A stretch of DNA of 64,000 bases, from the NCBI GenBank assembly GCA_009885955.1, contig VFJS01000041.1, forward strand, positions 1 through 64,000. The letters are read 5' to 3'. This DNA comes from Spirochaetia bacterium (lineage in GTDB: Bacteria > Spirochaetota > UBA4802 > UBA5550). Position numbers and translations under genes: made by a program. Shown here piece by piece: positions 1 through 64,000 of this stretch (position 1 is the first letter of the stretch; each line of letters starts with the position of its first letter). The notes beneath the pieces are model-generated. The model saw nothing but the letters and a program-made list of their open reading frames with translations, was not told the DNA's origin and made no database searches.

Positions 1-28
1 ATTCGGATTGTTCACTGGTTAGAGTCAT

Positions 29-64
29 CCCTCTCCTGCCAGGAGAGGGACTGAGGGTGAGGTC
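29..64. repeat. REP-like palindrome beside the RAYT gene
   Basis: A 9-bp perfect inverted repeat (29-37 and 41-49, arms ccctctcct / aggagaggg) closes a 3-nt loop. It is followed by a purine-rich tail, ctgagggtgagg, at 51-62. Short GC-rich hairpins with a conserved flanking tail are the substrates of REP-associated tyrosine transposases, and one is encoded 120 bp downstream. I saw no second copy in this window, so the assignment rests on shape and neighbourhood. Confidence 0.6.
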
Positions 65-184
65 AAATGGGTTATAATGTCTCAAAAGGTATTCTAAATC
101 TGAGTTTTACTATTCTCCTATTATAATCGTATAAAATATAGAAGGCCAAATTTATTTTTTATTATTCATTATGCAGGGGGAAAT

Positions 185-784
185 ATGTCAAATCGAACCA
201 GAAAGTGTGCGCCTGATCTAACGTATCATATTTATTCAAGGTGTATTGATAAATCAAGTCTGATGAAGCCGGATAAAATGAAGGATCTTATGATTAAGGT
301 CATGAACATGGCCATGGGAAAATACAGATTTGAATTATTTTCTTATGTTATCATGCATAATCATTTTCACTTTTTCATAAGAACCGTGGAGGACGGTGCA
401 ACAATCTCCAGAATATTGCAGTTTATTAAAGCTCAATATGCCCGCAGATATAATAAATTAATGGGGAGGAGCGGACCTTTCTGGAATGAAAGATATTGCG
501 ATACCATTATTGAGGAATCTGCAGATCCCGGAACAGTATTTAATTACATAAATTGCTATATAATAAATAATCCTGTTAGAGCAAATTATGTTTTCGATGC
601 TAGGGATTATAAGTATGGCTGTGTACATTTTTATCTGGATGAGGATTATGAGCCCCCTGTCAAATTAACTTATCATAAATATTTTTTAAATCTCGGATTA
701 TCTTTTAAAGAAAGAGTGAAAAAATTTCTTGAATTTGAAGAACAACACCGCAAAAGAATTTTTCCTGAATCTATTTTTGTTTGA
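185..784 (+). CDS. REP-associated tyrosine transposase (Y1/IS200-like, RAYT)
   Basis: Single-strand DNA transposase of the HUH/Y1 family, 199 aa. The HUH metal-binding motif is visible as HNHFH in 'MHNHFHFF' (about residues 58-65). It is followed by the helix 'QFIKAQYARRYN' carrying the candidate nucleophile Tyr, then the RAYT-typical 'GPFWNERYCDTII' and 'YINNNPVRA'-like block (here NCYIINNPVRANY). Length is normal for a RAYT, and the frame is intact from a start preceded by a purine-rich ggggga. No partner tnpB is present, which fits a domesticated RAYT rather than an insertion sequence. In the family these proteins cut and spread REP palindromes; the REP-like hairpin at 29-49 supports that. 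Confidence 0.9.
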   Translation: MSNRTRKCAPDLTYHIYSRCIDKSSLMKPDKMKDLMIKVMNMAMGKYRFELFSYVIMHNHFHFFIRTVEDGATISRILQFIKAQYARRYNKLMGRSGPFWNERYCDTIIEESADPGTVFNYINCYIINNPVRANYVFDARDYKYGCVHFYLDEDYEPPVKLTYHKYFLNLGLSFKERVKKFLEFEEQHRKRIFPESIFV

Positions 785-959
785 TTTTTTTTATCCAGTT
801 TAGTGCTCAGAGTAATTGTTACTTTATGTAACTCAGCCTATGCGAGGACAAACAGTTTTTCTTTTTTAGGGAATTGTCCTTCGTATCTTTCATCTTTTTT
901 GATATCAACCAAAATGGTAAAATACTGAAAGATGGCGCGCAGAGCGCGGGGATGGTATC
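785..959. other. Spacer with weak terminator-like hairpins
   Basis: Convergent spacer between the transposase and the minus-strand cyclic-nucleotide/GGDEF gene. A 7-bp inverted repeat (aggacaa / ttgtcct, about 843-882) and a short GC hairpin (cgcg / cgcg near 935-950) are visible. The GC hairpin lies just past the end of the minus-strand gene and may help end its transcript, but neither has a strong T-tract. Confidence 0.3.
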
Positions 960-2963
960 TTACCCCTTCTTAATCAGCGGGGCGTGTTCTACCCTGTTCC
1001 TCCCATTGTTTTTTGCTGCGTAGAGAGCCTTGTCCGCCTGTTCCTTCAGCTCCGCCAGGGTACGGGCGGTATCGGGATAGCATGAGAGCCCCAGGCTCAC
1101 GGAGATATGAAGTTCAGGCCCAACCAAAGATTTTAAAAAATCGAGCTTTGCCACGTTTTTTCTCACCTCTTCGTTCAGATCCATTGCCGTGTCCAGGTCT
1201 GTATCGGGAAGGAGGATGGTGAACTCATCGCCGCCGTAGCGGGAGACGCTGTCAGTCTTCCGGTACGTATTCTGAAAAACCTTTGCCACTTCCACGATGT
1301 ACCGGTCGCCCACTTCATGGCTGTATCCCTCGTTCACCTCCCGGAAAAAATCCATGTCCGCCATGACGACTACCATGGGCCGGTTTTCCTTTACCGCCCT
1401 ATTGAAGCAGTTCTCCATCTCTGTCTCCATGTACCGGCGGTTATAAACGCCGGTGAGCTTGTCGGTGACTGCGCGGAGGCTCGCATTCTCGCCCCACTTC
1501 ACCATCTGGGTGATGACCTGGCCGCTGGCGTTCAGCCGGTCCGTGGTCTTGTTCAGCATGTTTTTCATGATGCTGATAGCAGGGTGGGGGTAGGTTTTCA
1601 TGAGACTGAAGAAGTCGTCCTTGTGGAGACGGAGTATTTCGCAATCTTCATGGGCTATGCAGGTGGCAGACCTGGTTGCGTTCTCGAATATAGCCATCTC
1701 GCCGAAGAATTCCCCCTCTTTCAAAAGCGCTATTTCCTTTTCAGTCCCGTCCTGGATATGGATCCGCACGGAGGTTGACCCCGATTTTATAATGAAGAGT
1801 TCGTTCCCCTCCTCCTTCTCGCGGAAAATGGGGCTCCCTTTTTTAAACTTTACCAGCTCAAGTTTCTGGGAGAACTGGTGAAGATGGGAAACTTTCAGAC
1901 TCGAGAGCATTTTGACCGATTTTAAAAAGTTGACAAGCTCATCCTCGACAGCCGATGCCACTAGTATCCCGTTTCCGCCCAGTTCCCTCTGGTCAAAGAC
2001 CCTGGTAAAGGCCTTTTCCACCAGTTCCAGGAAGGCCATTTCATGCTCGGGATATGAGGCAACGCCGATACTGAAGGTCTGGAAGAGGCTCTCCCTCTTC
2101 ATCCATGCCCCGATGTCGAAGGCGTTCATCTCTTTGAGTATATCCCTGCCTATGGTGTAGGCTCCGTCAACGGCGGTGGAGGGGAGGACGATGATAAATT
2201 CATTTCCCCGGTAACGGACGGGAAAGTCCCCGGGACGGAGAAGATTCTGGATTTTCCACGTTATGGCCTGGAGGGCCCCATCTCCGGCCTCATGCCCGAA
2301 GGTGTCGTTTATCAGCTTGAAGTTGTCGGGCTTGATGACAAGGATGCTGAATATCTCTCCCAGGAACTCAAAATTTCTGGCTAGCTCGTCTTCCAGGTAG
2401 GTCCGGTTGTAAACCCCGGTAAGCTTGTCAAAGAACATCTGCTTCTTGAGCTCCTCTATCCAGCCCGATTTTTCGCTTATAAGCCGGTGCGTCTGGCGCT
2501 GTCTCATGGCATTTACCGAAATGAGTTTGTGGTATATTTTCGCGAATATGTGGGCGTACTCGTCAAAGAATTGCTCCAGGTCTTCCCCCTCCCCGGGAAA
2601 GGTGAGAAGGCGAGAATCCTCCTCAGTCACGGCAAAGGCGGTCCTGTTATCCTCCTCAAAGAACTCGAATTCACCGAACATCTCTCCAGCGATAAACCTG
2701 GCTATGGCCTGTTCCCCCATACCGCTCCCTTTCTGGTAGACCGAATCCGGGCTGTTTGTGATAAAAACTCCTCCCCGGTCGATAAGGAAAAGCTGCCTGC
2801 TCAGGCTCCCCTTCTCGAAGATGACATCGCCCTTTCTGTAATCCTGGTATGAACTATGATTTGCCAGCACATCCAGATCTCCATCGGGGAGATGTGAGAA
2901 AATGGCGGTATTTCTGAAATGGGCTACTATACTTTTTTTGGTTTCATCTGTCAGCGGCGGCAT
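960..2963 (-). CDS. cNMP-GGDEF-cNMP-GGDEF tandem signalling protein
   Basis: Cytoplasmic 667-aa protein made of two repeats of cyclic-nucleotide-binding fold plus GGDEF domain. The first cNMP domain spans about 15-140 (FGE at 96-98, Arg in DNRTAF) and the second about 350-465 (FGEMAIFENATRSA). The first GGDEF domain has a degenerate active site (RGNEF, 252-256); the second is intact (GGDEF, 577-581). Both keep an RxxD inhibitory site five residues upstream (RPGD 243-246; RKTD 568-571). The second GGDEF is therefore predicted to make c-di-GMP, with product inhibition, and the first may only bind it. There is no transmembrane segment. An AAAGGA ribosome site precedes the ATG. Whether the cNMP folds bind cAMP, for which a cyclase is encoded at 57.7-59.4 kb, is inference. 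Confidence 0.93.
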   Translation of the reverse strand: MPPLTDETKKSIVAHFRNTAIFSHLPDGDLDVLANHSSYQDYRKGDVIFEKGSLSRQLFLIDRGGVFITNSPDSVYQKGSGMGEQAIARFIAGEMFGEFEFFEEDNRTAFAVTEEDSRLLTFPGEGEDLEQFFDEYAHIFAKIYHKLISVNAMRQRQTHRLISEKSGWIEELKKQMFFDKLTGVYNRTYLEDELARNFEFLGEIFSILVIKPDNFKLINDTFGHEAGDGALQAITWKIQNLLRPGDFPVRYRGNEFIIVLPSTAVDGAYTIGRDILKEMNAFDIGAWMKRESLFQTFSIGVASYPEHEMAFLELVEKAFTRVFDQRELGGNGILVASAVEDELVNFLKSVKMLSSLKVSHLHQFSQKLELVKFKKGSPIFREKEEGNELFIIKSGSTSVRIHIQDGTEKEIALLKEGEFFGEMAIFENATRSATCIAHEDCEILRLHKDDFFSLMKTYPHPAISIMKNMLNKTTDRLNASGQVITQMVKWGENASLRAVTDKLTGVYNRRYMETEMENCFNRAVKENRPMVVVMADMDFFREVNEGYSHEVGDRYIVEVAKVFQNTYRKTDSVSRYGGDEFTILLPDTDLDTAMDLNEEVRKNVAKLDFLKSLVGPELHISVSLGLSCYPDTARTLAELKEQADKALYAAKNNGRNRVEHAPLIKKG

Positions 2964-3382
2964 GTCTTGTAAATCCTTTATTCAAAAATTACATTATTGG
3001 CACCTTTATAATCAAAATTTTAACCACCTTTTTTATTTCCTTCCTGACAAGGAGGAACTTTGGGTGTAAATATTGATTATTCTGATATTTGCGCCTACAA
3101 GGGAGCCACAAACTTGTATTTTTCTCGGAAAAATTGAGTTTTCCAGTGCGATTTCGGGAAATTAAATTTCCACAATAATGTTTATGGTATGATATATTTC
3201 TCTGTCAACCTGTTTTTATCCGTCTTCTCCTGGTACTCTGAGCTAAAAGCTGGTGTTATGATTAAAGCAATATATAATGAATAATAATCATTGACACTAT
3301 TACATACATATCTCAGATATTGCCGGATAACAGAATAAAAGTAACATTTTTACATTTATTTTCTCATAAATTCAGGTAAAAT
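2964..3382. other. 419-bp divergent spacer with repeat copy A
   Basis: AT-rich divergent intergenic region between the GGDEF gene and the TPR-like gene. It holds dispersed repeat copy A (2993-3107). A TTGACA hexamer at 3291-3296 is correctly placed for a promoter of the downstream gene, but the -10 is not clear. I found no convincing ORF. Confidence 0.4.
2993..3107 (+). repeat. Dispersed intergenic repeat, copy A
   Basis: Starts attattggcacctttataa and continues through a pyrimidine run containing ttttatttccttcc, ending tctgatatttgcgcc plus gggagcc. It aligns along its length, with substitutions and small gaps, to copies at 9686-9800 and 61120-61229. Copies A and B share the 14-mer ttttatttccttcc and a gatatttgcg block. 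Copies A and C share the attattgg-acct-tataa beginning and the gcgcc ending. It lies between divergent genes, as do the other two copies. Confidence 0.55.
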
Positions 3383-3751
3383 ATGGATGACAAGGAAAGA
3401 GTTGCATTGATACGCAAGGGCAACATGCTCTTCAACGAGGGCGACATAGAGAAGGCCTCGGTAATTTTCATTAAGACGCGATACATGGACGGCCTCACAA
3501 GAGTGGCTGACTATTATTTTTTTGATAAAAGGCAGCCCCTTACCGCCCTGAAATATTACAAGGCTGTCAACAGGCAGGACAAGGTCAGGGAGATCTACGA
3601 CAGGATGGTTTTTGCCCTTGGTAAGCTTCTTGGAAAGGATACGGGGCCGAAAGTAGAGCTCCCGCCGCTCAAGGTTCCTCTGAAGCTCAAAATATTGGCC
3701 GAAGAGATCCTGAGGGACAATGCAGCAAAGGGGGAGAAGGCCCCGGAGTAA
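3383..3751 (+). CDS. Small TPR-like helical protein
   Basis: 122-aa soluble protein without signal peptide or membrane segment. The N-terminal 75 residues read as paired amphipathic helices of TPR type (GNMLFNEGDIEKASVIFIKTRYMDG, then a second unit ending ALKYYKAVNRQDKVREIYDRM). After it comes a linker and a C-terminal Pro-rich stretch (VELPPLKVPLKLK). The start is chosen because it opens the frame directly after tcaggtaaaat. It lies 27 bp upstream of the M16 peptidase pair and is probably co-transcribed. I do not recognise a named family; such short TPR proteins usually act as binding adaptors. Confidence 0.75.
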   Translation: MDDKERVALIRKGNMLFNEGDIEKASVIFIKTRYMDGLTRVADYYFFDKRQPLTALKYYKAVNRQDKVREIYDRMVFALGKLLGKDTGPKVELPPLKVPLKLKILAEEILRDNAAKGEKAPE

Positions 3752-3778
3752 AAGATAAATTTATATTTTGGAGTTTGT

Positions 3779-5272
3779 ATGAGAATTTTCGTGCTCATGT
3801 ATATTATTGTATTGTTGTTTCCCTATACTGTCCGCTCAGAGGAAGGGGACCCAGGTGATTATTTCAGAAAAAACGTCGTCCACAAGAGGCTGGCAAACGG
3901 TATCAGCCTGATCATGCTGAACAGGGGGTTTTCCCCGACTCTCTCCTTTGAAATCGATTTCAAGGTAGGTTCAGTAGATGAGACTTACCGGACTGCTGGT
4001 TCTGCGCATCTCCTTGAGCATATGCTGTTCAAAGGCACAGACAGGGTCGGGACTACAAATTTTAAAGAGGAAAAAAAGATTCTTGATGAGATAGAGACCA
4101 TAGGCGAGACACTGGACAGGCTGAAGCTCATAAACCCCGGCAATTTGATGATCCCCGGGCTTGAGAAGAGGCTGAAGGAGCTTCAGAAGGAGCAGGGTAA
4201 ATATATTGTCAATGCTCCCTATGACACGCTCTATACCGCAAGGGGAGGTGTGGGGCTCAATGCCTCCACATCCAAGGATAAGACCGGGTATTATATTGAG
4301 CTGCCGTCAAAACAGCTGGAATTCTGGGCACAGCTGGAATCGGAACGGCTCAGGAATCCGGTGCTCCGGGAGTTTTACCTTGAAAGGAATAACGTCATTG
4401 AAGAGAGGCTCATGAGGTACGGGTCCAGCGGAGAGGGGAGCCTGTATGAGCTTTTCATCGGGAAGGCATTCAATGCCCATCCTTACAGGCATCCCATTAT
4501 CGGATGGGAATCCAATATTCCCAACCTATCTATAAAGGATGTGAGGGATTTTTACCGTACCTACTATATCCCGTCCAGGATGACTATCACCATTGTCGGA
4601 AAACAGGATGTAAACGAGACAGAGCGCATAATAAAAAAATATTTTGAAGGGATAGAGGGGAGGCCCGAACCCTCTGAGATCACGATAAAAGAGCCGGCCA
4701 TGAACGGGGAGACACGCTTCTCCTACTACTTTGAGTCAAATCCCTATATCATCATAGGGTGGCACAAGCCCACATTCCCGTCCAGGGACGACTACATTTT
4801 CGAGATGATTTCTGAAATTCTGGCAGGAGGCAAATCTTCCGTCCTCTACAAGTCCATGATTCTTGAAAAGAAGATGCTGTCATCAGTGAAGGTCTGGAAC
4901 GGGACGCCGGGCTCAAGGTATGATAATCTTCTCATTGTATTTGCTGCGCCCAGGGGGGCTGCAGGCATTGAGGAGGCCGAAAAAGAGATCTATGCCGGAA
5001 TTGATAAGATGGCAAGGGAGATCACATCGAATGACCTGAATAAAATTATAAATAAAATGGAATCGGAGATTGTCTTCGGCCTGGATACGAACAGGGGAAT
5101 AACAAGGCTCCTGAGCCATTACCAGACTCTCCACGGAAACTGGGAATACCTGGCTGATTATCTGAAGGTATTGAAAAGCATTACCGTTGAGGATATACAG
5201 GGCGCTGTCCGGAAATATATGATACATAAAAACAGGATCGTGGGAGTTTTACATGACAGCAGAAAAAAATAG
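3779..5272 (+). CDS. M16 zinc metallopeptidase, catalytic subunit, exported
   Basis: 497-aa insulinase/processing-peptidase-like protein. An N-terminal hydrophobic signal peptide (about 1-20, ending VRS-EEGD) sends it to the periplasm. The inverted zinc motif HxxEH is present (HLLEH, 77-81), and the distal glutamate lies in the ERNNVIEERL region (about 199-210). The C-terminal half is the second M16 lobe. A ggag ribosome site precedes the ATG. The last 20 nt overlap the next gene, which encodes an M16 protein without the zinc motif. Paired catalytic and non-catalytic M16 subunits are a known heterodimeric arrangement that degrades peptides in a closed chamber. Confidence 0.93.
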   Translation: MRIFVLMYIIVLLFPYTVRSEEGDPGDYFRKNVVHKRLANGISLIMLNRGFSPTLSFEIDFKVGSVDETYRTAGSAHLLEHMLFKGTDRVGTTNFKEEKKILDEIETIGETLDRLKLINPGNLMIPGLEKRLKELQKEQGKYIVNAPYDTLYTARGGVGLNASTSKDKTGYYIELPSKQLEFWAQLESERLRNPVLREFYLERNNVIEERLMRYGSSGEGSLYELFIGKAFNAHPYRHPIIGWESNIPNLSIKDVRDFYRTYYIPSRMTITIVGKQDVNETERIIKKYFEGIEGRPEPSEITIKEPAMNGETRFSYYFESNPYIIIGWHKPTFPSRDDYIFEMISEILAGGKSSVLYKSMILEKKMLSSVKVWNGTPGSRYDNLLIVFAAPRGAAGIEEAEKEIYAGIDKMAREITSNDLNKIINKMESEIVFGLDTNRGITRLLSHYQTLHGNWEYLADYLKVLKSITVEDIQGAVRKYMIHKNRIVGVLHDSRKK

Positions 5273-6686
5273 GGAAGGAATTCATGTATCGAAAAGCGTG
5301 AAGGCGGCTTTGTGTACATTTCTTGTTATACTGTTTTTTGTACATGAAGGCAAAACCCTGGCCTCAGGAGTGGATCTCATGGAAGGCCTTAACCTCCCGG
5401 AGGTGAAAAAAATCAGCCTTAAAAACGGGATCAAAATTTTTTATATCCATGATGAGCTCCCCAAGGTCAATATAATCGTGTCGCTGGGTTTCGGAAGGCT
5501 GTATGAGGACAGGAGCAATGCAGGTTTATCTGACCTCATTGTAAAGACATTATCCCTTTCAGGCTCTGCAAAATATCCGGGCAATACGCTGCATGAAGCC
5601 ATTGATTCCATAGGCGGCGAGTTTTCCATATCCACCTCGTGGGAGAATATCGGCATATCCATCAAGGTGCTCATGAAGCACAGTGACAGGGCCTTTGACA
5701 TCATATCCGATATCATGGCAAATCCCAATTTTGATGAAAAGCATATTGCCATGGCAAAATCTCTTCTGGCAGAAGAGCTGAAGAGAAAATGGGACAGCCC
5801 TGAAACAATTGCCTTTGAAAAATCCAGGGAGCTTATTTTCGACGGGAGCGGATACGGGGCAGTCCCCACAGCTGAAATTACGAATGCAATATCAAAAAAC
5901 ACCCTTGCAGAGACATGGAAGAGGTATGCCAATGGAGGGAACACGCTCATCGGTATTTCATCAGGTGATAATTTTGAAAAAATAAGCGAGTTAACTGAAA
6001 AGCATTTTTTGAAGATTAACCCTGGAGTACGGGAACATTATACCTCGGATTACGGGAAAATCCGTAGCAGCATCAATGAAAAAAAGGGGAAAATATTCTT
6101 TTATCCAAAAAATGTCCCCCAATCCACAGTGGTTGTAAGCACCTATGCCCCTGATATGAATTACGAAGGGAAATACGCGCTTACGGTGATGAACTTCATC
6201 CTGGGGCACAGTTCATTCAATTCCAGGCTCGGCAACGACATCCGGGTTAAACGCGGGCTTGCCTACGCGGTACAGTCTGTTGTGCGTCAGAAACATAAAA
6301 CCGGAGTATTCATAGGTTTTGCCCAGACAAAAACATCGTCCACTGATGAGGTCCTTGGCCTGCTTCTGAAGAATATCGACGATATTTCTAAAATCAAGGT
6401 CAGTGACGATGAACTCACCTGGTCAAAAAATTCTATTTATCATTCATTCATCTTCGCCTTTGATACCGTAACCAATCTTTTAAATAACTTCATGAACATC
6501 GATTTTTACGGCCTTCCTGATGACTATTACATGAATTATCCAAAGATGATCAACAGGGTCACTTCTGAAGATGTTCTCAGGGAGGGGGGGCTGATTTTCA
6601 GGGATGGGCTGATAAAGGTTGTAGTTGGAAGCCCGGAAGTCAGGGATAAGCTGGAAAAATTCGGCGAGGTGGTGATATTAAAATAG
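5253..6686 (+). CDS. M16 family protein, non-catalytic partner
   Basis: 477-aa M16-fold protein. The place where HxxEH should sit reads GLSDLIVKTLSLSG (about 89-102), so no zinc site can form. The fold is otherwise recognisable (NGIKIFYIHDELPKVNI; later RVKRGLAYAVQS, which corresponds to the substrate-binding R-x-GLAY block). A hydrophobic export segment lies at about 16-35 (VKAALCTFLVILFFV) after a charged leader. The ATG at 5253, with GGGAG seven bases upstream, overlaps the end of the catalytic partner. An internal GTG at 5298 would shorten the leader but has no good ribosome site. Role inferred: regulatory and substrate-binding half of the heterodimer. Confidence 0.9.
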   Translation: MTAEKNREGIHVSKSVKAALCTFLVILFFVHEGKTLASGVDLMEGLNLPEVKKISLKNGIKIFYIHDELPKVNIIVSLGFGRLYEDRSNAGLSDLIVKTLSLSGSAKYPGNTLHEAIDSIGGEFSISTSWENIGISIKVLMKHSDRAFDIISDIMANPNFDEKHIAMAKSLLAEELKRKWDSPETIAFEKSRELIFDGSGYGAVPTAEITNAISKNTLAETWKRYANGGNTLIGISSGDNFEKISELTEKHFLKINPGVREHYTSDYGKIRSSINEKKGKIFFYPKNVPQSTVVVSTYAPDMNYEGKYALTVMNFILGHSSFNSRLGNDIRVKRGLAYAVQSVVRQKHKTGVFIGFAQTKTSSTDEVLGLLLKNIDDISKIKVSDDELTWSKNSIYHSFIFAFDTVTNLLNNFMNIDFYGLPDDYYMNYPKMINRVTSEDVLREGGLIFRDGLIKVVVGSPEVRDKLEKFGEVVILK

Positions 6687-6755
6687 ACTGTCTCAGCCGT
6701 TAATGAAACCGGTAATAATTTTTTTATGATGAAATTTATACGACTAATGATTTAA

Positions 6756-6784
6756 TTTATACCCTTTATATACCGAGATATAAT
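6756..6784 (+). promoter_or_regulatory. Candidate sigma-70 promoter upstream of structured RNA and greA
   Basis: TTTATA (6756-6761), a 17-bp spacer and a perfect TATAAT (6779-6784). Transcription would start near 6791, just ahead of the multi-helix segment and about 300 nt ahead of the 42-codon ORF and greA. Confidence 0.45.
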
Positions 6785-6790
6785 TAATCA

Positions 6791-7050
6791 GTAACATTGC
6801 GCTAACCTTTGGCGTGGTTTGCTGATAGAATCTTTCCATGGAGCTTCCATGGCAGGATTTGAAGTATGAATATCAAGTACATGGAAGTACTGATGTCGAT
6901 GAAGCCATGGATGGTGACAGACGGCCGCAAACCATGCGTTTTCCCCAGGTCTAAGCCCGGAAAACGGTGGAACTTCCCTGTAACAAATCAGCCCCGATTA
7001 GAAATGGAATATTAAAACACCTGCTGTCACAATGGCAGGGTGTGCTTATT
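6791..7050 (+). ncRNA. Candidate structured non-coding RNA or long leader, class unknown
   Basis: A roughly 260-nt intergenic stretch with nested complementary segments. A long-range helix joins 6812-6822 and 6927-6937 (11 bp, one G-U). Inside it are a hairpin with 6836-6841 pairing 6847-6852 (flanked by 6829-6832 with 6856-6859) and a hairpin 6876-6880 with 6887-6891. Directly downstream is a perfect 8-bp helix, 6937-6944 with 6959-6966. A final hairpin, 7017-7024 with 7035-7043, precedes a T-rich run. The segment has no long ORF and a good promoter precedes it. I do not see the signatures of RNase P, tmRNA, 6S, SRP RNA or a cobalamin riboswitch. It could be a stand-alone small RNA or a leader regulating greA. 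Confidence 0.45.
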
Positions 7051-7092
7051 ATTTCCGGGCTGAAAAAAAATAATCTATTTTAAGGAAATAAA

Positions 7093-7221
7093 ATGATTGA
7101 AAAAGTTGTTGATTTAAATTCTTATAAGATTGAGAAATCACTCAGGGAAAACGGTTTTATTGTTAAAAAAGATAAGGGAAAGAGGATAAAACTCCTTATA
7201 AAACTGAAAAAAGATGATTAG
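7093..7221 (+). CDS. Small basic ORF upstream of greA (42 aa)
   Basis: ATG preceded by taaggaaata, a good ribosome site. It encodes 42 residues beginning MIEKVVDLNSYKIEK and ending LLIKLKKDD, rich in Lys and very basic. Its stop lies 26 bp before greA, so the two are probably co-transcribed. I do not recognise the product. The ribosome site, codon use like its neighbours and tight spacing argue for a real small gene. It is short enough that chance cannot be ruled out. Confidence 0.5.
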   Translation: MIEKVVDLNSYKIEKSLRENGFIVKKDKGKRIKLLIKLKKDD

Positions 7222-7247
7222 ATCCCTTTTGATAACAGGAGATTATA

Positions 7248-7739
7248 ATGGGCAGCGATATTGACGCAAAAAAAGCTTCCATTAAGGAAGAACTGGCAAA
7301 GCTGAAACATGAATTCAAGGTGGAATTGCCTAAAGTTATTGCCAAGGCAAGGGCCTTTGGTGATTTGAAAGAGAATGCCGAATACCATGCAGCCAGGGAG
7401 AGGCAATCCTTTGTAAAAGCGAGAATTGGCCAGTACTCTGAGCAGTTGAGTAAATTGAATAACTTTAATTATTCCGATATCCCGGCAGATAAAGTCGGTT
7501 TCGGCTCTGAATTAACGGTTATCGATATGGATACCGATGACCGGATAAATTTCATCATTGTTTCATCGGATGAGGTTAATCCATCGGAAGGTAAAATATC
7601 GCTCACATCGCCGATAGGCGTTGCTCTGAGCAACAGGACAGCAGGGGAAGAAGTGGAGATAAAAATTCCTTCAGGGAAAAAGAGATACTTCATTGAAAAA
7701 CTTGTTACCATACATGGGGAAGAATATATAAAGACATAA
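7248..7739 (+). CDS. greA: Transcription elongation factor GreA
   Basis: 163 aa, the usual GreA length. The N-terminal coiled coil (about 7-75) carries the Gre signature GDLKENAEYHAARERQ. Its tip acidic residues D39 and E42 are the ones that enter the RNA polymerase secondary channel and activate cleavage of backtracked RNA. The C-terminal FKBP-like domain has the expected SPIGVALSNRTAGEEVEIKIPSG block (about 120-142). An aggagattata ribosome site precedes the ATG. It follows the structured segment and the 42-codon ORF, and is convergent with the histidine kinase. Confidence 0.96.
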   Translation: MGSDIDAKKASIKEELAKLKHEFKVELPKVIAKARAFGDLKENAEYHAARERQSFVKARIGQYSEQLSKLNNFNYSDIPADKVGFGSELTVIDMDTDDRINFIIVSSDEVNPSEGKISLTSPIGVALSNRTAGEEVEIKIPSGKKRYFIEKLVTIHGEEYIKT

Positions 7740-7785
7740 TCGAATATCCCGAATATTTTTCCATTTTTTAATTATTCGAGGTCCC

Positions 7786-9540
7786 TTATTCCTGAAAAGT
7801 CACAGTTATGGTTGTGCCGCTGTCCCCGGAGATTGTGATAGTTCCCCTGATCTGTTTCACAAGGGCATCTACGAGATGCAGGCCCAGCGAACTGGAGTCA
7901 GCCTTGTCTCTCCCGGATTCCATGCCTATGCCATTGTCCATGACGGAAAGTGTATAGGTACCCCTGTTCTTTTTCATATCAATAATTATCTCACCTCCTG
8001 AAACATTATGGAACGCGTGTTTGTATGAATTCGATATAAGCTCAGTGACGATGAGGCCGCAGGGTATGGCCCTGTCCAGGCCGAGGCATATATTGCCGGG
8101 ATTAATTGAATACGTTACATTGTTTTCTGATGATGAACGGGACTCGAAGAAGTTGCTCAGCAGCGTATTAAAGTATTCGGCAATATTGATGGCTGCCATG
8201 TTGTCCGACTGGTACAGCTGTTCATGGACAAGGGCCATGGAACGGATCCTGCTTTCGGCCATCATGAAATGCTCCCTTGCCTTTTCATCCTTTATGTTGC
8301 CGAGCTGCAGGTTGAGAAGGCTTATGATCACCTGCATATTGTTTTTTACGCGGTGGTGGATTTCAGTCAGGAGTATCTCCTTCTCCATCAGCGATGCCCT
8401 GATCTGTTCCTCTGATTTTTTCTGATCGGTTACATCCAGGGCCAGAACCAGCATGGCAGGCCTCCCGTCAAAATCTATTTTATGGCCCTTGATGTCCACG
8501 GTAATGATCGAGTCGTCCTTTTTCCGGTGCCTTGCAATTCCAACTTTTCTTATGTTTCCCATGTCACTGCTCAATACATCCATGAGGCGGGGGATGTCTT
8601 CGGCCGGCCGTATCTCCTTGATGGTCATTTTCAGAAATTCATCTGCTGAATATCCGTAATGGTCCACGGCAAAATCGTTTACTGCAAGAAAAGCGAGACT
8701 TTCAGTATCATAAACCCACATCGGCACGGGATTATTCTGAAACAGGATCCTGTACTTCTCTTCGGATAGGCGCAGCGCATCCTCAGCGGATTTCTGAATG
8801 GTAATATCCCGTTCAACACTTATGAAAAATTGTTTTCCGTCAATCATAATGGGCCTGGCGTTGACTTCAAGGTGAAAGAATGAACCGTCCTTTCTCCTGT
8901 GACTCGTCTTGAAGATCAGAGGTTTGCCCATACCGGCACTTGCCATCTTTTTCATGACTTCTTCCGGTGAAATGTCAGGGCTGATGAATGTTATCGGCTG
9001 GCCCAGGATCTCCTCCCGTGTATAGCCATGGGCCATAAGGCCCGATTCATTTATATCTGCTATAAAGGGGATCCCTTCTTTGCCCATTTCAAGAATTACA
9101 ACATTTTCACCGGCCTGCTCAAAAAGTGTGCGGTAGCGCTCCTCGCTGTTTTTGAGTTTCATCTCCATCTCATGCTTATACAGGGCGAGCTCTACGGTTA
9201 AATGAAGCTCGCTGCGGCTTAACGGTTTAAGTATGTATCCCTGCGGAGCAGTTTCCTTGGCCTTTTGAAGGGTTACTGTGTCGGAATGGGCGGTAAGATA
9301 TATGACCGGCGCGCTGTGAATTTTTTTAATCTCGCCGGCGGCAGCTATCCCGTCTTTATCTCCTTTGAGAATAATATCCATGATGATGAGGTCAGGTTTT
9401 TCCGTTGAGGCTATGCGCACGGCATCTTCAGCTGAATTCCCTATCGTGCAGATTTCATAGCCTTTTGCCATGAGGGAATTCCTTATGTCCATGGCAATTA
9501 TGGATTCGTCTTCAATTATGAGAATTTTTGCTTTCTTCAT
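7786..9540 (-). CDS. REC-PAS-PAS-HisKA_2 hybrid histidine kinase
   Basis: 584-aa soluble kinase. The N-terminal receiver domain (1-120) has phospho-acceptor D55 (LIIMD) and the K-P pair in YILKPLSR. Two PAS domains follow (about 132-255 and 262-382). Next comes a HisKA_2 dimerisation block with the phospho-histidine in EIHHRVKNN (H395). The HATPase domain ends the protein (N-box in ELISNSYKHAF, G-boxes NGIGM and SLGLHLVD). Receiver-first kinases of this class usually relay a signal from another kinase to a downstream regulator. No partner regulator is adjacent. No transmembrane segment, so it senses cytoplasmic cues or redox through PAS. The start ATG begins the receiver domain exactly. Confidence 0.94.
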   Translation of the reverse strand: MKKAKILIIEDESIIAMDIRNSLMAKGYEICTIGNSAEDAVRIASTEKPDLIIMDIILKGDKDGIAAAGEIKKIHSAPVIYLTAHSDTVTLQKAKETAPQGYILKPLSRSELHLTVELALYKHEMEMKLKNSEERYRTLFEQAGENVVILEMGKEGIPFIADINESGLMAHGYTREEILGQPITFISPDISPEEVMKKMASAGMGKPLIFKTSHRRKDGSFFHLEVNARPIMIDGKQFFISVERDITIQKSAEDALRLSEEKYRILFQNNPVPMWVYDTESLAFLAVNDFAVDHYGYSADEFLKMTIKEIRPAEDIPRLMDVLSSDMGNIRKVGIARHRKKDDSIITVDIKGHKIDFDGRPAMLVLALDVTDQKKSEEQIRASLMEKEILLTEIHHRVKNNMQVIISLLNLQLGNIKDEKAREHFMMAESRIRSMALVHEQLYQSDNMAAINIAEYFNTLLSNFFESRSSSENNVTYSINPGNICLGLDRAIPCGLIVTELISNSYKHAFHNVSGGEIIIDMKKNRGTYTLSVMDNGIGMESGRDKADSSSLGLHLVDALVKQIRGTITISGDSGTTITVTFQE

Positions 9541-9634
9541 TACATGGCGCTTCCCAAGTGATTACCTGTGTTTGGCCTGTGCCCCGGTGTTATTTTATTG
9601 ATAATTTCTATATTTTTCAAGATGATTATACTTT

Positions 9635-9663
9635 GATATACATGTGTCAATGAGCATAGTCAA
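9635..9663 (-). promoter_or_regulatory. Candidate sigma-70 promoter for the hybrid histidine kinase
   Basis: On the minus strand: TTGACT (9663-9658), a 17-bp spacer and TATATC (9640-9635). The start codon follows about 95 bp downstream. An overlapping TATAAT a little further on is an alternative -10 but lacks a good -35. Confidence 0.4.
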
Positions 9664-9685
9664 TTATTTTTTGTTCTCATTTAAA

Positions 9686-9800
9686 TTAATGGCATTTTAA
9701 AAATTAGAATTTTACCCCCTTTTATTTCCTTCCAATCAGGGGGGATAATAGGGGGATAATTCTGATTTTTTCCGATATTTGCGGCTTCCATAGGGCTTCC
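9686..9800 (+). repeat. Dispersed intergenic repeat, copy B
   Basis: Homologous to copies A and C: taatggcattttaaaaatt, a pyrimidine tract containing ttttatttccttcc, two ggggataat-like blocks, tgattttttccgatatttgcgg and a terminal gggcttcc. The C-run and the following G-runs are complementary and could pair. It sits between divergent genes in the same orientation as copies A and C. Confidence 0.55.
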
Positions 9801-10037
9801 AGATCATTTTCAAAAAGGATTGACAAAAAAATTTGCCGATTATTCCTATAGACTACTTAATCTTTATCAAGAATATGATTCAGACTGTCGATTTGATACT
9901 TATCTGTATCAAATGGGCATATCCCCGGATTTTGCAAGTTTTTCATGAGAACACATGGGTATGGGGTATTTCCTGAATTGAAAGACTTTTGATTCAAATA
10001 ATATATTGCCCGATTTTCTGTTTGGTATGATATCATT

Positions 10038-10136
10038 ATGGATATATTTATTGTTGTTATACTGGCAGGGTTTGCATCATTTGCAGTAACCTTTATTCTT
10101 GTGCGAAATTTTAATAAGAATAAAGGAAAGAAATAG
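10038..10136 (+). CDS. Possible 32-aa single-span membrane peptide
   Basis: ATG-initiated frame of 32 residues: acidic start MD, a hydrophobic span IFIVVILAGFASFAVTFIL, then a very basic tail VRNFNKNKGKK. The pattern is that of a small bitopic membrane protein, positive tail in the cytoplasm. There is no strong ribosome site (ggtatgatatcatt) and it lies 36 bp upstream of the PilZ-like gene. It could be a genuine small protein or chance. Confidence 0.3.
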   Translation: MDIFIVVILAGFASFAVTFILVRNFNKNKGKK

Positions 10137-10172
10137 GTTGATATATTAATTTTTATAATTAAATAAATAATT

Positions 10173-11318
10173 ATGGCTGATTTAAAAAATAAAAAAACCT
10201 TTAAAAGAACCGAGAATAAGGAATATATTAATAAAATAATCAGCGAAAGGCTGCTCCTTAAGCCGCTGGTTATCCAGGTTCCTTCTATAAATAAAAAAAT
10301 TGCCAAGATCGTAAAAATAGTAGATAGCGGTATAGCAGTCCATTTTACCAATTTTATCCCGCCCATGGGCCCCATCGTGTTGACTGGATTCATAAACAAG
10401 CTCTATGCAGAGATTGAGGTGAAAGTCCTTAAGCACCTCAAGGAATCAATATTTTTGTGTGATACAGGTTTTTTACGGGTCTCCCCGCAGAGCCGGAGAG
10501 AGGTCAGGTTCCACATTGTTAATGATAAAGATGTATTCATTAAACGCATAAAAATCTCCAGGAACATTCTTGATCTAAAAGGTGATACAATCCCTGCGGA
10601 ATACAAGGCGGTTATGGACAGGTTTACGGTAGAAAAGGCCGGTATCGCCGATTACGTTCTCATATCAACCCTTGATAAAAAATCGAAGATCCACCAGGAG
10701 GTCGCAAAGACTGGAAAGACATTCTTTATTTCCGACAGCCGTTCCCTCAGGTCTTTTGAGCAGTCAGCCGAGGATAACGAGGACCTAATTAATCTAAAAG
10801 AATTTTACGGTGATTCCCTTCAGGCCGAAAAGACAAAAATGCTCAACAAGAATATTATAGGAAGGGTGGTATCGCCTATTTTCGGCCCCCAGAGCCATGA
10901 TGAGTGGGTCCCCATCGGATTCATCGACATCATATCTAAAAACAAGATTGATTTTTTAAAGATCATGGAAATCAAGGCCCTCTCTTTTGAAATCGTAGAC
11001 AGCATCTGCGAGGTCAACCAGATTGATGTTGATGAGAAGCAGAGGGTGCTTGAGGTTTCAAAGAGCGGTATCAGGGTCCATATAAAAAACAAGGACCTGA
11101 TAAACGCCATGCGCCACAGGCCTGAATTCACCTTCACCATGCAGGTACCCGGGCAGGCGGCAATTAATGCCGTAGCTTTGATTAAAAAAAAGAATGTGCT
11201 TGATGACGGATCACTTGTAGCCGGAGTTAAAATTCTTGGCGAAAAGACCAAGGGTGACCACATGCTCAGGTATTATGACTTCATAAAATCCCTCGAAGAA
11301 AAGGCAAAGCAGCAATAA
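10173..11318 (+). CDS. PilZ-like protein (resembles the DUF1577 type)
   Basis: 381-aa soluble protein of unknown function. A PilZ-type c-di-GMP signature is suggested by SRREVRF (about residues 109-115, RxxxR-like). A later block, VLEVSKSGIRVHI (about 290-302), resembles the second PilZ motif (D/N-x-S-x-x-G) though the acidic/Asn residue is not clean. The middle (150-215) reads as an alpha/beta regulatory domain, with VLISTLDKKSKIHQEVAKT like a receiver- or GAF-type strand/helix pair. The overall architecture recalls a Leptospira-type family I know as DUF1577, which I cannot confirm here. With diguanylate cyclases encoded at 1-3 kb and 18.7-20.3 kb, a c-di-GMP receptor role is plausible inference. 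Confidence 0.6.
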   Translation: MADLKNKKTFKRTENKEYINKIISERLLLKPLVIQVPSINKKIAKIVKIVDSGIAVHFTNFIPPMGPIVLTGFINKLYAEIEVKVLKHLKESIFLCDTGFLRVSPQSRREVRFHIVNDKDVFIKRIKISRNILDLKGDTIPAEYKAVMDRFTVEKAGIADYVLISTLDKKSKIHQEVAKTGKTFFISDSRSLRSFEQSAEDNEDLINLKEFYGDSLQAEKTKMLNKNIIGRVVSPIFGPQSHDEWVPIGFIDIISKNKIDFLKIMEIKALSFEIVDSICEVNQIDVDEKQRVLEVSKSGIRVHIKNKDLINAMRHRPEFTFTMQVPGQAAINAVALIKKKNVLDDGSLVAGVKILGEKTKGDHMLRYYDFIKSLEEKAKQQ

Positions 11319-11352
11319 TATAAGGGTTAGTACATATTTTTATATTTTTTTC

Positions 11353-11382
11353 TTGACGAAATCCCCCGCTTTGAAATGCAAT
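11353..11382 (+). promoter_or_regulatory. Candidate promoter for the first multiheme cytochrome
   Basis: TTGACG (11353-11358), an 18-bp spacer and TGCAAT (11377-11382, four of six matches). Transcription would begin about 115 nt before the ATG. Confidence 0.3.
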
Positions 11383-11505
11383 TACTTCAGTTGTTTTAAT
11401 TTTCAGTTTTAAAAACAGCTTAGGCAGATATATATAAAAAAACGCCTATTATGAAATATAACTTCATCAAAATTCATTTTGATGCGGAATATTTACTGAA
11501 ATTAG

Positions 11506-13656
11506 ATGGAGACTGTTATGAAAAAATTTTATTTCCCCGCATTTTTATTCTGCTTATCCCTGATTCTCTTTGCAGTTCTTCCCGATGCATCGGCAGCGAA
11601 GAAAGGTTCAAATCGTTCATCGGAATCCTGTTATGAATGTCACAGGGAGAAGGACCTGAAAGGCGAAACGGAACGGGGCAAAAAGCTGAAGCTTTTTGTC
11701 GACAAAAAAGAAATTGATGAATCCGTACATAAAGACCTTTCATGCCTTGACTGCCACAGCGGCGCCAGGGACTGGGAAAATGCCCCTCATAATGACGGCA
11801 AGCCCATAAAAGTTCTGTGCAAAACGTGCCATTCCGACCAGGCAAAGATTTATGAAAAGAGCATCCACGGAATCAGCACAGCCCATGGCGACAACATGGC
11901 TGCAACCTGCCAGAGCTGCCATGGCAAGCATAATATCCTGACTGCAAAGAACAGGAAGTCCATGGTTAACAGCTTTAACCTCCACAAAACATGCGCCGTA
12001 TGCCATCAGAAAAAAGACATCCTTGAATCGCGGAAAATACACCAGCAGGACGCCGTTGCCCAGTTCGTCGATTCCATACATGGCCGCGCCCTTCTGGTCG
12101 ACGGCCTTATTGTGGCGCCTACATGCAACGACTGCCATGGCGTACACGACATATTGCCTCATACCCATCCTGACTCGAAAATCAGCAGGGAGTTCATCCC
12201 GAAAACCTGCGGCAAATGCCACGTCCTGGTTGAGGATATATATAATAACAGTATTCATGGCAAACTCCTGAAGCAGCACGATAAAAGGGGGCCTGTCTGC
12301 AATACCTGTCATACCTCCCATACAATAGGCGCGCCGACAAAGATTGAATTCAAGCTCAAAAGCGACAAGATGTGCGGACAGTGCCACGAGGACAGGCTTG
12401 AGAAATATCATGAAACATTTCATGGCAAGGCCCTTGCCCTGGGAAGGTCAGGGGTTGCAGCCTGCTACGACTGCCATGGCCATCACGATATCGTTGAGGC
12501 GAGCAATCCGCTTTCCTATATCAGCAAGGATAAGATAGTCAAGACTTGCAGCAAGTGCCATCCGAAGGCGAATAAGAATTTCGCTAATTTCATAGTCCAT
12601 GCCGACCACACGAATAAAAAGGACTATCCCATTCTCTACTATACATTCTTTTTCATGACTGCCCTGCTCATATGCACTTTCGGATTTTTCTTTATTCACA
12701 CTCTCATGTGGCTTTTCAGAACTTTTGCCCTTTTTAAAGGAGATTCCAAGGAGTGGCTGGAGCAGAAATACAAGATAAAGATGGATACAGAGATGTACAT
12801 CAGATTTACCCCGCTGGACCGTTTTCTTCATGCGCTGGTAATAGTAAGCTTCCTTCTTGCAGTTGTTACAGGAATGCCGTTGAAGTTCTACAACGCCGGG
12901 TGGGCCAGGTTTATGCTTGATGTCATGGGCGGCCAGAATGTGGCAGCGGTTATGCACAGGTTTGCCGCCCTCATTACCCTGGTTTATTTTGGCGTTCATA
13001 TCTTAAGTGTTCTTGTCGGTTTCGTGAAGGACTTGAGGACCTTTAAGAACCCGGAGACCGGAAAAATTGATAAGGCCAAGGTAAAAAACCTTCTCTTCGG
13101 GCCCGATTCTCTCATGCCCCACCTGCAAGATCTGAAAGACATCATAGCCCACAATAAATGGTTTTTCGGCAAAGGCCCCAAGCCGGAATTCGGACGGTGG
13201 ACCTACTGGGAAAAATTTGATTACCTTGCAGTATTCTGGGGCGTTGCCGTAATCGGCGGCAGCGGTATCATCCTGTGGTTCCCTGAAGCAATTACCAGGG
13301 TATTCCCCGGATGGATCATCAACGTTGCCTATATCATCCATTCTGACGAAGCGCTTCTTGCTGCAGGGTTCATTTTCGCCTTCCATTTTTTCAACGTCCA
13401 TTTCAGGCCGGAGAAATTTCCCCTTGATCCTTCAATTTTTTCAGGAAGGATAAGCAAAGAGGAGATGCTTCATGAAAGGAAAAAGCAGTGGGACAGGTGG
13501 CAGGAGCAGGGAATTACTGAGAATTATAAGGCCAAGGATGAATGGGAGTCATGGAAATGGATTATCCTCCCTGGAGGTTTTATTGCCTTCATCCTGGGGT
13601 TAATCCTCATGCTTCTCATATTCAGCGCAATGTTCACAAGGCTGATGTCAGGTTAG
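11506..13656 (+). CDS. 11-heme cytochrome c / cytochrome b fusion (CbcL-like)
   Basis: 716-aa inner-membrane electron carrier. A signal peptide (about 1-28, [12 protein letters not shown]) leads to a periplasmic domain with eleven CXXCH haem c sites between residues about 43 and 350. These are CYECH, CLDCH, CKTCH, CQSCH, CAVCH, CNDCH, CGKCH, CNTCH, CGQCH, CYDCH and CSKCH. The C-terminal third is a membrane cytochrome b of the hydrogenase/formate-dehydrogenase type, with about six spans and His residues in them ([31 protein letters not shown]). This fusion matches the layout of Geobacter CbcL, a quinol oxidase feeding periplasmic cytochromes in low-potential extracellular electron transfer. 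Function here is inferred from that layout. A terminator follows at 13706. Confidence 0.92.
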
Positions 13657-13705
13657 ATGTATCATACAAATCTACTTAACCTGATTATTATTTACGTAAT
13701 TACCG

Positions 13706-13737
13706 GAGACTTCACAGAAATGTGAAGTCTCTTATTT
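13706..13737 (+). terminator. Rho-independent terminator after the first CbcL-like gene
   Basis: Perfect 10-bp stem 13706-13715 with 13722-13731 (gagacttcac / gtgaagtctc), 6-nt loop, then ttattt. It lies 49 bp past the stop codon. Confidence 0.8.
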
Positions 13738-13991
13738 AACTTGAAGAATTCAAAACTCGATAATAATCCCCGTTATGTATTAAATTTTCAGGCTGAATTG
13801 TTCCGCAGCGGCATCAAAAAAGGATTGTTTCATGATTTTTAATGGACATAATTTATCTGGATATGAGATATGTCCTATTGTATTGATTTTATTATGGGGC
13901 CTGGAATGATAAAATTACGAGGTTCCCCTGCCGATATGATTCACCTTTTCACCATACCGGCTCAGTGAATAAATAATTGTGAGGATAATCT
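13738..13991. other. Spacer with an imperfect palindrome before the ImcH-like gene
   Basis: Remainder of the 335-bp gap. An imperfect 9-bp inverted repeat (gccgatatg 13930-13938 and cataccggc 13953-13961, one mismatch) lies 30 bp before the next start codon. It could be an operator or leader hairpin. No ORF longer than about 15 codons was seen. Confidence 0.35.
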
Positions 13992-15431
13992 ATGAAGCCG
14001 TTTAAAGAATTATTCAAGGGTATATGGAGCAACAGGATCAGTATCCTTGGTGTTGCCATTACCACGGTATCCGCTATTATCATTATAATAGCCGTTTTAT
14101 TAAGTTTTTTTAATATTGAATTTACCCCGTATCAGAACCTGATAGTATTCGGTTTTTTTTCCATGCTCTTCATTTTAGGCCTGCTGATGATACCAATCGG
14201 CGCATGGTTCTGGAGAAGGCGAACCTCCAGGGAGGTTCAGAGCATAGAGCCGCTGATGATCGATTTCAGCAATCCCCTTCATGTACGCGGGCTGGTTTTT
14301 TTCCTTATCATGACCCTTCTGAACGTCATAATTTTCTCCGTTGTATTTTATAAAAGCTATCATTTTACCGAATCAAACACCTTCTGCGGCAAAATATGCC
14401 ATTCTGTCATGAGCCCTGAATACATTGCCCATAGCCGCTCATCCCATTCAAGGGTTAAATGCGCCGACTGCCACATCGGTTCCGGGGCCCAGTGGTTTGT
14501 GAAAGCAAAGATTTCAGGAATATGGCAGGTCATCGCAGTACTCACGAACAGCTACAGCAGGCCCATACCCTCTCCGGTGGATGACTTGCGGCCGGCTCGA
14601 GACACCTGCGAGCAGTGCCACTGGCCCCAGGTATTTCACGGCAAAAGGCTCAAGATATATGAAAGGCTCGATAATGACGTAAAGGTTGACGACCCCAGGG
14701 TCACTGCCCTTGCCGTCAACGTCGGCGGCCAGAATAAGAAGAGCGGAAAATACGAGGGGATACACTGGCATGTGGGGGACCAGAATATCGTTGAATACAT
14801 GGCTGTTGATAAGAAGAGGCTGAAAATCAGAAATATTCGCGTAACCGACGGCAAGGCGAAAAAGGTCACCGAGTATATCAATGACAAGATTGAGGAGCCG
14901 AAGGGCGATAAAATCTGGAGGACCATGGACTGCATTGACTGCCACAATAGGCCCACACATGTCTACGATGTCCCTGAAGATGCCATAGACAAGGAGATCT
15001 TTCATGATAATATTTCAGCAAGCCTCCCCGGTGTAAGAAAATTATCTATAGAGATATTGAAAGGGGAATATAAGTCCCAGGATGATGCGGAAAAAATGAT
15101 TACTGAATTATTCAGGGCTCATTATGCTAAAAATCATACGGATATTTCAGTATCAAAAAAGAAAGAGATTGATAAAGCAGCAGCGGCCATTGTAACCATT
15201 TACAAATTCAATGTATTTCCGAATATGAACATAAAATTTGGAACCTACCCGAATCATATTGGCCACAGGGATGCAGGCGCAGGCTGTTTCAGGTGCCATG
15301 ACGAAAACCATAAATCAAAAGATGGAAATGTCATATCCCAGGATTGCGACCAGTGCCATACGATTGTTGTAGAGGACACAAAACTTTCAAAAATACCCAA
15401 AAATGCAAGGGAAATTCTGAATCTCAGATAA
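13992..15431 (+). CDS. NapC/NirT-type multiheme quinol dehydrogenase (ImcH-like)
   Basis: 479-aa membrane-anchored cytochrome. Membrane spans lie near 18-40, 50-70 and 98-120. The periplasmic domain starts with an unusual haem motif CGKICH (CX3CH) followed by SVMSPEYIAH. Canonical sites follow: CADCH (about 157), CEQCH (about 208), CIDCH (about 315), CFRCH and CDQCH near the end, giving six candidate haems. The NapC block (SRVKCADCHIGSGAQWF, ISGIWQV) is clear. Geobacter ImcH, an inner-membrane cytochrome for high-potential electron acceptors, has this arrangement including a NapC head. The role proposed is quinol oxidation to periplasmic carriers. The start follows a gaggataatct ribosome site. 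Confidence 0.88.
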   Translation: MKPFKELFKGIWSNRISILGVAITTVSAIIIIIAVLLSFFNIEFTPYQNLIVFGFFSMLFILGLLMIPIGAWFWRRRTSREVQSIEPLMIDFSNPLHVRGLVFFLIMTLLNVIIFSVVFYKSYHFTESNTFCGKICHSVMSPEYIAHSRSSHSRVKCADCHIGSGAQWFVKAKISGIWQVIAVLTNSYSRPIPSPVDDLRPARDTCEQCHWPQVFHGKRLKIYERLDNDVKVDDPRVTALAVNVGGQNKKSGKYEGIHWHVGDQNIVEYMAVDKKRLKIRNIRVTDGKAKKVTEYINDKIEEPKGDKIWRTMDCIDCHNRPTHVYDVPEDAIDKEIFHDNISASLPGVRKLSIEILKGEYKSQDDAEKMITELFRAHYAKNHTDISVSKKKEIDKAAAAIVTIYKFNVFPNMNIKFGTYPNHIGHRDAGAGCFRCHDENHKSKDGNVISQDCDQCHTIVVEDTKLSKIPKNAREILNLR

Positions 15432-15440
15432 TTGTGTTTA

Positions 15441-15525
15441 ACCGGATCTGTTTTCTATGAAGAAAACCATGCGCCCAGGCCCGGAAAGGGCAGCGCGCAA
15501 CTGGATCCGGTGAAATTTTTCTTAT
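15441..15525 (+). terminator. Three-way-junction hairpin with T-tract downstream of the ImcH-like gene
   Basis: Closing helix 15441-15448 with 15504-15511 (accggatc / gatccggt, 8 bp). It encloses two hairpins: 15450-15455 with 15462-15467, and 15470-15474 with 15495-15499 capped by 15479-15482 / 15488-15491 and a GGAAA loop. A run gaaattttt follows. It lies 10 bp past the stop codon, so it may simply be an elaborate terminator. The junction architecture could also be a small RNA. Confidence 0.5.
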
Positions 15526-16083
15526 ATTAAGGTTGGAACTTCAAAAAGTCTTTTACCTGAATAAATATAGAAAAAATTGAAAAAATAGTTGACTATTTGT
15601 GACATAAAACATTGAATACCGCAATTAAGTTTTGAATAAGGTAAAATACTTACTGTATGAGCAATTTTCTGATTATACAAAAAAAATCAGATTAAAAATA
15701 TTCATTATTGAGTCATTGTTCTTTTAATTTAACCTTTTCATGTTTTAATCTTTATATGAAAAAAATTATATAATCATTTTATTGAAACATATAATTTAAT
15801 ATATTGAATTGTTTGAAAACTGACATTTTTTAATAAAAATTGTTAAAAAATAATACAAAATAACAGAATTTCATAATTTGTTTTGAATTAAGTATGCTGT
15901 ATGAAAAAAAAATCAACAGTATATGTAAAATTTAGGAAAATAAGCTTCAGCAATAAATTCTCGAAAAATTCAAGTAAATGCTGAGTTTTCAGAATAAAAA
16001 AATAGGCCTTTTAATGGACATTTTTTTTAATTACTGTAGCTTAATAATAGAGCAAAATAAAATTAATTAAATGGAGAGTTAAA
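15526..16083. other. Very AT-rich 560-bp spacer before the small cytochrome gene
   Basis: Almost pure A/T with many A- and T-tracts; no ORF and no clear repeat. It ends with a good ribosome site (ggagagttaaa) for the diheme cytochrome. Such composition next to a short cytochrome gene is compatible with a strong, curved promoter region, but no single promoter stands out. Confidence 0.4.
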
Positions 16084-16308
16084 ATGAAAAAACTTTTAAC
16101 ATTATTTGCTGGGATGTTAATTGCTATGACATTAACAACAGTTGACATCATGGCTTCCGGTGCAATCGGTAAAAAACACACAGAACCTGGAAAAGACGGC
16201 GCAAAAGTTAATTGCGGATACTGCCATCAGCAGGCCGGCGTTGCCAAAGAAAAAGGATCCGGAGCAAGCAAAAATTCCAACGCTTACTGTTCTGCATGCC
16301 ACAAGTAA
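16084..16308 (+). CDS. Small periplasmic diheme cytochrome c
   Basis: 74-aa precursor. A signal peptide (about 1-25, LTLFAGMLIAMTLTTVDIMASG) is followed by about 49 mature residues with two haem c sites, CGYCH (about 44-48) and CSACH at the very C-terminus (CSACHK). Charged residues are abundant (KKHTEPGKDGAK). The size suggests a soluble electron shuttle. It lies alone between the ImcH-like and second CbcL-like genes, and a shuttle between those inner-membrane proteins and other periplasmic acceptors is the natural inference. Ribosome site ggagag lies seven bases before the ATG. Confidence 0.88.
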   Translation: MKKLLTLFAGMLIAMTLTTVDIMASGAIGKKHTEPGKDGAKVNCGYCHQQAGVAKEKGSGASKNSNAYCSACHK

Positions 16309-16343
16309 AAAAGATCAACTGATAAAAATTTGATTAATATTTT

Positions 16344-16394
16344 GAGCGGGGGTTCGGGAATTTGCTTCTAAGTTCCCGGATACATACCCCGCTC
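16344..16394 (+). terminator. Double-stem hairpin after the diheme cytochrome
   Basis: Outer stem 16344-16351 with 16387-16394 (gagcgggg / ccccgctc) and inner stem 16355-16360 with 16373-16378 (cgggaa / ttcccg). It lies 35 bp past the stop. No strong T-tract, so terminator or mRNA-stabilising hairpin. The rest of the gap to 16620 shows nothing further. Confidence 0.55.
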
Positions 16395-16620
16395 AGTATT
16401 TAAAATTTCATCCCTCCAATATTTTTTCCATATCATATTTCAACACAGGCATCCATATAAAAATTAAGTCTTTCAGTTTTTTTTACTGAATGTCATTTTT
16501 ATTTTTTTCAATTGTATAATAGTAATGGGGGAAGTCGGTCCATATTAAAATATATAAAAGATTTCTACTACAGATAATATTCGTTCAGAATAAACTTCAT
16601 TAAATAACAGGGGTAAGGCG

Positions 16621-18660
16621 ATGATAAATTTTACTGGTTGGAGAATAGTTATAACTCGGCCCTGGATGTTGACACTGGTTTTAATAATCATTGTCATATC
16701 CGCTGTTTTTATGGCTCAAAATGCCTACTCGCAGGATAGGAGTCAATTTTCACAGGACAAGTGTAAAAAATGTCATGAAGATTTCGATTTGAAAGCCTTC
16801 GGGACTTCGAAACATGCAGGAATAGGATGCCTGGGATGCCACAATGATTTAAGGTCTCTCCCTCATGCTGAAAAGCTTGGAGAGGTGAAATGTGAAAGGT
16901 GCCACCAGAAGGCATACAGGGAATTTTCAAAAAGCATTCATGGCCAGGCATTGGCCAAAGGCATAAAGGAAGCGCCTCGCTGCTGGAACTGCCATGGTGC
17001 CCACGATGTTCACGCCAAAGTGGACAAAGAGTCCCATACATATCCTAACAAAATCCCCAGCACCTGCGGAAGCGCCAAGTGCCATTCCAGCCCGGAAATG
17101 GCAAAAAAGTTCGGCATACCCATGCTGAACCCCTTTTCCAACTATAGCAAGAGCATTCATGCTAAAAAGCTCAGCTCAGGCAATTTGGAATCAGCTACAT
17201 GCTCAAAATGTCATGGCGGGCATGATATCACTACTTTGAATGAACCCAATTCCCCCATAAACAGGGACAATGTCCCCAAAACCTGCGCTAAGTGCCACGA
17301 GGATGTGTATGAAGAATTTACAAAAAGCATACACTGGATCGGATATCTGAAAGGGATAAAAAAATCTCCTGTGTGCACCGATTGCCACATGGAGCATGAG
17401 GTTCTTTCACACAAGGATCCGAAATCGGCGGTTTCTCATGAAAAAGTTCCTGCACTGTGCACCGACTGCCATGACAATACGCTCCTGTCCCAGAGATACA
17501 ATATTCCATTGAGGACGCTTTCTTCATATCTCAAGAGCTTTCACGGCCTGGCGCTCAAATCCGGGAACCTGCGGTCTGCCGACTGCACCAGCTGCCACGC
17601 TGTCCACTCCATACGGAAGTCCAATGATCCGAAATCGACTGTCCATCCCAACAATCTTCAGAAGACCTGCGGCACATGCCATCCCGGCGTCGGGATTGAA
17701 CTGAAGAATGCCAAGGTGCATACACAGGCCAAGGAGAGTGACCTGTTCGGATTCAAAATAGTCAATTCTGTAAAGATAGTGTATATCATCCTAATTCTTG
17801 TCAGCGTGGGCGGCATGTTCGCTTTCTGCCTCCTCGACCTTGTGGCCAAGACAAAACGGAAGAGAAAGGTTTTACAGGTGGGCGAGGATGAAGCCCATTC
17901 CCATGGGACAGGCAAGCATAAATATTTCATGAGGTTTAACAGGGTGGAAAGGGGATTGCACTTTACAATAATGATAACATTCATTACCCTGGTTTATACC
18001 GGGTTCTGCAGGTCTTTCCCTGATTCCATCCTGGCCTATCCTATGACCAAAATGATGCGCCATGAAGTCAGGGACTGGCTCCACAGGGTTGCAGGCGTCA
18101 TCATAACCCTTGATATCATTGTACAGCTCATCCTGTTCGCTGTAACCAAAAGGGGCAGAGAACAGCTGAAGGCCATGCTTCCGAATTTTAAGGACATGAA
18201 GGACGCAATCCATTTGGTCAAGTTCAACCTGGGGAAGGTTAAAACCCATCCCCATTTCGACAGGTTCAGCTTCATGGAAAAATTCGAGTACTGGGCCCTC
18301 TTATGGGGAAGCATTGTCATGGGTGTATCAGGTGTTGCCCTCTGGTTCAAGGATAAGACCCTGTCACTGTTTCCATACTGGATTGTCGACCTGGCATCGG
18401 TCCTCCATTTCTACGAGGCCGTGCTTGCGTCGCTTGCAATCCTGATATGGCATTTCTACTGGATAATGTTTAATCCCGATGTTTACCCGCTGGATACTAA
18501 GTTCATAACCGGCAAGATTTCCGAGGAGCATATGATCCTTGAACATTATAATGAGTGGGTAAAGGCATCCCAGGAGCCCGTACAGGCCGAGGTCCCCTAT
18601 GTTATGAGCGGGGCAACCCTGGAAGCCCATGAAAAATCGAGGAAAAAGAAGAAGTTTTAA
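16621..18660 (+). CDS. Second 11-heme cytochrome c / cytochrome b fusion (CbcL-like)
   Basis: 679-aa paralogue of the 11506-13656 product. An N-terminal signal or anchor (about 14-38) is followed by haem sites CKKCH, CLGCH, CERCH, CWNCH, then an unusual CGSAKCH (CX4CH), then CSKCH, CAKCH, CTDCH, CTDCH, CTSCH and CGTCH. The C-terminal membrane cytochrome b has about five spans (near 383-407, 445-470, 487-507, 555-580, 595-620), with His in RGLHFTIM, LHRVAGV, VLHFYEAV and WHFYWIMF. It ends in a Lys-rich tail (EKSRKKKKF). Quinol oxidation coupled to periplasmic cytochromes is inferred from the fusion layout. It is followed by a strong terminator. Confidence 0.92.
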   Translation: MINFTGWRIVITRPWMLTLVLIIIVISAVFMAQNAYSQDRSQFSQDKCKKCHEDFDLKAFGTSKHAGIGCLGCHNDLRSLPHAEKLGEVKCERCHQKAYREFSKSIHGQALAKGIKEAPRCWNCHGAHDVHAKVDKESHTYPNKIPSTCGSAKCHSSPEMAKKFGIPMLNPFSNYSKSIHAKKLSSGNLESATCSKCHGGHDITTLNEPNSPINRDNVPKTCAKCHEDVYEEFTKSIHWIGYLKGIKKSPVCTDCHMEHEVLSHKDPKSAVSHEKVPALCTDCHDNTLLSQRYNIPLRTLSSYLKSFHGLALKSGNLRSADCTSCHAVHSIRKSNDPKSTVHPNNLQKTCGTCHPGVGIELKNAKVHTQAKESDLFGFKIVNSVKIVYIILILVSVGGMFAFCLLDLVAKTKRKRKVLQVGEDEAHSHGTGKHKYFMRFNRVERGLHFTIMITFITLVYTGFCRSFPDSILAYPMTKMMRHEVRDWLHRVAGVIITLDIIVQLILFAVTKRGREQLKAMLPNFKDMKDAIHLVKFNLGKVKTHPHFDRFSFMEKFEYWALLWGSIVMGVSGVALWFKDKTLSLFPYWIVDLASVLHFYEAVLASLAILIWHFYWIMFNPDVYPLDTKFITGKISEEHMILEHYNEWVKASQEPVQAEVPYVMSGATLEAHEKSRKKKKF

Positions 18661-18684
18661 TAAAAAGCACCATTAATTTCAGGG

Positions 18685-18721
18685 GGCATTATTCATGTAA
18701 AATGGATAATGCCTTTTTTTT
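18685..18721 (+). terminator. Rho-independent terminator after the second CbcL-like gene
   Basis: Stem 18685-18692 with 18706-18713 (ggcattat / ataatgcc), then a run of eight T (18714-18721). The T-run abuts the stop codon of the convergent minus-strand gene at 18720. Confidence 0.85.
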
Positions 18722-20267
18722 AATGCATATTTTTTAGTGCCCTTCCTGTAATGTCCTCCTTAACCGCGCTGTCTGTCGATGCCGTTCCTGTTTTTGGGGA
18801 GACCTGCAGTGTCAGGTTTCTATCGATTTTAATCCTGTATTTTGACATGATTTTTTTTATATCCAATGCATACTGCAAAGCCTCATCATGACTTATGTCA
18901 GGAAGGATGATCCCTAAAAATTCATCATAGATGCACAGGTAATGGGATTTTCCAATTTTTTCTGCAATAACGGGGGCGAGAATTTTTATTATTGATACTC
19001 TTTCATTCTGCCCTATATGTATATCGCTGCTGAAGAGTGAGAGAAACATAACTGAAAACTTTCTTGTCTCCACGGCAGTATTCATCAGTTCATTGTATTT
19101 CATTTGATAGTATGCCTTGCTGTAGAGTCCGGTCAGAGCATCGACCATGACCCTGTTGACAACAAGGTAGTCGCTGAGCTGTGAAGTTATATCAGACAGG
19201 TCGTTTCTAATCCCGCGTATCTCCTCCCCGGTAAAAGGCAACTCCCGGATGAGGCTGATGATTCCGATAAGGGATTCATCGCGCATGATCGGAATTACCA
19301 CCTTCCTGTTTCCATTAAGGAATATGACTGCTGATTTTTTCAGCTCGTTCCCGATATTGCTGTCAAGATCAATGGTATCAAAGGTTGCTGAATCAATTTT
19401 TATAAATGATTTGCCCTTATATTCGAAGCACTTACTCGCTTTCCTGTCGCTGTTTTTAAGGTACAGGGAAATGTCTTCCGCTCCATAGGTCCCCCTGAGC
19501 CCGGTGAAAACATCAAATATATATGAGCTGATATTATCCGAGGCAAGGCCGGACATTTCCTTTGTGATTCTCTTATCCTGGAGTTCTATAGTATTTCCCT
19601 CGGAATCGAGATCTATCCTTGTACTAACCGTACCTTCCTCAATGTTGATGTTTTCGATAATCATTTCTTCACCGGTCTTTTTTCTGGATATAAGGTAAAT
19701 CGCTGCTGTAATGATGACATAAAACAGGATTATCAGTAAGATTTCAAGGCTGATTTTGATGAGTATTTTTGTCCTGGCGGTATAGGGGAACATTATTATC
19801 AGCCTGCCGTTGTTTACAATGCTGTTGAAGATGTAGAACTTCTGCTCTTCTCCATAGGTCCCTTTTTTTACCTCATAATATCTGGAAATGAACCCCCTGC
19901 CGGCCTGGTCGGAGAATTTTTTGCCGGAAATATCCTCCACGATGGAATTGTACAATTCCCTGGACTGTATTAGATTGTCATTTTTACCTGACACCTTTAT
20001 TGAATAATTCATGTCGGTAATTGCTACCACGGCTATGTTGGGATGAATTTTGTAAATTGTATTTAAAAAATTTGAAAGCTCCCCGGCATTTGGTTTCTCA
20101 TTCACCTTTGTGAAATTTTTATATGATGAGGCAGCAGTTTTTGATATCTCTGTTGTTGATCTTACAAAATCCTTTTCAATTAAATCTATCCTGAAAAGCA
20201 GGTAAACGAGAATTGTTAATACTGCGAAAAATATCCCTGATACTATGATTTTAAATTTTGATGACAT
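18720..20267 (-). CDS. Membrane sensor with GAF-like and degenerate GGDEF domains
   Basis: 515-aa protein. Transmembrane segments at about 7-26 and 168-192 flank a periplasmic sensor domain (about 27-165). A linker and a GAF-like region (about 235-365, including KKSAVIFLNGNRKVVIPIMRDESLIGIISLI) follow. The C-terminal domain begins with the GGDEF-family DALTGLYSKAYY (about 390) but has YDEF in place of GGDEF (CIYDEFLGIILPD), and the metal-binding aspartate block reads FLSLFSSDI. It is therefore unlikely to make c-di-GMP and is better viewed as a pseudo-cyclase output or dimerisation domain. It is transcribed divergently from the pseudo-kinase at 20499. Confidence 0.82.
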   Translation of the reverse strand: MSSKFKIIVSGIFFAVLTILVYLLFRIDLIEKDFVRSTTEISKTAASSYKNFTKVNEKPNAGELSNFLNTIYKIHPNIAVVAITDMNYSIKVSGKNDNLIQSRELYNSIVEDISGKKFSDQAGRGFISRYYEVKKGTYGEEQKFYIFNSIVNNGRLIIMFPYTARTKILIKISLEILLIILFYVIITAAIYLISRKKTGEEMIIENINIEEGTVSTRIDLDSEGNTIELQDKRITKEMSGLASDNISSYIFDVFTGLRGTYGAEDISLYLKNSDRKASKCFEYKGKSFIKIDSATFDTIDLDSNIGNELKKSAVIFLNGNRKVVIPIMRDESLIGIISLIRELPFTGEEIRGIRNDLSDITSQLSDYLVVNRVMVDALTGLYSKAYYQMKYNELMNTAVETRKFSVMFLSLFSSDIHIGQNERVSIIKILAPVIAEKIGKSHYLCIYDEFLGIILPDISHDEALQYALDIKKIMSKYRIKIDRNLTLQVSPKTGTASTDSAVKEDITGRALKNMH

Positions 20268-20423
20268 TTCATTACCCGGAAAATAGACTATTTTTTTTAA
20301 TTTTCGGTATTTTCCATTTTATAAATAGGATTTTTAATTCTGATCCCGGTCATTTTTCTCAAATCTTGCTTGCAATATTTCTTTTTCCTGAGAAAATGAG
20401 TAATAACATGCTTCAATTATAAC

Positions 20424-20447
20424 AGCCGGTATTGGGCCGGCTTTTTT
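20424..20447 (+). terminator. Terminator-like hairpin in the leader of the 20499 gene
   Basis: Stem 20424-20429 with 20437-20442 (agccgg / ccggct) and a run of six T. No plus-strand gene lies just upstream (the spacer is divergent), so it either ends a short transcript or attenuates the gene 50 bp downstream. Confidence 0.55.
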
Positions 20448-20498
20448 CGAAAAAACGGGGAGTTCCATGCAAGCTAATAAGAAGTTGTTGAACCGCTG

Positions 20499-21596
20499 AT
20501 GCAGAAAGAAGCAGACCTGATTAAAACTCTTTTCGAGCAGTTTACTGCTGAATCATCCAATAAAAAGAGCCTTATTAAACAGATCATATCTGAAAAGATT
20601 GATTCAATGAAAAATAATTCCACGGAATGGTTTTCCGGCAATCCACCGGCCGGATTTTTTAAAATCATTGAATCCCTTGAGAAACTTCTCCAGTCAGATT
20701 ATTTTGATACCGTAGATGACAGCATCTTTATCGAGGAGGAGAGAAGGGAAATTTTCCTCCCTTCGTTATTCAGGGACATTGCCTCGAATAAAAAAGATCT
20801 TTTGACTGGAATAAAGTTTAAGATCCACGGGAAAAACTCATCCAACCTGAAAATCATATCACAGGAGAATAAAGTCAGCAATGCGGTATGCAATGTTTTA
20901 TTTGCACTGCGCCCCTTTTTTATACCGGAAACCATGCTCTCCATCAATATAAACAAAGATAATGCAAACGTCTTCATACAGATTAAAGCCGATAATCTTT
21001 CAAAAAATTATCCCGGCCTTAATTCGTTAAAAAAAATATTTTTTAAATACAAAAATGAAGGGGTGGAGCATCTTGGAGTGGGTTTAGGCCCGGCTGTCGT
21101 ATCCTTCCGGGAATCCGGGGCGCACATAAAGTTCGAGGAGGGCGGCGGAAAAGAAGATTTCTCCATGATGATAACATATCCATCCATTGAATTCATGGAC
21201 TCGTTGAGGGAAATAAGGGAATCGGCGATTCTCGACGAAGGGAGTAAATCAAATAAAGGGAATGTCATTTTGATTATGAATGACCATGTCATGGAGATGA
21301 TTCTGAATGAAATGCTCGATAGATACGGCTATAAAATGGAAAATTTTCAGTTGATTGATATTGAGTCGATCAGCGATTTTTCTTTGTACAAGGCTCTGAT
21401 TGTGGATTATGATTACATTAAAAGCGGTTTTATCAATCTGTCCATTTTTATAAATTGCACCAGAAAATTCCGAAGAGTTATAATAATTTTCGGTAGTAAT
21501 GATCCCCAGGATTTTTCAGAGTTTCTAGAGCAGGGATTTCACTGTCTTAAAAAGCCGGTTGAAATTGATGAAATTGTCAGCAGAATTGAACTCTGA
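20499..21596 (+). CDS. Degenerate kinase ATPase domain fused to a receiver-like domain
   Basis: 365-aa cytoplasmic protein. Residues 1-95 are helical. About 100-230 resembles a histidine-kinase ATPase: HLGVGLGPAVVSFRESGAHIKFEEGGGKEDFSMMITYP matches the last G-box, central strand and F-box. The Asn-rich N-box and the DxGxG box are not recognisable, so catalysis is unlikely. The C-terminal 115 residues read as a receiver domain (VILIMNDHVMEMILNEML; strand ALIVDYDY; terminal CLKKPVEIDEIVSRI with the K-P pair); acidic pocket is incomplete. The ATG has no strong ribosome site, but an in-frame stop at 20478 limits alternatives. Role: possible adaptor or pseudo-kinase in the signalling block. Confidence 0.6.
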   Translation: MQKEADLIKTLFEQFTAESSNKKSLIKQIISEKIDSMKNNSTEWFSGNPPAGFFKIIESLEKLLQSDYFDTVDDSIFIEEERREIFLPSLFRDIASNKKDLLTGIKFKIHGKNSSNLKIISQENKVSNAVCNVLFALRPFFIPETMLSININKDNANVFIQIKADNLSKNYPGLNSLKKIFFKYKNEGVEHLGVGLGPAVVSFRESGAHIKFEEGGGKEDFSMMITYPSIEFMDSLREIRESAILDEGSKSNKGNVILIMNDHVMEMILNEMLDRYGYKMENFQLIDIESISDFSLYKALIVDYDYIKSGFINLSIFINCTRKFRRVIIIFGSNDPQDFSEFLEQGFHCLKKPVEIDEIVSRIEL

Positions 21597-21602
21597 GAGG
21601 AT

Positions 21603-22262
21603 ATGTATTATATAATAGGCGATATTCACGGCTACCTGAACAGGCTCATCGAACTTGTCCAGGTTATCAGGGTGCATATGAAGCCGGAAGATTCCATGAT
21701 ATTCCTGGGAGATTATATCGACAGGGGACCCGATTCCTTTGAGGTAATTGAATACCTGCTGGCGCTTTCCGGAAAGTATACTATCATTTTTCTCAGGGGT
21801 AACCATGAAGATATGATGGAAATATACCTTCAGGGAAGGGACACGGCCGGCAATTTTATTCATAATGGCGGAAAAGCCACTGTTCAAAGCTATATTAAAA
21901 ATACTGGAGAATTTTTACTCCCCGAAAAGCACCGGGTTTTTTATAAAAGTCTTCAAATTTATTATGAAGGGGAAGATTTTATTGCAGTTCATGCAGGTTT
22001 GAATCCGAAAATTGAAGATATGAGGGCGCAGATTAAAGAAGATCTCCTGTGGATCAGGGAAAATTTTTACCGGGATCTGAAAAGGTGGAGTAAAACCGTC
22101 ATATTCGGTCATACACCTACACCGGCAATAACCCCGAATGCCCTTGTATATATCGACGATAAGAGAAACATCATAGGAATAGATTCCGGTGTGATCATGG
22201 GCAATCCCATGATATGTCTGCGATGGCCCGACAGGAAAATTTTCTATGGAAATGAGAAATAA
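21603..22262 (+). CDS. PPP-family serine/threonine protein phosphatase
   Basis: 219-aa metallophosphoesterase. The metal-binding signatures are GDIHG (residues 6-10), GDYIDRG (about 37-43) and GNHE (about 67-70), the diagnostic PPP triad. His residues for the second half of the dinuclear site are in AVHAGLNP and IFGHTP. Size equals bacterial PrpA/PrpB-type enzymes. Substrate is unknown; phosphoprotein or symmetrical Ap4A hydrolysis are both known for this family. It starts 6 bp after the pseudo-kinase (gagagg ribosome site) and overlaps the next gene by 17 bp, so the three form one operon. Confidence 0.92.
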   Translation: MYYIIGDIHGYLNRLIELVQVIRVHMKPEDSMIFLGDYIDRGPDSFEVIEYLLALSGKYTIIFLRGNHEDMMEIYLQGRDTAGNFIHNGGKATVQSYIKNTGEFLLPEKHRVFYKSLQIYYEGEDFIAVHAGLNPKIEDMRAQIKEDLLWIRENFYRDLKRWSKTVIFGHTPTPAITPNALVYIDDKRNIIGIDSGVIMGNPMICLRWPDRKIFYGNEK

Positions 22263-23487
22263 AAATCAGCCCCCTTTATTCAGTGAAATGATGAAGATAG
22301 TATCAAACAAAATATTTTATATGGTATATATCCCGGCTCTAATACTCATGCTGTCCGGGCTCCTCTATCCCGTTGATTATGATTTTCACGGCACGGTCAG
22401 GGCAAAACGGAAGGATAAGTTATTAACAGCAGTTTTTACCGCAAGGCCCGAGGTTAAAACTTATTTTATTATTAGCGGTGAAAACGCAGTTGGAACTTTC
22501 AGTATATCCGCAATAGATGGTATGGAAGGCCCGGGAAAATATATTGTCACCGGTTACTACCAGCTCTATGAAGGGGGCAGGGATGAGCTTATACGGGCAG
22601 GAGCTGCCCTGGGCCTCAGGAAAAAGGAGAAAAAATACAGCGGGCCAGTCGCCACCGATGCGTATATTGAAAAGACTTTTTATCATGGCAATATGATATC
22701 TGAAACCGATGAGAGGGAGATGATCCTCATCCCCTCGGGGAGATTTCTCCTCGGTTCAAATACAGGCGACAGGGATGAATATCCGGAACAGGAAATTCAC
22801 ATCGAAGACTTTTACATAGATACATATGAGGTCTCCAACCGGGATTTCAAGAAGTTCATAGATTCATCGAGGTCGCGCCCGCCGGGATCATGGCCCGGGG
22901 GAAGATATGATGATGAGGCCGGGGATCTCCCGGTGCTTGTATCGTACAATGAGGCCGGGGCCTATGCAAAATGGGCCGGTAAGAGGCTGCCGACGGAATT
23001 TGAATGGGAAAAGGCGGCCAGGGGAACCGCCGACCTCAAATACCTGGATGATAAGGCGAATAAAAGGACTATGTACCCCTGGGGGCTTAAGTTTCTGGCC
23101 GGGAAGGCAAACACCGCGGAATTATGGGGCGACAGGGCGCTGGTGAAGATCCTGACTGAAAAATTAAAATTGAAAGGTGATGGGGTTGTTCCGGTCTATT
23201 CGTTACAGGAGGGCGGTGCTTCACCTTACGGGGTTGTAAACATGTCCGGGAATGCCGCGGAGTGGACCTCTTCCTGGTTCATCCCTTACAGGAACAACAG
23301 GTATGAAAATCCAAGGTACGGTAAACAATACAAGGTAGTCAGAGGGGGCTCGTGGATATCGGATAAATATAAGAGCAGGGTCTCCAGCAGGGAAATTGGG
23401 GGGATCCCGAGTCTTGACAGGGATTATTCCGCTGGATTCAGGTGTGTCAGAGACGTAACTTATCTTGACAGAATTATTAAAAAATGA
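22246..23487 (+). CDS. Membrane-anchored formylglycine-generating-enzyme-like protein
   Basis: 413-aa protein. One transmembrane anchor (about 25-44) precedes a domain of about 100 residues of unknown type (47-155) and a SUMF1/FGE-sulfatase domain (about 160-405). The latter is marked by MILIPSGRFLLGSN, DTYEVSNRDFKKFI, GKRLPTEFEWEKAARG, MSGNAAEWTSSW, VRGGSW and SAGFRC. Most bacterial members with this domain are not sulfatase activators but bind ligands or act beside kinases, and the copper-binding Cys pair of true FGEs is not evident. Linked by overlap to the PPP phosphatase, so a signalling or envelope role is more likely. Confidence 0.85.
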   Translation: MEMRNKNQPPLFSEMMKIVSNKIFYMVYIPALILMLSGLLYPVDYDFHGTVRAKRKDKLLTAVFTARPEVKTYFIISGENAVGTFSISAIDGMEGPGKYIVTGYYQLYEGGRDELIRAGAALGLRKKEKKYSGPVATDAYIEKTFYHGNMISETDEREMILIPSGRFLLGSNTGDRDEYPEQEIHIEDFYIDTYEVSNRDFKKFIDSSRSRPPGSWPGGRYDDEAGDLPVLVSYNEAGAYAKWAGKRLPTEFEWEKAARGTADLKYLDDKANKRTMYPWGLKFLAGKANTAELWGDRALVKILTEKLKLKGDGVVPVYSLQEGGASPYGVVNMSGNAAEWTSSWFIPYRNNRYENPRYGKQYKVVRGGSWISDKYKSRVSSREIGGIPSLDRDYSAGFRCVRDVTYLDRIIKK

Positions 23488-23530
23488 TAATATGATATCA
23501 TATATCACTAAATAACAGCAGGGTGCAAAA

Positions 23531-25741
23531 ATGAGATTCTTTAACTTTCTTGCAAGAAATATCAGTTATACTTTTGCCGTTGTTTTCGTCACGGTAATCT
23601 TCGGGTCAGTGGCGTCAATGTTCGGGCTTTTCCTCGGAAGTTCATTCATTCTGTTTTCATATGACAAGCTCCTGGATATTCTCATACAATGGCTCCCGGT
23701 ATCAGTTATCATAGCATCATCCCTGCAGTTTATACAGTTCGGATTTTTCACCCCGGTTAAGATCCCGGCGCTCTTTAAGTCGCACAGGCTCATCAACAGG
23801 GTGTATAAATCCAATATGATGGTAACCATGAGCGATATGAAATCGATGTATTACAGCTTCTCGGATTTCATCCTGCATAACACTGTTGCTTCGGTTGTGT
23901 ATTCCATCCTGACTGGTTTAATTCTCACGGGGTTCTCCTTTTATGAATACTACTTTATTGGAGCCATTAACATGGCCGAATTTATAGTCCTGGTGAGGGT
24001 TGCTCTTCTTTCCACGCTGATTGTTATCATTATCTACGGTGTTTCGACCTATCTGATAACCGAACTGCTGACAATCCGGGAGAGGGCGGTTGTCTACAAT
24101 GAGCTTTTAAAAATGGGAATTAAACTCGGCCCAAGGATCCTCATCGGCATACGGATAAAATTTTTCTTTTTTGTTGTGCTCATGATCATCACCCTCCTTA
24201 CCTTTGCAGCGTTCATGGAAAAGAGCCACTATTATGAGACGCATAAAATGGAGGTCATCATCGGATATTTCGGTCTTTCGGTTTTCACGACATTCATCCT
24301 CATGCAGATCAATACAAATTCCATCGTGCGGCTCCTCAGCGATCTCCGGAGGGTAACAACCACCATTGCCTCGGGCGGAAAGGCAAGCGTGGAAATTCTC
24401 TCTCTTGAAAGGGAATTCGCTCAGATCGAGTTCGGACTCATGGAGATGGCCTGGGAGATAGATGACTACCGGAAACAGCTTGAGACCATGGTTGAACAGA
24501 GGACAACAGAACTCCAGAGCGCGCTTTCGGACCTGAGAGGCAGGGATAACCTGATCCAGAAACAGCTCGACATGGCAAGTGTAATCCAGAGGAGCATCAT
24601 CCCTGAAAAAATTGATGACTGGAATGAGATAAAGTTTTCAGCAAGGTATATTGCCATGGAGAAGATCGGCGGTGACTTTTATGACATATACCAGCTTAAG
24701 GACAACAAGATCGGGATCATGGTTGCCGACGTTTCAGGCCATGGCATCCCGGCAGCCCTCATCAGTACCATGGCAAAGATAACCTTCAGTAATGCCGGAA
24801 ACAAGTACGACTCTCCGCGGAGGATTTTTCAGGAGGTTAACCAGAGCATCCTGGACCATGTAAAGACACAGGACTACATGACATGCTTCATGGCTGCAAT
24901 TGATGATGAATATAATGTAATATTTTCAAACGCAAGCCACCAGAAGGGGATACTTTTAAGGAAAGACAAGGGTGAAATAGAACTCCTTGATACGGGCGGC
25001 CTGTTCATCGGGGCCATTGAGGAAGCAAGGGATACCTACGAGGAAAAGAGCACCAGGCTGAACTACGGGGACAGGATTGTTCTCTACACCGATGGTATTA
25101 CTGAAGCCGTAAACAAGGACAGGGTGGATTACTCCAACGAGAGGCTGAACAGGGTCGTACTCGAAAGCAAGAACCTTCCCCTTGAGGAATTTTCAAGCGC
25201 CATCATCACCGATGTTCAGAAACATATCGGTGAAGCTGAAATAGAGGATGACATGACCCTGCTTGTAATAGAGCTTGCCAGGGATGAGGCTGTGGACATT
25301 GTAAAAAATTCAAAGAAGCTCCTCACAACTCATCAATATTATGAATCGATTCAGGTCCTCGAAGACGGACTGAAAAAATACGTAAACAATCAGAAGATTC
25401 TTTACAATCTTACCAAGAACTATTTCAGGGTCAACAACTACAGCAAGGCCATCCAGTACATAGAAAAATATCTTGAGAACGACAAGAGAAACAAGTTTGC
25501 CTTTTATCTCTGCGGTTCATGCTATTACCAGATGCTCGACTACAAATCCGCCATTGATAATTTTGAGAAAGCGCTGGAACTCGACTCCAACTTTGTCAAT
25601 GCGCTTTTTGCGCAGGGCATGTCATGCAAGAAAATGGGAAATTCCGACCTGGCGACAAAAATTTTTGAAAGGGTCATCAACATCGATACTGACAACAAGA
25701 TGGCGCTTTTTGAACTGAAGCTTCTGAGGGAGAAGAAATAG
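23531..25741 (+). CDS. Membrane SpoIIE/RsbU-type PP2C phosphatase with TPR tail
   Basis: 736-aa protein. About six membrane spans lie in the first 270 residues, followed by a HAMP-like helix region and a coiled coil (about 305-345, ending TTELQSALSDLRGRDNLI). The PP2C phosphatase core (about 350-580) has the metal-binding motifs GGDFYD (about 380), VADVSGHGIPAALIS, LYTDGITEA and DDMTLLVIE. The C-terminal 150 residues are TPR repeats (ILYNLTKNYFRVNNYSKAI; FAFYLCGSCYYQMLDYKSAI; NALFAQGMSCKKMGNSDLA). This class dephosphorylates anti-anti-sigma partners in partner-switching systems; no such partner is nearby. Ends one base after a gaaatag stop and is followed closely by rlmN. Confidence 0.92.
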   Translation: MRFFNFLARNISYTFAVVFVTVIFGSVASMFGLFLGSSFILFSYDKLLDILIQWLPVSVIIASSLQFIQFGFFTPVKIPALFKSHRLINRVYKSNMMVTMSDMKSMYYSFSDFILHNTVASVVYSILTGLILTGFSFYEYYFIGAINMAEFIVLVRVALLSTLIVIIIYGVSTYLITELLTIRERAVVYNELLKMGIKLGPRILIGIRIKFFFFVVLMIITLLTFAAFMEKSHYYETHKMEVIIGYFGLSVFTTFILMQINTNSIVRLLSDLRRVTTTIASGGKASVEILSLEREFAQIEFGLMEMAWEIDDYRKQLETMVEQRTTELQSALSDLRGRDNLIQKQLDMASVIQRSIIPEKIDDWNEIKFSARYIAMEKIGGDFYDIYQLKDNKIGIMVADVSGHGIPAALISTMAKITFSNAGNKYDSPRRIFQEVNQSILDHVKTQDYMTCFMAAIDDEYNVIFSNASHQKGILLRKDKGEIELLDTGGLFIGAIEEARDTYEEKSTRLNYGDRIVLYTDGITEAVNKDRVDYSNERLNRVVLESKNLPLEEFSSAIITDVQKHIGEAEIEDDMTLLVIELARDEAVDIVKNSKKLLTTHQYYESIQVLEDGLKKYVNNQKILYNLTKNYFRVNNYSKAIQYIEKYLENDKRNKFAFYLCGSCYYQMLDYKSAIDNFEKALELDSNFVNALFAQGMSCKKMGNSDLATKIFERVINIDTDNKMALFELKLLREKK

Positions 25742-25777
25742 GGGCGTACCGGCCTGTAAGGCGGACATGTCAATCAG

Positions 25778-26833
25778 ATGACTGGAAGAATTATTAAAAA
25801 TTACAGCCTCGGCGAGGTGGCTGATTTTTTTAAAAGTTACGGAGAAAAGGAATACAGGGCCAGGCAGCTTTTCAACTGGCTCTATGAAAGGAATGCTTCA
25901 TCATTCCAGGAAATGACGGACTTTTCCAAGGAACTGAGAAACCGCCTGGCCGGGGATTTTATACTATCACCCCTCAAACTCGTAGAGAACCTTAAATCTG
26001 CAAAAGACGGGACTGAAAAATTTCTATTTTCAACAATAGATAATAACTTCATAGAGTCCGTTCTTATCAGGAATGACACCACCGATGACGGAAGGCTCAC
26101 CGTGTGCATATCAAGCCAGATCGGCTGCCCCATGGGCTGCAGGTTCTGCTCCACATCTAAGATCGGGTTTAAACGGAACCTGGAAACCGGGGAGATCCTG
26201 GACCAGCTCTGCCAGATAAGGAGTATTACCGGGCTGAGGAACAACAACATAGTTTTCATGGGCATGGGTGAGCCTTTTATGAACTATGACAATGTTATGA
26301 AGGCAGCCGATATCATGAATTATTCCTTCGGGTTTCATATATCGGTGAGAAAAATTACCATTTCCACAGCAGGGCTTACAACGGAAATCGAAAGGTTCAT
26401 TGATGAGAAGCGCCCCTACAACCTGGCCATATCCCTGAATGATACGCTGCCGGAAAAGAGAATAATCAATATGCCTGTGGAGAAGAAGTACCCCTTTGAA
26501 GATATATCAGAGCTCTTAAAGAGAAAGTTCCCGGTATCGAGAAACAGGGTTACCATAGAATATGTCATGAGAAGGGACAATGTCTCCATCGATGACGCCA
26601 GAAGGCTGAATAAAATATTCAGGTACGGCAGGATCAAACTCAACCTGATACCTCTGAACAGCGGTGAGAGCGGGTTTGAAGCGCCATCCCCTGAGGATGC
26701 AGAGAGGTTTATAAAGGAACTGGTGCTCATGAATGTACCGCTCTCAGTGAGGAAAAGTTTCGGTTCAGATATTGAAGGGGCCTGCGGCCAGCTGTCCGGG
26801 AGAATGTACGGCGAAATCCATGCAGTCCAATAG
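25778..26833 (+). CDS. rlmN: 23S rRNA and tRNA adenine-2 methyltransferase RlmN
   Basis: 351-aa radical-SAM enzyme that methylates C2 of 23S rRNA A2503 (and tRNA A37 in some bacteria). The cluster motif CPMGCRFC gives C117, C121 and C124. The mechanistic cysteine that carries the methyl group is in DIEGACGQLSGRM near the C-terminus, the RlmN hallmark. Additional RlmN blocks are present: CISSQIGC, GMGEP, SLND and VEYVM-like IEYVMRRD. Length is normal. Cytoplasmic housekeeping gene with no special regulation visible. Confidence 0.97.
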   Translation: MTGRIIKNYSLGEVADFFKSYGEKEYRARQLFNWLYERNASSFQEMTDFSKELRNRLAGDFILSPLKLVENLKSAKDGTEKFLFSTIDNNFIESVLIRNDTTDDGRLTVCISSQIGCPMGCRFCSTSKIGFKRNLETGEILDQLCQIRSITGLRNNNIVFMGMGEPFMNYDNVMKAADIMNYSFGFHISVRKITISTAGLTTEIERFIDEKRPYNLAISLNDTLPEKRIINMPVEKKYPFEDISELLKRKFPVSRNRVTIEYVMRRDNVSIDDARRLNKIFRYGRIKLNLIPLNSGESGFEAPSPEDAERFIKELVLMNVPLSVRKSFGSDIEGACGQLSGRMYGEIHAVQ

Positions 26834-26975
26834 AATTCAATAATATCCCGGGGCCTTGTCTGCAGGTTAAGGCTGATATTTCAATAAAGTGTTCCGGTAA
26901 ATTCTGTAACATTTCATTCATCTGTTCTCCTTATCCACATCAGGAATATTATTAATACTCAAAGAAGGAATACCA

Positions 26976-27506
26976 GTGGTAAAAAAGAGAATTATTTTAT
27001 TTTTATCAATTACAGTAATAGCATTCATCATAACAGGAAATAATATGACAGAAAAAAGCAAACTATCGGGAAGTGACTTCATCCTTCTGCTGGAGAAAGG
27101 GAAGGAGGTGAAACTGGAAAGGGTTGCAAAGACAGAATCTGAATGGAAAAATATCCTTACACCTGAGCAGTTTAACATCCTGAGAAAAAAAGGTACCGAA
27201 AGGGCCTTTACAGGAGAATATGACAAGCACTCAAAACAGGGTGTCTATCTCTGTGCAGCCTGTAAAAATGAGCTCTTTGCTTCATCGGATAAATTTGATT
27301 CAGGCACGGGCTGGCCGAGCTTCATCAGGCCAATCTGGAAAAATAACGTCAGGGAAGAGTCTGATAATACCTTTTTCATGAAACGCACTGAGGTTCTCTG
27401 CGCAAGGTGCGACGGCCACCTGGGCCATGTATTTGACGACGGCCCGGCGCCTACATACAAGCGTTACTGCATGAACTCCCTTTCGCTGAAATTCGAAGAG
27501 AGATAG
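26976..27506 (+). CDS. msrB: Exported or anchored methionine sulfoxide reductase B
   Basis: 176 aa. The start is GTG at 26976 with an aaggaa ribosome site. An N-terminal hydrophobic segment (about 5-22, IILFLSITVIAFIITG) precedes the catalytic domain, so the enzyme is probably periplasmic or membrane-anchored. The MsrB domain has the zinc-binding pairs CAAC and CARC, the conserved SGTGWPSF and the catalytic cysteine in RYCMNS (C165). It reduces methionine-R-sulfoxide in proteins, a reasonable need beside periplasmic cytochromes. No lipobox is visible. It is followed 10 bp later by the flavoprotein. Confidence 0.95.
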   Translation: MVKKRIILFLSITVIAFIITGNNMTEKSKLSGSDFILLLEKGKEVKLERVAKTESEWKNILTPEQFNILRKKGTERAFTGEYDKHSKQGVYLCAACKNELFASSDKFDSGTGWPSFIRPIWKNNVREESDNTFFMKRTEVLCARCDGHLGHVFDDGPAPTYKRYCMNSLSLKFEER

Positions 27507-27515
27507 TTCCGGGGT

Positions 27516-28787
27516 TTGATCAATTACGATGTAATTATAACAGGCGCAGGGCCGGCCGGCCTTTTCACGGCAATCAGCTGTTCCAATGAGGGAGCGTCGG
27601 TCTCACTCCTTGAAAAAAATACATCCGCCGGCCGGAAACTCCTTGTGTCCGGTTCAGGGAAATGCAATATCACCCATGCAGGGCTCCTCGATGAGTTTCT
27701 CACGCATTATTGGGATGCTGAAAAGTTTATAACTCCTGAACTGTCAAATTTTATGAATCTTGATCTTCAGAAATTTTTTGAGAAGCGCGGTCTCCCCATG
27801 GTTGAAATGGATAATGGAAAGATATTTCCTGCATCACTCAGGTCTGCTGATGTGCTGAGTGTTCTGCTCGGCGAATGCATGAAAAGGGGGGTGGATATAA
27901 CATACGGCCATGCGGTAAGGGAAATTTCCCTGTCAAACAGCAGATTTATTGTTTCAACAGATCATGATACATACAGCGCAGCCTATGCAGTAGTAGCAAC
28001 GGGCGGGATATCATATCCAGCCACAGGCTCAAGCGGCGACGGGTACAGGTTTGCCGAAAACCTCGGGCATAAAATAATGCCCCTTTCGCCGGCCCTGACG
28101 CCGGTTTACATAAAGGGGTGGCGCTTCGGCGCTTGTTCCGGGATATCCCTGTCTGAAGCTGAAATCAATCTCTATAGAGAGGGCAGGTCCATTGTCCGCG
28201 CAAAAGGGGATGTGCTCTTCACCCATAAAGGACTGTCAGGCCCGGGGATTCTTGACATGAGCAGGAACCTCAGGCCCGGAGATATCATAAAAATTTCCCT
28301 GATCAGTTCATCATTCCGGTGCATGGGGAATGATGTTGATATAGAAGAGAAATTCATTCATCAGTTGAGAGGTCATGGAAGTAAATCCCTGAAAAATTGC
28401 ATGGCTGAAATAGGTTTGCCGGTTACCCTGGCTGAAACGCTTCTTGAATGTTTATCCATATCGGGGCGGATAAAAGGAGCTTCAGTTGATAAGGGAACAA
28501 GGAGGATTATATTAAACAGCCTGCTCGGGCATCCCTTTGAAGTGGAAAGGGCCGGAGGATTTAATGAAGCCATGGCAACCAGGGGCGGCATATCCCTGGA
28601 AAATATAAACAGGAAGACAATGGAATCAAGGCTGGTGCCCGGGCTCTATTTTGCCGGAGAAGTTATGGATGTCGACGGAGATACCGGCGGTTACAATCTT
28701 CAGCATGCCTTCTCCTCGGCTGCGCTTGCAGGAAGGAGTATCTCTGTATCAATGAGCAAAAGAAAATCCCCGCAATCAAAACTTTAA
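27516..28787 (+). CDS. BaiN/HI0933-type FAD-dependent oxidoreductase
   Basis: 423-aa flavoprotein. The Rossmann FAD-binding motif GAGPAG lies at about 10-15, then GRKLLVSGSGKCNITHAG (the family signature), ATGGISYPATGSSGDG in the middle, and FAGEVMDVDGDTGGYNLQHAFSSAALAG near the C-terminus. Members include BaiN and uncharacterised YhiN proteins; substrate is not predictable. The start is TTG at 27516 directly after the msrB stop, with a purine-rich gaagagaga 20 bp earlier. It is probably co-transcribed with msrB. Confidence 0.9.
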   Translation: MINYDVIITGAGPAGLFTAISCSNEGASVSLLEKNTSAGRKLLVSGSGKCNITHAGLLDEFLTHYWDAEKFITPELSNFMNLDLQKFFEKRGLPMVEMDNGKIFPASLRSADVLSVLLGECMKRGVDITYGHAVREISLSNSRFIVSTDHDTYSAAYAVVATGGISYPATGSSGDGYRFAENLGHKIMPLSPALTPVYIKGWRFGACSGISLSEAEINLYREGRSIVRAKGDVLFTHKGLSGPGILDMSRNLRPGDIIKISLISSSFRCMGNDVDIEEKFIHQLRGHGSKSLKNCMAEIGLPVTLAETLLECLSISGRIKGASVDKGTRRIILNSLLGHPFEVERAGGFNEAMATRGGISLENINRKTMESRLVPGLYFAGEVMDVDGDTGGYNLQHAFSSAALAGRSISVSMSKRKSPQSKL

Positions 28788-28800
28788 TGACAATAAATTG

Positions 28801-28830
28801 TTGACATATATCAAATGCCGGATTTAATAT
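28801..28830 (+). promoter_or_regulatory. Sigma-70 promoter for the exported propeller-like protein
   Basis: Perfect TTGACA (28801-28806), an 18-bp spacer and TAATAT (28825-28830). The ATG lies about 50 bp downstream, after a GGAGG ribosome site. Confidence 0.5.
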
Positions 28831-28881
28831 TTTCATCATTCGAGGTTCATTTAAATTTAACATTTCAATGGAGGATAATGC

Positions 28882-30300
28882 ATGATATTCAAAATCCATA
28901 ACAAATCGAAAATCGCTGCAGCAGCAGTGTCAATTTGCCTTGTGACCATTTTATCGTCTGTTCAGGGGCAGACGGGGCCGTCCATAAAAGTAATAGCATC
29001 TGTCCATGAATGCAGCAAGTTCGAGGAGACACTGGTGCATCCGAACAGGTACATCCTGAGCAAGGAGAAGGGTTCACCTTTTGCTCCGCGGATCTATGAC
29101 ATCCAGACAGGAAAACTCCTCTCCTTTCCTCCCTTTGATACTCTTCTGGGTGTGCCTCAGCCGGGGAAGGTCAAGTCCACCGGTACTGATGCCGTATATG
29201 AAAGGAGCAGGCTCAAACTTGAGGGAAAATACTGGACCTGGAATGACAGGCAGGTTAAATATTATGATGCGTCAAAGGGGAGGGCGGGCCTTTATTTTTC
29301 ACAGAATAAATCGGTAAAATTTATTCCGGGAAATCCGCAGTGCAAGTCGTGCAGCGGAACCTCAAGGCTTGTTGAAATCTACGGCCGGTATTACTGTGAT
29401 GCCTGCAAGAAATATGTTGATGAAATCGATTATATAAAAGACATCTATGTTTCATATTACATCGAAGTGGATCTTGCATCAAACAGGGCTATATCCATGA
29501 CAGAACTCGAGAGAAACTGGACAAATCCCCTTGAACAGGAGGGAGTGAATATATTGGGCGTTGATCCTGAAGGGAAGTACCTCTATTATTCCAACAACAT
29601 CTTTTTCTATAAAAAGGAGGCATCAACCGGCCAGATATTAGTACACAGGTTCAATATATCAAAGAGGGCAGTTGACTGGCGCTATACAATTAATGTTCCC
29701 GTGCGAAAAAAAGATAAGGCACCGGGGACCTATGCAATTAATTCCGTGAATTCCCCGGACTTTACGAAAATCCTGTTTTGGGAATATGATGAATTGGGCG
29801 ATACTCCGGGCAGGGGGTGGCTAGAAAATCCCGGTACCCAGGGATGGATCCTGGACCTCTCGTCGGGAAGTCATTTTTCAGTTCCAATCAATGTAACGTC
29901 CTACGGCCAGGTCTTCAGCCGGGACGGAAAATACCTGATCCTCGGGAGCAATCAGCTCGGAATTTTACAGGTGATCAACCTGGAGAAGAAGGCCGAGGAA
30001 AAACGGGTCCAGGTTTCAGGGAGCATATTCAAGCTTATATTTTCTCCCGGGTCAAAATACCTCCTATCCTTTAATAAAAGGAATGTTGAGGTTTTTGCAT
30101 GGCCCGACATGAAAAAATCCGGTACCATCCCCATGGAAATGATTATTCCGGGTGTTAAGGAGCTTCTTGTATCAGAGCCGATGTATGTATCAGCGGACAG
30201 TAAATATGCAGCTATATCAATTTTAGAGAAAGCCAAAGATGGGCCATGGTGGTCAGGCAGGGACGATGACGGTTTTCACCTTCTGCAAATATCCGACTGA
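28882..30300 (+). CDS. Exported protein with zinc-ribbon insert and propeller-like repeats
   Basis: 472-aa protein I do not recognise. A signal peptide (about 8-30, IAAAAVSICLVTILSSVQG) is clear. A paired CxxC zinc-ribbon-like insert (CKSC about 154-157 and CDAC about 173-176) lies near residues 150-180. The C-terminal half shows propeller-type strands: repeated 'D-G/S-KYL' turns (DPEGKYLYYSNN, SRDGKYLILGSN, SPGSKYLLSFNK, SADSKYAAISI), spaced by about 50-70 residues. This suggests a WD/YVTN-like beta-propeller. Envelope location is inferred. The gene has its own promoter and lies alone, convergent with the Fe/S operon. Confidence 0.6.
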   Translation: MIFKIHNKSKIAAAAVSICLVTILSSVQGQTGPSIKVIASVHECSKFEETLVHPNRYILSKEKGSPFAPRIYDIQTGKLLSFPPFDTLLGVPQPGKVKSTGTDAVYERSRLKLEGKYWTWNDRQVKYYDASKGRAGLYFSQNKSVKFIPGNPQCKSCSGTSRLVEIYGRYYCDACKKYVDEIDYIKDIYVSYYIEVDLASNRAISMTELERNWTNPLEQEGVNILGVDPEGKYLYYSNNIFFYKKEASTGQILVHRFNISKRAVDWRYTINVPVRKKDKAPGTYAINSVNSPDFTKILFWEYDELGDTPGRGWLENPGTQGWILDLSSGSHFSVPINVTSYGQVFSRDGKYLILGSNQLGILQVINLEKKAEEKRVQVSGSIFKLIFSPGSKYLLSFNKRNVEVFAWPDMKKSGTIPMEMIIPGVKELLVSEPMYVSADSKYAAISILEKAKDGPWWSGRDDDGFHLLQISD

Positions 30301-30336
30301 TTTTGTCTCTGATTTTATTCCGGCATTTTTTGAAAA

Positions 30337-30367
30337 ATCCCCCTGTCCTGGATTCAGGAAGGGGGAT
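30337..30367 (-). terminator. Terminator of the Rrf2-hemerythrin-Fe/S operon
   Basis: Hairpin with 13 base pairs: 30337-30344 with 30360-30367 and 3046-50-type inner stem 30346-30350 with 30355-30359. A T-run follows on the minus strand (ttttt just below 30337). It may also serve the convergent plus-strand gene. Confidence 0.6.
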
Positions 30368-30417
30368 ATTAATCAGCTGAAAGTTAAGGCCTTACAGATA
30401 ATTATCCTCAGATGAAA

Positions 30418-30879
30418 TTATACGGTAATCCATTCCTCGCTCAGTATATCCCCCTTCAGCCCGACAACTGTCAGCTTCACAGGAATTTTCCGGGTCGATT
30501 TTTTTAATGCCTGCATGGCCACCTGCTGAAGCCCCATGCAGCAGGGCACCTGCATAATCATGACAGTGAGGGTGTTAATTTTTGCATCATCAATCCATGA
30601 CGTTATTTTTTCAATGTACACATCCTGGCCTTCATCAAGTTTCGGGCATGCGATGGCGATTGATTTGCCTTTCAGATAATCCTGGTGAAATCCGCCTAAG
30701 GCATAGGCAACACAGTCCGCGGTGAGCAGCACATCCGCCCCCTGGTAATATGGTGCAGTCGGCGAGATGAGGTGAAGCTGGATGGGCCACTGGCTCAACT
30801 GCGATTTAATGCTTCCTGTAGATTCGTTTCCTGAGTCATTTTTATCCAATACCATTGTTTTTGATCCCGGGCATTCCAT
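30418..30879 (-). CDS. Iron-sulfur-protein-like domain, lacking its ferredoxin module
   Basis: 153-aa protein matching the C-terminal part of a family of 4Fe-4S-dependent proteins: QWPIQLHLISP, ADCVAYALGGFHQDYLKGK, CPKLDEGQDVYIEKI and MQVPCCMGLQQVAMQAL. The conserved Cys residues are in ADC, ACPK and VPCCMG. Full-length relatives carry two N-terminal 4Fe-4S clusters; here only a short leader (about 1-25) remains, with one Cys, so this is a stand-alone core domain. It is the last gene of the Rrf2-hemerythrin operon (3-bp gap, AAGGAG site). Function unknown; redox or Fe/S handling is inferred from company. Confidence 0.65.
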   Translation of the reverse strand: MECPGSKTMVLDKNDSGNESTGSIKSQLSQWPIQLHLISPTAPYYQGADVLLTADCVAYALGGFHQDYLKGKSIAIACPKLDEGQDVYIEKITSWIDDAKINTLTVMIMQVPCCMGLQQVAMQALKKSTRKIPVKLTVVGLKGDILSEEWITV

Positions 30880-30882
30880 AAT

Positions 30883-31674
30883 TTAATCTCCTTGATTCTT
30901 AAAATTTTTTTCCAGGGTTTGAATCATCGCCTCATATTTTTTTGCTTCGTCGGCAAAATCATTGTCAATGGCGATGAACTTTGAAAACATCTCCCCCACC
31001 TCCCTGGTGGTGAGGTTCCTGTCCATCCAGGGGTATAATACTTCATCCTCCTTTTTTATATGTTCTGTAAGAATTTCTCCGTATTTTTTCAGGTTGTATG
31101 ATGTTATTGCTTTGTCCTTCTTCTCAAGCCCCTCCAGAACGGCTTTGACATGCCCTCTCGCATTTGCATGGTCTTCGTGCATTACCTTGATGATATCAGT
31201 GCCTTCATCAAAATATTTAAATAGGATATCCTCTTCCTTGGCATGATGAAATTTGTCTGCATAACTCCTGATGAAGCCCACGGAATCGCTTATGACCTGA
31301 AACCCGTCGGCAGTTGATGGATCTGCCCTGTCTGCTATGGCAGGTATAAGAGCAACGAGGCGTTTTATGAGTTTATGTTCATCAACGAGACTTTTTACCG
31401 GAGGTGAATAGGTATTTCCTCCGCTTTTAGCCGCCTGCTTTCTTTCGATTTTCGGTGGTACTATTTTTTCCCCGGGGTGTATAATTTCGCCAAGGCCTGT
31501 GAAGAGCTCCTTTTCGTCCTCAACAGACAGGCTGTGAATATCAACGATATCTTTCAGCAGGCATGTACCTACAGTGCAGGGTACGCACCCGATGTTGAAC
31601 CTGTTCAACAGATCTCCTGCAGCCGGGAATCTGCTGATTACATCCTTGATTCCCATGTTCAAATATTGTTCCAT
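30883..31674 (-). CDS. Hemerythrin-domain protein with ScdA-like N-terminus
   Basis: 263 aa. N-terminal ~80 residues resemble the DUF1858/ScdA-N module (VISRFPAAGDLLNRFNIGCVPCTVGTCLLKDI; Cys at about 30, 33, 38). A linker leads to a hemerythrin HHE domain (about 95-250). Its iron ligands are DEHKLIKRL, KFHHAKEEDILF, HEDHANARGHV and EHIKKEDEVLYPW. Such proteins bind di-iron and are implicated in oxygen/NO sensing or Fe/S repair (RIC/ScdA-like). The gene follows the Rrf2 regulator by 7 bp and precedes the Fe/S-like gene by 3 bp, with a gagaggt ribosome site. Confidence 0.88.
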   Translation of the reverse strand: MEQYLNMGIKDVISRFPAAGDLLNRFNIGCVPCTVGTCLLKDIVDIHSLSVEDEKELFTGLGEIIHPGEKIVPPKIERKQAAKSGGNTYSPPVKSLVDEHKLIKRLVALIPAIADRADPSTADGFQVISDSVGFIRSYADKFHHAKEEDILFKYFDEGTDIIKVMHEDHANARGHVKAVLEGLEKKDKAITSYNLKKYGEILTEHIKKEDEVLYPWMDRNLTTREVGEMFSKFIAIDNDFADEAKKYEAMIQTLEKNFKNQGD

Positions 31675-31681
31675 ACTAGTA

Positions 31682-32080
31682 TTACCTCTCTATTAATGTA
31701 TCAAGGGTGATTGAATATAATTCTCTCTCAACCATCATTTTTATGCTGTTCAGCCTGCTTCTCAGGAGGCAGTTGCCCAGTTCCGGGCATGGATTTTTTT
31801 TTATCAGGCACTCTCCCGGCTTGATAGGTTCCTGAAAAATGAGCATTATATCAGTCAGCCTTATTTTGTCAGGAGGGACAGCAATGGTAAAGCCCCCGTT
31901 TTTACCTCTATTGGATGAAAGTATACCTTCTGCATTGAGTATCTGAAGTATTTTCCTCAAAAAGGGGCCGGGAATTTTAAGTTCACGGCTCATTTCCGAC
32001 ACTGCCGCAGGCTTTTTTTTCCCTGACAGGTATGATATTGCCCTAATGGCATAGTCTGAATTTTTTGTTATGAGCTTCAT
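31682..32080 (-). CDS. Rrf2-family transcriptional regulator
   Basis: 132-aa winged-helix regulator. The Rrf2 helix-turn-helix starts DYAIRAISYLSG and continues SEMSRELKIPGPFLRKILQILNAEGILSSNRGKNGGF (about 9-65). Three C-terminal cysteines (CLIKKNPCPELGNC; spacing C-x7-C-x5-C) fit the NsrR/IscR-type Fe/S ligand set. It probably represses its own operon in the cluster-loaded form and releases when the cluster is damaged by NO or oxygen. Its promoter/operator is visible upstream. It is the first gene of a three-gene operon. Confidence 0.93.
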   Translation of the reverse strand: MKLITKNSDYAIRAISYLSGKKKPAAVSEMSRELKIPGPFLRKILQILNAEGILSSNRGKNGGFTIAVPPDKIRLTDIMLIFQEPIKPGECLIKKNPCPELGNCLLRSRLNSIKMMVERELYSITLDTLIER

Positions 32081-32121
32081 CTATATCCTTTTTATAATGA
32101 TACCAAGACAGTATCATTAGC

Positions 32122-32150
32122 AACATAGTTAGCACTCCTAACAATGTCAA
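32122..32150 (-). promoter_or_regulatory. Rrf2 operon promoter with overlapping palindromic operator
   Basis: Minus strand: TTGACA (32150-32145), a 17-bp spacer and TATGTT (32127-32122). A 25-bp palindrome, 32123-32132 with 32138-32147 (acatagttag / ctaacaatgt, one mismatch), occupies exactly the spacer and the -10. It is the expected position for autorepression by the Rrf2 protein, whose start is about 40 bp downstream. The promoter is seen; the identity of the binder is inferred. Confidence 0.7.
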
Positions 32151-32349
32151 GCGGAATTAATTTATTTTTCATGTTTTTTCAAAAAAAGTGACACAATGGG
32201 CAGGTAACAGTTCTATGAATAAAAGTGTAAGATGAAGGGGATAAGGGGATGTTCGAGATATGGGGATAATAAAAGGTTAATAAATTCAGGAAATTCAGGA
32301 TAAATAAATCAGTCTTTATTCATCCCCCCATCTCCTCTATACTTGAACA

Positions 32350-32383
32350 CAAAAAAAGGCCCGTTTATCAGATGACGGGCCTT
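32350..32383 (-). terminator. Rho-independent terminator of the outer-membrane gene
   Basis: Perfect 9-bp stem 32356-32364 with 32375-32383 (aaggcccgt / acgggcctt). On the minus strand it ends in a T-run. It lies 26 bp past the stop of the 32409 gene. Confidence 0.9.
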
Positions 32384-32408
32384 GAAATTTGAAAATGTTC
32401 GAATTGTT

Positions 32409-33047
32409 TTAAAAAATTGCTGCATTTATGCCGGCATTAATTACAAATCCCGACATATTAATTTCAAAGCTCGATTGTTTCAGTTTTGCACTCCTGTAGC
32501 CTGCTTCAACCACGAAACCGACAACCCCGTCTGACCATGGCTTGATAACCGCACCAACCATAAACTGCCAGGTAAATCCTTTGTAAGTCTCGTTAATCGA
32601 TACGCTGTTATGGTGAGTCGTTCCTACATCGTATGCGGGTACATCATAGCTGTACTTCATTATTGAATAACCTATACCCGGTGCAAGGTAAGGAAGGATG
32701 CCTTCACCTGCTTCAGGAATAAGAATTTTTGCTACAGCCATGATAGGATACATATAGGCATTGATGCTCGCTTTCAGTTCCGATGTTATTGTCCCTGAGG
32801 TTTTTGTGATTCCCAGTCCCTTGTCCCACTTGATCCAGTATAAACCGGGCTCCAGTGCAAAGGCAAAATGGGGATCCAGGCCCAGGTTCAGCCCTACCGC
32901 GCTATTGAAGCCCCATTTCCCCGGATCACTTGAATTGGCTGTTCCGCCCTTGACATCTATGGATGATTTTTTATCCTGTGAATAGGCAACAGTTGCCGAT
33001 GCCGCCATCATAAAGAGTATCATAATTGTACAAAATTTGACTTTCAT
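32409..33047 (-). CDS. Outer-membrane beta-barrel-like exported protein
   Basis: 212 aa from the ATG at 33047, which has a strong ggaggg ribosome site; a start 51 bp upstream has none and would hide the signal peptide. The signal peptide (MKVKFCTIMILFMMAASATVAYSQ) is followed by alternating amphipathic strands (VGLNLGLDPHFAFALEPGLYWIKW, GILPYLAPGIGYSIMKYSYD, FTWQFMVGAVIKPW, GFVVEAGYRSAKLKQSSFEINMSGFVINAGINAAIF). It ends in Phe, the usual last residue for barrel insertion. No named family recognised; an eight-stranded outer-membrane barrel is likely. Promoter and terminator are both clear, so it is a monocistronic gene. Confidence 0.78.
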   Translation of the reverse strand: MKVKFCTIMILFMMAASATVAYSQDKKSSIDVKGGTANSSDPGKWGFNSAVGLNLGLDPHFAFALEPGLYWIKWDKGLGITKTSGTITSELKASINAYMYPIMAVAKILIPEAGEGILPYLAPGIGYSIMKYSYDVPAYDVGTTHHNSVSINETYKGFTWQFMVGAVIKPWSDGVVGFVVEAGYRSAKLKQSSFEINMSGFVINAGINAAIF

Positions 33048-33110
33048 TGTCCCTCCGTAATTTTTTACATTGGCAGGAATAAAAAAGCGCCATGCCATTG
33101 ATTTTTTAAT

Positions 33111-33139
33111 AACATAGTTAAATATTTCATGCCTGTCAA
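33111..33139 (-). promoter_or_regulatory. Sigma-70 promoter of the outer-membrane gene
   Basis: Minus strand: TTGACA (33139-33134), a 17-bp spacer and TATGTT (33116-33111), the same hexamer pair as the Rrf2 promoter. Start codon about 60 bp downstream. Confidence 0.65.
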
Positions 33140-33324
33140 CTTTTTTATTATCATCATTTCATCATTCCTGCCAAATTCCTGTTATAGAATTATTAAAAAT
33201 ATTGTAATTTCAGATATTTTAAAATGATGTGCCGGTTATTTATTAAAATTTCATTCATTTTAAAAAAAGTGCTTGCCAAAATATATTTAAAAAAATTTTT
33301 ATAGATTAATCAATGGAGGGATTT

Positions 33325-33699
33325 ATGTTCATACATACCTTCGGTCCAGTCGCCATTCAGATTGCCTTTGCAATCGGTATGGCACTGTTCTTGCTTATCT
33401 TTACCAATGCCATCGGCCCAAAGAAATACAATCCTGTTAAATTCGACACCTACGAGTGCGGTGTAAGCTATTTCAACGACGCACGCGGCATGTTTAATGT
33501 AAAATTTTATCTCATCGCTGTCATCTTCATCCTTTTTGATATTGAAGCGGTTTTCATCATTCCCTGGTCTGTTATATTCATGGAATTTAAAAAACTGGGC
33601 CTGGGGCTTTTTATCCTCGGCGAGATGGCGGTTTTTCTGGGCGTTTTAGTCCTTGCATATATTTATATTATAAAAAAGGGAGCCTTGAAATGGGATTAG
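33325..33699 (+). CDS. nuoA: NADH-quinone oxidoreductase subunit A (operon 1)
   Basis: 124-aa three-span membrane subunit that lines the quinone cavity and the E-channel linkage. The start is ATG 33325 because ggaggg lies just upstream; an in-frame ATG at 33313 would put the ribosome site inside the gene. The conserved loop [11 protein letters not shown], with the conserved Cys, and [11 protein letters not shown] mark NuoA. First gene of a 14-gene operon in canonical order, overlapping nuoB by 10 bp. Confidence 0.95.
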
Positions 33700-34238
33700 A
33701 TTCAATGCAGGGGGATTCCTTTGTCACGACAAAGTTAAGCGCCCTTGTGGGATGGGCGCGGCAGTATTCCCTGTGGCCCTTTCCTTTTGCCACTGCCTGT
33801 TGCGGTATTGAGTACATGTCGGTGCTCAGTTCAGATTTTGACCTTGCAAGGTTCGGCGCTGAAAGGCCGTCCTTCAGCCCGCGCCAGGCCGACCTCCTCA
33901 TTGTCCTGGGGACGCTGACGTATAAGATGGCGCCGGTCCTCTGGAAGGTGTATCACTCCATGTCCGAGCCGAAATGGGTCATGTCAGTCGGGGCATGCGC
34001 ATCAAGCGGTGGCATGTTCCGTTCCTATTCAGTGCTCCAGGGGATTGACAGGATCATACCCGTTGACATTTACATACCGGGATGCCCGCCAAGGCCTGAA
34101 GCCATCCTCGATGCGCTGATAAAGCTGCAGCAGAGGGTTAAAAAGGAATCGATTAAAGATCCCAGATACAGGGGAAGGGCCGATGCCCTGGATGAAATTT
34201 TTTCCGGGTATGAAAGCGGCAACCTGGTGCAGAAATAA
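33690..34238 (+). CDS. nuoB: NADH-quinone oxidoreductase subunit B (operon 1)
   Basis: 182 aa. Holds terminal cluster N2, the direct donor to quinone. Ligands visible: tandem C37-C38 ([10 protein letters not shown]), C103 (GACASSGG) and C132 (GCPPRPE). [10 protein letters not shown] is the family block. The ATG overlaps nuoA by 10 bp. Full length, with a 20-residue charged C-terminal tail. Confidence 0.97.
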
Positions 34239-34283
34239 TTATTTTATATACGTATTGATGTTTTTTTGTAGGTACAAGAGGAT

Positions 34284-34817
34284 ATGAGAGAATTAAGTCC
34301 TGATCATAACATAAAGTTGAAGGAAAACCTGGCCGGCCGGTTTCCCAATGCCGGATTTAAGGTAGAGGAGAACCGCGGGATCGTTGTGATTGAAGCATCC
34401 CGGTCATCGCTCATTGAGCTGATGAAGCATTTAAAAGAGGATGCCGGCTGTTCCTTTAATGTCCTCATGGATCTCACGGCAGTCGATTATCTTGATAAAC
34501 GTAAATCCGAGGAACGGTTTGAAGTTGTGTACATGCTTTTTTCATCAACCAGCCTCCACAGGGTCAGGATTAAAGTGAAGGCCGGGGATGGCGACGATGT
34601 CCCCTCTCTGGTTTCTATCTGGAAAGGGGCAAACTGGCCTGAACGCGAAGTATTTGATTTTTTCGGCATTAAGTTCAGCGGGCATCCGCTCATGGAAAGG
34701 CTGATCATGCCTGACGAGTTCAGGGGGTATCCCCTGAGAAAGGACTTCCCCCTTGAAGGGCAGGGCGAGGATTATCTTATTGAATCTATACTGATTCCTG
34801 ATAAAACGAAGATATAA
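34284..34817 (+). CDS. nuoC: NADH-quinone oxidoreductase subunit C (operon 1)
   Basis: 177-aa 30-kDa-type subunit on the peripheral arm. Signature at about 112-145: PSLVSIWKGANWPEREVFDFFGIKFSGHP. It ends with the [11 protein letters not shown] block typical of NuoC. Separate from nuoD, unlike the NuoCD fusion of enterobacteria. Confidence 0.95.
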   Translation: MRELSPDHNIKLKENLAGRFPNAGFKVEENRGIVVIEASRSSLIELMKHLKEDAGCSFNVLMDLTAVDYLDKRKSEERFEVVYMLFSSTSLHRVRIKVKAGDGDDVPSLVSIWKGANWPEREVFDFFGIKFSGHPLMERLIMPDEFRGYPLRKDFPLEGQGEDYLIESILIPDKTKI

Positions 34818-34829
34818 GGAAGCAAAGAA

Positions 34830-36095
34830 TTGACTAATAAAAATTCAGATAACAGCGCCGGGAAAAATCCCCTGCCCGATACCTATTCAACGAGGCAGGA
34901 AGTTTTAAAGAATGAGGCAGAGCACCTTGAAAATGGCCTCATGCGCATAAACCTGGGGCCTTCCCATCCTGCAACTCATGGTATTCTGCAGAATGTGATG
35001 GATCTTGACGGGGAAACAATAGTGAAGGCCAGGCCAGTTATTGGATATGTCCACCGGTCCTTTGAAAAACTGGGAGAAAAATATACCTACAACCAGTTTC
35101 TGAACTGTACCGACCGGATGAACTATGTCTCCTCTCCCATGAACAACATTGCATGGATAAATGCCGTTGAGGAGATGATAGGGATCAATGTTCCGTCACG
35201 GGCGCAGGTGGTGAGGACAATCATCAATGAACTGAGCAGAATTTCAGATCATATCATATGCAATACGGTGCTCGGTGTGGACCTTGGCGCTTTCACCGGG
35301 CTTCTCTACCTGTACCATTACAGGGAGATGTTTACCAATATCCTTGAAAAGATGACCGGCGCCAGGCTTACCACGACCTTTAACAGGGTCGGCGGCCTTG
35401 AGATGGATATATATGACGGCTTTGCCGCAGACGTTAAGGATTTCCTGAAAGTTTTTCCGAAAATCCTGAAAGATTTCGAGGGACTTCTCATCCATAACAG
35501 GATATTTATCGACAGGACAAAGGGTGTCGGCGCGATCGATAAAGAGACAGCCCTGTCCTACGGATATACCGGGCCGAACTTGCGGGCCACAGGATGCGAT
35601 TATGATGTCCGCAAGGCCTATCCCTATCTCCTTTATGACCAGGTTGATTTCGATATACCCGTGGGTATTGACGGTTCAGTCTACGACAGGTTTCTGGTCC
35701 GTAATGAAGAGATGTATCAGAGCATGAAGATCGTGAGCCAGTTAATAGACAATATCCCGGCCGGTCCGTACAGGGTGGAGGACTATCACTACTCGCTTCC
35801 GCCGAAAAAGGATGTCTACGAAAAGATGGAGGAGCTCATATATCATTTTAAAATAGTCATGCACGGGATACAGGTACCCCCTGGAGAGTTCTACTCGGCT
35901 GCAGAAATCGCGAATGGCGAGATGGGGTTCTACATTGTTTCCGACGGCGGGAAAACCCCGTACCGGGTGCATGTACGGCGGCCATGTTTCTGGTACTACC
36001 AGTCTTTCCCCGAACTTGTCGAAGGGTCGATGCTGGCTGATGCCGTCGCTGTGATGAGCTCGCTGAATGTCATAGCCGGCGAGCTTGACGGATAA
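34830..36095 (+). CDS. nuoD: NADH-quinone oxidoreductase subunit D (operon 1)
   Basis: 421-aa 49-kDa-type subunit, forming the quinone pocket with NuoB. Starts at TTG 34830, 12 bp after nuoC, with aaggaa upstream. The N-terminal ~45 residues are extra relative to the second copy. Key block [12 protein letters not shown] at about 53-64 holds the quinone-site His residues. [24 protein letters not shown] and the C-terminal [11 protein letters not shown] are also present. Confidence 0.96.
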
Positions 36096-36118
36096 ATAAC
36101 AGAAGGAATGGTTGAGAA

Positions 36119-36607
36119 ATGTCTTTTGCATATACAGATGTAAGCATGAAAGAGTTTCAGGAATTGCAAAAAAATTTTCCCGGGGATGCAAAAGGGAAGA
36201 TGTCCCTTGTCATCCCGGCACTATGGCTCAGCCAGAGACAGAACGGATGGATAAACGGTGATGTTGTGGAATATGTCGCAGGGCTAACCGGGACTGAACC
36301 GCTCCATGTATGGGGGGTGGCTACCTTTTATTCAATGTTCAACAAGGAGCCGGTGGGGAAAACCCTTTTACAGTTCTGCACTAATATATCATGCGGGCTG
36401 CTTGGCGGCAATGAGCTGATACAGCATGCATGCAGCCGCCTCGGAATTGAGAAGGGAGGCACAACGCAGGATAAAAAGTTTACAATTTTTGAAGTGGAGT
36501 GCCTGGGGGCCTGCGGAACAGCCCCGGTTGTGCAGGTGAATGACACCTATCATGAAAACATGACAATGGAAAAGCTGGACAGTCTGATAGACCAGATGAG
36601 CAGTTGA
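36119..36607 (+). CDS. nuoE: NADH-quinone oxidoreductase subunit E (operon 1)
   Basis: 162-aa 24-kDa-type subunit of the NADH module. [2Fe-2S] cluster N1a ligands: C87, C92 (FCTNISC), C128 and C132 (CLGAC). The preceding HVWGVATFYSMF block is the family hallmark. Only operon 1 has this gene. Confidence 0.96.
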   Translation: MSFAYTDVSMKEFQELQKNFPGDAKGKMSLVIPALWLSQRQNGWINGDVVEYVAGLTGTEPLHVWGVATFYSMFNKEPVGKTLLQFCTNISCGLLGGNELIQHACSRLGIEKGGTTQDKKFTIFEVECLGACGTAPVVQVNDTYHENMTMEKLDSLIDQMSS

Positions 36608-36643
36608 TATAGTTCCTAAATTTAATAAATATATAAAGTTAAA

Positions 36644-37906
36644 ATGCCAGAAAAAAGAATAATACTCGATAAGATTGAAGACAAACATTCCCCTAATATT
36701 GACTTTTACCGGGGGAATGGCGGTTACGAGGCCTTGAAAAAAGCCCTGACCCAGATGAGCCCATCTCAGATACTGGATGAAATGAAAGCATCCAACCTGA
36801 GGGGACGCGGAGGAGCCGGTTTCCCGGTAGGTGTTAAATGGAGTTTCATCAATAGAACCTTTCCGGGTCCAAAATACCTCATCTGCAATGCGGATGAGGG
36901 TGAGCCCGGGACCTTTAAGGACAGGGAAATTCTTCAGAAAAAACCCCATATCATGATTGAAGGTATGATAATCGGAGCCTATGTCATGGGCCTCGATGCC
37001 GGATATATCTATATACGCGGCGAGTTTTATGAACCCATACAGGCTGTAGATAAGGCAATACGAGAGGCCTATGATGCCGGTATTCTGGGAAAGGACATCA
37101 TGGGAAGCGGTTTTTCCTTTGATCTCTACACCTACCGGGGAGCAGGGGCATACATATGCGGCGAGGAATCGTCGCTCATCAATTCCCTTGAAGGGAAGAG
37201 AGGATTGCCGAGGTTGAGGCCTCCGTTCCCTGCACAGGTGGGGCTCTACGGCAGGCCTTCAACGGTTAACAATGTGGAATCTTTCTCTGCGGTGCCATCA
37301 ATTATAAATAACGGCGGTAAGTGGTATGCAGGTCTTGGAACCCCGAAATCAGGGGGGACAAAGCTTTTTTCCATATCAGGCCATGTGAACAGGCCCGGGG
37401 TTTATGAGATTCCCATGGGGACTCCATGGACCGAGCTTTTCAACGACATGGCAGGAGGTGTGAAGGACGGGAAAAAGCTGAAAGCCGTAATTCCCGGAGG
37501 AAGCTCAACACCGGTGCTGAGGCCCGAAGAGCTTGACGGGATGACAATGGACTACGAATCAGTACAGTCAAAAGGCTCCATGCTCGGTTCCGGCGCGGTA
37601 ATTGTCCTTGATGAAACCACCGATATGGTAAAACTCCTCTATCGCATCCTTCACTTTTATGCCCATGAATCCTGCGGACAGTGCACGCCATGCAGGGAGG
37701 GCTGCGACTGGTATTATGATATTATCAGCCGCATCAGGCATGGGAAAGGGAGGCTCGAGGATCTGGATCTCTTTGAAAGGCTTGCAAAAAATATCGGTCC
37801 CAATACCATCTGCGCCTTTGGCGACGCCTTTACGACTCCGGCCCTCTCCTTTACACGAAAATTCAGGGATGAGTTTGTGGAATACATTAAAAACGGAAAC
37901 AAATGA
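36644..37906 (+). CDS. nuoF: NADH-quinone oxidoreductase subunit F (operon 1)
   Basis: 420-aa 51-kDa-type subunit. Binds NADH and FMN: GRGGAGFPVGVKW (about 53-65), NADEGEPGTFKDRE (about 86-99) and YICGEESSLINS. Cluster N3 ligands are in ESCGQCTPCREGC near residue 347-359, with a distal Cys in NTICAFGDA. It ends in tga one base before nuoG. It makes operon 1 competent for NADH. Confidence 0.97.
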   Translation: MPEKRIILDKIEDKHSPNIDFYRGNGGYEALKKALTQMSPSQILDEMKASNLRGRGGAGFPVGVKWSFINRTFPGPKYLICNADEGEPGTFKDREILQKKPHIMIEGMIIGAYVMGLDAGYIYIRGEFYEPIQAVDKAIREAYDAGILGKDIMGSGFSFDLYTYRGAGAYICGEESSLINSLEGKRGLPRLRPPFPAQVGLYGRPSTVNNVESFSAVPSIINNGGKWYAGLGTPKSGGTKLFSISGHVNRPGVYEIPMGTPWTELFNDMAGGVKDGKKLKAVIPGGSSTPVLRPEELDGMTMDYESVQSKGSMLGSGAVIVLDETTDMVKLLYRILHFYAHESCGQCTPCREGCDWYYDIISRIRHGKGRLEDLDLFERLAKNIGPNTICAFGDAFTTPALSFTRKFRDEFVEYIKNGNK

Positions 37907-37907
37907 T

Positions 37908-39470
37908 ATGGCTAAAATAACCATTGACGACAAAGTTATCGAATATAGCGGAAATCCCAATCTCATTGAGCTGGCAAAGGAGAACGGGATTGATATCCCT
38001 CACTTCTGCTATCACCCGGCGCTCACGATTTCCGGAAACTGCCGCATGTGCCTCGTCGAGGTGGGTACACTCTGCAAAAACCAGCAGACCGGCGAATATG
38101 AGAAGGACGACAAGGGAAATATTAAAGTAAACTTTATGCCCAAGCCCCAGCCGGGATGCTACCAGCAGGTGAGCGACGGCATGGTGATCCGCACCAATAG
38201 TGAACGTATTATAGAAGCGAGGAAGGGGGTTCTTGAATTTACACTTGCAAATCATCCCCTGGACTGCCCCGTTTGCGATCAGGCTGGCGAGTGTGTTTTA
38301 CAGGACTACTCCTTTCAATACGGTTTTTCAAGGTCACAGTTCATCGAAAAGAAGCGGACGTATAAGAAGAATGAAATTTCTCCGGTCCTTACACAGGAGA
38401 TGAACAGGTGCATTCATTGCGACCGCTGCGCAAGGTTCACCACTGAAATTGCCGGTGAAAGCTCCTTTGCCAGGACATGGCGAGGAAATAAAATGGAACT
38501 CTCCGTGCTGCCGGGAGGAACCATAACGCATAATTACCAGGGCAATATGGCTGATATCTGCCCTGTCGGCGCCCTCACCATTACCGATTTCCGGTTCAAG
38601 TCGCGCGTCTGGTTTCTCAACTACGGCGTTACCCTGTGCACATCATGCGGCAAAGGCTGCAGCGTGATGACCTCGCACAAGAAAGGGAAGGTATTCAGAC
38701 TGAAACCTGTATACAATGAAAAGGTAAATACATACTGGATGTGCGATCATGGAAGGCTCCGTTACCGGTTCCTGAATGAAAGCCGTAAATCGGGCCATTC
38801 AGCAGGCGGTAAGAAGGCCAATTTTCAGTCCGCCCTGTCCTTAGCAGCTGAGATATTAAAAGCATCAAAAAATATTGGAGTCATCGCCAGCGCAAAAGAG
38901 AGCCTGGAAACCTGTATGGTTCTATCCAGGTTTTTCAGGGAGGTTGCTCCAACAGCACATGTTGATTACAGGGTGGATGATGCCCAGGTCCGTGATGACA
39001 GGTCGTTGCGGCCGGGAGAGCTTCTCCGTGCAAAGGATCCCTATCCAAATAGTTTTGGCGCAAGGGAAGCCGGTCTCCTTCCGGGGCAGGGGGGCGCAAC
39101 AGCCATAGATATTCTGGGGGCTCCGGAAAAATTTGATGCCGTTGTTTTGTTCATAGATGATCATATCATTGAGGCAGGAGACAGGCTCGGGAACATGTCA
39201 AAAGCTAAAAACCTGATTGTATTATCGCCCTTCGAGAGCAGTCTTGATTCCACTGCCGCAGTATCCTTTGCAACCAGGGCATATTCCGAAACATCGGGGA
39301 CATATATAAACATTGACGGCATACGCCAGAAATACTGTCCAGTATTACCCCCGCTTGGTGATGCACGCGATTCCTGGGATATATTGAATCAGCTGTCCGG
39401 CCTGATGGGGAAATCTTTCGGGCTCGATTCTATCGGAAAAATACGCTCCCACTTTAAACTGGGGGATTAG
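37908..39470 (+). CDS. nuoG: NADH-quinone oxidoreductase subunit G, short form (operon 1)
   Basis: 520 aa from ATG 37908, one base after nuoF stop; a longer in-frame reading from 37659 would lie wholly inside nuoF and is rejected. Ligands for [2Fe-2S] N1b are C34, C45, C48 and C84. HPLDCPVCDQAGEC holds the His/Cys set of N5 and CIHCDRC the N4 set. CTSCGKGCSV with a later Cys in YWMCDHGRLRY makes the extra molybdopterin-type cluster (N7-like). The C-terminal region (about 290-520) is a shortened molybdopterin-oxidoreductase domain; common NuoG proteins run to 700-900 residues. Shorter versions occur in some phyla, so this is not evidently truncated by mutation. Confidence 0.92.
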   Translation: MAKITIDDKVIEYSGNPNLIELAKENGIDIPHFCYHPALTISGNCRMCLVEVGTLCKNQQTGEYEKDDKGNIKVNFMPKPQPGCYQQVSDGMVIRTNSERIIEARKGVLEFTLANHPLDCPVCDQAGECVLQDYSFQYGFSRSQFIEKKRTYKKNEISPVLTQEMNRCIHCDRCARFTTEIAGESSFARTWRGNKMELSVLPGGTITHNYQGNMADICPVGALTITDFRFKSRVWFLNYGVTLCTSCGKGCSVMTSHKKGKVFRLKPVYNEKVNTYWMCDHGRLRYRFLNESRKSGHSAGGKKANFQSALSLAAEILKASKNIGVIASAKESLETCMVLSRFFREVAPTAHVDYRVDDAQVRDDRSLRPGELLRAKDPYPNSFGAREAGLLPGQGGATAIDILGAPEKFDAVVLFIDDHIIEAGDRLGNMSKAKNLIVLSPFESSLDSTAAVSFATRAYSETSGTYINIDGIRQKYCPVLPPLGDARDSWDILNQLSGLMGKSFGLDSIGKIRSHFKLGD

Positions 39471-39558
39471 GCCGCATCGGGCAGATGAGCCGGGTTAATA
39501 ACAGGAGAGGGCGAGTCAGGATATTCTAAATTATCATTATGGCTGAGAACAGGAAACT

Positions 39559-40599
39559 ATGGAAGAGTGGATTATAGACATATTAATTTCCCTGGCAAAG
39601 ACGCTGGCCTTCTTCGGTGTAATACTCCTTTGGGCCGCATACATAACCCTTGGCGAAAGAAGATTTGCCTCCTTTTTCCAGAATCGCCTCGGCCCGAACA
39701 GGGCCGGGATTTTCGGTCTCCTGCAGCCCCTGGCAGACGGTATCAAGTTCATGATGAAAGAGGAGATTATACCTAAAAATGCAAACAGGGCATTTTACCT
39801 CCTGGGCCCGACACTTTTTATAACCATAGCTCTCATTCCCTGGGCAGCCATCCCCTTCGGAGACACTGTAGTCATAGCGGGAAGGGAGGTAAAGCTGCAG
39901 ATAGTCGACCTCAATGTGGGTATTCTTTTCATGATTGCCGTTTCATCGATCGGCGTGTACGGAATCATGATAGGGGGATGGGCGTCTAACAACAAGTATT
40001 CCCTCCTTGGGGCAATACGCTCATCGGCCCAGCTCATAAGCTATGAAATTACCATGGGTATTGCGCTGGCTGCTGTTTTCCTCCTCAGCGGCAGCCTGAG
40101 CACAAGGGATATCATAATAGCACAGATGCAGTCTCCATGGCACTGGAATGTCTTTGTCCAGCCCCTTGGCTTTATCGTATTTTTTGTAAGCATCCTTGCC
40201 GAAACCAACCGCGTTCCCTTTGACCTTGCCGAGGCAGAATCGGAACTCATCGTGGGGTACCATACGGAATACGGCGCATTTAAATTTGCCATGTACATGC
40301 TGAGCGAATATATAAACCTCATTACAGCGTCGGCACTGATAACGCTGCTTTATTTCGGAGGCTGGGGGATTCCCTTTGTGGATCTCGGCAGACTTGGGCT
40401 TTCAGTCAACCTTGCCGGGCTTATATCGGTCATTGTATTTCTGGTTAAAACTGGATTTTTTGTATTTGTTTTCATATGGATTCGCTGGACCCTTCCGCGT
40501 TTCCGCTATGACCAGCTGATGAACCTGGGTTGGAAGATCCTCCTTCCCCTGGCCCTGGTTAACCTGTTCGGCACTGCAGTGGTTGCGCTGCTGGTTTGA
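39559..40599 (+). CDS. nuoH: NADH-quinone oxidoreductase subunit H (operon 1)
   Basis: 346-aa membrane subunit with eight or more spans, the quinone entry and E-channel subunit. RRFASFFQNRLGPNRAG (residues about 33-50) and the acidic loop ETNRVPFDLAEAESELIVGYHTEYGAFKFA (about 213-242) are diagnostic. An 88-bp gap separates it from nuoG. Confidence 0.96.
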   Translation: MEEWIIDILISLAKTLAFFGVILLWAAYITLGERRFASFFQNRLGPNRAGIFGLLQPLADGIKFMMKEEIIPKNANRAFYLLGPTLFITIALIPWAAIPFGDTVVIAGREVKLQIVDLNVGILFMIAVSSIGVYGIMIGGWASNNKYSLLGAIRSSAQLISYEITMGIALAAVFLLSGSLSTRDIIIAQMQSPWHWNVFVQPLGFIVFFVSILAETNRVPFDLAEAESELIVGYHTEYGAFKFAMYMLSEYINLITASALITLLYFGGWGIPFVDLGRLGLSVNLAGLISVIVFLVKTGFFVFVFIWIRWTLPRFRYDQLMNLGWKILLPLALVNLFGTAVVALLV

Positions 40600-40635
40600 T
40601 GGATAGTATTGATGTTGAATTGTGGAGCATAGAAA

Positions 40636-41154
40636 ATGGCTATAAATGTAAGGGCTAAATATCTGAACAAAACAGAAGAGATGAGCTTTATCGACAGGCT
40701 CTATCTTCCTGCCATCGTGAAAGGGATGTTTATAACCATGAAACATTTTCTCTTTACAAAGGCATACACGGTGGAGTACCCTGAAGAGAGGAAGCCCATA
40801 GCCCCCAGGTTCAGGGGCAGGCATGTAATGAAGAGGGACGAAATGGGGCGCGAGAGGTGCACGGCATGCTACTGCTGCCAGTACTCCTGCCCTGCGGAGT
40901 GTATCAATATCGAGGCTGCTGAAGTGACCGGCGATATCAGGAATAACCATCCCGAAGACAAGTATGCCAGGGTTTTTGAGATCGAGCTTCTCCGCTGTAT
41001 CTTCTGCGGATTCTGCCAGGAGGCGTGCCCCAAGGCCGCGATTTATCTTGAGGAATTCTATGAATTGGCTGATTACGATGACAGGAGCAAATATCTCCTT
41101 ACGAAAAAGGAGATGATGGAAACTGAAGGCAAGCCTGTAAAATACAGGGTATAA
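40636..41154 (+). CDS. nuoI: NADH-quinone oxidoreductase subunit I (operon 1)
   Basis: 172-aa ferredoxin-like subunit carrying clusters N6a and N6b. First set: C75, C78, C81, C85 (CTACYCCQYSCP; C80 is extra). The second set is RCIFCGFCQEACP. Relays electrons to NuoB N2. Amphipathic N-terminus lies on the membrane. An aggatagaaaa-type leader precedes the ATG. Confidence 0.96.
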   Translation: MAINVRAKYLNKTEEMSFIDRLYLPAIVKGMFITMKHFLFTKAYTVEYPEERKPIAPRFRGRHVMKRDEMGRERCTACYCCQYSCPAECINIEAAEVTGDIRNNHPEDKYARVFEIELLRCIFCGFCQEACPKAAIYLEEFYELADYDDRSKYLLTKKEMMETEGKPVKYRV

Positions 41155-41209
41155 AATATTTGGATCATCGGAACTATCAAAAATAAAGAGAGTTTATTCG
41201 GGAAATTTT

Positions 41210-41764
41210 ATGGAATCTTTAATTAAACCGGCAGCATTTTATTTTTTTTCAGCAGTAGCCGTTGTTACGGCAATCATGGTCATCGTGAAGAGAAATCCCG
41301 TTACCAGCGGTATCAATCTTGTCCTGACATTCTGCAGCATATCGGCCATATACGTCCTGCTTAACTCGCAGTTTATTGCCGTGATACAGGTTCTTGTCTA
41401 TGCCGGCGCGATTATGGTGCTTATCATTTTCGTAATCATGCTTCTTAACCTCCGGCCGGTAGAGTCAATAATGGATAAATCAACAGGGGTGAGAATTGCC
41501 GCAATTTTTGTTTTTGTCACGGCCCTTGGCGTTTCTCTTGCAGCCATTCTCACAAGCGGCGGGATCAGCGGAAGGAGCGGCGGAATTACCGACGAGTTTC
41601 TTGCAAAGACAGGGACCATACAGGTTATATCGAGGTCGCTCTTTTCAGAATATTTACTCCCCTTTGAGCTGACTTCGCTTCTTCTTACCGTGGCTATTAT
41701 CGGTGTGGTGATACTGGCTAAAGGGATGAAGGTAAGAAAGAAGACCGGCCCTGGCAGTGAATGA
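41210..41764 (+). CDS. nuoJ: NADH-quinone oxidoreductase subunit J (operon 1)
   Basis: 184-aa five-span membrane subunit with the pi-bulge helix region (VLVYAGAIMVLIIFVIMLLNL, about 60-82), whose rotation gates the E-channel. The ATG follows a gggaaattt leader; about 68 bp separate it from nuoK. Confidence 0.95.
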   Translation: MESLIKPAAFYFFSAVAVVTAIMVIVKRNPVTSGINLVLTFCSISAIYVLLNSQFIAVIQVLVYAGAIMVLIIFVIMLLNLRPVESIMDKSTGVRIAAIFVFVTALGVSLAAILTSGGISGRSGGITDEFLAKTGTIQVISRSLFSEYLLPFELTSLLLTVAIIGVVILAKGMKVRKKTGPGSE

Positions 41765-41833
41765 TACATTTCGCAGAATAGTATGTATATAAATATCAAT
41801 ATCGATTAATAAGGTGACTAAACAGGATCAGCC

Positions 41834-42139
41834 ATGGAATTGACTATAAATCATTATCTCGTATTAAGCGCCATTTTATTCTCAATCGGTACTGCCGGAG
41901 TTCTGATACGGAGAACCGGCATAGTAATACTGATGTCAATTGAGCTCATGCTCAACGCGGTTAATATTACCCTGGTTGCCTTTTCAAGGTATCAGCAGCA
42001 GGTGACCGGTGAGATACTTGTTTTTTTTGTAATGGCCGTTGCCGCTGCGGAAGCCGCTGTCGGCCTGGCAATCCTTGTAGTCGTATATCACCACAAAAAA
42101 TCAGTTGATGTCGATGAAATTAATTCGCTGAGGCGGTGA
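41834..42139 (+). CDS. nuoK: NADH-quinone oxidoreductase subunit K (operon 1)
   Basis: 101-aa three-span membrane subunit. The two membrane glutamates used for proton transfer are in MSIELMLNAVNI (about 38) and AVAAAEAAVGLAI (about 72). Ends 4 bp before nuoL. Confidence 0.96.
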   Translation: MELTINHYLVLSAILFSIGTAGVLIRRTGIVILMSIELMLNAVNITLVAFSRYQQQVTGEILVFFVMAVAAAEAAVGLAILVVVYHHKKSVDVDEINSLRR

Positions 42140-42143
42140 AAAA

Positions 42144-44075
42144 ATGAATTTTTCAGAATACGCATGGTTAATAGTCTTCTCTCCCTTCATTGGCTTTTTG
42201 ATAAACGGCCTGGTGGGGAGAAAATTTTCCGAAAAGACCATTGGCCTCATCGGGTCCCTTGCATCCACCCTCTCCTTTGTCATTTCTGTCCTGATTTTTT
42301 TTCAGTATTCCGCCCTTTCGCAGAAGGCGCCCATCCAGATTGATTTATTCAAGTGGATCGTGGCCGGCGGTATCAATGTCTCAATAGGATACCAGATAGA
42401 TTCACTCTCCCTTGTCATGGTTCTCGTAGTCACCGGCGTCGGGTCGCTGATACACTTTTATTCCATTGGATACATGCATGGTGAAAAGGGGTTTGCCAGA
42501 TATTTCGCTTATCTGAACCTGTTCATGTTTTCCATGCTGAATCTCGTTTTAGGGAACAACATACTGCTCATGTTTCTCGGCTGGGAAGGTGTGGGGCTCT
42601 GTTCATACCTGCTCATCGGCTACTATTATGAAACCGACTATGCGCCAACGGCAGGGAAAAAGGCTTTTATCGTAAACAGAATAGGCGACTTCGGCTTTCT
42701 CATCGGCATATTTCTCATCATACAGAATTTTGGAACCCTGAATTTTACCGAGCTTTCAACTGTTGTGGCAAAGGGGACTTCTGTCGGGAATGACACCATA
42801 TTCTGGATCACCCTGATGCTCTTTGTCGGGGCAACGGGCAAATCGGCACAGATACCGCTTTATGTCTGGCTCCCGGATGCCATGGCAGGCCCCACGCCGG
42901 TTTCGGCGCTCATCCATGCGGCAACAATGGTAACCTCGGGTGTTTACATGATCGCAAGGCTCAGTTTCCTCTATGTCCTTGCTCCCGAGACCATGGCAAT
43001 CGTCGCATTTGTCGGCGGGGCCACGGCTCTTTTTGCCGCAACGATAGGCACCCAGCAGAATGACATAAAGAAGGTACTTGCCTATTCCACGGTGAGCCAG
43101 CTCGGCTTCATGTTCATGGCAGTGGGGGTCGGCGCATTTACCGCGGGAATATTTCACCTCGTGACCCATGCCTTCTTCAAGGCGCTCCTCTTCCTCGGTT
43201 CCGGGTCTATTATTTATGCCCTCCACCATGAGCAGGATATGAGGAATATGGGAGGACTGCGAAAAAAACTTCCCGTGACATTTTTTACATTTCTCATGGG
43301 TACACTTGCCATCGCGGGGACGCCTTTTTTTTCCGGATTTTTCAGCAAGGATGAAATTTTATGGAAGGTGTTCAATTATAGTTCCCTTCTTTTCTGGATG
43401 GGGGCCCTGGCTGCAATGCTTACATCATTCTATATGTTCAGGCTCGTCTTCATGACCTTTTTCGGCGAGATGCGCTACCATGAACATGGAGGCCACCATG
43501 TTCATGAGTCCCCGGCTGTCATGACCGTACCCCTGATAATCCTTGCCGTCCTCTCGGTTTTCGGCGGATTTATGGGTATTCCCCATGTCCTCGATGTTTT
43601 TCATGTCGGCAACTACTTTGAGCATTTCCTGTCGTCATCGGTAAAGGACAGCCTTCCCATTGTTTTCGGGACAAAGGAGGAGTGGGGAACCATGTCTCTT
43701 TCGGTGATCATTGCCATTATAGGATTTACTATCGCCTATGTCATTTATCTGAAGAAAAAATATGTACCCGGAGATGACTCCACAATAAAGGGATATAAAA
43801 AAGTTATATACAACAAGTACTATGTTGATGAAATGTATGAGCGCACGGTCATTTCAGGGACCATCAGGATTTCAAAGACCGTTTATGAATACTTCGACAA
43901 GCTTGTCATCGACGGTATTGTCAACGGCGTGGGAAAATCGATTCGCAGAATAGGCGAGGGTATTCGCGGCACACAGACCGGATTGGTACGCGATTACATG
44001 CTGACAATGATAATTGGAGTTTCGATTATGCTTGTCTATGTTCTTGTCAATAAGTTCATGATGATCCGGTTATGA
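42144..44075 (+). CDS. nuoL: NADH-quinone oxidoreductase subunit L (operon 1)
   Basis: 643-aa antiporter-like pump subunit with about 16 spans and the lateral amphipathic helix at the C-terminus. LGWEGVGLCSYLLIG (about 148-162) holds the pump Glu. KSAQIPLYVWLPDAMAGPTPVSALIHAATMVTSG and LAYSTVSQLGFMF are diagnostic. Complete frame. Confidence 0.97.
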   Translation: MNFSEYAWLIVFSPFIGFLINGLVGRKFSEKTIGLIGSLASTLSFVISVLIFFQYSALSQKAPIQIDLFKWIVAGGINVSIGYQIDSLSLVMVLVVTGVGSLIHFYSIGYMHGEKGFARYFAYLNLFMFSMLNLVLGNNILLMFLGWEGVGLCSYLLIGYYYETDYAPTAGKKAFIVNRIGDFGFLIGIFLIIQNFGTLNFTELSTVVAKGTSVGNDTIFWITLMLFVGATGKSAQIPLYVWLPDAMAGPTPVSALIHAATMVTSGVYMIARLSFLYVLAPETMAIVAFVGGATALFAATIGTQQNDIKKVLAYSTVSQLGFMFMAVGVGAFTAGIFHLVTHAFFKALLFLGSGSIIYALHHEQDMRNMGGLRKKLPVTFFTFLMGTLAIAGTPFFSGFFSKDEILWKVFNYSSLLFWMGALAAMLTSFYMFRLVFMTFFGEMRYHEHGGHHVHESPAVMTVPLIILAVLSVFGGFMGIPHVLDVFHVGNYFEHFLSSSVKDSLPIVFGTKEEWGTMSLSVIIAIIGFTIAYVIYLKKKYVPGDDSTIKGYKKVIYNKYYVDEMYERTVISGTIRISKTVYEYFDKLVIDGIVNGVGKSIRRIGEGIRGTQTGLVRDYMLTMIIGVSIMLVYVLVNKFMMIRL

Positions 44076-44095
44076 TATAGATCTGGAGGCTGCTG

Positions 44096-45616
44096 ATGTT
44101 TGGAGATTTACCGATACTATCGATCATAACCTTCCTCCCCGTGGCAGGAATTGTTATTCTGCTGTTCATAGACAGCAAAAAGAACAGCCTTATAAATACT
44201 GTTGCAACCGCCACAGGATTCGTGACATTTATACTCTCTGTTCCCCTTTTTTTTGCGTACCAGGAGAACACCGGGGGATACCAGTTCGTAGAAAAATACA
44301 AATGGCTTGAAAGTTTCGGCATAAGCTTCCATGTGGGCATGGACGGAATTTCCCTTCTCCTTGTTCTCCTCACAACGATGCTGAGCCTGATAGCAATTAT
44401 CTCATCCTATACCGCCATAACTTCACGTTACAAGGAATACATGATAACGCTGCTCCTTTTACAGGTGGGCATGACAGGTGTATTTTTAGCCATGGATCTT
44501 TTTCTGTTCTACATCTTCTGGGAGATCATCCTCATCCCCATGTATCTTCTTATCGGTGTATGGGGAGGGAAGGAGAGGGTCTACGCATCTATTAAGTTTT
44601 TTCTCTACACCCTGACCGGGTCAACAATGATGCTCATTGCCATCATATACATGGCGTATATGGTAAAAGCCCAGACCGGTACAATCAGTTTTGATTTCAT
44701 CGATATTTTCAAGCTCAAGATCGACCCATCGATTCAGGTTATCCTCTTCCTGGCCTTTGCTCTCGGGTTCGCAATCAAGGTGCCGTTATTTCCGTTTCAT
44801 ACATGGCTCCCTGACGCGCATACCGAAGCACCCACTGCCGGCTCGGTAATCCTTGCCGGGGTGCTCCTTAAAATGGGGACCTACGGCTTTCTGAGATTCA
44901 ACATACCCCTTTTCCCCGATGCGACAGTGCAGCTGGCCCCGTACATGATGTGGCTCAGTATCATAGGGATCATATACGGGGCGCTTATGGCCATGATCCA
45001 GCCCGATGTAAAGAAGCTCGTTGCCTATTCATCGGTATCGCATCTTGGGTTTGTCATGCTCGGTATATTTGCGCTCAATGAAGAGGGGCTGACCGGCGGC
45101 ATTCTCCAGATGATAAATCACGGCATCTCGACAGGGATGCTCTTCCTCCTCGTGGGAATGATCTATGAAAGAACTCATACGCGCATGATTGAAGACTACG
45201 GCGGCATAGCAAAAGCTGTCCCCGTTTTCGCAACATTCATGATGATTGCATCTCTGTCGTCCATAGGGCTCCCTGGCATGAATGGATTCATCGGGGAGAT
45301 TCTGATAATGACCGGAGCGTTCCTCTCCAGGCCGGTGTACGGCATCCTTGCGGCAAGCGGCGTCATCCTGGCCGCGGTGTACATGCTCTGGATGTACCAG
45401 CGCGTCATGTTCGGCCCGATGAAGCACGCGAAGAACAGTAATCTGAAAGACCTTAACTTCAGGGAGGTGGCAATTTTAATTCCGCTGGTTGCCCTTATCA
45501 TGTGGATCGGGGTATATCCTCAGGCCCTTACGGTTAAGTACCAGAAGTCAGTGAAGGACCTGATGCAGTTGAAGAGCAGCAGGATTTCAAGTACTGCGGA
45601 TTCAATAAAGAATTAA
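44096..45616 (+). CDS. nuoM: NADH-quinone oxidoreductase subunit M (operon 1)
   Basis: 506-aa antiporter-like pump subunit with about 14 spans. Key blocks: FWEIILIPMYLLIGVWGG (Glu of the pump), FHTWLPDAHTEAPTAGSVILAGVLLKMGTYG and HGISTGMLFLLVGM. The ATG is 20 bp after nuoL stop, ribosome site ctggagg. Confidence 0.97.
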   Translation: MFGDLPILSIITFLPVAGIVILLFIDSKKNSLINTVATATGFVTFILSVPLFFAYQENTGGYQFVEKYKWLESFGISFHVGMDGISLLLVLLTTMLSLIAIISSYTAITSRYKEYMITLLLLQVGMTGVFLAMDLFLFYIFWEIILIPMYLLIGVWGGKERVYASIKFFLYTLTGSTMMLIAIIYMAYMVKAQTGTISFDFIDIFKLKIDPSIQVILFLAFALGFAIKVPLFPFHTWLPDAHTEAPTAGSVILAGVLLKMGTYGFLRFNIPLFPDATVQLAPYMMWLSIIGIIYGALMAMIQPDVKKLVAYSSVSHLGFVMLGIFALNEEGLTGGILQMINHGISTGMLFLLVGMIYERTHTRMIEDYGGIAKAVPVFATFMMIASLSSIGLPGMNGFIGEILIMTGAFLSRPVYGILAASGVILAAVYMLWMYQRVMFGPMKHAKNSNLKDLNFREVAILIPLVALIMWIGVYPQALTVKYQKSVKDLMQLKSSRISSTADSIKN

Positions 45617-45714
45617 GGGTGATGTTTCAAATCCCCAAGTAGTGCGGGATATTCATGATAACAAGTGGCTCATACAAGGGTCTGTTTTTTATCTAATGTG
45701 AAGGATGATATAAA

Positions 45715-47238
45715 ATGCAACAGGTTATGATTCCGGCAATATCAGACAGTTCAGCTCAGCAGATAATTAAAATACTCGGCGATACGAATATCTTCTATAC
45801 GCTGCCGCAGATTATAATCTCAATAGGCGCCCTTGTCACAATGATGATTGCAGCCATCAGCAGGGAGGAAAGGGGCCAGGTAATCAATTATATTACATCG
45901 GTATTCTTTCTGTTTGCCGGGCTTGTATCTTCAGTCTGGCTGGCATCTCTTCCAAAAGGGGACGCCTTTTCAGGAATGGTCAGCTCTGATCTATTCAGCG
46001 GTATACTCAATATCATATACAGCGGCAGCGCCCTTTTAATAATTCTTGTTGCCCATTCATACTTCCGCAACCGCGGCAGGTACATCCAGGAACTTTTTCC
46101 GCTCATTCAATTCGCTGTTGTCGGCATGATGTTCATGACCATGGCCAATAACCTGATAATTGTATTCCTGGGACTCGAGATCCTTTCTGTGTCCCTTTAC
46201 GTCCTTGCAGGAATCGACAACATGGATACAAGGAGCAATGAAGCCGCGGTAAAATATTTTCTCATGGGCGCCTTTTCATCGGCCTTTCTCCTCTATGGAA
46301 TCGCGCTTGTCTATGGAGGTACAGGAAGCACCGGGCTCAGGGAAATTGCAGCTTATATCAACAATAAATCAATCTGGCAGAATATTTACATACCTGCCGG
46401 AATAATACTCATGCTCATCGGATTCGGATTCAAAGTATCCATGGTCCCTTTTCACATGTGGACCCCCGATGTCTACCAGGGAGCCCCGCTGATGATTACG
46501 GCCTTCATGTCAACCGCTCCCAAGGCAGCCGCACTATCAGCCTTTGCAAAGATATTGATCTCAATGAACCTTGAACCCGGTTCTTCAATCATGCTGACAA
46601 ACCTTATAGGGGTTCTGGCTGTTGTGACAATGACTGTCGGGAACCTCATGGCATTGAACCAGAATGATATTAAGAGAATTATGGCTTTTTCATCAATTGC
46701 CCATGTGGGCTATCTCCTCATTGCAGTTTGTATCATGAACCGCGAGGCACTTGCAGCTCTTATATTCTATTTTTGTGTGTATACGATAATGAATATAGGA
46801 TTTTTCTCTCTCCTTTCCCTGCTGGCCAGGGATGAAGACCGCAACCTGACCCTTGAAGGGATTCAGGGACTGGGGAAGAGCAGGCCGCTGCTGGGCCTTT
46901 TTCTCCTGATTTTTCTCTTCTCGCTGTCAGGAATTCCGCCAACGGCGGGTTTTGCGGCAAAATTTTTCATCTTCAATACCGCAATTGAGAATAAATTTTA
47001 TTTACTTGCTATTCTCGGGATATTGAATTCGGCCATATCAGCCTATTATTATTTAAGAATAATCCTCTATGCCTTCATCAGGGAACCGGAAAGCGGAAGC
47101 ATAGATCAGTGGAGCCAGATAAAGCTTAATGCCGCCTGTTTTGTTGTTATTTTTGTAACCGCTGCGGCTGTCCTTGAAATAGGGATTGTACCCGGGTATA
47201 TTATTGATCTCGGAAAGAAGGCTATCCAGTTTCTTTAA
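45715..47238 (+). CDS. nuoN: NADH-quinone oxidoreductase subunit N (operon 1)
   Basis: 507-aa third antiporter-like subunit and last gene of operon 1. MVPFHMWTPDVYQGAPLMITAFMSTAPKAA and IMAFSSIAHVGYLLIA are the NuoN hallmarks. The gap from nuoM (98 bp) is wider than others in the operon. A 149-bp spacer then leads to the second nuo operon. Confidence 0.97.
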   Translation: MQQVMIPAISDSSAQQIIKILGDTNIFYTLPQIIISIGALVTMMIAAISREERGQVINYITSVFFLFAGLVSSVWLASLPKGDAFSGMVSSDLFSGILNIIYSGSALLIILVAHSYFRNRGRYIQELFPLIQFAVVGMMFMTMANNLIIVFLGLEILSVSLYVLAGIDNMDTRSNEAAVKYFLMGAFSSAFLLYGIALVYGGTGSTGLREIAAYINNKSIWQNIYIPAGIILMLIGFGFKVSMVPFHMWTPDVYQGAPLMITAFMSTAPKAAALSAFAKILISMNLEPGSSIMLTNLIGVLAVVTMTVGNLMALNQNDIKRIMAFSSIAHVGYLLIAVCIMNREALAALIFYFCVYTIMNIGFFSLLSLLARDEDRNLTLEGIQGLGKSRPLLGLFLLIFLFSLSGIPPTAGFAAKFFIFNTAIENKFYLLAILGILNSAISAYYYLRIILYAFIREPESGSIDQWSQIKLNAACFVVIFVTAAAVLEIGIVPGYIIDLGKKAIQFL

Positions 47239-47323
47239 GAGGCCGTATAACATCCATAATGTCTTAATACATTAAAAAAATTTATCAAAATATAAAATTT
47301 TACTGTATTTTTTTTACGGCTGT

Positions 47324-47329
47324 TATAAT
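47324..47329 (+). promoter_or_regulatory. Candidate extended -10 promoter of the second nuo operon
   Basis: TGTTATAAT: perfect TATAAT (47324-47329) with the TG extension one base before it. No good -35 (tactgt at 17-bp spacing), as is usual for extended -10 promoters. It lies 59 bp before the nuoA2 ATG, in a 149-bp AT-rich spacer without a visible terminator. Confidence 0.45.
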
Positions 47330-47387
47330 ATGGATTAATACTTAGTAGCTCTTTTACTAAAATTTAACTGATAAAAAGCGAAACAAT

Positions 47388-47759
47388 ATGAATAATTACT
47401 TTTATTTCTTTTTATTTTTCATATTCGCCCTTGTCCTTTCAGCTGGATTGCTCTTTTTTGTAATATTGATACGCTACCGAAGGGTAAAAATCGGCGACAA
47501 ATGCATGGTATATGAGTGCGGCGTTGACCCTCTAACTGAGAATGCAAGGGAATCGTACTCAATCCGTTTCTACCTGCTCACACTTGTCTTTATCATATTC
47601 GAGGTTGAAACCGTTTTTCTCTTTCCCTGGGCAGTGATCTATGATCAGCTTAAATTATTCGGCTTTATTGAAATGTCAATATTTCTGGCTATTTTGATCT
47701 TCGGTTATATCTATGCCTGGAGGTCAAAGGCTTTGGAATTCAGGAGAGAAATTGAATAA
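47388..47759 (+). CDS. nuoA: Complex I subunit A, second operon
   Basis: 123-aa three-span subunit with [10 protein letters not shown] and [13 protein letters not shown], the same hallmarks as the first copy but clearly diverged. Starts the 11-gene operon. Its stop overlaps the TTG start of the following nuoB. Confidence 0.95.
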
Positions 47760-48249
47760 TCAAACTGAAAAACCATCCTTTCTCCTCGCCAGGGTAGATA
47801 AATTCATCACCTGGGCCCAGAAAAATTCCGTCTGGCCATTCGGCTCAGGACTTGCATGCTGCGCAATAGAAATGATTGCAACTGCGGCATCCCACTATGA
47901 CGTTGCCCGGTTCGGGATGGAGGTATTCAGATCCTCACCAAGGCAGGCCGACCTCTTTATTGTTTCAGGTACGGTGACAAACAAGATGGCCCCGGTCATC
48001 AGAAGGTTATGGGAACAGATGCCCGATCCGAAATGGGTCATAGCCATGGGAAACTGCGCAATTTCAGGCGGCCCCTTTCCCACATATTCAGTTCTTCAGG
48101 GGGTGGATAAGATTATCCCGGTGGATGTCTTCATATCAGGATGCCCTCCCACGCCCCAGGGGCTCTTAAACGGTTTAATAGTACTTCAGGAAAAAATATC
48201 AGAACAGCACCCGACAAAGTTTATAATGAAAGACAGGCAACATGATTGA
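47752..48249 (+). CDS. nuoB: Complex I subunit B, second operon
   Basis: 165 aa from TTG 47752, chosen for its aggagaga ribosome site and its 8-bp overlap with nuoA2; a longer ATG reading from 47713 would sit deep inside nuoA2. N2 ligands C36-C37 (LACCAIEM), C102 (GNCAISGG) and C131 (GCPPTP). Keeps all four, so the N2-quinone reaction should work. Confidence 0.93.
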
Positions 48250-48727
48250 GAAGCTGGAAAATTATCCCCTGCTGAAACAGGTCTACCAGAATCTGGAAAA
48301 CAGATTCGCCGGAGCCCTCTTAGGCGCCACATTTGAAAAGGACGAACTCTGCGTCACGGCAGACAGGTCCAACCTCATCTCCATCCTTGAATTTCTCAAG
48401 AATGATAACGGCTTTAATGCCCTTAATGATATGGTTGGCCTTGACAATATGAATACGAAAAAAGAAGGGGAGAAAAGATTTACCATTCTCTACCTCCTTT
48501 ACCGCTTCCCCGGTTCAGCGAGGATCAGGATAAAGGTTGATATCGATGAAAATGAGACTCTCCCTTCCATATACAGCCTGTACAGAGCCTCTGACTGGGC
48601 TGAACGTGAAATTTATGATATGTTTGGTCTTAATTTTTCCGGTCACCCAGGCCTAACCAGGATTTACATGCCCGATGAATTCAAGGATTTTCCTTTGAGA
48701 AAGGATTTCCCTCTGGAGGGTAAATAG
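48242..48727 (+). CDS. nuoC: Complex I subunit C, second operon
   Basis: 161 aa. [29 protein letters not shown] (about 104-132) and RKDFPLEGK at the end. Overlaps nuoB2 by 8 bp. A short linker of 2 bp to nuoD2. Confidence 0.95.
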
Positions 48728-48729
48728 CA

Positions 48730-49824
48730 ATGGCGTTTAAAGAAATTCTCCTCAACATGGGGCCGCAGCACCCGTCCACCCATGGTGTACTCAGGCTCAA
48801 GGTCGCCCTTGACAATGAGGTGGTCATGAAGGTAACGCCGGTGCTCGGATATCTGCACAGGGGCATGGAGAAACTTTTTGAAAACAGGACGTACCAGCAG
48901 ATTACACCACTGACAGACCGTTTTGATTATCTGGCAGCCATATCCAATAATCTCGGATATTTATTAGCAGTGGAAAAGCTCATGGGCATCGAAGTCCCGA
49001 AAAGGGCCCAGTACATACGGGTAATTTTTACAGAGCTCCAGAGGCTCGCTTCTCACCTGGCATGGGTCGGATTTTTTGCCAATGATATCGGGGCCATGTC
49101 CGTACTCCTCTATGGTTTCATTGAAAGGGAGGATATTCTTGAAATATTCGAGGAATATTCCGGCGCAAGGCTTACCGTGCATGCGTTCAGGGTCGGCGGT
49201 GTTCCCACAGATATAAATGATAAAATAATTGACATGATCAATACATTCATCCTGAAGCTTCCAAAGAGGATTGCTGACATTGAGACGCTTCTTACGGGAA
49301 ACAGGATATGGAAGCACCGTACAATAGGTGTGGGTGTAATATCCCCGGAAGATGCAATCAGCCTGGGACTTACCGGGCCCTCACTGCGGTCAACCGGCAT
49401 AAAGTGGGATATAAGGAAAGACATACCCTATTCATCATATCAGGATTTTCAGTTTGAAGTTCCTACATCGGCCAATGGCGATCTCTATGACCGGTATGTC
49501 CTGAGGCTTGAAGAGATAAAGCAGAGCATGAGAATAATCAGGCAGGCTCTGGATACCCTTCCGCAGGGTGAGACCCTTACGAAGGTCCCCAGGGTGCTGA
49601 AGATAGCTCCGGGCGAGGTCTTTCATTCAATAGAAGCTCCCAAGGGCGAACTTGGTTTCTATATCAAATCTAACGGTACGGACAAGCCGGAAAGGGTAAA
49701 GATGAAATCCCCATCCTTCATCAATATGCAGAGCCTGGAAACAATGTGCCTTGGAAATCTGTTTGCCGATATTGTTGCAGTTCTCGGTTCGCTTGATATT
49801 GTTCTGGGAGAGATAGATAAATGA
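48730..49824 (+). CDS. nuoD: Complex I subunit D, second operon
   Basis: 364 aa, without the N-terminal extension of the first copy. Quinone-site block MGPQHPSTHGVLR begins at residue 10. RLTVHAFRVGGVPTDI, and C-terminal LGSLDIVLGEIDK. ATGA overlap with nuoH2. Confidence 0.96.
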   Translation: MAFKEILLNMGPQHPSTHGVLRLKVALDNEVVMKVTPVLGYLHRGMEKLFENRTYQQITPLTDRFDYLAAISNNLGYLLAVEKLMGIEVPKRAQYIRVIFTELQRLASHLAWVGFFANDIGAMSVLLYGFIEREDILEIFEEYSGARLTVHAFRVGGVPTDINDKIIDMINTFILKLPKRIADIETLLTGNRIWKHRTIGVGVISPEDAISLGLTGPSLRSTGIKWDIRKDIPYSSYQDFQFEVPTSANGDLYDRYVLRLEEIKQSMRIIRQALDTLPQGETLTKVPRVLKIAPGEVFHSIEAPKGELGFYIKSNGTDKPERVKMKSPSFINMQSLETMCLGNLFADIVAVLGSLDIVLGEIDK

Positions 49825-50852
49825 GTAACTCATTGGCAGCTGATCTTATAATCCCCATAATAAAAATAATCATCGTGGGTTTATTTCCCCTGATCATGGT
49901 TATGGTCATGGTATGGCTGGAAAGGAGGGTTGTTGCCTTTATACAGCTCAGGCTTGGGCCCAACAGGGTGGGCTTCCAGGGCATTCTTCAGCCCATTGTA
50001 GATGCTATTAAATTATTTTTCAAGGAAGATATTACCCACACCGGGGTTGATAAAGTACTCTTCAACATATCCCCTGTACTGGTCCTGTTTTCATCAATCC
50101 TGGCCTTCTGTTTCATACCCCTTGGCGGTACAATGCAGATAGGAACATATAATTTGAATTTCTGGGTTGCTGAAAGTCCAGTCGGCCTGCTTCTGATTAT
50201 CGGGATCTCTTCCATTTCCGTTTTCGGGGTTATATTCGGAGGATGGAGCTCCAACTCCAAGTACCCGCTGCTGGGCGCCCTCAGGTCAGTAGTACAGATT
50301 CTCAGCTATGAAATTCCGGTAGCCTTTTCAGTGTTATCAATTATATTTTTCAGCCAGTCAATGAACATGATAGACATTGTGAACAGGCAGAAGGATGCGG
50401 GGATCTGGTACGGATTCATGCTTCCGGTTTCCTTTGTAATTTTCTGGATTTCTGTAGTTGCTGAAACCAACCGCGCGCCCTTTGACCTGCCCGAAGCGGA
50501 ATCTGAACTGGTTGCAGGTTTCCATACTGAGTATTCCGGTATAAAATTCGCATACTTTTACATGGCTGAATATGCCCATATGGTCCTTGCATCGTCACTT
50601 GCGGTGGTTCTCTTTTTCGGGGGATGGCTCCCGCCTTTTCCAAATGTTGCGGCGCTCTCCTTCCTCCATGTTATTCCCGGTTTTGTCTGGTATCTTTTGA
50701 AAATTATGTTTTTCCTTTATCTATTTATATGGATCAGGGGGACCTTTCCCAGGTACCGGTTTGATGAACTGGTCAGACTCGCCTGGAAATGGCTGATACC
50801 GTTATCGCTCCTTAATATTCTGGTGATTGCATTTGTGAGGAGTTTCGCATGA
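49821..50852 (+). CDS. nuoH: Complex I subunit H, second operon
   Basis: 343-aa membrane subunit. RRVVAFIQLRLGPNRVG and the acidic loop ETNRAPFDLPEAESELVAGFHTEYSGIKFA are present. It directly follows nuoD2: there is no nuoE, nuoF or nuoG between, the defining feature of this operon. Confidence 0.97.
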   Translation: MSNSLAADLIIPIIKIIIVGLFPLIMVMVMVWLERRVVAFIQLRLGPNRVGFQGILQPIVDAIKLFFKEDITHTGVDKVLFNISPVLVLFSSILAFCFIPLGGTMQIGTYNLNFWVAESPVGLLLIIGISSISVFGVIFGGWSSNSKYPLLGALRSVVQILSYEIPVAFSVLSIIFFSQSMNMIDIVNRQKDAGIWYGFMLPVSFVIFWISVVAETNRAPFDLPEAESELVAGFHTEYSGIKFAYFYMAEYAHMVLASSLAVVLFFGGWLPPFPNVAALSFLHVIPGFVWYLLKIMFFLYLFIWIRGTFPRYRFDELVRLAWKWLIPLSLLNILVIAFVRSFA

Positions 50853-51316
50853 TCATCAATTTTCTGAAAAAAGTATTTTTAATCGATCTGCTTCAGGGCC
50901 TTTCAGTTACCCTGAAATACCAGTTTACCCATAAGGTAACGATACAGTATCCTGAAAAAGTCAAAGAGTCCAGGGAACGTTTCCGCGGGATCCTGAGGGT
51001 TTACAGGGATGGCGAGGGGAAACAGCTCTGCATAGCCTGTAAAATATGCCAGAAAGCCTGCCCGGAAGACTGTTTTGATATTGAGGGGCAGAAGAATACT
51101 GAAGATAACAAGATGAGGCCTGTGAAATTTGACTGGAAATTATACCGCTGTTCATTCTGCGGACTCTGCCAGGAGGCGTGTCCGACTGATGCAATAAAGC
51201 TGTCAAAGGAATTCCGTATGGCAACAAGAGATAAATCAAAGCTTTTTTTTACTCTGGACCAGATGTACTCCGATTATGATCTGAATAAACATTTCAGAGG
51301 GGAGAGTAAAAAATAA
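50849..51316 (+). CDS. nuoI: Complex I subunit I, second operon
   Basis: 155-aa 2x[4Fe-4S] subunit. First cluster C61, C64, C67, C71 (CIACKICQKACP), second RCSFCGLCQEACP. In complexes without the NADH module this subunit is the likely entry point for ferredoxin. ATGA overlap with nuoH2, one-base overlap with nuoJ2. Confidence 0.96.
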   Translation: MIINFLKKVFLIDLLQGLSVTLKYQFTHKVTIQYPEKVKESRERFRGILRVYRDGEGKQLCIACKICQKACPEDCFDIEGQKNTEDNKMRPVKFDWKLYRCSFCGLCQEACPTDAIKLSKEFRMATRDKSKLFFTLDQMYSDYDLNKHFRGESKK

Positions 51317-51825
51317 TGGCCATGATGATTTTTATTTTTTTTGCTGTTCTTTCCGTCATAACTGCAGTGCTGATTATTACACAGAAAAATCCTATGCACA
51401 GTGTACTTTACCTGGCTTTTTCAGTACTGTCAGTATCGGGCTTATTTTTCACCCTGCAGGCCGACTTCCTGGGGGCCATCCAGATCATAGTGTATGCCGG
51501 CGGTATTGTTGTCCTTTATGTTTTTGTAATCATTATCATCAACCTGAACCAGCTTGTCCCGGAGAAGAGGAAGCTTTTCCCCAGGTTTTTTATTACAGCT
51601 GTTCCATTGGTTCTGATTATTGAGATTTTTTATGTTTTTTATAAGAAAATAAAAACGGGCAGCGATATCAGCATAGTCGCGGAGTCAATGAAAATCGAAA
51701 ATTTATCGAAAATGCTTCTGACAGATTATGTAATTCCCTTTGAGGTTGCATCTGTTCTTCTATTAGCTGTGTTAATCGGATCCCTTGTCATTGCCAGAAA
51801 GGAATTAAAAAATGATACCAAATAA
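51316..51825 (+). CDS. nuoJ: Complex I subunit J, second operon
   Basis: 169-aa membrane subunit. QIIVYAGGIVVLYVFVIIIINL (about 56-77) is the gating helix. The start codon shares its A with the nuoI2 stop. Overlaps nuoK2 by 14 bp. Confidence 0.95.
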   Translation: MAMMIFIFFAVLSVITAVLIITQKNPMHSVLYLAFSVLSVSGLFFTLQADFLGAIQIIVYAGGIVVLYVFVIIIINLNQLVPEKRKLFPRFFITAVPLVLIIEIFYVFYKKIKTGSDISIVAESMKIENLSKMLLTDYVIPFEVASVLLLAVLIGSLVIARKELKNDTK

Positions 51826-52114
51826 TTTAGTCATTGGAACAGGCCTTCTGATTTTTTTAATCGGTCTCATAGGGATGCTCATTAGAAAAAATCTGATAAT
51901 CATACTCATGGCTGCCGAACTCATGCTCAATGGTGTTAATATTATACTGGCAGGATTCGGTCTTTTTCACAGGACCGCCTCAGGTTCAATTTTTGCTCTA
52001 TTTGTCATAATGATAGCTGTTGCCGAGGCTGCAGTGGGATTCGCCCTTATTTTATCCTACTTCCGCCACAAAGAGACATACAATCTTGACGAAATAAATG
52101 ATTTAAAAGGTTGA
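51812..52114 (+). CDS. nuoK: Complex I subunit K, second operon
   Basis: 100-aa three-span subunit with both conserved membrane glutamates (MAAELMLNGVNI and AVAEAAVGFAL). Ends 4 bp before nuoL2. Confidence 0.96.
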   Translation: MIPNNLVIGTGLLIFLIGLIGMLIRKNLIIILMAAELMLNGVNIILAGFGLFHRTASGSIFALFVIMIAVAEAAVGFALILSYFRHKETYNLDEINDLKG

Positions 52115-52118
52115 AAAA

Positions 52119-54116
52119 ATGTATTTTTATCTGATACCATTCTTTCCTCTACTCGGAGTATTATTAAACGGTCTCATCGGGATCAGGTACTTTCCAAAAA
52201 AAGTTGTTCATTCTATTGCCGTGGGAATGATTGGACTCAGTTTTATTTTTTCTGTCATGAATCTTATTTTCCTTCTGGGGTCCGGAGAGGCATACTATAT
52301 ACAGAATCTTTTCACCTGGGTGCCGCCTGATTTTGTACGGCTGGCTGACAAGTCAGGTGTAATGTTCAGCATTGACCTGGCGTTCAGATACGATGCGCTC
52401 ACTGCGGTCATGACACTGGTTGTTACAGGAGTAGGCCTTCTTATTCACATATATTCAATAGGCTACATGTCGCATGATCACAGTTATGCGAGATTTTTCA
52501 CTTATCTGAACCTTTTTACTTTCGCCATGCTGATTCTTGTCCTTGGAGCCAACCTGGCTGTTATGTTCATAGGCTGGGAGGGGGTAGGTGTCTGCTCATA
52601 CCTTTTAATCGGTTTCTGGTTTGAGAAGGATTCCGCTGCGAATGCAGGTAAAAAGGCTTTTATTACAAACAGGGTAGGCGATTTCGGATTCATCCTCGGT
52701 ATCGGTTTACTCATTTATTATCTCGGAACTGTAGATGTTACAACTATCAATACCTATATAAAACAGGGAATGCTCACACAGGAAATGGCAACAATAATTG
52801 CACTTCTTCTTTTTGTGGGCGCCACAGGCAAATCAGCCCAGATTCCACTGTACACATGGCTCCCTGATGCTATGGAAGGCCCTACGCCGGTATCTGCACT
52901 TATCCACGCTGCCACTATGGTAACCGCTGGAGTATACATGGTTGCCAGGATGAATGTTCTCTTCACTTTTTCCGGAACCGCGCTGACAGTGGTCGCGACA
53001 GTTGGAGCTCTCACCGCGGTTTATGCAGCAAGCATGGGCCTTGTTCAGAATGATATTAAAAGGGTATTGGCCTATTCAACCATATCTCAGATTGGATATA
53101 TGTTCATCGGACTGGGAGTAGGGGCTTATGCCGCCGGTGTTTTCCACCTGATGACCCATGCATTTTTTAAAAGCCTTCTCTTCCTTTCGGCAGGCAGTGT
53201 TATCCATGCCCTTTCCGGTGAACAGGACATGAGGAATATGGGCGGCCTGAGAAAACATATTCCCTCTACCTTCAAGGTATTTTTCATCGGTTCAATGGCT
53301 ATCGCCGGGATTCCCGGTCTTTCAGGCTTTTTCTCCAAAGATGAAATTTTAGCCTCGGCCTTTGATTCCGGCCAATACGGAGTATGGGCCCTGGGCATGA
53401 CTGGCGCAGGTATGACTGCCTTCTACATGTTCCGCCTTATTTTCATGACCTTTTACGGAAAGGAGAAAATGGATGATCATGCAAAGCACCATTTACATGA
53501 ATCCCCGGCTGTGATGATCAGGCCTTTACAGATCCTTGCATTTCTTTCAATCGTAGGCGGATTTGTCGGCCTCCCGGTCATTCTCGGCGGAGGAAACTGG
53601 TTCGCAAAATTTCTCGGACCAGTGACAGGACATCATGATCTTCACATCAGTCACGGCACTGAAGCTCTGCTCATGATTGCATCGGTCGCGGTTGGACTCA
53701 CGGGAATACTTATCGCATATATCATATATATCAGGAAAGAAGGAGCTCCTGCAAAACTCCTCAGTGAAAAATTACAGTCGATATATAAGCTGATATACAA
53801 TAAGTATTTTATAGATGAATTTTATAACGGGGTATTTGTAGAGGGATGTAAGAAACTGGGCACACTGCTCGGAAAATTCGATATGGGCATTATAGACGGC
53901 ATTGTAAACGGCGCAGCCTACGTAACAAAAATTATATCCCTCGGTTCTATTGGAGTAGATACGCATATTGTTGACGGAATGGTCAATAGCGTTGGCTCAA
54001 TAAATAACAGATTTTCAGTTTTTCTGCGCAGACTGCAGACAGGCTTCATATACAACTATGCGCTTGCAGTTGTTATGGGTCTTTTTATCATTATAACGCT
54101 CATTCTGATATTGTAA
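52119..54116 (+). CDS. nuoL: Complex I subunit L, second operon
   Basis: 665-aa pump subunit. IGWEGVGVCSYLLIGFW, KSAQIPLYTWLPDAMEGPTPVSALIHAATMVTAG and LAYSTISQIGYMF. Slightly longer than the operon 1 copy, with a C-terminal amphipathic helix (VDTHIVDGMVNSVGSI) and a final span. Confidence 0.97.
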   Translation: MYFYLIPFFPLLGVLLNGLIGIRYFPKKVVHSIAVGMIGLSFIFSVMNLIFLLGSGEAYYIQNLFTWVPPDFVRLADKSGVMFSIDLAFRYDALTAVMTLVVTGVGLLIHIYSIGYMSHDHSYARFFTYLNLFTFAMLILVLGANLAVMFIGWEGVGVCSYLLIGFWFEKDSAANAGKKAFITNRVGDFGFILGIGLLIYYLGTVDVTTINTYIKQGMLTQEMATIIALLLFVGATGKSAQIPLYTWLPDAMEGPTPVSALIHAATMVTAGVYMVARMNVLFTFSGTALTVVATVGALTAVYAASMGLVQNDIKRVLAYSTISQIGYMFIGLGVGAYAAGVFHLMTHAFFKSLLFLSAGSVIHALSGEQDMRNMGGLRKHIPSTFKVFFIGSMAIAGIPGLSGFFSKDEILASAFDSGQYGVWALGMTGAGMTAFYMFRLIFMTFYGKEKMDDHAKHHLHESPAVMIRPLQILAFLSIVGGFVGLPVILGGGNWFAKFLGPVTGHHDLHISHGTEALLMIASVAVGLTGILIAYIIYIRKEGAPAKLLSEKLQSIYKLIYNKYFIDEFYNGVFVEGCKKLGTLLGKFDMGIIDGIVNGAAYVTKIISLGSIGVDTHIVDGMVNSVGSINNRFSVFLRRLQTGFIYNYALAVVMGLFIIITLILIL

Positions 54117-54127
54117 GAGGTTCGTAA

Positions 54128-55684
54128 ATGAACATATTAGGCATTCCAATATTAACCTTTATCATTTTTCTCCCTGTTGTCGGGATCATTCTGATTTTAT
54201 TCATTTCTGAGACGAATAAGAAATCAATCAAGCTCATAGCCAACATTGTGACATTTATTGAATTCATTATTACCCTGATTCTTCTTTCAGGATTTAATTC
54301 ATCTACTGCCGATATGCAGTTTGTTGAACGATTTGATTGGATCCCGAAGGTTAATGTTCAATATCTCCTCGGCATTGACGGGATTTCGCTTCTTCTTATA
54401 CTACTGACTTCGCTGCTGACCTTCCTTGCAACCCTTAGCTCATGGGATGCAATTAAGGACAGGCTTAAGGAATATTACATTTTCATGCTTCTCCTGGAGA
54501 CAGGCATGGTGGGTGTTTTCTGCTCTCTGGACCTAATTCTCTTCTATGTGTTCTGGGAAGTAATGCTTGTTCCCATGTATTTTCTAATAGGTGTTTGGGG
54601 CGGGGAGAGGAAGCTCTATGCAGCCATCAAGTTTTTTTTGTATACCCTTTTCGGGTCAGTGCTCATGCTAATCGGTATTTTAGTTCTCTATTTCCATTAT
54701 CAAAGTTTCGACCTGATGGCCATGGTCAAGAGTGGTTCCTACCTTGCACAGAACCTGCAGACATGGGTATTCTTTGCATTTTTTCTCGGCTTTGCCATCA
54801 AGGTCCCTATGTTTCCTTTCCATACATGGTTGCCCGATGCACACGTTGAAGCGCCTACAGCCGGTTCGGTAATACTTGCCGGGGTTTTACTGAAGATGGG
54901 CACATACGGTTTTCTCCGTTTTTCTCTTACTCTTTTCCCGGCTGCATCCAGGGAATATGTTACACTGATAATGGTGCTGGCATTAATTTCCATTATCTAT
55001 GGCGCCCTTGTCTCCCTGATGCAGAAGGATATGAAGAAACTTATCGCCTATTCATCAGTATCACACATGGGATTCGTTATGCTTGGCATATTCGCCTTCA
55101 CTCCCATCGGGATAAAAGGTGCTGTTATTCAGATGATCAATCACGGCATATCAACCGGGGCACTCTTCTTGATTGTCGGCATAGTTTATGAAAGACGTCA
55201 TACAAGGCTCATATCTGAATTTGGCGGCCTCTCATCACGTATGCCAGTATATGCAGCCATATTTCTTATAATAACAATGTCATCAATAGGACTGCCGGGA
55301 TTGAATGGATTTATCGGTGAATTTATGATTCTTATGGGGACATTTGTTGTAAACTGGAAATGGGCTGCCATTGCCGCTCTGGGTATCATACTGGGTGCAG
55401 GATATATGCTTTGGCTCTATCAGAGGGTAATGTTCGGAAAACTGGAAAATCCTGCCAACAAGGATATCAAGGATTTGAATTTGAGAGAGTTCAGTACATT
55501 TCTGCCGCTTATCGTTCTGGCATTCTGGATTGGGATTTATCCAAAACCGTTTCTTAATATTATTGATAAGCCCGTGGAAAACATAGTCAGGATTGTGAAT
55601 CCCGAATATTATGGTAAAAAGATAACGAATTTGAATGATACTAAACAGCTTCAAAAGCAGCAAGAGAATAAAGAGGTGCGGTGA
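54128..55684 (+). CDS. nuoM: Complex I subunit M, second operon
   Basis: 518-aa pump subunit. FWEVMLVPMYFLIGVWGG, FHTWLPDAHVEAPTAGSVILAGVLLKMGTYG, HGISTGALFLIVG. A Gln/Lys-rich tail of about 15 residues (QLQKQQENK) is present. ATGA overlap with nuoN2. Confidence 0.97.
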   Translation: MNILGIPILTFIIFLPVVGIILILFISETNKKSIKLIANIVTFIEFIITLILLSGFNSSTADMQFVERFDWIPKVNVQYLLGIDGISLLLILLTSLLTFLATLSSWDAIKDRLKEYYIFMLLLETGMVGVFCSLDLILFYVFWEVMLVPMYFLIGVWGGERKLYAAIKFFLYTLFGSVLMLIGILVLYFHYQSFDLMAMVKSGSYLAQNLQTWVFFAFFLGFAIKVPMFPFHTWLPDAHVEAPTAGSVILAGVLLKMGTYGFLRFSLTLFPAASREYVTLIMVLALISIIYGALVSLMQKDMKKLIAYSSVSHMGFVMLGIFAFTPIGIKGAVIQMINHGISTGALFLIVGIVYERRHTRLISEFGGLSSRMPVYAAIFLIITMSSIGLPGLNGFIGEFMILMGTFVVNWKWAAIAALGIILGAGYMLWLYQRVMFGKLENPANKDIKDLNLREFSTFLPLIVLAFWIGIYPKPFLNIIDKPVENIVRIVNPEYYGKKITNLNDTKQLQKQQENKEVR

Positions 55685-57120
55685 TGAATTTTTCATCCTA
55701 TTATGCCCAACTGAAATACCTTGCTCCGGAACTGTCTTTAGTGGTATTTTCGATAGTTGCACTCTGTGTTCATATGTTCAGTAAAAAAGAGGCAAATAAA
55801 ATTGTAAAATTTGCGGCAATTACAGGGCTAATAGCTTCGCTAATAATTCTTTTTGATACACCGTTAAGTAATAATCCTCTATATTCAGGCAGTATTATTA
55901 TAGATGGATTTTCTTTCTTTTTTAAGATAATTTTTTTACTTTCCGGCATCATGACGATAATGCTCTGCTACAGATTTTACAACTTTGAAGGAAGTGAAAT
56001 TGGAGAAATATATTATTTAATACTATTTGCCATTGTAGGGATGATGTTCACAGTTTCATCTGTTGATTTAATCACTTTCTATGTTTCCTTTGAAACTTTT
56101 GCCATAATATCCTATCTCCTTGCGGGTGCATTTAAGAAGGATTTGAGATCCGCAGAGGCCGGTGTAAAATATTTCATCCTGGGAATTTTAAGTTCAGCCA
56201 TCATGCTCCTGGGCATGGCATTTGTCTATGGCCTGACCGGAGAAACAAATTTTTATAAAATTTCCAGCGCCCTTCCCCAGGCAGATTTGACCCTGGCACT
56301 GGTTTCCATGGCCTTTTTCTTTGTCGGACTATTTTTTAAGATTGCACTTGTCCCATTTCACATGTGGACACCCGATGTATATGAAGGAACACCGACTCCA
56401 ATAGTGGTTCTTTTTTCAACCGCTCCCAAGGCGGCAACTTTTGCCGTGCTTGCACGCTTAATAATGACAGTCTTCAGCGGTTACCAGTTTCAATGGAGTA
56501 TAATTTTTACTTTTATCGCCGTTGTAACAATGTTCTGGGGTAATCTTGCTGCGCTCATACAGAATAATGTCAAACGCATGATGGCTTTTTCGTCTATCGC
56601 CCATGCAGGATACATAATGATTGGTTTCGCGGCATGGGGTACTCTGAGCATTACAGCAATCATGTTTTATCTCATCGTATACCTTTTTATGAATACGGCT
56701 GCATTTGCCCTTATCATTTTAGTTCAGAAGAAAATGGGCTTCGGAGAGAATGTCGATGATTTGAAAGGGCTTGCAAGAAGGTATCCCATGGTTGCAGGGT
56801 GCATAATTGTTGTTCTTCTTTCACTTACAGGAATGCCTCCGACAGCGGGATTCATCGGAAAATACTATATATTCACAGCTGCAGTGGAAAAAGGTTTCTA
56901 CCTGCTGGCAGTAGCAGGTGCATTGAATTCAGTAATATCACTTTTTTACTATTTCAGGATTGGTAAGGCAATGTTCATGGAGACAGGTACCGAAGAACTA
57001 TCAGATAAAAACATATCCTTTGTCAAGTCAGTAATCGTAGCCTGTTCAATATTCATTCTCTATGCTGGAATATTCCCGTCTAAACTCACAGAATTCATTT
57101 CATCCATAGCAATAAAATAG
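55681..57120 (+). CDS. nuoN: Complex I subunit N, second operon
   Basis: 479-aa pump subunit, last gene of the operon. LVPFHMWTPDVYEGTPTPIVVLFSTAPKAATF and MMAFSSIAHAGYIMIG. Followed by a hairpin at 57131. Confidence 0.97.
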   Translation: MMNFSSYYAQLKYLAPELSLVVFSIVALCVHMFSKKEANKIVKFAAITGLIASLIILFDTPLSNNPLYSGSIIIDGFSFFFKIIFLLSGIMTIMLCYRFYNFEGSEIGEIYYLILFAIVGMMFTVSSVDLITFYVSFETFAIISYLLAGAFKKDLRSAEAGVKYFILGILSSAIMLLGMAFVYGLTGETNFYKISSALPQADLTLALVSMAFFFVGLFFKIALVPFHMWTPDVYEGTPTPIVVLFSTAPKAATFAVLARLIMTVFSGYQFQWSIIFTFIAVVTMFWGNLAALIQNNVKRMMAFSSIAHAGYIMIGFAAWGTLSITAIMFYLIVYLFMNTAAFALIILVQKKMGFGENVDDLKGLARRYPMVAGCIIVVLLSLTGMPPTAGFIGKYYIFTAAVEKGFYLLAVAGALNSVISLFYYFRIGKAMFMETGTEELSDKNISFVKSVIVACSIFILYAGIFPSKLTEFISSIAIK

Positions 57121-57130
57121 CAGTTCTATT

Positions 57131-57170
57131 ACATGAAACATCCGGTATATATTAACCGGAAGTTTCATGT
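57131..57170 (+). terminator. Two-part hairpin at the end of the second nuo operon
   Basis: Outer stem 57131-57139 with 57162-57170 (acatgaaac / gtttcatgt), inner stem 57141-57146 with 57155-57160 (tccggt / accgga). It lies 11 bp past the nuoN2 stop. No T-run, so it may slow or stabilise the transcript rather than end it. Confidence 0.6.
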
Positions 57171-57274
57171 ACCATCATAGTATCTGCAATAATACATATT
57201 CCATATTCTTTACTTATGACCAGGTACATTGATTTACTCATAGTAAATGCATAATATAAAGAGGGAGATATATC

Positions 57275-57637
57275 ATGACTGAAATAATTGCATATATTAC
57301 TTTAGGTTTGACGACTGGCATTATCAGTGGTATTGTCGGAATTGGAGGCGGGATAATTATCATCCCTGCCCTTGTATTTTTATTCGGATTTACACAGCAT
57401 CAGGCACAGGGTACCACTCTTGCAATACTTGTCCCGCCCATAGGACTCATGGCAGCATATACCTACTACCAGAGCGGATATGTTAATCTAAATGTTGCAC
57501 TTTTTATCTGCATCGGTTTTTTTATCGGTGGTTTTGCAGGTTCAAAAATTGCAGTATCTTTATCGAACCAGGTTCTTGAGAAGATCTTCGGGTCTATCCT
57601 TGTCATTGTTGGACTGTATATGTGGATAAAAAAATAA
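57275..57637 (+). CDS. Half-size TauE/SafE-type permease
   Basis: 120-aa integral membrane protein with about four spans. GIISGIVGIGGGIIIIPALVFL is the TauE/SafE hallmark repeat; the usual protein has two such halves (about 250 aa), here one. Half-size members probably dimerise. Substrate (sulfite, sulfoacetate or other anion) is not predictable. Ribosome site gagggaga is good. It lies 150 bp after the nuo operon and may be an independent transcript. Confidence 0.85.
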   Translation: MTEIIAYITLGLTTGIISGIVGIGGGIIIIPALVFLFGFTQHQAQGTTLAILVPPIGLMAAYTYYQSGYVNLNVALFICIGFFIGGFAGSKIAVSLSNQVLEKIFGSILVIVGLYMWIKK

Positions 57638-57671
57638 CAGGGCCGGATATTAGAACATATCATGGCCCTGT
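57637..57671 (-). terminator. Terminator of the adenylyl cyclase gene
   Basis: Perfect 8-bp stem 57637-57644 with 57664-57671 (acagggcc / ggccctgt). On the minus strand it is followed by a T-rich run (ttattttttt). Confidence 0.75.
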
Positions 57672-57709
57672 AATTATGCATACTTTATCTGGAGGTGGAG
57701 TCCTGATAA

Positions 57710-59374
57710 TTATTTTGTCTTTGCGATATAAACTCCATCCCAGTCTTTATCCGGAGGATTTTTCAGAAATTCATCACATCTCTTAATGAATACCTTGCTC
57801 GCGTCATCTTCAGGGTAGAGTGCCAGCGCATCGGAAAATAATTTTTTTCCCTTTTCAAAATCTTTTTGTAAATAATATTCCAGCCCTTCATGGTAACAGA
57901 TACGGTTATCAGATTTCTGTTTATGTATGTTTCCCCTGGTTCCAATCAGTTCATAGATTCTGGTCCCTTTTTCCTTTCCTTTTACAGCAACTATGTCAAT
58001 GAGCCTTGTTTCAAACTGGCTGCTCACTGATGAGTAGGTCTCTTCACCGATCATAATCTGGGTTCCGTAATTCTTGTTAATTCCCTCGATGCGGCTTGCC
58101 AGGTTAACTGCGTCTCCTATGACTGTATAGTTCATACGCTCTTCATACCCCATGTTCCCCACGATGATATCACCAGTATTAATGCCGATCCTTGATGTGA
58201 AAACCGGTTTATTCATAGACCTCCATTCATTTCCAAGTTCAGCTAACCTCTCCTGATAAGCTAAGGCGGATTTGCATGCCCAGGATGCATGGTCGGAAAG
58301 GTCATTGGGCGCTCCCCAGAATGCCATGATTGCATCGCCAATATATTTATCCACGGTCCCTTTGTGATTCAGAAGTACCCGGGTCATTTCACCCAGGTAC
58401 TGGCCGAGCAATGCAACCAGTTCCTCAGGTGTCAGTTTCTCTGATATGGTTGTAAATCCGGCAATATCAGAAAAGAAAATTGTCATATTTTTCTTTTCAC
58501 CGCCCAGGGTTGCCTCCTTGTTGAGCTTGATGAGCTCCTTAACAAGTTCAGCAGGAACATATTTTTTAAAGGATTTCAGGCCCGACCTCATATTATCAAC
58601 AGCCTTTGACATGTTTTCTACTTCAACCAGATAAGAATTGATGTGACCGGTAGGTTCAAGCTCAAAGTTTCTTATTTTATCCGTTGCCTCAGCAAGAGCT
58701 GTAAGCGGCTTCGAAATTTTTCTTGAAATGTTCAGGCTTATGAAAAAAGCAAGCAGTACAAAGAATCCGGTAATGCTGTATAAAATTATATTGTTTCGCG
58801 TTATGGATTGAAAAAAATCACTGAACGGGAATACGATGGCAACGACCCATGTTTTGCCCGGTGAAATTTCAAAAGGTTCATAAATTGAAATATACTTTTT
58901 CCAATCATGCCAGAATGTAAAATGATCGAATTTTCGTTTAAAGAGTTTTCTGTCCTTCTTTTTTTCATTTTTCAGGAACCTGTCAAAAGATTTTGTCAGA
59001 AGTGGATCGTCCACGCTTTCAATTTTATGGTTCATATTCTCAAACCTCTGAGGGATTGGCGCTCCTTCTGTTTTCTCTGATGCTGCTATGATATAATATG
59101 CATCGTCAAGGAGAAGTATTTTCCCGTTTGGGCTGATATCAAATTCTTTTATGAATTCCCTTGTGAAGCTTATGTTTTTTTCACCTTTTTCATTGTTTTT
59201 CAATTTATCTATTATATGCAGGGCAACTTCCTGCGTCAATTTCTCAATGACCCAGTTTATTGAATTTCTGAAAAATGCTGATGATACAGAAAGTATGGTA
59301 ATAGCAGTTGCAAGGATTAAAATGCTCATTATTGCCACAAGGCTTATTCTGATTGTCATTTTTTTTACGTTCAT
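57710..59374 (-). CDS. Membrane class III adenylyl cyclase with extracytoplasmic sensor and HAMP
   Basis: 554-aa protein. Spans at about 8-30 and 193-217 flank a periplasmic Cache-like sensor (31-190). HAMP region at about 215-270, then the catalytic domain (about 290-470). Metal-binding aspartates D303 (FSDIAGFT) and D347 (DKYIGDAIM), adenine-selecting K343 and T417, transition-state N424 and R428 (GDAVNLASR) are all there. A C-terminal TPR-like tail (about 495-540) follows. All catalytic residues are present, so cAMP production is expected. The cNMP-binding protein at 960-2963 is a possible receiver (inference). Confidence 0.94.
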   Translation of the reverse strand: MNVKKMTIRISLVAIMSILILATAITILSVSSAFFRNSINWVIEKLTQEVALHIIDKLKNNEKGEKNISFTREFIKEFDISPNGKILLLDDAYYIIAASEKTEGAPIPQRFENMNHKIESVDDPLLTKSFDRFLKNEKKKDRKLFKRKFDHFTFWHDWKKYISIYEPFEISPGKTWVVAIVFPFSDFFQSITRNNIILYSITGFFVLLAFFISLNISRKISKPLTALAEATDKIRNFELEPTGHINSYLVEVENMSKAVDNMRSGLKSFKKYVPAELVKELIKLNKEATLGGEKKNMTIFFSDIAGFTTISEKLTPEELVALLGQYLGEMTRVLLNHKGTVDKYIGDAIMAFWGAPNDLSDHASWACKSALAYQERLAELGNEWRSMNKPVFTSRIGINTGDIIVGNMGYEERMNYTVIGDAVNLASRIEGINKNYGTQIMIGEETYSSVSSQFETRLIDIVAVKGKEKGTRIYELIGTRGNIHKQKSDNRICYHEGLEYYLQKDFEKGKKLFSDALALYPEDDASKVFIKRCDEFLKNPPDKDWDGVYIAKTK

Positions 59375-59703
59375 TGTCCTTTCCCCTGTGATATGTATTA
59401 AAAACTGAATCTGGTAATATGGCTTAGTCTTTATATCAGGTTATAAAAGAATATTGACCTTAAAATAGAAAATGTTTGTATTGATTTAGCATCACTATTT
59501 AATAAAATTATTCATAAATCAAGTTTTTAAAAAACAGCATTTTTTTGATTTTCGTAATTTTTAGTGATTTATACCATATAGTTCAACATTGAAAATATAA
59601 TTATTTCATATTTTTTAATCAAGAAAATTTTTCAATAAACATAATATATTGACAAAATATTAATAATAATTAATGATAAATCAGGTATGATAAGGTTGGC
59701 TCT
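59375..59703. other. Divergent 329-bp AT-rich spacer
   Basis: Lies between the adenylyl cyclase and the pseudo-ABC ATPase. TTGACA at 59649-59654 fits a promoter toward the plus-strand gene, but its -10 (aatgat at 17 bp) is poor. No ORF, and no copy of the dispersed repeat was recognised. Confidence 0.35.
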
Positions 59704-60465
59704 ATGGAAATGCAAAAACTTCTGGCGCTGGAAAATATAAAATTTGAATCTGATTCCTATTCCAAATTGAATAATATATCGTTTTCAATGGATACTGGGG
59801 AGAATATTGTTTTATTCGGGCTGGAAAATTCAGGATTGGAGAATCTTTTTTTAATCATGACCCTCATAAAAAAGGATTTCTCAGGAAATATCATTTTTAA
59901 GAACAGGCTGATTAATGAGATGAACATTGTTGAACTTAATCAGACAAGAAAGGACATGGTATATCTTCAAAGCTCCCTTGGACTTATCGGCAACATGAAT
60001 TTAGAGGATAACATTGCACTCCCCTTGACCTACCACTCAACCATGTCTGACAATGAAATTGCAGAGAGGGTAAATCAGCTTTTAGATGAAATGCATCTTC
60101 AGAAATTCCGGAAACAGATGCCGACGGAATTGAGGTTTTCACAGCTCTTATCAACCGCCTATGCAAGGGCGATTGCGATGAATCCCGATCTCCTTCTTAT
60201 GGAGCATCCCCTTGAGAACCAGTCCCTTATGAATGTCCTGCCGTTTATGAGTTCACTGAAAAAGAGGTGCTATTCTGACAATAAATCGGTTATCATTATA
60301 ACTTACAAACCGAAATATTTTCTTGATTATTCCAGGCGTTTTATCATGATCCATAAAGGGGAAGTAGTTTTTGACGGTTCCGGCGAAGAGTTAAAATCAG
60401 AAACAAATCCTTTTGTGAGGCAGTACCTGAAAAACTCACTCGAGGGGCCCATGGATTTACAGTAA
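59704..60465 (+). CDS. Orphan ABC-type ATPase domain with all catalytic motifs altered
   Basis: 253-aa ABC-ATPase fold: LALENIKF, ISFSMDTGENIVLFG, IIFKNRLINEM, TELRFSQLLSTAYARAIAMNPDLLLMEHPLEN. Critical residues are replaced. The Walker A reads G39-LENS-G44-L-E, so Lys45 and Ser46 are missing. The signature reads LRFSQ rather than LSGGQ. The Walker B Asp is Met166, although Glu167 remains, and the H-loop His is Tyr (IITYKPK). No permease or binding protein is adjacent. ATP hydrolysis is not expected. The fold is closest in feel to MlaF-type phospholipid-transport ATPases. Could be a regulator or a decayed paralogue; the intact frame argues against simple decay. Confidence 0.78.
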   Translation: MEMQKLLALENIKFESDSYSKLNNISFSMDTGENIVLFGLENSGLENLFLIMTLIKKDFSGNIIFKNRLINEMNIVELNQTRKDMVYLQSSLGLIGNMNLEDNIALPLTYHSTMSDNEIAERVNQLLDEMHLQKFRKQMPTELRFSQLLSTAYARAIAMNPDLLLMEHPLENQSLMNVLPFMSSLKKRCYSDNKSVIIITYKPKYFLDYSRRFIMIHKGEVVFDGSGEELKSETNPFVRQYLKNSLEGPMDLQ

Positions 60466-60613
60466 TACGATTAATGATGAATCTTCAGTTCTTTTTTTAT
60501 TCCCCTTGTCTATCTCAAGGCCAATCTCATCCATGATACCTTTTAAATGGCGGAAATAACATGACATACTGTACTCCTTGATAGGTATAACTGCGCCCCA
60601 TCCTTTGAGGCAA

Positions 60614-60988
60614 TTACCGGCTGCCGATCCAAGTCAATATCGAAATGGCAAGGAATACGATCCAGGAAAGATGTTTCCCCCTGGTTATTACAAGTGCCAG
60701 CAGAAAACTGGCGAAAAATGAGATTGATATGGCGCCTGCAATAAGTTTTATTGATGGATTCGGGATGGCTGCAGCATACAGGATTATTGCGATGCACCAC
60801 CAGGCTGTAGTGGTCAGGTGCCATGCAAATCGCAGAACCCTTTTAATAAAAAGTCTCTTTGGAGATGCAAAGAATTCAGTGTTAAAGATATATGAAAACA
60901 ACATCATCTCCCCAAGTAATGAATGGGCAAGGGCAATCAGGAATATGAGGATAGCTGCCGCGATATAATAGCTGTTCATTGTTTCCAT
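60614..60988 (-). CDS. Four-span membrane protein of unknown function
   Basis: 124 aa with spans at about 7-30, 50-72, 80-98 and 104-120. HSLLGEMMLF and RVLRFAWHLTTTAWW are distinctive (His, Trp-rich). Two start options, ATG 60988 and ATG 60979; the latter has a better ggatgga ribosome site. It has its own promoter at 61020-61048. I do not recognise a named family. Confidence 0.7.
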   Translation of the reverse strand: METMNSYYIAAAILIFLIALAHSLLGEMMLFSYIFNTEFFASPKRLFIKRVLRFAWHLTTTAWWCIAIILYAAAIPNPSIKLIAGAISISFFASFLLALVITRGKHLSWIVFLAISILTWIGSR

Positions 60989-61019
60989 CCGGTTAGATTA
61001 ATCAAACAAAATGGATGAT

Positions 61020-61048
61020 AGTATCCCTATGTCAGGGGAGGTTGTCAA
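61020..61048 (-). promoter_or_regulatory. Promoter of the four-span membrane protein gene
   Basis: Minus strand: TTGACA (61048-61043), 17 bp, GATACT (61025-61020, four of six). Start codon about 35 bp downstream. Confidence 0.5.
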
Positions 61049-61072
61049 GAAAATAAATAAAATACATTCCAT

Positions 61073-61101
61073 TTGACAGAAGATGCAGTTTGAGCTATAT
61101 T
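61073..61101 (+). promoter_or_regulatory. Strong sigma-70 promoter of the DEAD-box helicase gene
   Basis: TTGACA (61073-61078), 17-bp spacer, TATATT (61096-61101). Transcription would start near 61108, giving a leader of about 245 nt. Long leaders are typical of cold-shock helicases. Confidence 0.7.
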
Positions 61102-61119
61102 GTTTACATTATGAATTGA

Positions 61120-61229
61120 ATTATTGGAACCTCTATAAACCAGAATTTTATCCCCCATTTCAATACACATATATCTTAGGGATATCGGGGGATATTTTGA
61201 TTTTTTCTAAAAATTGCGCCATCAAAGGA
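61120..61229 (+). repeat. Dispersed intergenic repeat, copy C
   Basis: Starts attattggaacctctataaa, matching the start of copy A in about 14 of 18 positions. A cccccattt block and a gggggat block can pair. It ends tgattttttc plus attgcgcc, like copies A and B. It lies inside the helicase leader. Confidence 0.55.
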
Positions 61230-61351
61230 AAAAGATGTTGAATGATTTGAGATTTCCATATATTGAATTTTTTATAATAATTGAAATAAACATCTGTACT
61301 ATTTTGCAACAAGAAGTCATCTGGTATAAATAATAAAATTAGGAATAACAT

Positions 61352-62953
61352 ATGAACCTTGAAAAATTTCAATCCCTCGGATTATCCGAAAAAACACTTA
61401 GGGCTATCGAAAAAAAAGGCTTTGAGGAACCCACTGAGATACAGGAGAAAATAATTCCAGCAATGCTCAACGATGTGGGAGACATTATAGGCCAGGCGCA
61501 GACCGGGACAGGAAAGACTGCGGCTTTCGGTCTTCCGCTCATGGAAATATTGGCAACTGATTTTAAAGGCACTCAGGCGCTTATCCTTGTGCCCACACGT
61601 GAGCTTGCAATTCAGGTATCTGAAGAGATAAACTCTTTCAAAGGGAAGAGAAAGTTACATATACTCCCCATATACGGCGGTCAGTCAATATCGGACCAGC
61701 TGCGGAGGATTCAAAAGGGATCTGACATAATTATAGGTACGCCTGGAAGAATTCTGGACCACATAAGCAGGAAGAGCCTGATGCTCGACAGGGTTTCCTA
61801 CGTTATTCTTGATGAAGCTGATGAAATGCTGAATATGGGTTTTATTGATGAAGTTGAAGAAATAATGGAGCATACAAACCCGGCAAGGAGGACACTCCTG
61901 TTTTCAGCAACTATTCCTGACAGGATCATGAAGTCAGCAAAAAAATTCATGAAGAATTTCAGGATAATAACTATTAAAAAAGCGGCGATGACAGTGGATC
62001 TCACCGACCAGATTTATTTTGAAGTCGCCCAGCAGGATAAGTTTGAAGCCCTTACCAGGATAATCGACATGGAAAAGGATTTTTACGGCCTCATTTTCTG
62101 CCGCACCAAGGTATTAGTCGATGAAATTGCAAGCAAGCTCATCGACCGCGGTTATGATGCTGAAGGTATACATGGTGATCTCTCTCAACACCTCAGGGAG
62201 CGGATTCTTGAAAAGTTCAGGAAACAACATGCTACAATCCTAGTGGCCACCGATGTTGCTGCAAGAGGAATAGATGTAACTGACCTTACCCATGTAATAA
62301 ATTATTCCCTTCCACAAGATAGCGAATCTTATATACACAGGATAGGGAGGACGGGGAGGGCAGGGAAGAAGGGGATAGCTATTACTTTTATCAGTCCCGA
62401 TGAGTACAGGCAGCTGAAGCGAATATCCATGATGACAAAGTCCGAGATACGGAAGGAGAAAGTGCCGGCCGGCTCCGATATTGTAAAAATGAAAAAAACA
62501 AGAATAATGGCGGAGTTGAAGGATATCATAAAATCCGGGAATCACAGGGAATATATGAAAACAGCAATGGAGATGCTTGAATCCGGGGACCCGACTGAAT
62601 TGATTGCATCTTTTCTAAAGCATTATTTTGAAGATGAACTCGATGAGAAAAAATACAGGGATATAAGGAGTATCTCTGTGGATCATAAGGGGAAGTCACG
62701 TCTTTTTGTTTCATTCGGCAGAAAAGACGGCCTGAATCCCAGGAAACTGATAAAAATGATAAATAATGAAACAAGGGTGAGCGCCGGGAAGATTAGCGAA
62801 GTCAGGGTCATGGAGACTTTCTCCTTTCTTACCGTGCCTTTTGAAGAGGCGGAAATAATTTTAAAATCCTTTAAAAGGAGTGATGACAGCACAATGCCGA
62901 TTGTTCAGAGGGCAAATGATATGAAATCAATGAACAAGAAGGGTAAAAGATAA
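61352..62953 (+). CDS. DEAD-box RNA helicase (DeaD/CsdA-DbpA type)
   Basis: 533 aa. Helicase core: Q-motif (FEEPTEIQEKIIP), AQTGTGKT (motif I), PTRELA, GTPGR, DEAD (LDEADEML), SAT, ARGID and HRIGRTGR. A C-terminal extension (about 375-515) contains a DbpA-like RNA-binding domain (RLFVSFGRKDGLNPRKLIKMIN), used to target rRNA. Ribosome biogenesis or cold-shock RNA remodelling is the expected role. Long leader with a repeat copy. A basic tail (MNKKGKR) follows. Confidence 0.95.
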   Translation: MNLEKFQSLGLSEKTLRAIEKKGFEEPTEIQEKIIPAMLNDVGDIIGQAQTGTGKTAAFGLPLMEILATDFKGTQALILVPTRELAIQVSEEINSFKGKRKLHILPIYGGQSISDQLRRIQKGSDIIIGTPGRILDHISRKSLMLDRVSYVILDEADEMLNMGFIDEVEEIMEHTNPARRTLLFSATIPDRIMKSAKKFMKNFRIITIKKAAMTVDLTDQIYFEVAQQDKFEALTRIIDMEKDFYGLIFCRTKVLVDEIASKLIDRGYDAEGIHGDLSQHLRERILEKFRKQHATILVATDVAARGIDVTDLTHVINYSLPQDSESYIHRIGRTGRAGKKGIAITFISPDEYRQLKRISMMTKSEIRKEKVPAGSDIVKMKKTRIMAELKDIIKSGNHREYMKTAMEMLESGDPTELIASFLKHYFEDELDEKKYRDIRSISVDHKGKSRLFVSFGRKDGLNPRKLIKMINNETRVSAGKISEVRVMETFSFLTVPFEEAEIILKSFKRSDDSTMPIVQRANDMKSMNKKGKR

Positions 62954-62986
62954 ATTGCAGATTTACATTTCCCCATCCTGGTTTTT

Positions 62987-64000
62987 CTATTCAGGCATGG
63001 GATTTTTTCCCCTTTCCATGGCTATGTTTATAATAGTGTCAATTGGGCTTTTTGGTGGAGTGTACAGCTGATTTTCATCTTTTTTGATAAGTTTTGCAGC
63101 TCCAGCCTCGCATGTTGTTACGCATAAACCGCAGCCGATGCATCTCTCGAGAATTACCCTGGCCTGGCCGTTTACCATTTTTATCGCGTCCATCTGGCAT
63201 CTGTCCAGGCATGTTTCACATCCTATGCATTCATCACTGATAACAGCATAATAATTGCTTTGAACAGCCTCCATTGGCTTGTCCCTCATTTTAAGGCTGC
63301 GGAGCAATCCGCAACAGTCGCCGCAACAACTGCACATCCCATTGATTTTCTGGGCATTCAGGGGCTGGATCACAAGGCCCTCCTTATCATTCTGCCTTAT
63401 TAACTCTTTTGCCTCCTCCCTGTCAATGAGACGGCCCATATTATTTTCAGCGTAGTATTTTGCCATGGATCCGAAAATCAGGCATTTTTCAATGGGCTTG
63501 TCGCATCCTTCGCCTATTGCCTGTTTTGTCTTTCTGCAAATACACGGGGCAAGAGCAATTGTCTCCTGATTTTCTATTATTTTAATTGCATCCTCATACG
63601 GGGCGATTGGCCATTTCACGACAATTTGGGAGTTAACCGGAATTGTCCTTAAAAGAGGCGTCGTAGAAAAGTTTATCACCTTACCATATGCCTTCTCAAA
63701 ATATTCCTCATGCTCTCTGGCGAAATCTTCGCTAACATTATTCACCTGATGCTCAAATATTCCAATAACATAGGGTACTACTGAATAGCGTGATTTGTCA
63801 TCTTTTTTCTGTCTGAAAAGGAGCCCTTTTTTTGACATTTTCTCCATAATATCTGCAGTTTTATCCGGCTCCAATCCAAGTCTTTCGGCAACAACTTCCG
63901 GTGACTCGAGCATGGGTGAGAGTTTAATGAAAAGCCCAGCCTCCTCCTCGGTAAAGAGCCTTTTCAATATTTTCAATTCAATTCCAGTATCTGTAGAGGG
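62987..64000 (-). CDS. 4Fe-4S-binding protein with N-terminal helix domain, incomplete at window edge
   Basis: At least 329 aa, open to the right edge. A TTG at 63976 could start it, but the reading frame stays open to 64000 (…TDTGIELKILKRLF), and relatives of this type have about 20 more N-terminal residues ending TGVELRILKRLF, so I treat it as partial. An N-terminal winged-helix-like segment (about 20-75) is followed by a middle domain with CICRK and CSCCGDCCG cysteine clusters, then two ferredoxin motifs (CIGCETCLDRC and CIGCGLCVTTC). No recognised enzyme. Electron transfer or redox sensing is inferred. Convergent with the helicase gene (33-bp gap). Confidence 0.8.
   Translation of the reverse strand, partial: PSTDTGIELKILKRLFTEEEAGLFIKLSPMLESPEVVAERLGLEPDKTADIMEKMSKKGLLFRQKKDDKSRYSVVPYVIGIFEHQVNNVSEDFAREHEEYFEKAYGKVINFSTTPLLRTIPVNSQIVVKWPIAPYEDAIKIIENQETIALAPCICRKTKQAIGEGCDKPIEKCLIFGSMAKYYAENNMGRLIDREEAKELIRQNDKEGLVIQPLNAQKINGMCSCCGDCCGLLRSLKMRDKPMEAVQSNYYAVISDECIGCETCLDRCQMDAIKMVNGQARVILERCIGCGLCVTTCEAGAAKLIKKDENQLYTPPKSPIDTIINIAMERGKNPMPE

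Follow-up and report, generated by a model that had tools for sequence, protein, structure and literature searches.

What is the structured segment upstream of greA in this spirochaete: a new kind of small RNA, or the leader of the genes that follow it? The window, which is the whole 64,000-nucleotide stretch analysed here, belongs to contig C55 of a draft genome of 4.77 Mb (G000), and the relatives of its greA, including that of Spirochaetae bacterium HGW-Spirochaetae-5, point to an order of mostly uncultured spirochaetes. On the + strand, an M16 protease gene (5253-6686) is followed after a gap of 406 nt by a 42-codon ORF, here termed orf42 (7093-7221), and then, 26 nt further on and without overlap, by greA (7248-7739), which encodes the GreA/GreB N- and C-terminal domains. 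Beyond greA, a histidine kinase gene runs from 7786 on the opposite strand.

A structured RNA upstream of greA is real. On the + strand, the fold of 6791-7060 reaches a z-score of -2.9 against dinucleotide shuffles, with one of 200 shuffles equally stable; the opposite-strand fold of the same region is not unusual (z -0.8). Sequence and fold agree on an outer helix, P1 (6812-6937), in which 6812-6822 (GCGUGGUUUGC) pairs with 6927-6937 (GCAAACCAUGC) around three hairpins. The 11 bp of this helix, proposed in a preliminary description of the locus, are exact and include one G-U pair; a helix of 11 bp arises in 5 of 300 dinucleotide shuffles, and the ensemble probability of the P1 base pairs is 0.33-0.55. 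The fold also contains the internal hairpin that had been claimed, hpA (6828-6860, GAAUCUU.CCAUGGA GCU UCCAUGG.AGGAUUU), the GGA of which is paired, and the perfect 8-bp hairpin, hpB (6937-6966, formed by 6937-6944 and 6959-6966), while the list of ORFs upholds the absence of a long ORF in 6791-7050. That description had overlooked the two hairpins that form the core of the element, as well as the hairpin on the orf42 Shine-Dalgarno sequence (7076-7095). The core hairpins, supported by both the fold and a covariance model, are hp1 (6872-6894, AUCA(a)GUAC-AUGGAA-GUACUGAU) and hp2 (6895-6925, GUCG-AUGAA-GCC-AUGGAU-GGU-GACAGA-CGGC); their CsrA-type loops, AUGGAA at 6881-6886 and AUGGAU at 6907-6912, both lie inside P1 and 3' of hpA.

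The region had been said to match no known RNA class. This is true of the Rfam models, among which the scan that had been called for found no matching family: nothing credible appeared at the gathering threshold or at E<=10, RF01731 has no match here, and no riboswitch or leader family fits the region, but the core resembles TwoAYGGAY/CsrA-hairpin elements. Three genomes of this order do contain matches to RF01731 above its threshold, and a search for tRNA and tmRNA returned none. A DNA search of relatives gave short matches only and recovered the whole 250-nt element in no other genome searched; since the element is found in this genome only, P1 and the placement of the element are unconserved. 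The same search drew out one piece of G012 and repeated pieces of G018, which are ANGGA-type hairpin pairs. A 32-nt match to a transposase-like gene (L012) was judged to be due to chance.

The resemblance was assessed with a covariance model trained on nine TwoAYGGAY-type two-hairpin elements from relatives, from which this genome, G012 and G018 were left out, and run over the 64-kb window with all filters off. The hp1+hp2 core (6872-6928, + strand) ranks first in the window with 21.5 bits (E 0.0035), the runner-up scoring 12.4 bits. Scaled to the whole genome, E is only about 0.25, and the same model gives other sites there 22, 21 and 20 bits, so that the match is convincing for a place chosen beforehand, not genome-wide; a fast genome search with the model, which scored 150 of 694 candidates, did not list the locus. 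In the relatives' element family, two-sided changes occur in 11 of 13 pairs and covariation is strong (score 0.341 vs 0.094 in shuffles), both as read from an alignment fitted to the model.

Most of what is known of regulation by CsrA comes from Gammaproteobacteria, and to our knowledge few CsrA targets are known in spirochaetes. This genome carries csrA (C70:401076-401231) adjoining fliW, which encodes a CsrA antagonist. The CsrA protein starts with MLVLARR and holds HRKEIY, motifs that include the leucine and the arginine important to RNA binding by CsrA proteins elsewhere. The neighbours of csrA, which we take to be flgK, flgL and fliW, stand in the order flgK-flgL-fliW-csrA (L264, G000:C70:396500-404500), as in other spirochaetes. 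CsrA recognises ANGGA in a hairpin loop, with the consensus RUACARGGAUGU cited in PMC8668096, and the Leptospira protein binds in vitro to hexaloops with GGA upstream of flaB (PMC8668096). Binding of CsrA has been predicted for TwoAYGGAY RNA (PMC4333381), and CsrA-binding RNA in spirochaetes is not a new idea, since a CsrA-related ncRNA has been predicted in Leptospira biflexa (PMC4863578). The accessible parts of the listed open-licence papers that name both CsrA and greA do not describe greA as controlled by CsrA.

Downstream of the element, homologue comparison identifies the 42-codon ORF as a genuine conserved, if unnamed, small-protein gene. Each of the 19 other family genomes has an orf42 homologue, and among spirochaetes as a whole 51 of 247 genomes do, some of these homologues lying away from greA; they share the pattern M-KKVVDL--YKIEK-L-ENGF--KKD---IKLLIKL, with invariant residues, and belong to no Pfam or NCBIfam family. 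In most genomes of the family orf42 lies between the same M16 protease gene and greA, and its Shine-Dalgarno sequence is covered by an ANGGA hairpin, at most about 25 nt from the orf42 start, in 15 of the 19 others. The usual form of this start hairpin is GUUC-ARGGAW-GAAC, followed by two or three bases and the start codon. The 14-mer GTTCARGGAWGAAC is present at the orf42 start in 14 of these genomes and has about one occurrence per genome, the reversed control pattern being rare; as a background, an ANGGA hairpin is found at 8 of 254 other Shine-Dalgarno-bearing starts (3%). In the window, the corresponding hairpin (7076-7095, + strand, UAUUUUA-AGGAAA-UAAAAUG) has its GGA, at 7084-7086, in the loop and the orf42 start codon at its base, on a weak stem rich in A-U pairs (simple stem, -0.5 kcal/mol). 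The start hairpin is absent at orf42 in the closest relative, G006, and in G002, G010 and G012. It is also absent from nearly all negative-control homologues, that is, those of more distant spirochaete families or those not adjoining greA, so that orf42 does not carry it in general. In one genome of a distant family (G112; L305, G112:C34), an independent-looking start hairpin, GUUC-AUGGAG-GAAC, precedes the orf42 homologue.

The enrichment is not confined to the start hairpin. Across 25 orf42 leaders, 30 ANGGA hairpins are found vs 3.0 expected, with no more than 8 in any of 300 shuffles, and when the start-proximal hairpins are set aside the distal ones alone number 13 vs 2.6 expected. The leader in this genome contains three vs 0.16 expected (1 of 2000 shuffles), a count for a motif chosen post hoc, as the restriction to ANGGA was picked after the sequence had been seen. 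When any GGA hairpin is counted, the 270-nt region alone is unremarkable (118 of 1000 shuffles).

These observations suggest that the region is probably the 5' leader of an orf42-greA operon, built for CsrA binding. Between the two possibilities originally raised, a new small RNA or a leader of the 42-codon ORF and greA, the leader is the better supported, because orf42 is a conserved gene and because the family keeps CsrA-type hairpins in the orf42 leader; a regulatory leader for orf42 and greA is thus judged most likely, ahead of a new free-standing RNA class. Transcription would start near 6791, and the nascent RNA would close P1 around its three hairpins, with hp1 and hp2 presenting ANGGA loops in the computed fold. 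The third ANGGA hairpin, as the sequence shows, has the orf42 Shine-Dalgarno sequence in its loop. By analogy with known CsrA targets, a CsrA dimer docked on hp1/hp2 could reach across, or be passed on, to the Shine-Dalgarno hairpin, by which ribosomes would be kept off orf42 and greA lowered through coupling or polarity. FliW, or an excess of competing sites, might then draw CsrA off the leader and release the block.

The fold itself leaves room for another type of control. With hp1 and hp2 formed inside P1, the fold reaches -92.7 kcal/mol, close to the -94.8 kcal/mol of the most stable one, P1 competes with an alternative 5' hairpin at almost equal energy, and hp1 is rivalled by an alternative pairing to 6974-6979, again at almost equal energy. 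Such competition, together with the presence of a terminal hairpin, would suit a different sort of structured leader, such as an attenuator that works through the terminal hairpin, in which the ANGGA loops are coincidental. We consider this the least probable of the readings, given the enrichment of ANGGA hairpins, the match to a model built blind to this genome, and the lack of any Rfam riboswitch or leader family here. For the CsrA-controlled leader, it is the arrangement with hp1 and hp2 inside P1 that would be expected to form first during transcription.

The boundaries of the element bear on whether it is a transcript of its own. The promoter-like site TTTATA - 17 nt - TATAAT (6756-6784, + strand) is assigned by consensus match only: the TATAAT at 6779-6784 is perfect, as had been noted, but the -35 element, TTTATA at 6756-6761 with a spacer of 17, is weak. 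Together the two boxes score 10/12, the best promoter-like match within 5500-9500, where such matches occur at chance density (10 found vs 9.3 expected). At the other end, the terminal hairpin (7017-7043, + strand, about -12 kcal/mol) is present, but its supposedly T-rich tail, GCTTATTATTT, is interrupted and a terminator scan did not call it, which leaves its role as a terminator doubtful. With this separate promoter-like site and terminal hairpin, it is possible that the region is a free small RNA, about 250 nt long and bounded by a promoter and a terminator of its own, which sequesters CsrA in trans like CsrB or RsmZ and whose position upstream of orf42 is incidental. The TwoAYGGAY-type core within an outer helix would fit such an RNA, and so would the many two-hairpin elements that relatives hold as separate intergenic units. 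However, only two ANGGA loops are clearly exposed within 6791-7050, the terminator is uncalled, and the signal seen across the family belongs to the downstream gene's leader, Shine-Dalgarno sequence included; a free RNA of this kind is accordingly rated unlikely.

Elements of the TwoAYGGAY type are present in many copies in this order. G003, G015 and G017 have 65, 46 and 32 matches (E<=1), and further copies occur in G018, G033, G005 and other genomes (L224-L257), mostly intergenic and with an outer stem. Among the 40 elements L224-L263, 18 lie on the strand opposite both neighbouring genes and 7 share the strand of both, an odd distribution for sites acting in cis. This genome has two further two-hairpin elements (L215, G000:C35:3816-3872; L223, G000:C80:5269-5324), each with an AAGC-loop-GCUU hairpin and, after it, GACAUGGAUGUC carried by a long stem, and set near CCCCTCTCC / GGGGGTGAGG repeats.

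This dispersal raises the possibility that the segment upstream of orf42 is a decayed or inserted copy of the order's two-hairpin repeat, now functionless here, since the leader of the closest relative (G006) is short and without the element and the repeat is scattered through the order, with tens of copies in some genomes and two more in repeat contexts in this one. However, it departs from those repeats in outer stem and length, has kept its two ANGGA hairpins intact, and lies in a leader where CsrA-type hairpins recur across the family, so that the reading is very doubtful. A combined role is conceivable and quite unlikely: the element could be both a CsrA-responsive leader of orf42 and of the gene for the elongation factor GreA and, when transcription stops near 7050, a CsrA-titrating RNA, one of many dispersed spirochaete two-hairpin CsrA sites that jointly buffer CsrA. 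If true, the sponge would consist of repeats at many places rather than a single small RNA.

For the favoured CsrA-controlled leader, a family-wide and nearly unique CsrA-type hairpin before orf42-greA would tie CsrA to transcription elongation, and the orf42 family would become a new small-protein target of CsrA. TwoAYGGAY-type elements, abundant in the same genomes, also offer a testable case for CsrA-titrating RNA outside Gammaproteobacteria, in which the sponge RNAs CsrB/CsrC/RsmX/Y/Z have so far been established (PMC4333381).

Compared with those sponge RNAs, the element likewise exposes GGA hairpins in a stable RNA, but it has far fewer sites than their many GGA hairpins. Its terminal hairpin, with an interrupted U-tract and uncalled by the scan, is a doubtful terminator for an independent transcript of the kind that CsrB and RsmZ form. 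With TwoAYGGAY (RF01731, clan CL00106) the element shares its layout: adjacent hairpins with ANGGAN loops in the same order and spacing, an outer helix, and a core that is found by the local model from spirochaete copies. The loops are of the AYGGAY type (AUGGAA and AUGGAU), the first ending in A and not Y, and the outer closing helix is represented by the 11-bp P1 with an extra hairpin inside, in an element known from one genome. Unlike TwoAYGGAY, this locus has that extra hairpin between P1 and hp1 and a single-copy leader position, and the RF01731 model itself does not match it, either at the gathering threshold or at E 10. CsrA-repressed leaders, such as those of iraD (PMC5574718) and flaB (PMC8668096), share with this region a GGA hairpin on the Shine-Dalgarno sequence and sites further upstream. 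In iraD, CsrA control is exerted via a short upstream ORF (PMC5574718), and here too a short ORF precedes the gene that would be regulated; in contrast to that system, orf42 is a conserved gene lying clear of greA, and the putative target here is orf42-greA. What this locus has in common with such leaders is an ANGGA hairpin on the Shine-Dalgarno sequence, albeit on a weak stem, sites upstream in hp1 and hp2, and csrA in the same genome.
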